From NCBI GenBank assembly GCA_003671275.1, contig QWPB01000091.1, positions 1 to 38,048 on the forward strand: a DNA stretch of 38,048 nucleotides, given 5' to 3'. How positions within the stretch are numbered: the stretch's first letter is position 1; every line of letters starts with the position of its first letter. Positions 1-38,048 of the stretch are shown piece by piece. The notes under the pieces are model-generated. The model was not told where the DNA came from, searched no databases, and was given only the letters and a program-made list of their open reading frames with translations. This DNA comes from Planctomycetota bacterium. Its GTDB lineage: Bacteria; Planctomycetota; Planctomycetia; Planctomycetales; Planctomycetaceae. The translations under genes were made by a program, and so were the position numbers.

Positions 1-39
1 CACTGCGAGGGGTCATTTTCCCCGGGCGAACGGTGTTTC

Positions 40-801
40 ATGTCGATCGAATTCCGTCAACGATTCCTTGCCGGTGACCGGCTGTATGGAACGATGCTGA
101 CGCTTCCGAATGGGGCGGTGGCTGAGATTCTGGGTGATGCCGGGTACGACTGGATCTTTGTCGATGCCGAACATGGGCCGATCGAGGCGGGCGAGCTGCA
201 GTTGATCCTGCAGACGATCGGTCGACGGGTTCCGTGTCTGGTGCGGGTGCCGACGACGGACGCGGTCGTGATCCAGCGAGCGCTCGATCTGGGCTCAGCG
301 GGGATCATTGTTCCCCAGGTGAATACCGCCGAGCAGGCGGCCCGGGTGGTCGAATACTCGCGTTATCCACCCGCCGGTTCACGCGGGGTGGGGATCTCGC
401 GGGCGCAGGGGTACGGGTTGGAATTTGCTCCCTATGTGGCGGATGCCAATCAGCGATCGACGGTCATCGTCCAGGCGGAAAACATCCGGGCGGTGGAAGC
501 GATCGAGCAGATTGTGGCGGTTCCCGGCCTCGATGGCGTTCTGGTCGGGCCGTATGACTTGTCGGCCAGCATGGGACTGATGGGTCAGATCGACCACCCG
601 CAGGTGGTCGCCGCGATCGATCGTGTGACTGCGGCGACACAGCGGGCCGGTCTGAAGCTGGGGATCTTTGGTGTGTCGCCCGCCGCGGTGAAGCCGTACC
701 TCGCGAAAGGTTACACACTGCTGGTTGCCGGGGTCGATACGATCATGCTGGGGCAGGGCGCGCGGGCGGTGCTGGCCGATTTGAAAGCTGGAGTCGCCTG
801 A
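40..801 (+). CDS. HpcH/HpaI-family aldolase
   Basis: This 253-residue protein belongs to the HpcH/HpaI (2-dehydro-3-deoxyglucarate / 4-hydroxy-2-oxovalerate) class II aldolases. These are cytoplasmic TIM barrels that cleave or form 2-oxo acids using a divalent metal. Family hallmarks are present: DAEHGP with the catalytic His near residue 45, an Arg in LVRVP, a metal-binding Glu in VQAE near residue 147, and the metal-binding Asp in GPYDLSASMG. Length is normal for the family. The ATG at 40 is used because the conserved N-terminus starts there; no strong ribosome binding site is seen. The next gene is on the same strand 77 bp downstream but is unrelated. The exact substrate cannot be read from sequence. 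Confidence 0.93.
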   Translation: MSIEFRQRFLAGDRLYGTMLTLPNGAVAEILGDAGYDWIFVDAEHGPIEAGELQLILQTIGRRVPCLVRVPTTDAVVIQRALDLGSAGIIVPQVNTAEQAARVVEYSRYPPAGSRGVGISRAQGYGLEFAPYVADANQRSTVIVQAENIRAVEAIEQIVAVPGLDGVLVGPYDLSASMGLMGQIDHPQVVAAIDRVTAATQRAGLKLGIFGVSPAAVKPYLAKGYTLLVAGVDTIMLGQGARAVLADLKAGVA

Positions 802-878
802 CTTTTTCGCCAGATTCGGTGAGCATGGCCATTACTCCGCCATGAATCACCGCCTGGATCGCTCTCGATTGGATACAC

Positions 879-1883
879 GTGATGTCGACTTCGCCTGTCC
901 CGCCTCCATCGTTCCCCTCGGTTTCCGCAGGCGTGGTCCGGACTCGCCCGCTGACCCGAGTGGCGTTGCACTGGGTGCGGCGGCTGCACCTGTATCTGGG
1001 GCTGTTTCTGTTCCCGTGGGCGGTGCTCTATGGCTTCACCGGGTTTCTGTTTAACCATCCGCCGATTCTGAATGAGCTGCCGATGAGTTCGTTCGATCAT
1101 ACCGCCTGGGCAGGCACCCCCATGGCGGAACCGACCGATCTGCGGGATGTGGCCCAGCGTGTCGTCGAACAACTGCAACTGCGCAGTGCCTCCCCGGCGG
1201 AACTCCAGTGGGTGGAGTCCGAGCCGGTGCGTTATGCCGGAGAGTTCGCTTTTGGAAAGGTAGAGTCCGAATCTGGCGAGATCAGTCTGCTGCTGGATGT
1301 TCATGGGACGGGCGGCACGATTCGTCAGGCCCGTCCGAAACCGACGAATGCGTCATCGGCCATCTCGGCCCCCTGGGAGATTGTTCCGATACCCGCCGGG
1401 CAGCCCGCTTCCTTCGAGAAGCTGGAGCTGCCTGGCGTGCTGTCCGTGAAGCTGCAGGCGTCGCTTCCGGAGTTGATGAGTTCCCTGAAGTTGTCGGGGA
1501 AGAATCCCACACTGACCTCAGTGCCGGATCTGTTGTTCGTTGTTGAATCGGGGGGGCGTCGCTGGCAGGTGGCCTACAATGGATTGAAAGGCACCGTCAC
1601 GGGGAAACCCTTGGAGATTCCGGAGCCGTTGCCTTGGCGAAATTTTCTGTTGCGGTTGCACACCACACACGTTTATCCATTCTCGTTTGCCAGTGTGAAG
1701 TGGCTATGGGTTCTGGGAGCCGATGCGATCGCCCTGGTGTTGATATACTGGGGGGGATCGGGGCTGCTCATGTGGTGGCAGATCAAGTCGACGCGGAGGT
1801 GGGGACTGGCGGTTCTGGTGGTCAGTGCTCTGGTGGCCACGGCCCTGGCAGGAGAGATGCATGCGGTGATCCAGGGGCGATGA
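879..1883 (+). CDS. PepSY-associated transmembrane protein
   Basis: This inner-membrane protein of about 334 residues has the PepSY_TM layout. One helix lies near residues 30-55 (LHLYLGLFLFPWAVLYGFTG, followed by NHP). A long periplasmic domain of about 190 residues comes next, then two or three C-terminal helices (LWVLGADAIALVLIYWGGSG and WGLAVLVVSALVATALAG). PepSY_TM proteins are often linked to iron uptake or ferric reduction, but no iron gene is next to this one. Two starts are possible, GTG at 879 or ATG at 882; the choice changes one residue. Function beyond the family is unknown. Confidence 0.8.
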   Translation: MMSTSPVPPPSFPSVSAGVVRTRPLTRVALHWVRRLHLYLGLFLFPWAVLYGFTGFLFNHPPILNELPMSSFDHTAWAGTPMAEPTDLRDVAQRVVEQLQLRSASPAELQWVESEPVRYAGEFAFGKVESESGEISLLLDVHGTGGTIRQARPKPTNASSAISAPWEIVPIPAGQPASFEKLELPGVLSVKLQASLPELMSSLKLSGKNPTLTSVPDLLFVVESGGRRWQVAYNGLKGTVTGKPLEIPEPLPWRNFLLRLHTTHVYPFSFASVKWLWVLGADAIALVLIYWGGSGLLMWWQIKSTRRWGLAVLVVSALVATALAGEMHAVIQGR

Positions 1884-2026
1884 GGCTCTGGGCTCCGATC
1901 GTCGTCCAGTCGGTTTGGGTTTCATGGCCCTCCCTGCCGAATTGGGCCAGTTGAGATTGTCGGATCACTTCTGTTGCCGCATAATTTCGAGTGAATGTCC
2001 TGAACGAATTTCGGAGTAGTCAGATT

Positions 2027-2305
2027 ATGGAACAAAGAGAACCAACTCCCGTCCGCGTGATGCTGGAAAGTATCAGCGACCAAACCGCCCCGGAACCTCG
2101 CCCTCGGGGCTGGGTCTCTCCCGATCGGGTGGATCAAGTGACCCGACTGGCAGCGATCATCAGCGTGATCACCACATCGATCACCCTCCTCAGCATGATC
2201 TGGGGCGGGGTCGATTATTACACCGGGATGAAGATCATTGGATCGATTGCCGTGGTGATGCTGGCCATCACAATCTTCCGCTCGGTGAACACACTGTTCG
2301 GATAA
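2027..2305 (+). CDS. small protein with two predicted membrane helices
   Basis: This 92-residue protein is of unknown function. I chose the ATG at 2027 because GGAG sits ten bases upstream (2013-2016); a GTG at 1991 in the same frame would add 12 residues. The first 45 residues are polar. Two hydrophobic stretches follow: AAIISVITTSITLLSMIWGG and IIGSIAVVMLAITIFRSV, joined by a short loop with YYTG. It stands alone between a plus-strand PepSY protein and a minus-strand DUF1501 gene. I do not recognise a family; the reading frame, start context and hydropathy support a real gene. Confidence 0.65.
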   Translation: MEQREPTPVRVMLESISDQTAPEPRPRGWVSPDRVDQVTRLAAIISVITTSITLLSMIWGGVDYYTGMKIIGSIAVVMLAITIFRSVNTLFG

Positions 2306-2372
2306 GCCCTGCTGCGTCGTCGGTACCAGAAGCCCGGGGGACGGCTGTTCATTTGTGAGGGCTCGGTCCGAG

Positions 2373-3851
2373 TTACCCCAGCAGTTCGGGGCGGACCAAA
2401 CCGATGCCGCCGACGGGGAAGGGGCGGCCCAGGCGATCGAAGAGTTCTTCGCGCGGATCGATCCCCAGGACATGGTATAGGGTCGTGACCAGATCTTTGG
2501 GTGAGAACGGGGTCTCGGTGACATGGCCCGCAATGGCATCGGTCCGGCCAACGACTCGTCCCCGGGCAAAGCCCGCTCCGGCCAGCAGGGCGGAATAGGC
2601 ATACGGCCAGTGATTGCGGCCACCGCCCTCCACGTTGTCGAGCTTGGGCGTCCGCCCGTGCTCGCTGAGTACGACCACAGCCGTGTCATCGAGCAGACCA
2701 CGCTCTTGCAGATCATCGAGCAGGCTGGAATACCCGTGGTCAAAGCCGGGGCCCAGTTCGTCTCGCAACCGGGGCGTTTGATGAACGTGTGTGTCCCAGC
2801 CGGTGTTCACATGGCCATATTCATCCCAGATCACGGTGACGAATGTTCCGCCGGCTTCGATGACCCGCCGGGCGGCCAGACACGATTGGCCAAAGAGTGT
2901 CATCCCGTACCGGTCGCGGGTGGCTGCGGTTTCCTGCTGGACATCCAATGCGTTTTTCAGGTGGGGCGTCACCAGGCAGGACCGAGCCAGATCGTAATTC
3001 GAACGATACGCCCCCAAGGGCATCGGCGACGAAGGGTTCAGCCCATCGAACTGGTCGAGCAGCGAGAGGCGTCGCTCCAGCCGCTGTAGCGAGACATCGG
3101 GGTTTTGTTGTCCCATCTCAAAGCGATCGATCGGACGAATCCCGAGATACGGATCGGCCACCATTGGCTTGGGGCCAGGGGCTCCGGAATCCCGCAGCAC
3201 CTCGCGAATCCCTTTGGCTTGGAAATCGGCCCAAACCGTGTCGTAGGCCTGTCCCAGAAAGGCTCCCTGAAATCCGGGGCGTGACGCTCCGCGTTTGGAC
3301 CCGAATTTGAAGGGCAGACCAAAATTCCGGGGAATCGTGGGCGGTATCGCTGACTTCTGACTAGCCAGATAATCGACCACCGCCCCCAGGTAGGGCCAGT
3401 GACGCGGGTCGCGGACCCGACCTTCCAGAGGCAGGTCCGTGAGTGGTACCGACGTGGTCGCGAAAGCGGTCCCGTGAATCGGCTGGTCATGGGTCAGCGA
3501 CCGCAGCGTGACGAATTGATCCGCCCGGGCCGCCGTCAATGGCAGCACCTCGCCGAAGCGAACTCCGGGGATGACGGTGGAAATCGACCCGAGTTCGCCA
3601 CGGACTTCCCGGGGAGCATCCGGTTTGGGATCGAAGGTGTCGAGCTGACTTGGCGACCCCCACAGATAGATCAGGATGCACCGCTTGGCCGAACCGAAGG
3701 TTCCCGCCAGCGAACCCAGTTCCCCCCCCGCTGCGGATTGAGCCGAAGTTCCAACCGCTGCCCCGAGCGTGAGTAGACTGCCAGCGCGTAGCATCTCCCG
3801 GCGGGTGGCCGCCGAGTGAGCCATGTCGCGGGTGTTTGCAAAGTCATCCAT
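2373..3851 (-). CDS. DUF1501 domain-containing protein (first copy)
   Basis: This 492-residue protein is of the DUF1501 family, which belongs to the alkaline phosphatase/sulfatase fold superfamily and is greatly expanded in planctomycetes. The N-terminus has a Tat-like leader (TRREMLRAG, then a hydrophobic run), so export is likely. Typical family segments follow: YLWGSPSQLDTFDPKP, LPLTAARADQFVTLRSLTHD, and near the C-terminus VVLSEHGRTP and GRNHWP. No enzymatic role has been established for the family. Such genes usually follow a DUF1549/DUF1553 cytochrome gene; none is present here, so this copy is an orphan. The start could also be the ATG at 3824. Confidence 0.92.
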   Translation of the reverse strand: MDDFANTRDMAHSAATRREMLRAGSLLTLGAAVGTSAQSAAGGELGSLAGTFGSAKRCILIYLWGSPSQLDTFDPKPDAPREVRGELGSISTVIPGVRFGEVLPLTAARADQFVTLRSLTHDQPIHGTAFATTSVPLTDLPLEGRVRDPRHWPYLGAVVDYLASQKSAIPPTIPRNFGLPFKFGSKRGASRPGFQGAFLGQAYDTVWADFQAKGIREVLRDSGAPGPKPMVADPYLGIRPIDRFEMGQQNPDVSLQRLERRLSLLDQFDGLNPSSPMPLGAYRSNYDLARSCLVTPHLKNALDVQQETAATRDRYGMTLFGQSCLAARRVIEAGGTFVTVIWDEYGHVNTGWDTHVHQTPRLRDELGPGFDHGYSSLLDDLQERGLLDDTAVVVLSEHGRTPKLDNVEGGGRNHWPYAYSALLAGAGFARGRVVGRTDAIAGHVTETPFSPKDLVTTLYHVLGIDPREELFDRLGRPFPVGGIGLVRPELLG

Positions 3852-3968
3852 CGGGTCTCGCCCAAACCATGGATCACATGCGTAATCCTTGATGGGATAT
3901 CATAGCGAGGACGGGCACCGGGCAAAATCCCATCCCGCTGCGGGCTCCTCGAATGGGGGCGGGATTCA

Positions 3969-4463
3969 TCACGACCGCACGAAGGCCATCCAATAAAATG
4001 CCAGCCCCGTCACCGAGGTCAGAACCAGATCGAGGGTAGCGGCCCAGCCCAGCTTCTTGTGCAAAGCGCTATGCGCACTGGGCATTCGGGGATGCGGGAA
4101 CCGCCGCCATGCCAGAATCAGCGTGATGCCCCACAATACCGGCGTCGACACCGCAAACACCAAATGTATCCACAACATGGTCTCGACCTGGGCCAAGGCG
4201 GCACCTACCACGCGGGGGGACTCGGGATGCTTATTCACGATCTGCTGCCAGCCACCATGCATCCGCATGTCGACTTCGAAGGCAGCGACGACAAACAGCA
4301 AGACAGCTGCCAGCGCGGTCTGTACCTGAGCATGCAGTTCGTACTGCCGCCGGACTTTCACAAGATACAGGCTCCAGCAGATCACCGGCACCACCAGCAC
4401 CAGGGCGCAGACGACCACATCCAGCATCAACGACGAATCAAATCCGAGAAATCCGCTCTTCAT
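3969..4463 (-). CDS. DUF420 family membrane protein
   Basis: This membrane protein of about 164 residues resembles DUF420 (CtaM-like) proteins. It has four hydrophobic segments: VVVCALVLVVPVICWSLYLV, VQTALAAVLLFVVAAFEVDM, MLWIHLVFAVSTPVLWGITL, and LDLVLTSVTGLAFYWMAFV. Conserved-looking histidines occur in HAQVQ, RMHGG and IHLVF. Some DUF420 proteins in other bacteria help cytochrome oxidase assembly, but no oxidase genes are near, so that role is only a possibility. I place the start at 4463 because a longer frame to 4658 would add 65 polar, low-complexity residues lying across the promoter region of the divergent glycosyltransferase. Confidence 0.75.
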   Translation of the reverse strand: MKSGFLGFDSSLMLDVVVCALVLVVPVICWSLYLVKVRRQYELHAQVQTALAAVLLFVVAAFEVDMRMHGGWQQIVNKHPESPRVVGAALAQVETMLWIHLVFAVSTPVLWGITLILAWRRFPHPRMPSAHSALHKKLGWAATLDLVLTSVTGLAFYWMAFVRS

Positions 4464-4632
4464 GGCAGCGGAATTGTAGCAGCCCCCCCCTTTCGCCACA
4501 TGCCTGGAATGGAGGTTCTGAGTGGTGAGACAGCGGGCCCCGCCGGTGAACCCCGAGCCCCCCCGCGCAACCACCGGTGTCCAGGCATCCGCCCTGCCGA
4601 GGAGGGACTTTCGATTTTTGCTGGAGTTGGCC

Positions 4633-5220
4633 ATGGATCTCTCCGTAATTACCCCCACCTGTCAACGGCCCGCCCAGCTGGCGAACTGTTTACAGCAGTT
4701 TCGGTCTCAGTCACGGGGTGACCTGCTCTGCGAGCATCTGGTTGTTTCCGATGGTGTGGATCCTCAGGCCCGCAGTCTGGCGAAATATTGGGGAGCCCGG
4801 TACATCGAGCGTTCGAGCACCGGTGGACAATGGGGATCACTGGCTCGCGACACGGGGATTGCCGCCGCTCGAGGACGGTATCTCTGTTTCTGGGATGACG
4901 ACAATCTCTACGAGCCGCATGCTCTCGCGACGCTCTGGGCCGCCGCCCGGGAAGTGGATATTGGTGTGGTCCAGACGCGTTACCGTTGCCGTCAGCGACC
5001 ATGCATGATTCCCATTCCCCGGCACTGGACGGGAACATTCCAGGCCGGAAATGTTGATACCATGTGTATTTGCGTTCGCCGGGAGATCGCGCAGCGGGAA
5101 TCCTGGGAACAGCTGCGGCCCCCGGCCAGCCCGGCCACCGACTGGCATTGGCTCCATCGGTTGCAGCAGCATACGACCCGCATCCGGTTTGTTCCGATAA
5201 CGATCGGTTGGCATTTGTAG
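4633..5220 (+). CDS. family 2 glycosyltransferase (GT-A fold)
   Basis: This 195-residue protein is a short GT2-type glycosyltransferase that should transfer a sugar from a nucleotide donor. The N-terminus MDLSVITPTCQRPAQL is the usual GT-A nucleotide-binding start. A DxD-type motif is present in CFWDDDNLYEPHAL, preceded by ARDTGIAAARGRY. The ATG at 4633 is favoured by GGAG at 4623-4626 and by the fit to the family N-terminus. No membrane anchor is seen. It is divergent from the DUF420 gene and has no glycan-cluster neighbours. It is shorter than many GT2 enzymes, so the acceptor side is minimal. A terminator-like hairpin starts six bases after the stop. Confidence 0.85.
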   Translation: MDLSVITPTCQRPAQLANCLQQFRSQSRGDLLCEHLVVSDGVDPQARSLAKYWGARYIERSSTGGQWGSLARDTGIAAARGRYLCFWDDDNLYEPHALATLWAAAREVDIGVVQTRYRCRQRPCMIPIPRHWTGTFQAGNVDTMCICVRREIAQRESWEQLRPPASPATDWHWLHRLQQHTTRIRFVPITIGWHL

Positions 5221-5225
5221 TCGAG

Positions 5226-5256
5226 ACAGGGAGGCGGTCGAAAACCGTCTCCCTGT
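5226..5256 (+). terminator. hairpin after the glycosyltransferase gene
   Basis: Arms ACAGGGAGGCGGT (5226-5238) and ACCGTCTCCCTGT (5244-5256) pair over 13 positions, with one G-U pair in RNA, around the loop CGAAA. It begins six bases after the stop codon. Only a short T-rich stretch follows (cttt near 5264), so it may be a terminator with a poor U-tract or a 3'-end stabilising hairpin. Confidence 0.5.
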
Positions 5257-5376
5257 GAGACAGTCTTTCCAGGTCGCCTCAGCCGGGAACAGTCGATCTC
5301 AAACGGGCTGGAAAGGCCGTTCTACCGGGTACTTTAATTCCCGCCGCGGGCCTAAGCATCCGGAAAGTCGGTTCGC

Positions 5377-5392
5377 CAGACAATCCTGTCTG
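5377..5392. repeat. short palindromic repeat, copy A
   Basis: CAGACAATCCTGTCTG is a 6-bp inverted repeat around a four-base loop. It differs at one base (A for T in the loop) from the core of the larger palindrome at 12517-12532. Both copies lie in gaps downstream of a gene end, which suggests a dispersed repeat family. Confidence 0.5.
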
Positions 5393-5509
5393 ACGCATAC
5401 ATTTGTGGCCCCTGGACCGGGTTAACTCGCGCAAAATGTCGATTGTCCGATTACAGTGGAGGCCAGTCGTTGCTGCCCGTTCCAAAGTTGTCTCAACGAG
5501 AGCCCGCAC

Positions 5510-6556
5510 ATGTCTACCTCCGTATCGGCCCTGCATGAATTCTGTATTCGTTGTCTGACCCAGATCGGAATGTCAACGGCCGATGCTACCACGACCGCTG
5601 ATGCACTGGTTACCACTGACACGATGGGTGTGTTTACCCATGGAACGAAACTTCTCAGTGGCTATATCAATCGCCTGAAAGGGGGCGGCTATCGCGTAGC
5701 GGGCGAACCACAGATTGAACGTGAAGGGGCGGGTTGGGCCGTCATCGATGGCAATTCCACACTGGGGCAGGTGGGCGGAATGTTCGCCACTGAAATCGCT
5801 CTGGAAAAGGCCCGCAATGTCGGCGTGGCGTATGTCGGTCTGCGGAACTCCGGGCATATTGGCGCTGCGGGTTACTTTGCTGCGCATGCCGCACGGGCCG
5901 GGTTCATCTGTCATGTGGTCGGGAACGATATCCCCAGCGTGGCCGGGCCGGGCTCCCGCGGGCCGGTACTCGGAAGCAACCCTTACGCCTATGGAATCCC
6001 CGTGGCGGGCGGCAATCCGATCCTGCTCGATATGGCGACCGCAGCTGTGGCCGGCGGCAAAGTGTATGCGGCCCACCAGCGGGGCGAAGCCATTCCGCCC
6101 ACTTGGTTGATCGATCAGGACGGTCAGCCAACGACCGATGGCAGCTTGTATCCCAAGCAGGCCGCCTTGGCCCCAATGGCTGGCTACAAGGGATATGGCC
6201 TGGGGCTCTGGGCCGAGATCCTTTCGGCGGTCTTACCCGGCGGTGCGATGACGTGGCAGGTCGGAACCTGGATGTTTGATGAGCCGAGTTTGCCCTCGCG
6301 GCACAACGCGGGAATCATGGTCATCGATGTGGCGACCGTCGCCGATCCCCGGGAATTTACTGATCGTATTCGAACGCTGACCGATGAGATTCACGCCGCC
6401 CCGACCGCTCACGGGGTCGACCATGTCCTGCTGCCCGGCGAGCGGGAATGGACCTTGCGAAAGAAGGCTCTCGCGGAAGGGATCGACCTGCCCGCTGACG
6501 TGATGGAAAAGCTGCGACTCGCGGCAGAGATGGCGGGTGTGGCCCCGCTGGCATAA
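5510..6556 (+). CDS. Ldh-family NAD(P)-dependent oxidoreductase
   Basis: This 348-residue protein is a member of the malate/L-lactate dehydrogenase (Ldh2, type 2) family. These enzymes are cytoplasmic NAD(P)H-dependent reductases of 2-oxo acids or imines, unrelated to classical Rossmann-fold LDH. Family signatures include TMGVFTHGTKLLSGYINRL, the catalytic-type His in GLRNSGHIGAAGYFA, GSNPYAYGIPV, and YKGYGLGLWAEILSAVL. The ATG at 5510 fits the conserved N-terminus; an upstream in-frame extension of 18 residues is not family-like. It is convergent with the DUF11-type gene. The substrate (malate, lactate, ureidoglycolate, sulfolactate or another) cannot be decided. Confidence 0.9.
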   Translation: MSTSVSALHEFCIRCLTQIGMSTADATTTADALVTTDTMGVFTHGTKLLSGYINRLKGGGYRVAGEPQIEREGAGWAVIDGNSTLGQVGGMFATEIALEKARNVGVAYVGLRNSGHIGAAGYFAAHAARAGFICHVVGNDIPSVAGPGSRGPVLGSNPYAYGIPVAGGNPILLDMATAAVAGGKVYAAHQRGEAIPPTWLIDQDGQPTTDGSLYPKQAALAPMAGYKGYGLGLWAEILSAVLPGGAMTWQVGTWMFDEPSLPSRHNAGIMVIDVATVADPREFTDRIRTLTDEIHAAPTAHGVDHVLLPGEREWTLRKKALAEGIDLPADVMEKLRLAAEMAGVAPLA

Positions 6557-6562
6557 GCCCGG

Positions 6563-6582
6563 TCTGTCGGGTTTCCGACGGG
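6563..6582. terminator. possible shared terminator between convergent genes
   Basis: An eight-pair stem (TCTGTCGG with CCGACGGG, two of them G-U) around the loop GTTT lies in the 42-base gap between the stops of the Ldh-family gene and the DUF11-type gene. There is no U-tract, so termination is a position-based inference. Confidence 0.35.
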
Positions 6583-6598
6583 ACGATCCACACTGTGG

Positions 6599-8542
6599 CT
6601 ATTGAATTTTGGTGTCGCTGGCTGGCCCAGGGTCTTCGGTTGGAAACTCCTTGGGAAGACTGGGCGACAGTTCCGGTTCGGGAAGACCCGTTTCCAGTCC
6701 ACCGGGGTTGAATCCTTCCAGAGGGGGCTCGCTCAGATCACCTGCTGGGATCGAAGACCCGTGCGGGATGGAGTTACGGCCAGGAATCGAGCTGCCGGTT
6801 CCGGAAGAGTCGCCTCTCGGCGATAGCTCGTCCGGCATCAGCTCGGGAACAATCGGCAGATCCCGGTGTTGCCCGTTGCCTCGCAGTTCATCCGGTCCCC
6901 AGAGGCCCTCTGGAGCAACGGAGGGTCCGCTGGCCGGTTCCCTCAACGGACGCAGCGGTTCCGGGGCGGGGCCAGGCAGGCCTTCCGGGGGGACGGTCGG
7001 CGCTGAACGTTCCCGCACACCGCCGATCGAGGAGGGCGGCGTGTTCATCTCGGGGTCCGGAATGGGCCGCAGGTCGGGTTCCGGACGCAAGCGGGTATCG
7101 GGCGTGGTCGCCCCCGCAGGAATCGAGCTGCGACCGCTGGCCGGCCCGGCCAGTCCCCGGTCCGGGATACTGGGCACGGGGGCGGACTCAGCCACCAGCC
7201 ATTCGACGGATTGCTTTTCGACAACCTCTTGTGAGGACAAGGCCCACTCGACCGGAATCCGACCACCTTCCTCGATAATCGCCGCGAACAGGGCCCGTCG
7301 CTCTTCATTCGGCTTCAGCAGCTTGATCTTGTGCTGGACCAGATTACCGAATCGATGACGCAGTTGTGGCGGGACAGCCACCAGCAGCAGAACATCGTGG
7401 GCGTCCGCTGTTCCGACATTGGTGATGGTGTAGTAGGCATTGATCTCGTCACCCACCGCCACGACATCTTTTTGCGGTTCGAACTGCAAGGCCAGTCGTG
7501 GTGCTCCCGTGACGGGCTTTCGCACGACGGGTTCAGGAGTGATCGTCGGCTCGACGGGCTGCATCTCGGGAATCACGCGATCCACGGGCAGGACCGGCCC
7601 CGGAGTCTGCTTGGCATTTACCAGCGTTTCTCCCACCACGGGAGCCGAGATGATCTGCACTTCGGAGACCAGGGCCAGCTCAGCTACCGCCTGCGGCTGA
7701 ATAGTGATGCGGAGACGCCGGGCTTCTTTGGGCTGCAGCTGATGCAGGTCCCAGATCAGATGTCCAAAATTGGGAGCGATCTCCGCAGGCGGGTCGACAT
7801 CGATGATGCGATCAATGTCAGTGACCGTCTCTCGCACGATTGCGGATTCGATGGTCTCGGAGGTCTGGTTGCGAACGACCAGAAAGTACGTGAAGGGCTC
7901 GCCGGGCTCGGCGACCACGGGGACTTCCTTTTCAATCAACAGGCTGGCCGTTCGCTGGGCGGCGTGACTTTGCAGATTGGAATCTTCGGGATGATATTCG
8001 GGGATCGCGGGAGCAATCGTTTCTCGGCGAACGCGGGCGTGATAGGTGTAGGGCTCGATCGGCCGTTCGCGTTCGGGGGCGTGGCCTCCGAATGTCTTGC
8101 GATCACGCCACGGATCACGATTGGCCAGCAGTGCCCGCAGATCCGAGGGCTGCACCTGGGACCGTGTCTCGACGATCTCCATCTGATCAAAGTAGGGCAC
8201 CCACGTCCGCTGCAGGCGAGCACTGACCGCAGCGCTCCCGGTGGGCACGTACTCGGGAGCCTCGGGCGGGATGTACGGCATTTCGTAGGCCGGTACTCCA
8301 GCCCCCGAGGGGGCAGTCGAAGCATGTAGCCCGCTTTCCGTCAGCCGAGGGATGAAGAGCGCCACCGACAGAATCACTCCCAGCACCCCAAACATCGCCG
8401 AGATGGTCCATGCCTGCAAGTAACGAATCGGAGTGAGAAAGAACCGCTCAATCCGCCACAAGACGCGGAGCAGCTCAATCCACGGCGCAGCGATCCACGG
8501 AAAGATGTGTCGGGGCTGGACCAGTCGTCCTTTTCGGGGCAC
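6599..8542 (-). CDS. membrane-anchored DUF11-domain protein
   Basis: This 647-residue envelope protein has one N-terminal membrane helix (about residues 45-65, AWTISAMFGVLGVILSVALF), so most of it should lie outside the membrane. Two DUF11/CARDB-like beta-sandwich repeats follow, around residues 205-290 (EKEVPVVAEPGEPFTYFLVV, then RNQTSETIESAIV) and 350-430 (LQFEPQKDVVAVGDEINAYY, then TITNVGTADAHDV). The last 190 residues are rich in Pro, Gly, Ser and Glu and look disordered. The GTG start at 8542 is supported by AGGAG seven bases upstream. Planctomycetes carry many DUF11 envelope proteins thought to be structural, but no function is shown here. Confidence 0.82.
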   Translation of the reverse strand: MPRKGRLVQPRHIFPWIAAPWIELLRVLWRIERFFLTPIRYLQAWTISAMFGVLGVILSVALFIPRLTESGLHASTAPSGAGVPAYEMPYIPPEAPEYVPTGSAAVSARLQRTWVPYFDQMEIVETRSQVQPSDLRALLANRDPWRDRKTFGGHAPERERPIEPYTYHARVRRETIAPAIPEYHPEDSNLQSHAAQRTASLLIEKEVPVVAEPGEPFTYFLVVRNQTSETIESAIVRETVTDIDRIIDVDPPAEIAPNFGHLIWDLHQLQPKEARRLRITIQPQAVAELALVSEVQIISAPVVGETLVNAKQTPGPVLPVDRVIPEMQPVEPTITPEPVVRKPVTGAPRLALQFEPQKDVVAVGDEINAYYTITNVGTADAHDVLLLVAVPPQLRHRFGNLVQHKIKLLKPNEERRALFAAIIEEGGRIPVEWALSSQEVVEKQSVEWLVAESAPVPSIPDRGLAGPASGRSSIPAGATTPDTRLRPEPDLRPIPDPEMNTPPSSIGGVRERSAPTVPPEGLPGPAPEPLRPLREPASGPSVAPEGLWGPDELRGNGQHRDLPIVPELMPDELSPRGDSSGTGSSIPGRNSIPHGSSIPAGDLSEPPLEGFNPGGLETGLPEPELSPSLPKEFPTEDPGPASDTKIQ

Positions 8543-9069
8543 GATTCGACTCCTTGCGAATCGTCACGCGGGCCTCCTGTGTTCGGAGAAATCCTCGATT
8601 TCTCCGAACCTCCCGGCGTGACAGCCGGTGGAATAGCAAAAACTGCCGATCGGGGAAAGACGAGTTACTCTGGGGGAATTCGGTAGAGTGCGAGAAGCAC
8701 TTTGTCGGTGCCACGGGAACGGCTTGTGCTGCGGGATCAGGGGGCGTTCTTTGAGAGTGACCAAGTGGCACTCGATACCGGGAGCTGGCGTTTGCGGCGG
8801 GAGGAATCCATTGGGACGTAAGATAATCTCTACCAGGGAATGCGTCTTTTCCCATGCAAGGTCGTCTGGAATGTCCATTCACAAATGACTCCGACTCATA
8901 TTGCCGACGGTCCCCGCTTGGCAGCAGCCAATGTTCGGGGTACGCTGCCGGTGACCGTCAGGAGAGTTCCCCTTGGCGGAGGATCAGTGGAAGGCTTTTC
9001 ACAGGGCCCTCCAGTGGGTTGGTAGGCGATGCGTTTGGAGGCGCTCGCTTCGCGGGAAAGGAGCTATCG
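8543..9069. other. divergent intergenic region with strong palindrome
   Basis: This 527-base gap lies between the minus-strand DUF11 gene and the plus-strand response regulator. It holds a perfect hairpin at 8581-8609. A weak promoter candidate for the plus strand is TTGAGA at 8751-8756, a 17-base spacer, and GATACC at 8774-8779. The response regulator's AAGGAG site is at 9058-9063. Short open frames here have no codon pattern or start context I would trust. Confidence 0.55.
8581..8609. repeat. perfect 13-bp inverted repeat
   Basis: GTTCGGAGAAATC (8581-8593) and GATTTCTCCGAAC (8597-8609) are exact reverse complements around CTC. The site is 39 bases upstream of the DUF11 start and about 460 bases upstream of the response regulator start. 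It could be a protein-binding site, a leader hairpin of the DUF11 mRNA, or a terminator for leftward or rightward transcripts; no U-tract follows. Confidence 0.7.
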
Positions 9070-9996
9070 ATGGTCTCTTTGCTGGTCATAGATGACTCTG
9101 CCGTCGATCGCAAACTCGCGGGCGGGCTGCTGTCGAAGCAGGACGGCTGGCAGGTGCATTATGCCAGTGGGGGCAAGGAGGCGGCCGGGTGGCTGCGTCA
9201 GCATTCCGTGGATCTGGTCATCACCGATCTGCAAATGCCGGAGATGAATGGTCTTGAGTTTGTCCGGCATATGCGGTCCGAACATGCCATCACCCCGGTC
9301 ATTCTGATGACGGGTCAGGGCAGCGAAGATATCGCGGTACAGGCCCTGGAAAGCGGTGCGGCCAGCTATGTCCCCAAGCGGTTATTGACCAGCGATCTGG
9401 TGGATACCGTCGACCGGGTGTTGACTCTGGTTGGAGAGAAACGAGTCCGCCGGACCTTGATCAGCCGCATGGAGAAGCTGGAAACGCGGTTCATTCTGGA
9501 GAGTGATCCGGCCCTGATCAGTTCCCTGGTGTCCTACCTCCATGGGCTGGTTGTGGATATGGGAATCTTCAGTGAGAGTGAGCGACTGAAGATCGGTGTG
9601 GCCATGGAAGAGGCTCTGCTGAATGCGGCGTATCATGGGAATCTGGAAGTCAGTTCGGAACTGCGAGAGCACGACTATTCGACGTTTTACGATCTGGCCC
9701 GGGAACGTCTGACAAAAGAACCCTACAGTTCCCGACGCATCTACGTGGATGTCAACCTGTCCGTGGATGGGCTTCGGTATACCATCCGCGATGAAGGGCC
9801 GGGATTTGATCCCCACAGCCAGCGAGATCCACGGGATCCCGGGAACATCGAACGGCCCTGTGGTCGAGGGTTGCTGTTGATGAAGACGTTTATGGATCGT
9901 GTCGAGTACAACGACATGGGCAACGAAGTGACCTTGATCAAGCGGACCATCGGCGAAGCCCCTTCCACGGAAATCACCCCCACGTTGGTGGACTGA
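9070..9996 (+). CDS. response regulator fused to RsbW-like HATPase domain
   Basis: This 308-residue soluble signalling protein has two domains. Residues 4-120 are a receiver domain with acidic pocket D8/D9, phospho-acceptor D53 in ITDLQMPEMNG, switch T81 and K103. Residues about 145-295 are a HATPase_c domain of the anti-sigma-kinase type: N-box EEALLNAAYHGN (E181, N185), G1 box DEGPGFDP (D241-G245), and GRGLLLM at 265-271. No histidine phospho-acceptor domain is present, which fits an RsbW/SpoIIAB-like kinase or antisigma factor controlled by phosphorylation of its receiver. AAGGAG at 9058-9063, six bases before the ATG, fixes the start. The partner histidine kinase, anti-anti-sigma factor and sigma factor are not in this window. 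Confidence 0.92.
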   Translation: MVSLLVIDDSAVDRKLAGGLLSKQDGWQVHYASGGKEAAGWLRQHSVDLVITDLQMPEMNGLEFVRHMRSEHAITPVILMTGQGSEDIAVQALESGAASYVPKRLLTSDLVDTVDRVLTLVGEKRVRRTLISRMEKLETRFILESDPALISSLVSYLHGLVVDMGIFSESERLKIGVAMEEALLNAAYHGNLEVSSELREHDYSTFYDLARERLTKEPYSSRRIYVDVNLSVDGLRYTIRDEGPGFDPHSQRDPRDPGNIERPCGRGLLLMKTFMDRVEYNDMGNEVTLIKRTIGEAPSTEITPTLVD

Positions 9997-10043
9997 ATCG
10001 CGCGCCCCTCTGACCTCCGACGATCCCTTTCGGATTGAGCATC

Positions 10044-11186
10044 ATGAAATACTGGACGATCGTTGCCCCGTTGTTCGCCCTGATGGGTGTAGCGCCCTCT
10101 CTGGCGGCCGACCTGTCCGAGCCCCTTCAACGGGTCAAGGCGATCAAAAAAGACGGTCAAGGCCATGCCGAGGCGATTGTCGCGATGCGAGTGCTGGAAA
10201 AGGCTGAGGCTGTCGACCTGCCCGTGCTGCTGTCCGCCATGGATGACGCCAATCCACTGGCCCTGAACTGGCTGCGGGGGGCCTTTGAGGCCGTGGCGTC
10301 AAAACCGGGAGCTATCCTTCCGCAAGATGCGTTAATGAAGTTTTTTGAGGATGAGTCCCATCTGCCCCAGGCGCGGCGGCTGGCTTACGACACGCTGAAG
10401 ACGCTGGATTCGGGGTTGGAAGAGCGAGTCATTCCTACGCTGCTGAATGACCCCAGTGCCGAACTGCGACGGGATGCCGTGGCCTACACGATGCAGCAAG
10501 CCGAGAAGCTGGCTGCCGCGGGGCAAAAAGAGTTGGCCCTGGAGAAGTATGGAGCTGCCTTGACTGGGGCGGTGGATGAAGATCAGCTCAAAGAGCTGGC
10601 CGAAGTGCTGAAGGGGTTTGATCAGAAAGTGAACCTGGTGGAACACTATGGATTCGTGACCACGTGGCGGGTCATTGGACCGTTCGACAACAAGGACAAG
10701 AAGGGATTTGATGTCGTCAATCCTCCGGAGAAGGTGATCGCCTTTGACCAGGAATACGAAGGAATGGCGGACACCGACGGGAAGCCGTTCCAGACCAAAT
10801 GGGTCGCCCTGACTTCCGAAGACGAGATGGGCGTCTTCGACATCAACAAGTTGTTCGCCAAACACAAAGGGGCCACTGCCTATCTGGCCTCGGAGTTCGA
10901 AGCCGCGGCGGCCCAGTCGGTCGAGTTCCGGTTCGGAACGTCGAACGCCTGGAAGCTGTGGGTCAATGGCGAATTGCTGTTCTCCCGCGAGGAATACCAT
11001 CGGGGGATGTTTCTCGACCAGTACAGCGTGCGCGGGCAGCTGAAGCCGGGTAAGAACACGATCCTGATGAAAGTCCTGCAGAATGAGCAGGAGGAAAGCT
11101 GGGCCCAGGATTGGAGTATTCAGTTCCGCGTCTGCGATTACTCGGGGCGGGCGGTGAAACCAGCCCGGCCGGTGGCCGGTCAATAG
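10044..11186 (+). CDS. secreted HEAT-like protein with C-terminal beta-sandwich
   Basis: This protein of about 380 residues starts with a signal peptide (IVAPLFALMGVAPSLAADLS). Residues about 30-190 are helical with a HEAT-like repeat character (LLSAMDDANPLALNWLRGAF; VIPTLLNDPSAELRRDAVAY). From about residue 205 the protein switches to a beta-rich region (TTWRVIGPFDNKDKKGFDVV, LWVNGELLFSREEY, LKPGKNTILMKVLQNEQEE) like the galactose-binding or PA14-type sandwiches common in planctomycete exported proteins. It lies 58 bp before the PQQ-propeller gene on the same strand, and the two may be co-transcribed. Function is unknown; protein or glycan binding in the periplasm is inferred. Confidence 0.78.
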   Translation: MKYWTIVAPLFALMGVAPSLAADLSEPLQRVKAIKKDGQGHAEAIVAMRVLEKAEAVDLPVLLSAMDDANPLALNWLRGAFEAVASKPGAILPQDALMKFFEDESHLPQARRLAYDTLKTLDSGLEERVIPTLLNDPSAELRRDAVAYTMQQAEKLAAAGQKELALEKYGAALTGAVDEDQLKELAEVLKGFDQKVNLVEHYGFVTTWRVIGPFDNKDKKGFDVVNPPEKVIAFDQEYEGMADTDGKPFQTKWVALTSEDEMGVFDINKLFAKHKGATAYLASEFEAAAAQSVEFRFGTSNAWKLWVNGELLFSREEYHRGMFLDQYSVRGQLKPGKNTILMKVLQNEQEESWAQDWSIQFRVCDYSGRAVKPARPVAGQ

Positions 11187-11244
11187 TCATGGTGTCTATC
11201 GATCAAGGTTCCCCTTGTTCCCCTCACAAACAGCGATCTCAATC

Positions 11245-12453
11245 ATGCAACTTCGGATAACTCTGGCGGCGCTGCTTTGTCTGACCGCACCTCTGGCTGC
11301 GGACTGGCGTCAATTCCGGGGCGACGATGCCAATGCGGTCGCAACGGGGGCCGCTCCCCCCACGACGTTCAGCGATACCGAGAACATGGCCTGGAAGGTC
11401 GACCTGCCGGGACGGGGGCTCTCCAGCCCGATTGTCGTCGGTGATAAGGTCTTCCTCTCGGCCAGTAGTGGCCCGCGACAGGACCGGTTGCATCTGATCT
11501 GTTTCAATGCCCAGGACGGGACCGAACTGTGGCATCGCCAGTTCTGGGCCACCGGGCGCACGGCCTGTCATCCGAAGACCTGCGTCGCTGCACCGACGCC
11601 GTGTTCGGACGGAAAACGGGTCTTTGCGGTCTACTCGACGAATGACGCCGTTTGTCTGGACCTGGACGGAAACCTGCAGTGGTATCGGGGCCTGGCCATT
11701 GACTCTCCGAATGCCAGTAACAGTCTGGGGATGTCCTCTTCTCCGGTGGTGGTCAACGACACGCTGTGCGTGATGGTCGAATGCGACGCGGACTCGTTCA
11801 CGACGGGGATCGACGTCGAGTCAGGCGTGACACGTTGGAAGATGGAGCGGCCTCGTAAGGCCAATTGGACATCACCGGGAATCATGCGGGGAGCCGCGGG
11901 TACTGCGGATCATGTGCTGGTTCAGTCTTCGGCTGGTGTCGTAGCGGTTGAGCCCAAGAGTGGCCAAGTCGCCTGGAACTACGGCGATGGCGCCGCGACG
12001 ATCCCTTCGCTGGTGGTGTCGCAGAATGTGGCCTACGTCCCGTCTCACGGGATCACTGCCTTGCGGCCCAGCCCCACGGGCAGCGAGGTTCCCGAGATGC
12101 TGTGGCGTGCCGAAAATGTCTCGCCGGGCACGGGCAGCCCGCTAGTCTACAAGGGAGCCTTGTATGTCGTGGCCAACGGCGGTGTGTTGAATCGCGTGGA
12201 CCCTCAGGACGGATCGAAGAAATGGCAGACCCGGCTGAAGGGGAGCTTCAGTGGCAGTGCCGTGGCCGCGGGCGATCACCTGTACTGTTTTAACGAAGAG
12301 GGCCTGGGACAGGTCGTGGCCCTCAAGGAGGATGGGGGAGAACTGGTCCATAGCCACAGTCTCGGAGAGACCATCCTGTGTACTCCGGCGATCAGCGACG
12401 GCGCTCTCTACGTGCGGAGTGATAAGTTCCTGTGGAAGATCGCCGCAAAGTAG
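11245..12453 (+). CDS. secreted PQQ-like beta-propeller protein
   Basis: This 402-residue exported protein has a signal peptide (LRITLAALLCLTAPLAADW) and then WRQFRGDDANAVATG, the standard opening of planctomycete PQQ-like propeller proteins. Repeats of the PQQ/BamB type follow: FNAQDGTELWHRQFW, DLDGNLQWYRGLA, DVESGVTRWKMERP, EPKSGQVAWNYGDG, DPQDGSKKWQTRLKG. No residues for PQQ-dependent dehydrogenase activity or a haem site are apparent, so it is more likely a scaffold or binding propeller. The ATG at 11245 is chosen because the signal peptide begins there. It is second in a tandem pair with the HEAT-like gene. Confidence 0.88.
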   Translation: MQLRITLAALLCLTAPLAADWRQFRGDDANAVATGAAPPTTFSDTENMAWKVDLPGRGLSSPIVVGDKVFLSASSGPRQDRLHLICFNAQDGTELWHRQFWATGRTACHPKTCVAAPTPCSDGKRVFAVYSTNDAVCLDLDGNLQWYRGLAIDSPNASNSLGMSSSPVVVNDTLCVMVECDADSFTTGIDVESGVTRWKMERPRKANWTSPGIMRGAAGTADHVLVQSSAGVVAVEPKSGQVAWNYGDGAATIPSLVVSQNVAYVPSHGITALRPSPTGSEVPEMLWRAENVSPGTGSPLVYKGALYVVANGGVLNRVDPQDGSKKWQTRLKGSFSGSAVAAGDHLYCFNEEGLGQVVALKEDGGELVHSHSLGETILCTPAISDGALYVRSDKFLWKIAAK

Positions 12454-12484
12454 TGCCGATTCCGATTTGCCTTCCTCTCACACC

Positions 12485-12534
12485 GACAGGAATGTCTGTG
12501 CCACAGTTCCGTGAGGCAGACATTCCTGTCTGCC
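12485..12534. repeat. nested palindromes after the PQQ-propeller gene
   Basis: GACAGGAATGTCTG (12485-12498) is the exact reverse complement of CAGACATTCCTGTC (12517-12530), giving a 14-bp stem around 18 bases. The right arm is itself part of an 8-bp palindrome, GGCAGACA TTCC TGTCTGCC (12515-12534). It lies 31 bases after the propeller stop and could act as a terminator for that gene or for the convergent DUF1501 gene. It shares its core with the repeat at 5377. Confidence 0.65.
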
Positions 12535-12586
12535 GAGCCTGTGAGCCAATCTAAAACGGCTCCTATTCCCGCCCCCCCTCCCCCCG

Positions 12587-14014
12587 CTACGCCATTATCT
12601 CGGGGACGAGCTTTCCGTGGATGTCGGTCAGGCGAAAGTCGCGACCCTGAAAGCGGTAGGTCAAACGTTCGTGGTCGAACCCCATCAGGTGCAGCAGCGT
12701 GGCATGCAGGTCGTGAACGTGGACTTGACCTTCGGTCGCTCCGAATCCCATGTCGTCAGTGCTGCCGTGGATGTGCCCGGCTTTGATCCCCCCACCCGCC
12801 AGCCACATGGTAAATGCATCGACATGGTGATCCCGTCCGACCGTACCGCGCTCTTCGCCCATGGGGGTTCGCCCAAACTCTCCGCCCCAGATCACCAGTG
12901 TGTCGTCCAATAATCCGCGACGCTTCAGGTCGAGGATCAATGCGGCTGACGCCTGATCGGTCTCTGTCGTCGTCTTAACCAACGCTTTTTCCAAGTCTGC
13001 ACCGTCTCCCCCGTGATGGTCCCAGTCGGTGTGATACAGCTGGACGAAGCGGACACCGCGTTCGATCATTCGCCGGGCCAGCAGGCAGTTCATGGCGTAC
13101 GAAGGCTTGCCGGGTTCGGCGCCGTACAGCGCCAGTGTCTCCTGCGTTTCGCCGTCCATCGAGATCAGTTCGGGGGCGCTCGACTGCATTCGGAAGGCGG
13201 TCTCATAGGCTGCAATCCGCGTCTCGATCTCTGGGTCATGGACCGCTTGAACCCGCTGTTGATTCAGTTGACCGAGCGTGTCGATAAAATCCCGTTGACC
13301 ATCCGGAGTGATCCCCGGCGGTGTGTCGAGATGCAGGATCGGAGCTCCTTTTCCGCGAAACGGAACACCTTGATAGGTGGTTGGCAGAAAACCGCTGGAC
13401 CACAGCGTGTTCCCCGCCCGGGGGCCGCGTGGCCCCGATTGCAGAACGACAAACCCGGGCAGACTGGCGGACTCGCTGCCCAATCCGTATGTCACCCATG
13501 ATCCCAATGAGGGACGTCCGGGAGCCTGGAACCCGGAATTCATGAACATCTTGGCGGGGCCGTGGTTGAAGACATCAGTCTTCATCGCCCGTAGCCAGCA
13601 GACCTCATCGACAATCTTTTGATGATGAGGAACCAGCCGCCCCAGTTCCATTCCGCACTGCCCGTATCGACCAAACGTCTCCTTCGTCCCCAACAACTTC
13701 GCGTCCGGCTTCAGGAACGCAAATCGGCGTCCCCGGGTGAAACTTTCCGGGGGGGCCTGTCCGCTGTACTTGCGCAGCTCGGGCTTGTCGCTGAACAGCT
13801 CCAGCTGGCTCGGTCCGCCTGCCATGAACAGGTAGATGACGTTCTTGACCTTCGCGGGGAAATGCGGCTGGTGGGGAGCCATCGGGCTGACCGCCGCCGG
13901 GGATTCCCGCGCCAGAATGTGTCCCAAGGCCAGTGCGCCGAAATTCAATCCACAAGTCTGGAGGAACTGGCGACGAGCGGAGTGGTTGGCAGAGTTCACG
14001 GGGTCCATGGTCAT
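12587..14014 (-). CDS. DUF1501 domain-containing protein (second copy)
   Basis: This 475-residue DUF1501 protein is of the subgroup that usually sits downstream of a DUF1549/DUF1553 gene. It has a Tat-type leader with paired arginines (SARRQFLQTCGLNFGALALG) and the classic segments YLFMAGGPSQLELFSDKPEL, NHGPAKMFMNSGF, LPGFVVLQSG, RFVQLYHTDWDHHG, GGEFGRTP and GRDHHVDAFTMWLAGGGIK. The fold is related to sulfatases and phosphatases, with His and Asp residues that could bind metal, but no reaction is known. Starts at 14014 or 14008 are both possible. It differs strongly from the copy at 2373-3851, so this is not a recent duplication. No cytochrome partner is adjacent. Confidence 0.93.
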   Translation of the reverse strand: MTMDPVNSANHSARRQFLQTCGLNFGALALGHILARESPAAVSPMAPHQPHFPAKVKNVIYLFMAGGPSQLELFSDKPELRKYSGQAPPESFTRGRRFAFLKPDAKLLGTKETFGRYGQCGMELGRLVPHHQKIVDEVCWLRAMKTDVFNHGPAKMFMNSGFQAPGRPSLGSWVTYGLGSESASLPGFVVLQSGPRGPRAGNTLWSSGFLPTTYQGVPFRGKGAPILHLDTPPGITPDGQRDFIDTLGQLNQQRVQAVHDPEIETRIAAYETAFRMQSSAPELISMDGETQETLALYGAEPGKPSYAMNCLLARRMIERGVRFVQLYHTDWDHHGGDGADLEKALVKTTTETDQASAALILDLKRRGLLDDTLVIWGGEFGRTPMGEERGTVGRDHHVDAFTMWLAGGGIKAGHIHGSTDDMGFGATEGQVHVHDLHATLLHLMGFDHERLTYRFQGRDFRLTDIHGKLVPEIMA

Positions 14015-14185
14015 CTCGCGAATGGTCAGAAGGACTCCATTGGACCCATTGCGGCGTGCGGAATCAACATCTCAGTGGATTCGGGAATTCGGAAACGGAT
14101 GCGGAAATCTCGAAGGGGACGATTGGAACTGGTCACCCGACCGGACAGAATAGACCGTCAATCATCCTGAGGGGGTTCCCTGCGC

Positions 14186-15454
14186 ATGGCACGTATTGTT
14201 TCTTTGTCGGTGTTATCCACGTTGATCGTGGTATTGGGGCTGACATTTTTTCGGGTGCTGGCTCCGTTTGTAATGCCGCTGTTTCTGGCGGGGGTCACCG
14301 CGATTCTAATTCAACCGCTATTTCAGAAACTGGTCCGGCGCTGCCATGGCCGGGTTTCGCTGGCGGCGGGGATCATGACCTCGGGGCTGATGGGAGCGAT
14401 ACTGGTTCCGGCCACGATTGCGATTCTGCTGGCCAGTCTGGAGTTGTACACACTGTCGCATACGGTGGGTAACGAGGACTTTCTGCGGAAGGCCGGGGAC
14501 TCGGTTCGCGTCAAGTCCGATGATCTGATCATCCGGTCTGTGACATTTGCCAATGGATTCCTGCCCGAGCACCGTCGAACAGATCCTGCGAAAGCCATTG
14601 AACTGGTTCGAGACCGACTGCGAGATTCGATTAACGGATTAGGCGATCGTTCGCTGGGAATGCTGACATCATCGGATTCCCTGGGGGTGCTGGGGACCAC
14701 TGTGGGAACCACGGTCGACATCATTGGCAAGCTGCTCTCGACAACCGTCTCGGTCATGCTGGGATTGACCATCTTTATGGTCGCTCTCTACTACTTTCTG
14801 GCTGAGGGGCCCGAACTGATCGTGGCGACCGAGGCCCTGATTCCTGTCCATCTGGAGTATCAGCGGACGCTGCTGGACGCGTTTTCCAAATCGGTCCGGA
14901 GTGTCGTTCTGGCAACGTTTGCCGCCGCGATCGCCCAAGGCGTGGCGACGACGCTGGCCTTACAGCTGTGTGGGTTTGGCAATTTGTTTGCCTTACTTCT
15001 GCTCTCGACCATCTTCTCGTTGATCCCGCTGGCGGGGGCGTGGATCGTCTGGGGGCCATTTGCGATTGGGCTGTTTGCCAGTGGACATTGGGTCCAGGGG
15101 ACGATTCTGACACTGTATGGCGTGGTTATTATCGGGATGCTCGACAATGTGGTGCGGGCCTACGTGTTGAATTCGGATACCAAGCTTCACCCATTGCTGG
15201 CCTTTGTGAGTGTTCTTGGAGGAATCCAGGCCCTCGGGTTGTGGGGAGTCTTTATCGGACCGATTGTCGCGTCGTGTCTGTACGCGCTGGTCACCATCTT
15301 CAATACCGAGCTGTTCGCGCTCTCGCGGGAGAAGTTCTCACTGGAGGCCAGTCCCCCGACGGCTTCCGAGGTCGCGGTCGTTCCACCACCTGCTCCGTTG
15401 AAGGAGAGTTCTCAGGAACCCGCATCCGCCCACATGACCCAGGAGCCCTCATGA
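14186..15454 (+). CDS. AI-2E family transporter-like permease
   Basis: This 422-residue inner-membrane protein is of the AI-2E (UPF0118/PerM) family. Two N-terminal helices lie within residues 1-45, a soluble stretch follows, then a helix at about 185-205 (VMLGLTIFMVALYYFLAEGP) and a C-terminal bundle from about 235 (TFAAAIAQGVATTLALQLCG; LLLLSTIFSLIPLAGAWIVW; TLYGVVIIGMLDNVVRAYVL; GGIQALGLWGVFIGPIVASC). Family members export autoinducer-2 or act as sodium/proton antiporters; the substrate here is unknown. The last 45 residues are a Pro/Ser-rich tail. TGAGGGGG at 14168-14175 is a plausible ribosome site. Its stop overlaps the next start (ATGA), so the two genes are translationally coupled. 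Confidence 0.88.
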   Translation: MARIVSLSVLSTLIVVLGLTFFRVLAPFVMPLFLAGVTAILIQPLFQKLVRRCHGRVSLAAGIMTSGLMGAILVPATIAILLASLELYTLSHTVGNEDFLRKAGDSVRVKSDDLIIRSVTFANGFLPEHRRTDPAKAIELVRDRLRDSINGLGDRSLGMLTSSDSLGVLGTTVGTTVDIIGKLLSTTVSVMLGLTIFMVALYYFLAEGPELIVATEALIPVHLEYQRTLLDAFSKSVRSVVLATFAAAIAQGVATTLALQLCGFGNLFALLLLSTIFSLIPLAGAWIVWGPFAIGLFASGHWVQGTILTLYGVVIIGMLDNVVRAYVLNSDTKLHPLLAFVSVLGGIQALGLWGVFIGPIVASCLYALVTIFNTELFALSREKFSLEASPPTASEVAVVPPPAPLKESSQEPASAHMTQEPS

Positions 15455-16278
15455 ACCTTGCTGATGGACGGAGATTCTGGCTGGCACTGGGGCTATTTAT
15501 TGTCATGGGAACGGGTCAGCTTCGGGCCGAGGAGCTGCCTCCTGGGACTCCTGCTGGAGAGGGCGAGGCGCCCGCGTTGCAGATCTCACTGACCGACAAA
15601 TGGTCGGTTCTGCATAAGCCGGGGCGGGCTCGTCCGGGTGTCTTTCCCTTGCCTGAAAAAGGCTCCTTGCAATCGATTCCGGAGTTCGCGCTGACCGGGC
15701 CGATGCCCGGACATCCGTTCGGACTCGGGGAGTTTGTCGCCAATGGCACCTGGGGGATGACGCAGGGGGCTGTCACGGTGGTCGCGGAAAAGAATGCAGT
15801 CCTCAAACTGACGGCGGCGAACCAGTTCGAGATGGAAGGGGTGATCACGTCCGAGGGGCTGGGGGGCTGGTTCCTGCTCTTCGGCTGGAATCAGGGACAT
15901 GGATATTCGCTATCTAATTTTGTGCTGCGAGACAGCCCGAGCCCCTGGTTCCTGACCGAGTATCGCGCTGCCAAGGCGATCCCGAACACGAATCAGGAAA
16001 TCAAGAGTTTCGAATGGCGGGGGGAGCAGCCGATGTTCCTGTCCGTCGTTCAGAACCAGTTGAACCTGAAAGTCGGGACCACGGTCGTTGTCAAGGAGTT
16101 TCCGCTGGAGGATTACACACCCGGAGAGGTTTATCTGGGAACCTACGACACGCGTTACGGAGCCCGGACGGTGGCCGTGAAATCTCTTCGTGTGCGCGAT
16201 CCCGTGTTCACCCCGGTAAAGTCCGTGCCGGAAAAGAAGGCAATACCCGGCAAGAAGATCGCCCCCCAGGCCCCGTGA
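15451..16278 (+). CDS. secreted beta-sandwich protein (DUF1080/LamG-like)
   Basis: This 275-residue protein has a signal peptide (WLALGLFIVMGTGQLRAEEL). Residues about 95-250 form a beta-rich module resembling the concanavalin-like DUF1080/LamG fold: EFVANGTWGMTQGAVTVV, FEMEGVITSEGLGGWFLLFG, WNQGHGYSLSNFVLRD, EVYLGTYDTRYGARTVAVKS. The tail is Lys/Pro-rich. DUF1080 proteins include 3-keto-disaccharide hydrolases, but catalytic residues cannot be assigned here and a binding role is equally likely. The ATG at 15451 overlaps the permease stop by four bases. Confidence 0.68.
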   Translation: MNLADGRRFWLALGLFIVMGTGQLRAEELPPGTPAGEGEAPALQISLTDKWSVLHKPGRARPGVFPLPEKGSLQSIPEFALTGPMPGHPFGLGEFVANGTWGMTQGAVTVVAEKNAVLKLTAANQFEMEGVITSEGLGGWFLLFGWNQGHGYSLSNFVLRDSPSPWFLTEYRAAKAIPNTNQEIKSFEWRGEQPMFLSVVQNQLNLKVGTTVVVKEFPLEDYTPGEVYLGTYDTRYGARTVAVKSLRVRDPVFTPVKSVPEKKAIPGKKIAPQAP

Positions 16279-16301
16279 TCGAGGTCAACGACGGTCCATC
16301 G

Positions 16302-17372
16302 TTACTGCGGGCTGGTCGGTTTACCCAGACACCGTCGGACCGTCTCGGTGTTGACCGGCTCGATGGCCCCCTTCTCTGTGAAGATCGCCCGGATCAAAGA
16401 GGCGGGAGTCACATCAAAGGCTGGATTGAAGACCCGCACACCCGCCGGAGCGGTGGCTTTCCCGAACCCGTGCGTGATCTCGCTGGCCGCCCGCTCTTCA
16501 ATTGGGATTCGCGATCCATCCGCCAGGCTCAGATCGAACGTACTGCTCGGAGCCGCTACGTAGAATGGAATGCCGTGAGCTTTGGCCAGCTGGGCGACGG
16601 AGTACGTGCCGATCTTGTTGGCGGCATCTCCATTGGCGGCGATGCGATCGGCTCCCACGATGACGGCGTCGACTCGACCCGACTTCATCACCCAACCGGC
16701 CATGTTGTCACAGATCAGCGTCGTCGGCACTCCCCGCTGCATCAGCTCCCAGCAGGTCAGCCGGGCCCCCTGCAACAGCGGGCGTGTCTCGTTGGCGTAG
16801 ACTTCGATTTGCAACCCTTGTTCGCGGGCGGCATAGATGACGGAAAGGGCTGTTCCATCGCCGGCGGTGGCCAGTGCGCCCGCGTTGCAATGGGTAAGTA
16901 CGCTCATCCCATCCGTCAGGTAGGCCGCTCCCACGCGTCCCATGGCCGCACACATGGCCTGGTCCTCGACTTCGATGGTGCGCGCCTCACGGTGAAGGCG
17001 TACCAGTCGCTCCGCCCCAGGCAGCCCCGCGATCGTCGACCCGACTTGCTTCATCCGGTCGAGAGCCCAGAACAGATTGACCGCTGTGGGGCGACTGCTC
17101 GCCAGACGATCACACACCGCGCCCAATGCCGTGATGAACTCCGTGTCAAAGCGATCTGCGGTGCCCTGCATCGAAACAACCACGCCGTAGGCTGCTGCCA
17201 CTCCAATCGCCGGAGCCCCCCGTACACGCAGGCTGCGAATGGCTTCGAAGACCGTTTCGACCGTCCGGCAGTCAAGATAGACGACATCATTCGGAAGGCG
17301 GGTCTGGTCGAGCAAACGCAACGCACCCGTTGTCGCATCACCGATCCACTCAATGGGGGCGGCTGTGGCCAT
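16302..17372 (-). CDS. mtnA: S-methyl-5-thioribose-1-phosphate isomerase
   Basis: This 356-residue enzyme of the eIF2B-like MtnA family converts 5-methylthioribose-1-phosphate to 5-methylthioribulose-1-phosphate in the methionine salvage pathway. Signatures are RSLRVRGAPAIGVAAAYGV near residues 45-65, LTHCNAGALATAGDGTALSV with the catalytic Cys near 160, and DAVIVGADRIAANGDAANKI with the catalytic Asp near 240. NKIGTYSVAQLAKAHGIPFY and PIEERAASEIT also fit. The ATG at 17372 is preceded by AGAGGA on the minus strand at five bases. It overlaps the end of the [2Fe-2S] gene by 23 bp. No other salvage gene (mtnB, mtnC, mtnK, mtnP) is in the window. Confidence 0.95.
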   Translation of the reverse strand: MATAAPIEWIGDATTGALRLLDQTRLPNDVVYLDCRTVETVFEAIRSLRVRGAPAIGVAAAYGVVVSMQGTADRFDTEFITALGAVCDRLASSRPTAVNLFWALDRMKQVGSTIAGLPGAERLVRLHREARTIEVEDQAMCAAMGRVGAAYLTDGMSVLTHCNAGALATAGDGTALSVIYAAREQGLQIEVYANETRPLLQGARLTCWELMQRGVPTTLICDNMAGWVMKSGRVDAVIVGADRIAANGDAANKIGTYSVAQLAKAHGIPFYVAAPSSTFDLSLADGSRIPIEERAASEITHGFGKATAPAGVRVFNPAFDVTPASLIRAIFTEKGAIEPVNTETVRRCLGKPTSPQ

Positions 17373-17685
17373 AAGAGTCCTCTGGAGTCGGGGGATCGTC
17401 TTGCGGACTCGCCGCGGGGGCTGCACTGCGATCCCGCGTTTCTAAATAGCGGGCACGTCCCGAACGGTGTTCTTCCGAGGTCGGTTCGGGGAGCCGATCA
17501 TCATCTCCCGTCTGACCCTGGTCAAACAGTCGCTGAAGAATCTTCACACACCAGCCACATCCCGTGCCGGCTCCACTGCACAGCGACAGCTGCGTGGCCC
17601 GGCGGGGCTTTTGGACGCGCATGAATTGCACGAGTTTGCGTTTGCTGACGTGAAAGCAAAGGCAGACCTCGTCATCGAGTTCCAT
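17350..17685 (-). CDS. BFD-like [2Fe-2S]-binding protein
   Basis: This 111-residue protein has an N-terminal BFD-type (bacterioferritin-associated ferredoxin) domain. The [2Fe-2S] ligand pattern is C8-x-C10 and C43-x-x-C46 (CLCFHVSK and CGWCVKIL), with an additional C36. The region after residue 55 is polar, Pro/Arg/Asp-rich and probably disordered, and its last codons overlap the start of mtnA. BFD domains pass electrons, for example to release iron from bacterioferritin, or serve as small modules in reductases. No bacterioferritin gene is visible. The overlap suggests co-transcription with mtnA, upstream of it. Confidence 0.8.
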   Translation of the reverse strand: MELDDEVCLCFHVSKRKLVQFMRVQKPRRATQLSLCSGAGTGCGWCVKILQRLFDQGQTGDDDRLPEPTSEEHRSGRARYLETRDRSAAPAASPQDDPPTPEDSYGHSRPH

Positions 17686-17743
17686 GTTCAGGGCTGCCTT
17701 GTTTCACGGGAAACGCTCTGCGGTCGAATCCGGACTCGTGGTC

Positions 17744-18625
17744 TTACGACAGTTCCAGCACCTTGTTCATCCGTTCGGCGATGTCGCGGAGTACCTCTTC
17801 GCCCCCACCCCCGACTTCACTGGTGGCCCACCCGTCGTAGCCGATTTCCGCCAGGGCGGTCAGCACCTCGGGCCAGTCTTCGCTACCCTCTCCAATCTTG
17901 CACCAGCTCTTTTCCATGTGGTACCCCTTGAAGTCGAACTTCGCGAGCCGCTTGCCCAGCTTGCGAATCCACGTGGCGGATGGGACTCCGTACTTCAGCA
18001 TATTGCTGCAATCGAAATAGGCCGCGACCCACGGGCTGTGGAAAGAGTCGACGTACTCAATCAACTGCTCGGGCGTGGTGATGAAGTCGTTCCAGACCGT
18101 CTCGATGCAGATCTTGACTTTCAGCTCTTCCGCCAGGGGCAGTGCCTTCTTCACTTCGGCTGCGGACCGTTCGAAGCACTGTTCATAGGTGACCCCATTG
18201 CGGGCGACACCGGGGACCAGCAGGGCCGTTTCGGCTCCGAAGAAGTGAGCATCCTTGATCGCGGTCTTCAGCCCTTCGAGACCCCGAGCCCGGACGGTTT
18301 CGTCCGGATCGGACAGCGTGTCTTTCCAGTGGACCGAGTCGATCGTGCCATGCATCACGATGCCGGTCGATTCACAAGCCGCCTTCAGGGCCGGAAGATT
18401 GATACCGCTCGGGCTGTCGATTTCGACCCCTTGGAACCCGAGTTTTTTGACCAGTTCGAGCTTGGCTAGTTCATCGCCCTCATGACGGATCATCCCATAC
18501 TTGACGGCCTTGCGCAGTTTGGGCCGCCGGGGAGTTTCAGCCGCCGACAGGGCCCCCGCGTGCGCAGCCAGCGTGATGGCAGCTGCGGTGCCGAGAAAAT
18601 GACGACGGTTCACAGAGCGCGACAT
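17744..18625 (-). CDS. Tat-exported sugar phosphate isomerase/epimerase-like TIM barrel
   Basis: This 293-residue protein begins with a Tat-type leader ([20 protein letters not shown]) and continues with an AP endonuclease 2/xylose-isomerase-like TIM barrel. Fold landmarks are [15 protein letters not shown], a Glu in [27 protein letters not shown], a Lys/His pair in [13 protein letters not shown], and [13 protein letters not shown]. Planctomycetes carry many exported members; typical reactions are isomerisation or epimerisation of keto sugars with a bound divalent metal. The substrate is unknown. It is 58 bp downstream of nothing related: the BFD gene follows it on the same strand after 58 bp. 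Confidence 0.88.
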
Positions 18626-18868
18626 GATGTGTTCCTGGGTGTCGAGGAAGGTGATTTTGGAATGCCGTCAGTGTATCGAGCGATCCCGGCGTGGGACCAG
18701 TTGGCCGATGTTCCCTCCGGCCGCTGCTGTCAGCGGGTTGCTCAGTGGCCCATGGGCCGCGAACGCCTCCCGATTCAGAGGCACCCGTGTTCGAAGACTC
18801 ACAGGATGAGGGGTAGCCGGGAGCGGCTGGCATGCGATAGGCTAGCGGGAACCCCGGTGGATCGATCC

Positions 18869-19171
18869 ATGCTGCTGATTCGCGTTGAGCTTCCCTATCA
18901 TCTGCGGAATCTGGCCCGTGTGGGGCGGGAGATTTCCATTTCTGTGGATGGCCCCGCCACACAGCGGTCATTGCTGGATGCGGTTGAGGCAGCCTATCCC
19001 GTCCTGCGGGGAACGATTCGGGACCATGCGACGGGTCGGCGACGTCCACTGCTACGCTACTTTGCCTGCGAGCGGGATCTGTCACATGACTCACCCGACG
19101 CGTTGCTGCCGGATGCCGTCCGAACGGGGCAGGAGCCATTTCTGGTGGTTGGCTCCGTCGCGGGTGGGTAA
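18869..19171 (+). CDS. MoaD/ThiS-like ubiquitin-fold protein ending in Gly-Gly
   Basis: This 100-residue protein starts [20 protein letters not shown], has the ubiquitin-like segment [20 protein letters not shown], and ends VVGSVAGG. The terminal Gly-Gly is the hallmark of MoaD/ThiS-type sulfur carriers, where it is adenylated and thiocarboxylated by an E1-like enzyme. No E1-like (MoeB/ThiF), molybdopterin or thiamine gene is in the window, so its partner is unknown. The ATG at 18869 starts the family-like sequence; longer same-frame extensions do not. A different frame is open across it and runs into the next gene, but that translation is Trp/Arg/Cys-rich nonsense. Its stop is 19 bp before the DUF1592-type gene, suggesting an operon. 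Confidence 0.8.
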
Positions 19172-19190
19172 CAGGAGAGTTGACAGGACC

Positions 19191-21797
19191 ATGGGTTCAC
19201 TGATGAAGTCGATCGTTCACACGGTGGCCCTCTGGCTCGGCCTGATTTCGTGTGCGCCCGCCGAGACCCTCGTGCCCGTGGATCAGGCCGGGTACGCGAA
19301 GACGGTCGCCCCGTTCGTCCGGAAGTACTGCGGTGAGTGTCACACCGGTGAGAAGCCGGAAGGGGATTTCGGAGTCGATGCTGACCGCCTGGCCAACGAT
19401 TTTGGAGATCCCGCTGCTCGCGGAAAATGGCGCGAGGTGGTGAATGTCCTGAATTCGCATGAGATGCCTCCCGAGAAGTCGGACCAGCCGACCGCCGCGG
19501 AGGTTGCCTCCGTCGTCGACTGGATCACGGAGCAGACTGTCCGGGCCGAGCTGATTCGCCGCGAACGAACAGTCGTCATGCGGCGGCTGAATCGTCAGGA
19601 GTATCGCAACACGATTCGCGATCTGATCGGTGTGGACTTCGATACCTCGGGATTCCCGCAGGATCCACCGGCGGGCGGGTTCGATAACAATGGGGGGGCT
19701 TTATCGCTTTCGCCGTTGCATGTGGAGATGTACTTGGCAGCCGCCCAGCAGATCCTCGACCGGGCCTTGGTCGAAGGGGAGCGGCCCGCCGGGATTCAGT
19801 GGCGGTTTATTCCCAAGGTGGGCGATGCGGATCGGACCCGTCTGCGACTCGACAAGGAAAATAACCCGATCGTCAATGGCGGGAATAACCTGCAAGAGGG
19901 TGAGTGGGTGGTGGTCCATCACGAACGGTGGGACAAAGGGATCGGAGCCCGCGATTTTCGTGTCCCCGTCGCGGGGCTTTACACGATTCGCGTGCAGGCT
20001 GCGGGGCGGACGCCGACTCCGGAACAGGTGGTGGCTTCGGCGGAGAAGTTTCTGGCCCATCGCCGCGATGAGCAGGATGCCAAGAATCCGGCGGGCAAGA
20101 AGTACGCCCAGGAGCAATACGAACGTGACCTGGAGCATTTTCAGAACGACGGGATGTACCACTATGGACCACCACGGGTGAAGCTTGGCGTTCAACTGGG
20201 TTCGCTGCCGCGAACCATTGCCGAATTCGATGTGGATGGGACGCCGGAAAAGCCCAGGGTTCACGAATTCACGACGCGATTCACGACCGAGAAGGCGGGT
20301 GTTGGCTTCGAATATGCCTATGCCATTCCCAAGGTTCTGGAAAATTTCTGGATGCAGGGCCACGATAATTTTTCCCGGCCCGAGTTCATGGTGTCGTGGT
20401 TCGAGATCGAAGGGCCGGTCTACGATGCGTGGCCCCCCACTTCGCACACGCGAATCCTGTTTTCGTCCCCGCTGGCGGTGTCCGATGAAACGAAGTACGT
20501 ACGCGAGGTCCTGATACGGTTCATGTCGCGGGCGTTTCGTCGCCCTGTGGAACCGTCCGAAGTCGAAGCCAAGCTGGCACTGTTTGCAGCCCATCGAAAA
20601 GACAAGTCGCTGGTCGAAGCGGTCAAGTTGCCGTTGATTGGCGTGCTGACCAGCCCGCACTTTTTGTATCTGGTGGAGCGGTCGGATGAGGTCCGCGAGC
20701 GGGCCCGGACGCAGGCTGGTGCGATCAGCCAGGGGCCGGCTCTGCCTGAGGCCCGGACGCTCACCGCTCACGAATTGGCCGCGCGGCTGTCCTATCTGTT
20801 GTGGTCTTCGATGCCCGACGGGCCGTTGCTGGAACTGGCGGACAACGGGAAGCTGTTGGACCCGGCCGTCCGATTGGCGCAGGTGGATCGGATGCTGGCC
20901 GATCCCCGGTCCGAGGCGTTCGTCAAGAATTTTTCCGGTCAGTGGCTGGGGCTGCGTGATGTGGGGACGAATCCTCCAGCAGCGGACCTGTACCCGCAGT
21001 ATGACCGGCATCTGGAGACCTCAATGGTCGGGGAGTCCGAGGCATTCTTCGCCGAGTTTTTGCGAAATGATCTCGATGTCCGACAGATGATCCGCTCGGA
21101 CTTTGTGACGATCAATGAACGGCTGGCCCGTTTCTATGGGATTGCTGGAGTGCGAGGCGACCAGTTTCGCAAGGTGCCCGTCCCGACGGGAGTGCATCGC
21201 GGAGGGATCGTCACCCAGGCATTGATTTTGACGATCACCTCGAACGGGACGCGGACTTCCCCGGTGAAGCGTGGCACGTGGATTCTGAAGACGCTACTCA
21301 ATACCGATCCGGGTTTGCCGGTTGCCAACGCGGGGGAGATTGCCCCGAAGGTGCCAGGAATTGATAAGGCGACGGTCCGGAAACGATTGGAGATCCACCG
21401 CGAGTTGCCGCAGTGTGCCCGCTGTCACAGTAAGATTGACCCGCTGGGGTTCGCGCTGGAGAACTTCAACGCGACCGGCGATTGGCGTGATCAGGAAGGG
21501 TTCGGATACAAGGGCCGCGTGGGACGGGATGATCCGCGGATCGATGCCTCTTCACGGATGCCCGACGGGACGGAGATCCATGGAGTCGCCGGGTTGCAGG
21601 ACGCAATGCTCCAGCAGGAGGAGCTGTTCCTGGGGGCGGTGGCTTCGAAGTTGTTGACGTATGCCTGTGGCCGGGAAATGGGGCTGGCCGACCAGCCCAC
21701 CGTCAAGTCAGCCGTCGGGGAGATGAAGCAACAGAAATACACGCTGCGATCGCTGGTGAAGTATGTGGTCCTGAGTGACGCATTTTCGAAGCGGTAG
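19191..21797 (+). CDS. cytochrome-type DUF1587/1595/1592/1588/1585 protein
   Basis: This planctomycete exported protein has about 868 residues. A signal peptide (HTVALWLGLISCAPAETLVP) is followed by a c-type haem motif CGECH near residue 47. Domains in order: DUF1587 (RRLNRQEYRNTIRDLIGVDF), a central beta-rich region, DUF1595 (FMSRAFRRPVEPSEVEAKLA), DUF1592 (ELAARLSYLLWSSMPDGPLL), DUF1588 with a second CxxCH (CARCHSKIDPLGFALENFN), and DUF1585 (GCG-free tail TYACGREMGLADQPTVKSAV). Such proteins are probably periplasmic and haem-binding; their role is unestablished. They usually precede a DUF1552 gene, but none follows here. The ATG at 19191 or the one at 19203 could start translation; a longer frame upstream overlaps the MoaD-like gene and is not real. 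Confidence 0.93.
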   Translation: MGSLMKSIVHTVALWLGLISCAPAETLVPVDQAGYAKTVAPFVRKYCGECHTGEKPEGDFGVDADRLANDFGDPAARGKWREVVNVLNSHEMPPEKSDQPTAAEVASVVDWITEQTVRAELIRRERTVVMRRLNRQEYRNTIRDLIGVDFDTSGFPQDPPAGGFDNNGGALSLSPLHVEMYLAAAQQILDRALVEGERPAGIQWRFIPKVGDADRTRLRLDKENNPIVNGGNNLQEGEWVVVHHERWDKGIGARDFRVPVAGLYTIRVQAAGRTPTPEQVVASAEKFLAHRRDEQDAKNPAGKKYAQEQYERDLEHFQNDGMYHYGPPRVKLGVQLGSLPRTIAEFDVDGTPEKPRVHEFTTRFTTEKAGVGFEYAYAIPKVLENFWMQGHDNFSRPEFMVSWFEIEGPVYDAWPPTSHTRILFSSPLAVSDETKYVREVLIRFMSRAFRRPVEPSEVEAKLALFAAHRKDKSLVEAVKLPLIGVLTSPHFLYLVERSDEVRERARTQAGAISQGPALPEARTLTAHELAARLSYLLWSSMPDGPLLELADNGKLLDPAVRLAQVDRMLADPRSEAFVKNFSGQWLGLRDVGTNPPAADLYPQYDRHLETSMVGESEAFFAEFLRNDLDVRQMIRSDFVTINERLARFYGIAGVRGDQFRKVPVPTGVHRGGIVTQALILTITSNGTRTSPVKRGTWILKTLLNTDPGLPVANAGEIAPKVPGIDKATVRKRLEIHRELPQCARCHSKIDPLGFALENFNATGDWRDQEGFGYKGRVGRDDPRIDASSRMPDGTEIHGVAGLQDAMLQQEELFLGAVASKLLTYACGREMGLADQPTVKSAVGEMKQQKYTLRSLVKYVVLSDAFSKR

Positions 21798-21897
21798 TTC
21801 CAGCTTCATCTTCCCTCGTGAGGAGCGTCCCGATAACTTGGAGGTGCTGGCAAGTCACGGGCTGGCAGGAACCTCCTCGCGCAAGGCGATCCGCTTC

Positions 21898-22587
21898 ATG
21901 CCTCTTCTCAGCCAAACGTCAGTCGACTGGGTGGTCGTTCTCGATCAACTGTCGAACTGGTCCACTGCGGTGATTGTGATCTGTTTTGGTCTGCACCTGC
22001 TGCTGTTCCTGGGGTTGTGGGGGCTTTCCCGGCGGGACTTTCGGGTGATTGCTTCGACGCTGTTTGACTTCACACGCGGGATGAAGCATCAAAGCCTGTT
22101 CGATTCGGCCGCTCATCTGGGAGATCAGATCGAGGGGTTTCTGGCCGACGTCAACGATGTTCTGGATGACCCCACGCGGAGAGAAGACCGCCAGATGCTG
22201 CTGACGCGGATGCAGTACCTGGACGAAAAGCGGCGTTACCTGCAATCGATGTTCTTTGACACGCTCTACAACATGGCCCGGACGATGATCGAGGCTTACC
22301 CGCTGGCGGGGGTGCTGGGGACGATGCTGGCGATTGGAGCGGCGCTGACCATGGGTTCCGATGATCCCGGCAATGCGGTTGCGCTCGTGGTCAGCCGATT
22401 CGGTCAGGCAATCTGGAGTTCGTTTGCCGGGCTCATTTCGGCGATCATTCTGATGCTCATCAACAGCTTTCTGGAGCCCTCGTTTAACCGGCTGAGCGAA
22501 GACCGACGACTGGTTCGCGAGACGGTCGCCCGGGCCAAGCGGATTCTGGCACTGGCGGTTCACAAGTCGGAGGGGCCCGACGCATGA
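21898..22587 (+). CDS. MotA/TolQ/ExbB-like proton channel subunit
   Basis: This 229-residue inner-membrane protein has the ExbB/TolQ/MotA topology: one N-terminal helix (VIVICFGLHLLLFLGLWGLS), a cytoplasmic region of about 90 residues with charged helices, and two C-terminal helices, MIEAYPLAGVLGTMLAIGAA and SSFAGLISAIILMLINSFLE. These resemble the family's PLLGLLGTV and TTAxGLxxAI segments. A pentamer around two ExbD-like helices would carry protons to power work across the envelope. I chose ATG 21898 because the upstream residues are not family-like, although its ribosome site (AAGG at 21883) is weak. It overlaps the next gene by four bases (ATGA). Confidence 0.8.
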   Translation: MPLLSQTSVDWVVVLDQLSNWSTAVIVICFGLHLLLFLGLWGLSRRDFRVIASTLFDFTRGMKHQSLFDSAAHLGDQIEGFLADVNDVLDDPTRREDRQMLLTRMQYLDEKRRYLQSMFFDTLYNMARTMIEAYPLAGVLGTMLAIGAALTMGSDDPGNAVALVVSRFGQAIWSSFAGLISAIILMLINSFLEPSFNRLSEDRRLVRETVARAKRILALAVHKSEGPDA

Positions 22588-23330
22588 TCATTCGTCGCCG
22601 ATTGCTGCTGCAGATCACCCCGATCCTCGACATGTTGCTGCTGGTCATGTTCCTGCAGTTCATGGATATGAAGCAGCGTACGCTGGGGATGGCCTCCGAG
22701 GCGACGGCCACCGCGGTCGCGCTGGAAGAGGCGGATGCCCGGCTGGCCGCGACCCAGGCGGCCCTGATCCAGACTCAGCAGGACGCGGAACGCACACGCG
22801 AACAGCAGGCGACGATCGCCGGAATGGTGGCGGAAGTCTTCCACATGACCCCCGCCGAAACCAAATCACTCTTGCGAGATCTGCAACCCGCCGGGGCGAT
22901 TTCTCCCGCCACGCTGGACCGATTGGGACAGCTGGCAGCGGGCAGTCCGGCCCCGGTGGTTGAGCATCTGATTACCTATGGAGAGATTCGCAAACGCTGC
23001 GATTTGTGGGAGCTGCATATCGACGGGAACAATGTGGCTCATCTGACCTCGGGCGATCATGCGACGGCGCTGCGGGTGAACTTGAGTGACGCTCAGGATG
23101 CGGAGATCGAGGAGTTTGCGAACGCATTGGAAACCACGTACCGCGGGTTACCCCAGCCCAAATACCTGGTAATTGTACTGTTCAGTTTTGACCGTGCGGC
23201 CCGACTGACGGTGACGGAGGGGATCGGTAAGGCGCTGCCCCGCATTGTGGATCGCCTGACCAAGGCCAGCGTGGGGCTGACCCGCTTTGAGTACGCAGAG
23301 CTGGGGATGCGCGGTTCCTTAGTGCCCTGA
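22584..23330 (+). CDS. ExbD/TolR-like partner with coiled-coil stalk
   Basis: This 248-residue protein starts with a helix LQITPILDMLLLVMFLQFMD (residues 9-28). It matches the ExbD/TolR pattern T-P-x-x-D, where the membrane Asp (here D16) carries the protons. Unlike standard ExbD (about 140 residues), it continues into an Ala/Gln/Glu-rich region at about 40-80 that looks like a coiled coil (EEADARLAATQAALIQTQQD). A mixed periplasmic domain then runs to the end. Its strand KYLVIVLFSFDRAARLTVTE followed by a helix is reminiscent of the ExbD C-terminal fold. No TonB, Pal or OmpA-type peptidoglycan-binding motif is seen. Translation is coupled to the ExbB-like gene. The target of the force is unknown. 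Confidence 0.72.
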   Translation: MIIRRRLLLQITPILDMLLLVMFLQFMDMKQRTLGMASEATATAVALEEADARLAATQAALIQTQQDAERTREQQATIAGMVAEVFHMTPAETKSLLRDLQPAGAISPATLDRLGQLAAGSPAPVVEHLITYGEIRKRCDLWELHIDGNNVAHLTSGDHATALRVNLSDAQDAEIEEFANALETTYRGLPQPKYLVIVLFSFDRAARLTVTEGIGKALPRIVDRLTKASVGLTRFEYAELGMRGSLVP

Positions 23331-23385
23331 TGGAGTGGATGTATTGCCCGGTGTGTTCGGCCCGCGTGTATTGTGGGAGCCTCAA

Positions 23386-23792
23386 GAGACGTGATCGGTG
23401 GCGGGCCGCTCCCGAAGGAATCGATGCCCCTGTATTCTTTTCACGTCTCCTAAAATCGGCAGCTTTTCCGCTGGTAGAGGGTTCCCGTTGCCGATATGGT
23501 TCGACAGATGCAGTGCAGCGGAAAGTAATTTCCGCGAAATTGCAGGTGTCTCTCGGTTTCTTTGTGCCTCGCTTCACGGCGGCGCTACAATGAAGTCGAG
23601 TTTGACTCACGATGACCGACTTCTCGCTTCCTAGCGCCGGAGGACCAACAAACCGCGTGGGCCGCGGACGCCAAGGTACGTGCCAGACACGACCTGTCCA
23701 TCGCCCTTTTCGCAACGCATCCTGACGAGCCATACAGGACGAGAGTCGATAATCGAAGCTGCAGATCGGTTCGCCGGTCGGCAGCTTTTTTT
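23386..23792 (+). ncRNA. candidate structured non-coding RNA
   Basis: Perfect stems occur in order: GAGACGTGA/TCACGTCTC (23386-23394 with 23441-23449); ATCGGCA/TGCCGAT (23455-23461 with 23489-23495); GCGGAAA/TTTCCGC around a GTAA tetraloop (23518-23535); CGGCGCTA/TAGCGCCG (23580-23587 with 23642-23649) enclosing GAAGTCG/CGACTTC (23592-23598 with 23627-23633). The region ends in a strong intrinsic terminator. I checked for the conserved cores of RNase P RNA, tmRNA and SRP RNA and do not see them. It may be an unrecognised RNA, the 3' UTR of the ExbB/ExbD-like mRNA, or chance folding of GC-rich DNA. The 5' end is unknown. Confidence 0.4.
23756..23792 (+). terminator. intrinsic (rho-independent) terminator
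   Basis: Stem AAGCTGC (23756-23762) pairs with GCAGCTT (23781-23787). An inner stem GATCGG/CCGGTC (one G-U pair) closes a TTCG tetraloop after a single A/G mismatch, and a run of seven T's ends at 23792. It is oriented for plus-strand transcripts and separates the ExbB/ExbD-like unit from lpxA. Confidence 0.85.
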
Positions 23793-23911
23793 CATGGGGG
23801 GGCGGTCTCGCGGAACGGCTCACACCGCCGCGACTGGATGCGAATTGAACTCTGGCCGCCACAGCCGCCAGTTCGTTTCCGGTGAATCCGAGACTCCGCG
23901 ACCGGGAGATG

Positions 23912-23939
23912 TTGACGGAAACCGATGTTTTAGAATATT
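23912..23939 (+). promoter_or_regulatory. candidate sigma-70-type promoter for lpxA
   Basis: TTGACG (23912-23917, five of six matches to TTGACA), a 16-base spacer and AATATT (23934-23939, four of six matches to TATAAT) lie just downstream of a strong terminator and about 65 bases before the lpxA ATG. Position and match make it the best promoter candidate in the window. Confidence 0.45.
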
Positions 23940-24004
23940 CCTCGCATGCTCACATGCTGGTTGCGGAAATCATTCCGCACCGGTCCACCGACAAGGATGT
24001 CCGG

Positions 24005-24865
24005 ATGGCCACCTACATTTCGCCCCTCGCTTACGTTGATCCTCGTGCCCAGCTGGGGGAGAACGTGTTTGTCGGACCGTTCTGTCTGATCGGTCCGAAT
24101 GTCACGATCGGTGTGGATACCCGTCTGGAAAGCCACGTCACGGTGATTGGCTGGGCCACGATTGGCGAGCGAAATCGGTTCTGTCAGAACTGCGTCATCG
24201 GAGGCGAGCCGCAGGATAAAGGGTATGTTGAAGGGGCTCCCACACAAGTCATCATTGGGGACGACAACCACTTTCGGGAAGGGGTGACCGTCAATCGCGG
24301 GGCGATGAAGGAAGACGGTATCACGCGGATCGATCACCGCAATCTGCTGATGTCGAATGCGCACGTGGCCCATAACTGTCACGTTTACTCCGACACGATG
24401 CTGGTCAATGGCGTACTGCTCGGAGGCCATGTCCATGTGCACGACAAGGCGATTATCTCCGGCAATTCGGCGGTCCACCATTTCAGTTCCGTGGGGACGC
24501 TGGCTTTCGTGGGGGGGTGCTCCAAGGTGGTCGTGGACGTGCCTCCCTACATGATCTACGACGGGAATGACGAAGCGGGTGTCCGCACGTTGAACCTGGT
24601 GGGTATGCAGCGAGCCGGAGTCAATGCGAGCACGATCGCCCTCATCAAGCGGGCCTATAAGCTGTTGATTCGTGAACACAAGCCGCTGGATGAAGTGCGT
24701 GTCTTGCTGGCCGATGAGTGTGACGGCGTGATTCCGATGGAACTGGGCACGCTCTTCTCGTTTCTCGATTACCAGCGTCAGGGGAAAAATGGTCGGGGGC
24801 GCGAAGTGGTTCGTGCCCATGTACCCGCGATTGCCTTGCCTGAAGTGCGGTCCAAGGCGGCCTGA
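24005..24865 (+). CDS. lpxA: acyl-ACP--UDP-N-acetylglucosamine O-acyltransferase
   Basis: This 286-residue cytoplasmic enzyme catalyses the first step of lipid A synthesis, moving a hydroxyacyl chain from ACP to a UDP-sugar. The N-terminal two thirds is a left-handed beta-helix of hexapeptide repeats (ISPLAYVDPRAQLGENVFVG). The catalytic His lies in NAHVAHNCHV (E. coli His125), and other landmarks are GGHVHVHDKAIISGNSAVHH, GGCSKVVVDVPPYMIYDGND and the C-terminal helical domain (RAYKLLIREHKPLDEVRVLL). AAGGA seven bases before the ATG supports the start. It is followed after 33 bp by an oxidoreductase, an order known from lipid A loci that use an amino-sugar substrate. Its presence implies that the organism can make lipid A. 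Confidence 0.95.
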   Translation: MATYISPLAYVDPRAQLGENVFVGPFCLIGPNVTIGVDTRLESHVTVIGWATIGERNRFCQNCVIGGEPQDKGYVEGAPTQVIIGDDNHFREGVTVNRGAMKEDGITRIDHRNLLMSNAHVAHNCHVYSDTMLVNGVLLGGHVHVHDKAIISGNSAVHHFSSVGTLAFVGGCSKVVVDVPPYMIYDGNDEAGVRTLNLVGMQRAGVNASTIALIKRAYKLLIREHKPLDEVRVLLADECDGVIPMELGTLFSFLDYQRQGKNGRGREVVRAHVPAIALPEVRSKAA

Positions 24866-24898
24866 TCGGTGAGCGGCGTTTCTGTGAGAACTGGATCC

Positions 24899-25966
24899 AT
24901 GAACCGTTTGAAGCTGGGTGTCGTCGGGGTGGGAGCACTGGGACGACACCATGCTCGGATCCTGGGTTCGTTTCCCGATGTGGAACTCGTCGCCGTTGCC
25001 GAGCCGAATGAGGCCCAGGGGCGTTCAGTGGCTGAGGCCACCGGTTGTGAATGGGTTGCGGACTATCAGTCCCTGTTGGGACGCGTAGATGCCGCATCCA
25101 TTGTCGTGCCGACATTTCTGCATCAGCCTGTCGCCGTGGCCTTTCTCGAGCGCGGGATTCCCGTACTGGTCGAGAAGCCGATTGCCAGTTCGCTGGCGGC
25201 TGGTCAGGCGATTGTCGATGCGGCTGCGGCCAGTCGTGTCGCCGTGCAGGTCGGACATATCGAACGCTTCAACCCGGCGTTTCGTGCGCTGGCGGAACGT
25301 GTACAGGCTCCCCGGTACATTCGAGCCGAGCGGTACAGCAACTATGCCTTTCGCTCGATGGATATCGGCGTTGTTCACGACCTGATGATCCATGACATCG
25401 AGCTGACGCAGTATCTGGTGCAATCAGAGGTCATCTCGGTCGAGGCATTTGGCGTCTCACTGGTCGGTGGTCATGAAGATGCGGTCCAGGCACGAGTGCG
25501 GTTTGAGAATGGTTGTCTGGCCGACCTGTCCGCGAACCGTGTCTGTCCCACTGCCACGCGCACGATGCAGGTCTGGTCCGCGCGTGGCTGTGTGACAGCC
25601 GATCTGCATACCCGAACCGTGACGACGTATGGTCCGAGAGCCGACCTGCGGCACGGACCGCTGCCTTATGACCTGGGACGGCAACCGGGAGCGGACATCA
25701 ATCAGCTGAAAGCGGAGATGTTCACCCGGTTTATCCCGATGGAGACTCCGACCTTGGAATCCGCGGATGCCCTGACCATGGAGCTTCGCAGCTTCATCGA
25801 GTCCGTCCGCAATGGGACCATGCCCGAAGTCGATGGTGTGGCCGGGCTGAAGGCGATTCAGGTGGCCGATGCGATTCTGAAATCGGTAGCGACTCATTCG
25901 TGGGGGCCAGGTGATGGATTGGGGCCCCACGTGCTGCTCGACCGCTTGGCAACCGCCTCGTTGTAG
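24899..25966 (+). CDS. Gfo/Idh/MocA oxidoreductase (GnnA-like context)
   Basis: This 355-residue protein has an N-terminal Rossmann fold (LGVVGVGALGRHHARIL) for NAD(P), the family motif VEKPIASS near residue 93, and a C-terminal alpha/beta substrate domain with the conserved segment VVHDLMIHDIELTQYLVQSE. It directly follows lpxA. In Acidithiobacillus and Leptospira, the related GnnA oxidises UDP-GlcNAc at C3 before transamination by GnnB, giving the amino sugar that LpxA acylates; gnnA sits next to lpxA there. That role is a context-based inference, since no GnnB-type aminotransferase is in the window. The ATG at 24899 matches the start of the Rossmann fold. Confidence 0.88.
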   Translation: MNRLKLGVVGVGALGRHHARILGSFPDVELVAVAEPNEAQGRSVAEATGCEWVADYQSLLGRVDAASIVVPTFLHQPVAVAFLERGIPVLVEKPIASSLAAGQAIVDAAAASRVAVQVGHIERFNPAFRALAERVQAPRYIRAERYSNYAFRSMDIGVVHDLMIHDIELTQYLVQSEVISVEAFGVSLVGGHEDAVQARVRFENGCLADLSANRVCPTATRTMQVWSARGCVTADLHTRTVTTYGPRADLRHGPLPYDLGRQPGADINQLKAEMFTRFIPMETPTLESADALTMELRSFIESVRNGTMPEVDGVAGLKAIQVADAILKSVATHSWGPGDGLGPHVLLDRLATASL

Positions 25967-26132
25967 GGGGTTTCCTCGGTCGTTCCCGTCCGTTGTCAGG
26001 TTGGACAGGCGGGCAAAATGAACGCGATACGTGGATCGGTATCCAGTCCCACTCGGGTTGAGATTGTGCGGATACTGAACGGCTGTGATATGCTGGCGTC
26101 ATCTGCATCATACCTCACCCGTCGAGAGCACC

Positions 26133-27671
26133 ATGAGGACGATTCCGCTGACTGTTGGCCACTGGAGTGTGGGGCCTCGGGTATTGTTGGGGATGGTTGT
26201 CTGGGGAGCTGTTTTCGCGAGCGGGTGGGGCCTGTCCACCGTCCGGGCCGACGAGCCGAAGGTCGAGAACACCTGGCAGGTGATTCAGATGCAGGGGCAG
26301 CGCGTCGGGTACGTCCACGCCACCACCAAAACGGAAGAGCGTGACGGAAAGAAGGTCATTGTCTCGGATGTCTTCACCCGAATGTCGATCCGTCGCTTCG
26401 GGGTTGCCCTCACCACCGATGTGATTCAAAAGACGGAAGAGACCGAAGAGGGACAGCTGTTGTCGGTCTACTCGCTGCAGGACAACCCACCGTTCAGTCG
26501 GACGGAAGCCAAAGGGCGTGTCAGCGGGCAAAAGATCATTCTGGAAACCACCAATGCCGGGAAGACGCATACGCGCGAGATTCCCCTGCCGGCGGATTTG
26601 AAGTCGCCCTCGTGGCAGGATCGTTCGCTCCGCGAGTCACCGCTGAAGGTGGGCGAGTCCCGGACGTTCCAGACGTTTGAAGCGACGCTGGGGAAGGTCG
26701 TGGATATCCATCTGACGCGGGTGGAGGCGGGTGAGACTACGCTGCTCTCGGGGGAGAAGGCCAAACTCGATCGAATCGAACTGAAGCAATCGGTCCTGCC
26801 GGGGATCACGTCACTGATCTACTCGGATTCGTCCGGCAGTATGAAGAAGATGGAGATGCCGCTGCTGAAGATGGAGGCGTTCGACTGTACCCGGGATGAA
26901 GCCCTCCGGGAGATTGCCGAGGCGAATATCGATTTGGGAATCGACACGCTGGTCAAGGTGGGCGTGATCCCAAACCCCCGGGAGACGACTCGCGTGACGT
27001 TTCGGCTGGAGGCCAGGGAATACGATCCGTTCCAGGTCTATCCGGCCAGTACGTACCAAGGCCTCGTGAAGCGGGATGACGGTAGTTTTGAACTGACCGT
27101 GCGGGCCGAAGCGCTCCCGGAGGCTCCCCGGGAACCGGCTCCTGAGGCTCGCTACCTGGCCTCATCGCGGTACATGGACCTGAACGATGAGCTGATTCAG
27201 CAGCTGTCTCAGAGGTTTGCGAATGAGGAGACCGATGTCCGGAGGATCGCCTGGGCCGGGGAGAAATTTGTTCATGAGCATCTAAACCTCAAGGACTATA
27301 AAACGAATCTGGCAACCGCTTCGGAGGTCGCCCGCAGTCGCTCGGGGGACTGCACCGAACATGGGGTGCTGCTGGCGGCTTTGCTCCGGGCTCGCAAGAT
27401 TCCCGCTCGAGTGGCTGCGGGGCTGGTTTACGCGGCCTCGCTCAAGGCATACGGCGGCCACATGTGGACCGAGGCGTACCTCGACGGGCGGTGGGTGCCG
27501 CTGGATGCGACGCTGGCGAATGGGCACGGGGATGCCATCCACATCAAAACTTCGGATGCCGCCCTGGAAGACGAATCCAGCCTGCCGGTGGAGCAGATGC
27601 TGCCTCTGATCCACCTGCTGGGGAGGACGACGCTTACGGTGGAGGTGGTGGAGCACCGGAAATCGGAGTAG
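26133..27671 (+). CDS. secreted transglutaminase-like superfamily protein
   Basis: This 512-residue protein has an N-terminal signal or anchor (LLGMVVWGAVFASGWGLSTV), so it should act outside the cytoplasm. Residues about 35-380 are beta-rich and unassigned. A transglutaminase/protease-like core follows at about 380-490, with the catalytic Cys in SRSGDCTEHGVLLAALLRAR, the His in GGHMWTEAYLDGRW and the Asp in VPLDATLANGHGD. Bacterial members are often cysteine proteases or peptidases rather than cross-linking enzymes. It lies on the same strand 166 bp after the oxidoreductase, with no shared function evident. The start at 26133 is chosen because the signal peptide follows. Confidence 0.88.
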   Translation: MRTIPLTVGHWSVGPRVLLGMVVWGAVFASGWGLSTVRADEPKVENTWQVIQMQGQRVGYVHATTKTEERDGKKVIVSDVFTRMSIRRFGVALTTDVIQKTEETEEGQLLSVYSLQDNPPFSRTEAKGRVSGQKIILETTNAGKTHTREIPLPADLKSPSWQDRSLRESPLKVGESRTFQTFEATLGKVVDIHLTRVEAGETTLLSGEKAKLDRIELKQSVLPGITSLIYSDSSGSMKKMEMPLLKMEAFDCTRDEALREIAEANIDLGIDTLVKVGVIPNPRETTRVTFRLEAREYDPFQVYPASTYQGLVKRDDGSFELTVRAEALPEAPREPAPEARYLASSRYMDLNDELIQQLSQRFANEETDVRRIAWAGEKFVHEHLNLKDYKTNLATASEVARSRSGDCTEHGVLLAALLRARKIPARVAAGLVYAASLKAYGGHMWTEAYLDGRWVPLDATLANGHGDAIHIKTSDAALEDESSLPVEQMLPLIHLLGRTTLTVEVVEHRKSE

Positions 27672-27839
27672 CTGCATTTCCTGCCGAACCCGAGTGGAAT
27701 TCCCGTGTCCGTCCCGCGTCGGAACCGAATGGCCCGCTGGAAGTTCCAGCGTCGATCGGACGAATCGGCCAGTTTGCATGCATCGCGGTCTTGCCGCGTG
27801 TGAGCGAACCGGTCACAGTCCCGCTCGTTCGAGAGGCTT

Positions 27840-27860
27840 GATCGCTGAGTCCCAGCGATC
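27840..27860. repeat. 8-bp perfect hairpin after the transglutaminase-like gene
   Basis: GATCGCTG (27840-27847) and CAGCGATC (27853-27860) are exact reverse complements around AGTCC. It is 169 bases past the stop codon, so it may mark a transcript end or a separate structured element. Confidence 0.4.
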
Positions 27861-27946
27861 GGAAATTTCGACACCGATGCCGGAGTTTACTTCCCTGTGA
27901 CGTAGACTTCGGGGACTCCACGCATTCGGGAAAGTGCGCGGATCGA

Positions 27947-27974
27947 ATCGAGCAGCCTCCCTCGGCTGGTCGAT
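27947..27974. repeat. 10-bp hairpin with one mismatch
   Basis: ATCGA and CAGCC pair with GGCTG and TCGAT around the loop TCCCTC, interrupted by a single G/G mismatch. It lies about 180 bases before the MFS start; its role is unknown. Confidence 0.4.
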
Positions 27975-28156
27975 AACAGATGATTCCCAGTAAGTCGGGA
28001 GAAGTGGGCGGAGCGATCCCTCCTCGGAACCCGCCGATAGAATGTGACTCCATCCGCTGAGCTGCTTCCGAGGCGAAACTCGCAGCACAGCATCGATGCG
28101 GGGCACTAGCCGGAATCCCGGACCACTGCGTCCGGAGGACCGCTGGAGCAGATTTC

Positions 28157-29578
28157 GTGTGGTCGTTGCGTCAGGCGCAGGTCGCCATCATTGTGGCCGG
28201 GTGTATGGGGATGGCCTATACCCAGTTGACGACATCAGCGGTCGTCATTCAGTTTGCCCGCTCGTTGGGGGCCACCGGCCTGCACATCGGGATCTTGGGA
28301 GCGCTGCCGACCGGCATGCTCTTTATGCAATTCGTGGCGGCGTTCTTCGCGAACCGGATTCGGTATCGCCGACCGCTGTGGGCGCTGGCCTGTTACGCTC
28401 AGCGCGTGTGCTACTTGCCAATCGCACTGGGGGCGTGGTTCCTGCCGAGTGTGTCTCCCACGGTCTGGCTCTGGTCGTTCTTGGCCGTGACGGTCGTGGA
28501 GCAGGCACTGGCGCACTTCTCGACGCCGCTCTGGATGTCCTGGATGGGGGACTACCTGCCGCACGAAGGGCTGAACCAGTATTGGGGCACTCGTCATCGC
28601 TGGCAGCAGTATACGGCGGCGGCCTGTATGCTGGGCTGCACCGTGTTCTTCTATAACGGTTCGTCCCAGATGATTGCGGCCTTTGCGATCATCATGACGG
28701 TGGCGTCGGTGCTGGGAGTGGCGGACATTGTCATGTTCCGCAAGGTCGACGAGCCCCCCGTCACGCCCTCGAAGGCGATCGGATTCTGGGAGTCGTTTGT
28801 CGCCCCGCTGAAGCTGCCAAGTTTCCGGTCGTACATCGGGTTCATGAGCTACTGGCACCTGGCCTCGATGGTCGGGGCGCCGTTCATCAGTCTCTACCTG
28901 CTGCAGTATGTCGGCATGGGATTGTGGCAGGTGCTGGCCCTCTGGACGGCAGCCTGGGTGGGCGGAGCGGCGTTTTCGCAGTTCTTGGGGAAGCAGGCCG
29001 AACTGCACGGCAACAAGGCTGTGATGAAGATCTGCGTCCTGCTGAAGCCGATCAACATGTTCTGCCTGATGTTGGCTCCGCGTGACCCGGCGCTGGCCTT
29101 CTGGACCTTGGTACCGATGTTCATGCTCGACGCGGTGCTGAATGCGGGAATCCTGATTGCCAACAACGGGTTCTTGCTGAAGAACTCGCCCACCGAAAAC
29201 CGGACGATGTATATCGCTTCGGGAACCGCGATTGCCGGAATCGTGGGGGGCGTGACCGCGATTGTTTCCGGGATGGCTTTGTCGGCCATGGACGGCTGGT
29301 CATTGACCATCGCCGGGGCCCAGATCACCGGATTCCATGTGCTGTTCCTGGTCAGCATGCTGTTGCGATTCGGGGCGGTTCCGTTCGTAAACCGGATTCA
29401 GGAACCGACCACCCATCCGCCGATGCCTGTCTTCTCGGCCCAAGTGGTCGTGGTCACCGTACGCGTGTACCGCTCGATCCAGGGCAGCATCCGCATTCTG
29501 CGCCCGGACCAGGCTCAGCGCCCGGCTCGCCCGCCCCGGCATCCGCTGCCCAACAAGTCGACTCAGGCCGCGCCGTAA
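28157..29578 (+). CDS. MFS transporter
   Basis: This 473-residue inner-membrane protein has about twelve hydrophobic segments and a loop (RIRYRRPLWA after TM2) in the position of the MFS cytoplasmic loop motif. Helices include VAIIVAGCMGMAYTQLTTSA, LHIGILGALPTGMLFMQFVA, MIAAFAIIMTVASVLGVADI and ASGTAIAGIVGGVTAIVSGM. The last 45 residues are an Arg/Pro/Gln-rich cytoplasmic tail. The GTG at 28157 is supported by GGAG eight bases upstream. Similar planctomycete proteins are annotated only as MFS; the substrate is unknown and neighbours do not suggest one. Confidence 0.85.
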   Translation: MWSLRQAQVAIIVAGCMGMAYTQLTTSAVVIQFARSLGATGLHIGILGALPTGMLFMQFVAAFFANRIRYRRPLWALACYAQRVCYLPIALGAWFLPSVSPTVWLWSFLAVTVVEQALAHFSTPLWMSWMGDYLPHEGLNQYWGTRHRWQQYTAAACMLGCTVFFYNGSSQMIAAFAIIMTVASVLGVADIVMFRKVDEPPVTPSKAIGFWESFVAPLKLPSFRSYIGFMSYWHLASMVGAPFISLYLLQYVGMGLWQVLALWTAAWVGGAAFSQFLGKQAELHGNKAVMKICVLLKPINMFCLMLAPRDPALAFWTLVPMFMLDAVLNAGILIANNGFLLKNSPTENRTMYIASGTAIAGIVGGVTAIVSGMALSAMDGWSLTIAGAQITGFHVLFLVSMLLRFGAVPFVNRIQEPTTHPPMPVFSAQVVVVTVRVYRSIQGSIRILRPDQAQRPARPPRHPLPNKSTQAAP

Positions 29579-29625
29579 CTCGGCGAATGTCGGCGATGCC
29601 GTTCGCCTGCGGGTAGCGAATGTCC

Positions 29626-30474
29626 TTACTTCGCTCCCGCTCGCGCGCGGGCAATTGTGAAGTCGACGAGTTCCTGACAGCGGAAGAACCCCTCCCAGTA
29701 GTTGTGGCCCTGCCCTTCTGCCACGATCAGGCGGACGGCGTTTTCCGCCCCCGCCGCTTTGTACCGCGCGACGAACTCCGCCGAGTTTTCCCGCAGTGGA
29801 ACCACGGCATCCTGATCTCCATGGATGAACATCGCGGGGATCCGAGCTTGGGCAAGCACGGAGACCCTTTCAATGGGGTTATGCTTTGCCAGCTGGGCTT
29901 CGAGCTCGGCGGGAGTCAGTCCATAGGCTGGGGCTGCCTGGGCCAATCCCGGATAAGTGCGGAAGTCGAACACCGGGTAAATTCCAGCGATTCCGGCAAC
30001 CTTCTCCGGGTTCGCAGCGGCCCAGCTGGTGACCCAAAGCCCGCCTCGGCTGCGCCCCAGTAGACAGGGCCGGGCGGCGTACCCCCGCTTCCCCGTCATC
30101 TCGTTGTAGAGTGCCGTAAACAATGACTGGCTGCGGGGGCTGCCGTAACCCTCTCCGACATCGATTCCGGCAACCGCAATTCCAGCTGCCAGAAACTGCT
30201 CATGCATCCACTTCTCATGCGAATCAGGATAGGCGGGCAACGTGGGGCCATAGATGACCCACGGCTGCGGAGTCGTCCGGAGATTTTCCGGGGGAAGGAA
30301 GACAAAAGCCGGTCGTCCTTCGACCAGGAAAGCTTCACCGGGCAGAATCAGTGTCTTGATCGGGACTTCTTCCGCGAGCGCAGCGCTGCCGCAGAACCAT
30401 AACCCGCACCCGTAGATCATCCGCAGCACCCAGCTGCGTAAGCCCACTGCCGAACACGAATTCACCGGGGTCAT
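29626..30474 (-). CDS. secreted alpha/beta hydrolase
   Basis: This 282-residue alpha/beta hydrolase has an N-terminal hydrophobic leader (MIYGCGLWFCGSAALAEEVP). The catalytic triad can be read: Ser in the nucleophile elbow GRSRGG, Asp in HGDQDAVVPL, and His in AEGQGHNYWEGFF. The oxyanion region precedes it with YGPTLPAYPD. It resembles peptidase S9/acetyl-xylan-esterase-type enzymes and likely cleaves an ester in the periplasm or outside. AGGAG lies seven bases before the ATG. It is 63 bp downstream of the sulfatase gene on the same strand, so both may act on one sulfated, esterified polysaccharide; this is inference. Confidence 0.85.
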   Translation of the reverse strand: MTPVNSCSAVGLRSWVLRMIYGCGLWFCGSAALAEEVPIKTLILPGEAFLVEGRPAFVFLPPENLRTTPQPWVIYGPTLPAYPDSHEKWMHEQFLAAGIAVAGIDVGEGYGSPRSQSLFTALYNEMTGKRGYAARPCLLGRSRGGLWVTSWAAANPEKVAGIAGIYPVFDFRTYPGLAQAAPAYGLTPAELEAQLAKHNPIERVSVLAQARIPAMFIHGDQDAVVPLRENSAEFVARYKAAGAENAVRLIVAEGQGHNYWEGFFRCQELVDFTIARARAGAK

Positions 30475-30537
30475 GTGTCAACTCCTTGTCAAACGAACGG
30501 GAACTCAACGCTCCCTCGGACGGCGTGTGGGGCGGAC

Positions 30538-32154
30538 TCACTCCGAGGCTGCATCCTTGGAATACTGATCGGCTTGTGCCTGCCAGCGGGCCGCCATGTC
30601 GGCCACTCGCTGCGGATCGTGAGTTGCCAGATTTGATGTTTCCGCCCGATCATTCCGCAGGTTGAACAACTCCCACGGCTGCTCCTTGGCGGCGACCAGT
30701 TTCCAATCGCCGAGGCGGATCGCACGGTTCCCCTCATGGGCCCACCATAATTCGCGAGGGGCAGATATTTCTTTTTGGAACAGATCCACCATGGACAGCC
30801 CAGGTCGTGCGGGGCTCACCGGGTCATGTGTGTCTGCCCGGTCTCCAGCGAGGGAAAGAATTGTCGGCCACACATCGACCAAGTGGCCCGGCTGATGGCG
30901 AATCTCCCCCCGAGCGGCGATTCCCCGTGGCCACTGGACGACCAGCGGGGTCGCCGTGCCGCCTTCGTGGACCCAGGTCTTGTGACGGCGGAACGGAGTG
31001 TTCGCGACAGCCGACCAACCCGGACCAAGACACAGATGGGTGGCCGCTGACCCAGGGGGCGCGTCAGGGTCATGGCCATCATCGCGGACCATCATTTCGG
31101 CAGAGGCTCCATTGTCGGAGAGAAACATCACCAGCGTATTATCCGATTGCCCCATCGCGTGGACCTGCGCCAGAACGCGTCCAATCTCCTGGTCCATCCG
31201 GTCAATCATGGCGGCATGGATCTCCATCTTGGTCGCTTGAAACGCCCGCTGATCCGCATTGAGGTCGTTCCACGGAATCGGGCGATTCACTTCGCCAGGT
31301 CCATAAAGTGCGATGTCTTTGGGAAAGTCGTACGGTGGACCGATGTCGGGTTCTCGGGAGGAACGTTCACCGCGGATCAGACCCAGAGCCTGCATCTTCT
31401 CCCAGCGTTTCGCCTGGATGACATCCCAGCCCGCGTCATAACGCCCCTTGTACTTGGCGATATCCTGGGCCGGAGCCTGCAACGGAAAGTGCGGAACCAC
31501 GAACGCAACATAGGAGAAAAACGGTTGGTCGGCGTGATCGTTCGCATGTTGCTTCAGCTGGTCAATCGCGTAGTCAGCAATTGCGGTCGTCGAGTAATAC
31601 CCCGTCCCGGGCGGCACCGGCGGCAATTTCTGATCGTTCAGGAAGCTGACCTTCGGGTGAAAATTGCGACCACAATCCTGCAGCAGGTAGGAACCATGGA
31701 ACCCCATCTGGAGGGGCTGTCCATCAATATGCCATTTTCCAGAGTGGTAACTGCGATACCCGTACGGCCGAAGCGCAACGGGCAGCAGGGGAGCCCACGC
31801 GGGGCGGGTTCCCTGACTGCCTCCCTTTTTGATGCCGCGTAAGCTGTCACGCCGGATCTGCTGGGCATAGTACCCCGTCAACAGTGTCCCGCGCGAAGGC
31901 CAACAGCGGGCCGTGTTGGAGAACTGCGACATCCGCAGGCCCCCTTGCGCCAGCGCATCCAGATGGGGTGTCTCGATTTCACTGCCGTAGCAACCGAGGT
32001 CCGAGTACCCCAGGTCGTCGGCCAGAAAGATCAGCACGTTCGGGCGGGAAGCTTCTGCGCGGACGGCGTCACCGCTGATGACCAGAGCCCATAGGACCCA
32101 GACCACGCGGACCAGGGCGGGTATGCCAGCCGGGGTATCGTTCTTGAGATTCAT
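30538..32154 (-). CDS. secreted arylsulfatase-type sulfatase
   Basis: This 538-residue type I sulfatase hydrolyses sulfate esters. It has a signal peptide (VRVVWVLWALVISGDAVRAE), the metal site FLADDLGYSDLGCYG, and the formylglycine motif CWPSRGTLLTG, whose Cys must be oxidised by a maturase. HSGKWHIDG and VMFLSDNGAS supply further active-site Lys, His, Asp and Asn. The C-terminal part (WELFNLRNDRAETSNLATHD) is also typical. The ATG at 32154 has GGAG nine bases upstream and starts the signal peptide; a longer frame to 32214 is not needed. Planctomycetes are rich in such enzymes for algal polysaccharides. No maturase gene is in the window. Confidence 0.95.
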   Translation of the reverse strand: MNLKNDTPAGIPALVRVVWVLWALVISGDAVRAEASRPNVLIFLADDLGYSDLGCYGSEIETPHLDALAQGGLRMSQFSNTARCWPSRGTLLTGYYAQQIRRDSLRGIKKGGSQGTRPAWAPLLPVALRPYGYRSYHSGKWHIDGQPLQMGFHGSYLLQDCGRNFHPKVSFLNDQKLPPVPPGTGYYSTTAIADYAIDQLKQHANDHADQPFFSYVAFVVPHFPLQAPAQDIAKYKGRYDAGWDVIQAKRWEKMQALGLIRGERSSREPDIGPPYDFPKDIALYGPGEVNRPIPWNDLNADQRAFQATKMEIHAAMIDRMDQEIGRVLAQVHAMGQSDNTLVMFLSDNGASAEMMVRDDGHDPDAPPGSAATHLCLGPGWSAVANTPFRRHKTWVHEGGTATPLVVQWPRGIAARGEIRHQPGHLVDVWPTILSLAGDRADTHDPVSPARPGLSMVDLFQKEISAPRELWWAHEGNRAIRLGDWKLVAAKEQPWELFNLRNDRAETSNLATHDPQRVADMAARWQAQADQYSKDAASE

Positions 32155-32300
32155 CGATCCGCTCCAGAAGTGGTAAGACTCTCGGATTCTGGAGCGGGGC
32201 CGGGCGATGGTCAATCACGTCGCTCGTTTTCGAGAGGCTGCCAGCCGGAGATGTAAAGTCCGGGAAAATCTTTCCGCAGTCATTTCCGGCGGCATGGAGT

Positions 32301-34457
32301 TTACCGCATGCGGCGGGGCGCGGGGCGGATGGAGCCGTCTTCGACCTTCTCCTGGCGTCTCTGAAGCAGGCCATCGATCAGACCTGCGGCACCCTTGGTT
32401 CCCATGCGTTGACCCATTTCCGCCAGAGCCCGTCCGTCCAGCTGGGGCTGGTCGAGCGTACCCGACATTCGGAACGGAATCGACTCGCCTTTCAGTCCTG
32501 CCAGCAGCGGGCGGTTCTCGGTCCACCGGTCAGGCAGCGGCATATCGATCTGGAATTCGATCGTTTCGTCCATCCCCACCGAGCCCGAGCTGATGAGGGT
32601 CACGTCCCCCATCCCAATCCTCAGGTTGTGATGAGAAACACGTCCCTGTGCATATTCGAAGGGGACACTTTGCCGGGCTACGGTGATCTGTTGATTCAGT
32701 GTCCCCGGTTTTCGTCCGAGCATCGCCTGCAAGGCGCTGACGGATTGCAGGACCTGCAGAACCATGGGGCCCGGGCCCGCCTGGGCGGATTCAATCTCCA
32801 GCAGCCCCTGAAATTGCCCCCGGTAGGGTGCTGTCAGCTGGATTCGGGCCGGTTCCGCCGAGAGCGAGAACTGGCCTTCCAGACGGGTCGATGAGCCTAG
32901 CAGCGGCGACACGTACCGCATCCAGGACTGGCTCATCTCGGGGGTGAACTCAATTTCCTTGAGAACCGGGCCCCCCGCAAAGATTAGCTCGGCGGTGGAG
33001 TGGCCGAACTCAATTCGGGGAGCCGCAATCCACTGCCCACGACCAATCGGCAGGTGGTGCGGATTGATCTCCAGTGCATCATCGGCGTAGTTCAAAGTGA
33101 CGAGGGCGTTCGTTGAGCGGAATCCATAAAAATTCGCGGCGACCCACTGGAGATCAGTGCTGACCAGCAAGGGGTCTGGGGCTCGCGTCCGATCCAGATT
33201 TCGCAGGGGGCCCTGGATTCGAATCTCGCCCAGCTGGAGCCCCTCAAACTGGATGTTCTGAGACTGTTTCGATGGGATAAAGGACAGCAGTTCCTGCACT
33301 TCGACATCACTGGTCCCGGTGAGGTCACAGATGACTCGCCCCGGCAGGTCGGCCACCGTGCCGTGGAAATCGGCATTGGCGATCGGTGTCCGTAAACGGC
33401 ACTGTTCGAAGGTGACCAGCTTTCCTCCCAAGTCACCGGCTCCTTCGGCGATCAGCTGCAGATTCTCGCCCTGCCAGCGGTACGGGGGCGTGATCGAGCC
33501 GTTAGCACCCGATAAGCCGGACAAGCGAAAGTCCAATCGTGGCAGGGTGATATTGGCCCCCAGCAGCAGTCGACCTTCGGGGCTGGGGACGACATCCATG
33601 GTGGCCTGTACTCCCAGTTCCCCACTGACCATCCGGCCCGAGGTGTAGGGTTCGATCCAGGGGGCCAGCACTTCCAATGGTAATGAAGGGACATCGATAT
33701 TGAGCCGCCCATTTCCGATGCCACTTCCACCCGCCCGTGGCAGATCCCACGTGAGGTCGGCCCGAATCGGCTGCTCGATCTCTGGCTGATTAAGGAGGGC
33801 CACCAGCTGTCCGATCAGGTTGTGCTCGGCGGCGGTGGAGGAGGTGAGGTTGGCTTTCGGAATCTGAATCACGGCAACCGGGGCTGGTCGCTCCGCGTCA
33901 GGAATCGGGTCAGCGGTCAGCCGTTCGCTCCGCAGCACGATGGTCCCGTTCTGGAGTTGCACATCAAATTGCGGCAGGGGGGCACCGCGGGGAGTGCCGA
34001 GCGAGAGCCGAGCGAGGAAGCGTTCGTAGTTGGTCACACCACCTTCGACGCATAGGTCGAGCGTGGGATCTTCGATGACGATTGTGCCATAATTGCCGAC
34101 GCCTCGAACTAACTCCCAAAGCGAGATGGAGAGCGTGACGTGTTGAGCCTTGAGGGCGGGCTTTCCCTGATCGTCAGGGATGACCACATCGTTCAGAGCG
34201 ATCGGCGTAGACCAGCCGACCTCGGCGGACCCGATTTTTACACCGGGCGGCAGCTCTTTGATAAGCAGTGCCGGAACCTGATTTCGCAGGATGGTGTGCG
34301 AGATAATCCGTGGAGCAAACCCGATCAGCAGTCCCAGAATGACCAGTGGCAGCATGCAGCCGCACCCTGACTTTTTGGGCTTCCCTGAGGGGGCGGCGAC
34401 CGGAGCGGGCGTGGTATCGGACAATGGGCCGGGTGGCGTGTGGGATGTGTCAGTCAT
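32301..34457 (-). CDS. AsmA/TamB-like envelope protein
   Basis: This 718-residue protein has a Pro-rich cytoplasmic start of about 30 residues and a single membrane helix (CGCMLPLVILGLLIGFAPRI). A very long beta-rich periplasmic region follows, with AsmA/DUF748-like segments: LPPGVKIGSAEVGWSTPIAL, LNDVVIPDDQGKPALKAQHV, VIEDPTLDLCVEGGVTNYER. The end (LLAGLKGESIPFRMSGTLDQ, then PQLDGRALAEM) is typical of AsmA C-termini. AsmA-like proteins form grooves thought to carry phospholipids to the outer membrane. AGGAG six bases before the ATG supports the start. It is upstream of the sulfatase on the same strand but 146 bp away. Confidence 0.78.
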   Translation of the reverse strand: MTDTSHTPPGPLSDTTPAPVAAPSGKPKKSGCGCMLPLVILGLLIGFAPRIISHTILRNQVPALLIKELPPGVKIGSAEVGWSTPIALNDVVIPDDQGKPALKAQHVTLSISLWELVRGVGNYGTIVIEDPTLDLCVEGGVTNYERFLARLSLGTPRGAPLPQFDVQLQNGTIVLRSERLTADPIPDAERPAPVAVIQIPKANLTSSTAAEHNLIGQLVALLNQPEIEQPIRADLTWDLPRAGGSGIGNGRLNIDVPSLPLEVLAPWIEPYTSGRMVSGELGVQATMDVVPSPEGRLLLGANITLPRLDFRLSGLSGANGSITPPYRWQGENLQLIAEGAGDLGGKLVTFEQCRLRTPIANADFHGTVADLPGRVICDLTGTSDVEVQELLSFIPSKQSQNIQFEGLQLGEIRIQGPLRNLDRTRAPDPLLVSTDLQWVAANFYGFRSTNALVTLNYADDALEINPHHLPIGRGQWIAAPRIEFGHSTAELIFAGGPVLKEIEFTPEMSQSWMRYVSPLLGSSTRLEGQFSLSAEPARIQLTAPYRGQFQGLLEIESAQAGPGPMVLQVLQSVSALQAMLGRKPGTLNQQITVARQSVPFEYAQGRVSHHNLRIGMGDVTLISSGSVGMDETIEFQIDMPLPDRWTENRPLLAGLKGESIPFRMSGTLDQPQLDGRALAEMGQRMGTKGAAGLIDGLLQRRQEKVEDGSIRPAPRRMR

Positions 34458-34819
34458 GATCCACTCCTCGGACGGCCCGCAGGCGAAGAAGGCTCAAGCG
34501 GGGCTTCGTCACAGCTGAGATTTCGAATTCGAAGCATCCGCCGGTACGCGCTCGCGTCCAGTTTCCGCCAGAGAGTGAGTGCCCCGTGGTGGATTGAGAC
34601 CACCCGAATCCAGAACAAGGACAGTGCACTTGTCCCGATCCGACATTCTGTCAGTTCTTCGGAATCGCGGGAATCGCGGTTTCGGCGGACCGTTTGAAAA
34701 TACCAGAGGTTCACTGCGGTGTGTGAATCGCCGTTTTATTGATGATCGGTCCTCGGTTGCGGCAGGTGGAAACGCGAGTCAGACTGTGACCGCCGAAATT
34801 GTCTCGATCAGGAGTTCCC
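34458..34819. other. divergent promoter region, 362 bases
   Basis: This gap separates the divergent AsmA-like and hydrolase-like genes and should hold both promoters. I see a short tandem repeat GGAATCGCG twice near 34671-34688, GACATTCTGTC at 34642-34652 (a near match to the palindromic repeat), and the AGGAG site at 34810-34814. No convincing -10/-35 pair or gene was found. Confidence 0.45.
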
Positions 34820-35746
34820 GTGTCTGCGACTGGTGCCAATCCCACCGACCCTCAATCACTACCGCCAGGGGCGGAGCCGTGTCCCGCACCGCTGAACTGG
34901 GCGGAAGTGGTTCAGGCTGTGGCTGCCGAGACGCAAACTGCGTCGATCCCCTGTCCCGGGCAGGGGGATGATTCGCAGCTGGTCGCTCGCGTGTATGGCA
35001 GTGGTCCGCCGCTCTACCTTCTGGGGGGGGCCACGGGTTCGAGCTTTCTGTTCGATTTGACGGCCTATCTGCTCCGCGAGACTTTTACGACGGTGCGGTT
35101 GGAGCATCCCAATAATCCCCTGCAATCACTGACGTTGCTGGAGACCACGGGGGGATCCATTCGGGAGCTGGTTTCCGGTCTGGGGCATGAACAGCCCGCG
35201 ATCTATGCCGCCGGGTACGGCTGTGATGTGGCGCTGGATATGCAGCAGCGTCAGCCTGGGTTCTGGAGTCACCTCTTCCTGCAAAACCCGTCGGTGACCC
35301 ATCCCATGTACTGGAGAGAGCGTTTTCTCCACAGCCTGGGTCGGTTCTTCTCGCGACCGATGGGGACGCTGCCTGGATGGAAGGCCGTTCAGATTGAGAA
35401 CCATCAGCGCTACTTTCCGCCGTTCGATGGGTCGCGATTTGAGTTCTTGCTGAATGATCTGGCCACGACTCCGGTCCGGGACGTTTCGTGCCGTGAGATC
35501 GCCTCCTTCAAGGCAGACTGGTCACGTTTTCTGCCCGCGTTGGCGACGCCCGTGGTGGTGATCCGCACCGAAGGCGAAGGCCGCACCCTGGAATTGGAAG
35601 CGGAACGGTTTGCCAGTCTGGTGCCCCAGGTGACCACCGATTGGATGCATTCGGCAGGGCATTATCCGTATCTGACCCATCCCCATCGGCTGGTGAAACT
35701 GCTGAAGCAGTACCTGCTGTCGCAGCCAGTGGACGCGGGGGCTTAA
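34820..35746 (+). CDS. alpha/beta-hydrolase-like protein without a normal nucleophile
   Basis: This 308-residue protein has an alpha/beta hydrolase outline: an early strand and oxyanion-type loop (PPLYLLGGATGSSFLFDL), a helix after the elbow, a late strand VVVIRTEGEGR, and a C-terminal His in HSAGHYPYLTHPHRLVKLL. At the nucleophile elbow the sequence is AAGYGCDVAL, with Gly134 where Ser, Cys or Asp is expected. It may therefore be a non-catalytic binding protein, or Cys135 may serve in a shifted elbow. No signal peptide is evident. The GTG at 34820 is chosen because AGGAG lies five bases upstream. Its stop overlaps that of the convergent surface protein gene. Confidence 0.72.
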   Translation: MSATGANPTDPQSLPPGAEPCPAPLNWAEVVQAVAAETQTASIPCPGQGDDSQLVARVYGSGPPLYLLGGATGSSFLFDLTAYLLRETFTTVRLEHPNNPLQSLTLLETTGGSIRELVSGLGHEQPAIYAAGYGCDVALDMQQRQPGFWSHLFLQNPSVTHPMYWRERFLHSLGRFFSRPMGTLPGWKAVQIENHQRYFPPFDGSRFEFLLNDLATTPVRDVSCREIASFKADWSRFLPALATPVVVIRTEGEGRTLELEAERFASLVPQVTTDWMHSAGHYPYLTHPHRLVKLLKQYLLSQPVDAGA

Positions 35747-38048
35747 AACAGGCTGCCGGAGTTCAAGATTCGCCACAGCGACGTATCCAGATTGGGGAGC
35801 GTGGCCCAGACGGATGTTGTGAAACGTCCTTGGTTCCCCAGACTGGTCCAGACTTCATTGGTCAGATTACTCCGAGCCGCCAGGTCTGCCTTTCCGTCAG
35901 AATTGAAGTCACCGACCGTGACCTCGGACCATTGGGATTGCGGTCCGGTCCACGTATCCGCCAGAAAAGTCGAGAAGTTCGAGGTGGCGACCACGGAGAC
36001 CCACCATTGCCCGATGGTGCTTCGACCGATGATGTCCGCGCGTCCATCCCCGTTGAAGTCGCCGACTTGGACATCAGACCAAGTCGTGGTTGTACTCCAT
36101 TGACCCCACTTGGACGTGGTCATTGTGCCATCTCCCATGGAGAGGCTGACATACCATTCGCCCAGTTCGTTTCGCCCAGCCAGATCACCTCGTCCATCGC
36201 GATTGAAGTCAGCGGACAGCACATTGCTCCAGGAACCGCTGGTGGACCATTGGCCCCAGACGGAATTCGTGAATCCATTTCCCGTCGAAACCAGCACTGT
36301 CCAGTTTCCGTCGTTGCTGCGAGCGGCGATGTCCGCACACCCGTTGCCATCAAAATCAGCGACCAGGATATTCGACCAGTTCCCCCCGGGATCGCCGGTG
36401 TTCCAGAGTGTCGCAGTCTGGAGGATGCCCTCAGCGCTGGTCAGTGACACCCACCAGGAGCCATCGGCTTGAAGTCCAGCGATATCGGTGTGACCATCCG
36501 CGTTGAAGTCACCTGTGAAGAACCGTTCCCATGGGGTGGCTTCAAACAGATTGGCGGCGATCGTTGCGGTGAAGCGACTTCCCTGAGAATCCAGAATCAG
36601 AATTTCGTGGCCCGTTCCGAATGCCCCCGGATCATGGATGATGAGATCGGGCTGTGGATCCGCCAGTTGCAGGATCAGGTACGGTTTGGCACTGGCCGAT
36701 GCGGATGATTCGATGGCATTCAGGGTGGTGGCGTAGGTCGATCCCTCATTCCGCAGAACCAGTCCCAATGTTCCGGTGCCAACCAGTGTCCTCACATAAG
36801 CGGGGTCCAGACTGGCCGAGTGAACCTTCAGCTGATTCGTGGAACTGAGGTGGTGAAGTGGTCGCGAGCCAATGAGACTCCCTCGTGATGCATCACTGAC
36901 ATCGACCACGCCATCGCCCGCATAGCCATAAATTTCAATGGGAAGGAAATCCGGAGATGCCGTTCCTTCAATCGACGTGGTTTCAAAGAATAGCCACGCA
37001 TCCTTGAGGACTTTGCCCTCAGGAATGGTGGAGAGGTCAAACTCCAGGACGGATCGGGTCCAGTCGGGTCCTCCTTCAATCCGCAACTGAGTGGAGTCGG
37101 TGTTGAGCAGCTGGTCCGCCCCCTGTTGTGTGACTTGGCCATCCACTGCGGGCAAGATCGTCAGCGATTTGGAAGTGACCGGGGTGATGTAGATTTTGAC
37201 ATCGAATTCCGTTGAAAGGGGGATCTGACCATTGTCCGTCACCCGAACGCGAAGCGAGAAGCTGCCCCGATGGCGCAGTCCCGTCAGATCCTGGCGATTT
37301 ACCCAGAGTGTCCCAGCCAGCGCAGGGTTGCTGCCATCGCCGATGACAAGGGTGTCATCCGGATTCCCGCTGACGATGGAATAAGTCAGGGGACTGCCGT
37401 CTGGATCGCTGGCGGTCAGTCGTCCCACGACCGTCCATCGCGCGGAGAATTCCTCGAAGCTGAACGTTGTCGGGCCAGTATGGATCGGGGCTTCGTTGAG
37501 GTTGTTGAGATCCAACCGGAAGGCGACGGTGGCGTCCGGGACTCCCAGGATCGTTGCGTCATCGGCCTGAATCGTGATGGCGTAGCTGGACTGAAGCTCA
37601 TAATTCAGGAGGACGCCCGCTTTCAGAAACAGTTCGGTGCCATCTAGCTCGAACGAGGCGAAGTCCGCTCCCGACAGGCTGAGCGTGTTGGTGCCCCTCC
37701 CATCGTCGGAAATGCCGACGTCGGCAACCTTGATCCGGATGGCTGTACTAGTGTTTTCGTCCAGCGCATTGATCGTATTGGTCAGTTGGATGGTGGGAGC
37801 ACTGTTGATAGTGTCAATCGAATAGTTCGACGAGGTGAGCGGTCCAACCCAGAGGTTGCCGCGGGCATCCATGATCTGGTTGCTGCTCACGGTCAAAGAC
37901 TCATTAATGGCATAGACCTGATCGTTGGGTGTGAATGTCGTGGTCCAGATAAGTCCTCCATCGGCGGAGGTCACAGGAGAAAGTGTTCCGTTGGCGACGG
38001 TCAGGTCGGCATTAGTGAATCCGGACACCGGTTCACTAAATGTGAATG
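35743..38048 (-). CDS. large surface protein, C-terminal part (5' end outside window)
   Basis: At least 767 residues are present; the reading frame stays open to the window edge, so the N-terminus is missing. From the edge inward: an Ig-like fragment (FSEPVSGFTNADLTVANGTL); two cadherin-like modules (INALDENTSTAIRIKVADVG and ASDPDGSPLTYSIVSGNPDD); a DNRLRE-like beta module of about 165 residues (WTRSVLEFDLSTIPEGKVLK); and five FG-GAP/VCBS repeats about 50 residues apart with calcium-binding DFNxDGxxD loops (TGDFNADGHTDIAG, ADFDGNGCADIAAR, ADFNRDGRGDLAGR, GDFNGDGRADIIGR, GDFNSDGKADLAAR). This points to a secreted, calcium-stabilised adhesin or cell-surface protein. No sortase, autotransporter or dockerin motif is seen at the C-terminus. 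The stop overlaps the convergent gene by four bases. Confidence 0.88.
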   Translation of the reverse strand, partial: FTFSEPVSGFTNADLTVANGTLSPVTSADGGLIWTTTFTPNDQVYAINESLTVSSNQIMDARGNLWVGPLTSSNYSIDTINSAPTIQLTNTINALDENTSTAIRIKVADVGISDDGRGTNTLSLSGADFASFELDGTELFLKAGVLLNYELQSSYAITIQADDATILGVPDATVAFRLDLNNLNEAPIHTGPTTFSFEEFSARWTVVGRLTASDPDGSPLTYSIVSGNPDDTLVIGDGSNPALAGTLWVNRQDLTGLRHRGSFSLRVRVTDNGQIPLSTEFDVKIYITPVTSKSLTILPAVDGQVTQQGADQLLNTDSTQLRIEGGPDWTRSVLEFDLSTIPEGKVLKDAWLFFETTSIEGTASPDFLPIEIYGYAGDGVVDVSDASRGSLIGSRPLHHLSSTNQLKVHSASLDPAYVRTLVGTGTLGLVLRNEGSTYATTLNAIESSASASAKPYLILQLADPQPDLIIHDPGAFGTGHEILILDSQGSRFTATIAANLFEATPWERFFTGDFNADGHTDIAGLQADGSWWVSLTSAEGILQTATLWNTGDPGGNWSNILVADFDGNGCADIAARSNDGNWTVLVSTGNGFTNSVWGQWSTSGSWSNVLSADFNRDGRGDLAGRNELGEWYVSLSMGDGTMTTSKWGQWSTTTTWSDVQVGDFNGDGRADIIGRSTIGQWWVSVVATSNFSTFLADTWTGPQSQWSEVTVGDFNSDGKADLAARSNLTNEVWTSLGNQGRFTTSVWATLPNLDTSLWRILNSGSLF

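Follow-up and report, generated by a model that had tools for sequence, protein, structure and literature searches.

Closest described RNAs and the locus

Among described bacterial RNAs, the closest in plan to the one presented here is 6S RNA (SsrS; Rfam ID RF00013), which, like the new RNA, is a stand-alone RNA of ~180 to 200 nt encoded once per genome, with a closing stem, a long arm, and a small 3' hairpin next to an open region. 6S RNA binds the RNA polymerase holoenzyme and is a template for product RNAs. Some bacteria have two 6S RNAs or Ms1, and a highly conserved open-region sequence is not typical of 6S. Ms1 RNA of the actinobacteria shares with the new RNA the 6S-like look and the clade-wide occurrence as a single RNA. 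The CsrA-titrating RNAs of the CsrB type carry many GGA motifs in loops, where CsrA binds; the new RNA has a GGAGGA stretch in its J1/2 segment. In planctomycetes, 6S RNA has been reported as absent from Thermogutta, Pirellula, and Rhodopirellula (PMC5673643). Rhodopirellula-1 (Weinberg et al. 2010) is a named planctomycete RNA candidate that, like the RNA described here, lacks an Rfam entry. Its row in Table 1, the sole mention of planctomycetes in the main text, gives no Rfam number and lists it as ambiguous ("RNA?") and probably cis-regulatory, with representatives in Proteobacteria and Planctomycetes (PMC2864571).

The window, i.e., the whole 38,048-nt stretch of planctomycete DNA that was analyzed, encodes a MotA/TolQ/ExbB-family protein (positions 21775 to 22587; PF01618, 28.6 bits) upstream of the RNA locus. 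The following open reading frame (22584 to 23330) occupies the ExbD position, and neither Pfam nor NCBIfam gives it an ExbD match; its one hit is a sub-threshold coiled-coil-like match to PF06791 (27.7 bits versus a cut-off of 30.2). Downstream of the locus, the first gene in the same orientation is lpxA, with an ATG at 24005 (NF003657, 290.3 bits).

An earlier note on this DNA had singled out positions 23386 to 23792 as a region without a credible gene, with at least five perfect stems of 7 to 9 bp, including one with a GTAA tetraloop and one nested pair, and with a TTCG-loop terminator followed by seven T's that was said to be the only strong one in the window. These observations hold. The long minus-strand frame across the region (23182 to 23862) has no Pfam match. 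Seven perfect Watson-Crick stems of 7 to 9 bp with loops of up to 60 nt were counted, against a mean of 1.4 in dinucleotide shuffles, none of which (0 of 300) reached seven; among 373 other stretches of 407 nt in the window, one reached this number. The GTAA hairpin is GCGGAAA-GTAA-TTTCCGC (23518 to 23535), enclosed by the pair TTTCCGCTG/CAGCGGAAA. The entire 407-nt region is also more stable than its shuffled versions (z = -2.83; 1 of 100 equally good). The terminator (23756 to 23792, forward strand) is a 13-pair hairpin with a TTCG loop, AAGCTGC-A-GATCGG-TTCG-CCGGTC-G-GCAGCTT (23756 to 23787), and seven T's at 23786 to 23792. It is by far the strongest in our scan of the window; a weaker candidate on the minus strand (4001 to 4028), for example, has 10 pairs and a poor tail. 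A fixed-pattern scan missed the terminator because of an A.G mismatch in its stem.

Extent of the conserved RNA

The further claim that the region is an unrecognized structured RNA ending at the terminator stands in its substance, with compensatory changes across homologs and no Rfam match, but not in its boundaries: the RNA corresponds to the 3' half only, approximately 23597 to 23792. In a BLAST comparison of positions 23330 to 24005 with 149 related genomes, there was one significant conserved block. Two genomes of the same genus share 87 to 88% identity over 23623 to 23792, a match whose 3' end coincides with the final T of the terminator, and two other genera share 77 to 79% identity over 23635 to 23726. 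The conserved RNA comprises a domain at 23616 to 23749 and the terminator. The domain is matched in full (model positions 1 to 138, forward strand) by our three successive covariance models, R1, R2, and R3, with 132.3, 96.2, and 80.2 bits, respectively. The genome that contains the window carries no second copy of this RNA.

The 5' half (23386 to 23590) has no convincing homolog among the 149 relatives, where it gives short chance-level matches of <60 bases. Directly 3' of the ExbD-position frame, its 23386-to-23535 part forms strong palindromic stems: 9 bp at 23386 to 23394/23441 to 23449, 9 bp at 23465 to 23473/23516 to 23524, and the GTAA hairpin. The stretch from 23386 to 23560 folds better than its shuffled versions (z = -2.94), has no second copy in its own genome, and is not conserved among the 149 relatives. 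Most of the perfect stems counted earlier sit at 23386 to 23535 or compete with the conserved fold; they are not the conserved structure, whose stems contain bulges and mismatches.

Upstream of the conserved domain, a -10-like hexamer, TACAAT (23586 to 23591, forward strand), predicts a transcription start near 23597 to 23599. The window promoter has no clear -35 box, the candidate TTGTGC (23562 to 23567, forward strand) being weak. Homologs have similar -10-like boxes at varied distances, such as the TATAAT upstream of P1 in one locus (L076).

Fold and covariation

The RNA is a three-way junction, in which a closing stem, P1, leads to a long irregular arm, P2/P3, and a short hairpin, P4 (all coordinates below are for the forward strand). 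P1 pairs CGACT-(T bulge)-CTCG (23617 to 23626) with CGAG-AGTCG (23740 to 23748). The 5' strand of P2 (23655 to 23669) consists of GCG, GGGC, a conserved C.C mismatch, and GCGGAC; its 3' strand (23696 to 23713) reads GTCCAT, C, GCCC, then TTTT and CGC, with TTCTCGCA conserved. P3, at the tip of the arm, is the hairpin AGGT-A-CGTG-CCAGA-CACG-ACCT with one bulged base (23674 to 23695). All three stems are supported by covariation. P4 (23716 to 23727) is CGCA-TCC-TG(A)CG in the window and GCGAC-UCCACC-GUCGC in most members; its pairs are formed in 88.8% of cases across 81 distinct sequences, with changes that are mostly one-sided. Conserved unpaired bases gather around the junction. They form a core that includes GCCGGAGGACCAAC and TTTTCGCA, the former being the conserved single-stranded segment of J1/2 in the window (23636 to 23649). 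Across the family, the conserved unpaired stretches are ATTCCGTCGGAGGNNCCAAC in J1/2 and TTCTCGCA-GCGACTCC-ACCGTCGCAA running through P4.

Compensatory change, a check proposed for this locus, is evident both in sequence-only alignments and in one fitted to the model. With the first 8 members aligned on sequence only, there are 27 base pairs, and 95.4% of the 216 cells are paired; both sides change in 15 of the 27 pairs (8.3 in shuffled data), and partners slid by 1 to 3 columns pair in 35 to 44%. Among 81 distinct members, in an alignment fitted to the structure, 92.3% of 3,005 cells are paired and 624 cells carry double changes, compared with 163 after shuffling and 52 to 120 after sliding. 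All 28 of the strongest covarying column pairs in a structure-blind mutual-information scan are proposed base pairs. The same holds for a MAFFT alignment made without any structure from 107 distinct members (out of 118 matches, leaving out one weak 27-bit match, L188, from the f6 family group): the top 24 of 24 covarying pairs fall inside the proposed helices. From this alignment, RNAalifold predicts P1, P2, and some of P4, and the window sequence folds on its own into P1, P2, and P3.

Two more interactions are possible. A possible extension of the closing stem, P1c, pairs TCCT (23629 to 23632) with AGGA (23736 to 23739) in the window and AUU with AAU in most other members; it has modest support, columns 19 and 122 being paired in 84 of 96 sequences (shuffled mean, 65.6; maximum, 76). 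J1/2 and the P4 loop may meet at columns 26 and 115, where a pair is formed in 99 of 107 members, 78 of them GC and 15 AU (shuffled, 84.6; maximum, 91). As further contacts, both are suggestive only. The adjacent pairs 26-112, 27-111, and 28-110, which would make a GGAG x CUCC pseudoknot, show no excess over shuffles, and both strands are nearly invariant. Beside P2, columns T98 and A104 of the 107-member alignment (~23708 to 23714 in the window) are A and T in 6 members and fit pairing in 105 of 107 (shuffled, 93; maximum, 96), a pattern that possibly reflects a tertiary contact.

Phyletic distribution

The covariance models were built from 8 (R1), 35 (R2), and 84 (R3) sequences; their E-values are rough, coming from short calibrations. 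R1 matches 162 of 397 Planctomycetia genomes. In a sample of 392 genomes from the phylum, R2 matches 36 of the 40 class members and gives one weak partial match (27.6 bits) in the 352 other genomes. R3 matches 214 of the 397 class genomes (209 of the 339 of good quality and 101 of 185 genera), with exactly one match in each of the 214; the conserved RNA is usually a single-copy gene. Since the 84 training loci were preselected by the earlier models or BLAST, the recovery of all 84 by R3 is by construction. The matches cover 15 family groups (f1, f5, f7, f9 to f16, f18, f19, f22, and f23), and a sixteenth, f6, has one weak match.

No R3 match was obtained in 183 of the 397 class genomes. Laxer filters were applied to 27 chosen genomes: 8 of f2, 7 of f3, 1 of f6, 10 from f1 without an earlier match, and G511. 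This added G051 from f1, and another genome (G009) yielded a weak partial match; f2 (0 of 8) and f3 (0 of 7) still had none. The RNA is therefore not universal in the class. Among named contigs, 18 contain a 25-base core motif in exact form; all 18 are from Planctomycetota and score 99 to 132 bits with R3, and some of them are identical with contigs of training members. Another pattern, tried first on named contigs, gave 0 matches.

An RNA tree of 96 of the 107 distinct members, after dropping those without a family label, requires 15 changes of host family label, where the minimum possible is 13 and the shuffled mean is 49.2. This clustering by host family agrees with vertical descent, and the RNA descends by vertical inheritance from an ancestor within the Planctomycetia.

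A probable stand-alone RNA gene

Most family members have terminators of their own. In 67 of 80 members (the 84 loci minus 4 duplicates), P1 is followed within 75 nt by a terminator-like hairpin and T tail, compared with 38 of 1,425 positions chosen at random on the same strand of these loci. Most of the 13 that fail this rule have imperfect hairpins, and the terminators of different members differ in sequence. Coding was considered and rejected: depending on which of the six frames is read, 21 to 34 of the 84 members are free of stops, and member lengths spread evenly over all three remainders.

Comparison with Rfam 15 (4,227 families), also suggested by the earlier note, detects no family at its gathering cut-off anywhere in the window. 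Searches up to an E-value of 10 with 20 tightly defined members return scattered weak families, the best at 25.8 bits versus a cut-off of 70. The sub-threshold matches to P17, BcKCsr2, and sR58 are due to chance. BcKCsr2 (RF02883) appears below threshold in 4 of the 20 members, on the same strand in 3 of these, with a window alignment that includes the terminator hairpin, and its scores of 14.5 to 20.5 bits versus a cut-off of 40 are at chance level. The earlier note did not see the conserved cores of RNase P RNA, tmRNA, and signal recognition particle (SRP) RNA in the region. In the five genomes with the new RNA that were inspected, RNase P RNA (RF00010) and tmRNA (RF00023) are at another place in all five, and the bacterial small SRP RNA (RF00169) is elsewhere in four; it was not found in the fifth, the draft genome that contains the window. 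That genome shows no SRP RNA at an E-value of ≤0.001 and no 6S RNA despite its 99% completeness, owing to either a draft gap or sequence divergence. Genomes such as G041 and G006 carry RNase P RNA, SRP RNA, and tmRNA, together with a 6S RNA that is over its cut-off, besides the new RNA.

The gene-like unit, its structure, its distribution, and its independence of neighboring genes are established by computation, and the locus is, with high probability, a new stand-alone structured RNA gene, a statement about its identity and not about its partner. On this evidence, the family is new, with no relative among the 4,227 Rfam families, although Rhodopirellula-1 could be compared by description only; the claim concerns the family and not its mechanism. 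No earlier description turned up in the literature searches.

The gene would encode a small non-coding RNA of ~195 nt (about 23597 to 23792), probably transcribed from its own promoter. Its terminator is plain in the sequence and presumably serves to end the transcript, which would act in trans. The junction core, i.e., the GGAGG strand, the P4 loop, and UUCUCGCA, may form a fixed tertiary surface that docks a partner. Conserved junction bases combined with freely covarying helices fit such a core better than a simple antisense RNA, which favors a protein partner. That the core binds a protein, either as a regulator or as the scaffold of a ribonucleoprotein (RNP), is our leading suggestion for its function, put forward at slightly less than even confidence.

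Alternative interpretations

The most durable alternative is a base-pairing regulatory RNA, with the Shine-Dalgarno-like GGAGG strand or the CUCC of the P4 loop acting as the seed. The GGAGG of J1/2 and this CUCC hardly vary and are for the most part left unpaired by the model, and their resemblance to Shine-Dalgarno and anti-Shine-Dalgarno sequences leaves room for such a role. However, the conserved stretches are arranged around an elaborate junction, and GGAGG can itself pair with CUCC, as the contact at columns 26 and 115 indicates, even if the adjacent pairs show no excess over shuffles. We regard this reading as rather unlikely, though worth keeping in view.

A second RNA of the 6S or Ms1 type, acting as a 6S-like decoy for RNA polymerase, would account for the architecture, the size, and the single copy per genome. 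It is at odds with the open region of the new RNA, which is highly conserved in sequence. The new RNA also differs from Ms1 in belonging to another phylum and in having no Rfam match. A 6S paralog is the sole form of a 6S reading that could remain, and we consider it improbable.

Because Rhodopirellula-1 has no Rfam number, Rfam searches cannot exclude that its uncatalogued motif has been rediscovered here. The new RNA is strongly supported and is not cis-acting, where the table describes an ambiguous and probably cis-regulatory motif. Among the 352 genomes of the phylum sample from outside the class, the new RNA shows a single weak partial match, compared with the listing of Rhodopirellula-1 in Proteobacteria. 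Identity of the two is very unlikely.

A cis-regulatory element, either the 3' untranslated region of the ExbB/ExbD-like operon, as had been proposed earlier, or a leader or riboswitch of lpxA, is suggested by the position of lpxA, whose ATG lies 212 bases past the terminator as the next same-strand gene. The neighborhoods of the homologs refute this reading, unless the RNA is cis-acting in this genome only, and leave it barely any probability. In a survey of 60 loci (frames of ≥90 amino acids within ~4 kb, less at contig ends), there is no conserved neighbor gene and no position kept upstream of any gene family; the most widespread neighbor is common to 7 loci. The homologs lie elsewhere even within the same genus, where they already sit among different genes, and most of them, in unrelated neighborhoods, bring their own terminators, which disposes of the operon proposal. 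Aligning the interval between the ExbD-like gene and lpxA in different planctomycetes, as the earlier note suggested, would not have worked, as the RNA is not tied to that neighborhood. The neighbor shared by seven loci (L076, L078, L080, L093, L099, L100, and L101) is an upstream gene and represents local synteny in part of the class.

The weakest alternative, that the new RNA is the planctomycete 6S RNA itself, was a working hypothesis after the published claim of its absence and is ruled out by the coexistence of the two RNAs in the same genomes. It had drawn on a size and layout like those of 6S RNA (a closing stem, an open region, a long arm, and a small 3'-side hairpin) and on one genome, G099, which has the new RNA and gives no RF00013 match. 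Yet RF00013 finds a separate 6S RNA in 17 class genomes with the new RNA, 11 of them over cut-off, and the two loci lie apart in all 16 of these genomes for which both positions are given. The same separation is seen in 11 of 11 cases among 40 further genomes from other families, 1 of them over cut-off. R3 is blind to 10 6S loci (best score, 12.9 bits), of which 9 pass the 6S cut-off, and RF00013 is absent from the Rfam matches of the 20 members up to an E-value of 10. RF00013 has no match in the window's own genome. The new RNA thus differs from 6S RNA as a separate gene without model cross-match, with a conserved junction sequence and a short P1.

Of the 40 class genomes in the phylum sample, 20 have an RF00013 match. 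Across the whole sample, this model has matches in 171 of 392 genomes at an E-value of ≤0.01, 101 of them over cut-off. The 6S loci (L190 to L197 and L199) include some from the window's own family, with scores of up to 71.8 bits (G003). Outside that family, most scores within the class stay under the cut-off, so that a planctomycete-specific 6S model is needed. That the Rfam model detects 6S RNA in many members of the Planctomycetota goes against its published absence from Pirellula, Rhodopirellula, and Thermogutta.

Biological implications

As a probable new stand-alone RNA gene, the locus might add a further housekeeping-grade RNA of planctomycetes to RNase P RNA, SRP RNA, tmRNA, and 6S RNA. 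It would be a vertically inherited RNP core or a global regulator, for example, one that binds the ribosome or RNA polymerase, which arose within the class and, unlike the described RNA classes, serves biology special to these bacteria. This proposal is tentative and less likely than not. Planctomycetes are a group with unusual cell biology. The ~195-nt gene offers a precise target for deletion, expression, and partner tests in a tractable species, and a structured RNA that is encoded once per genome across many families and yet is not in Rfam points to a conserved planctomycete process that nobody has studied.
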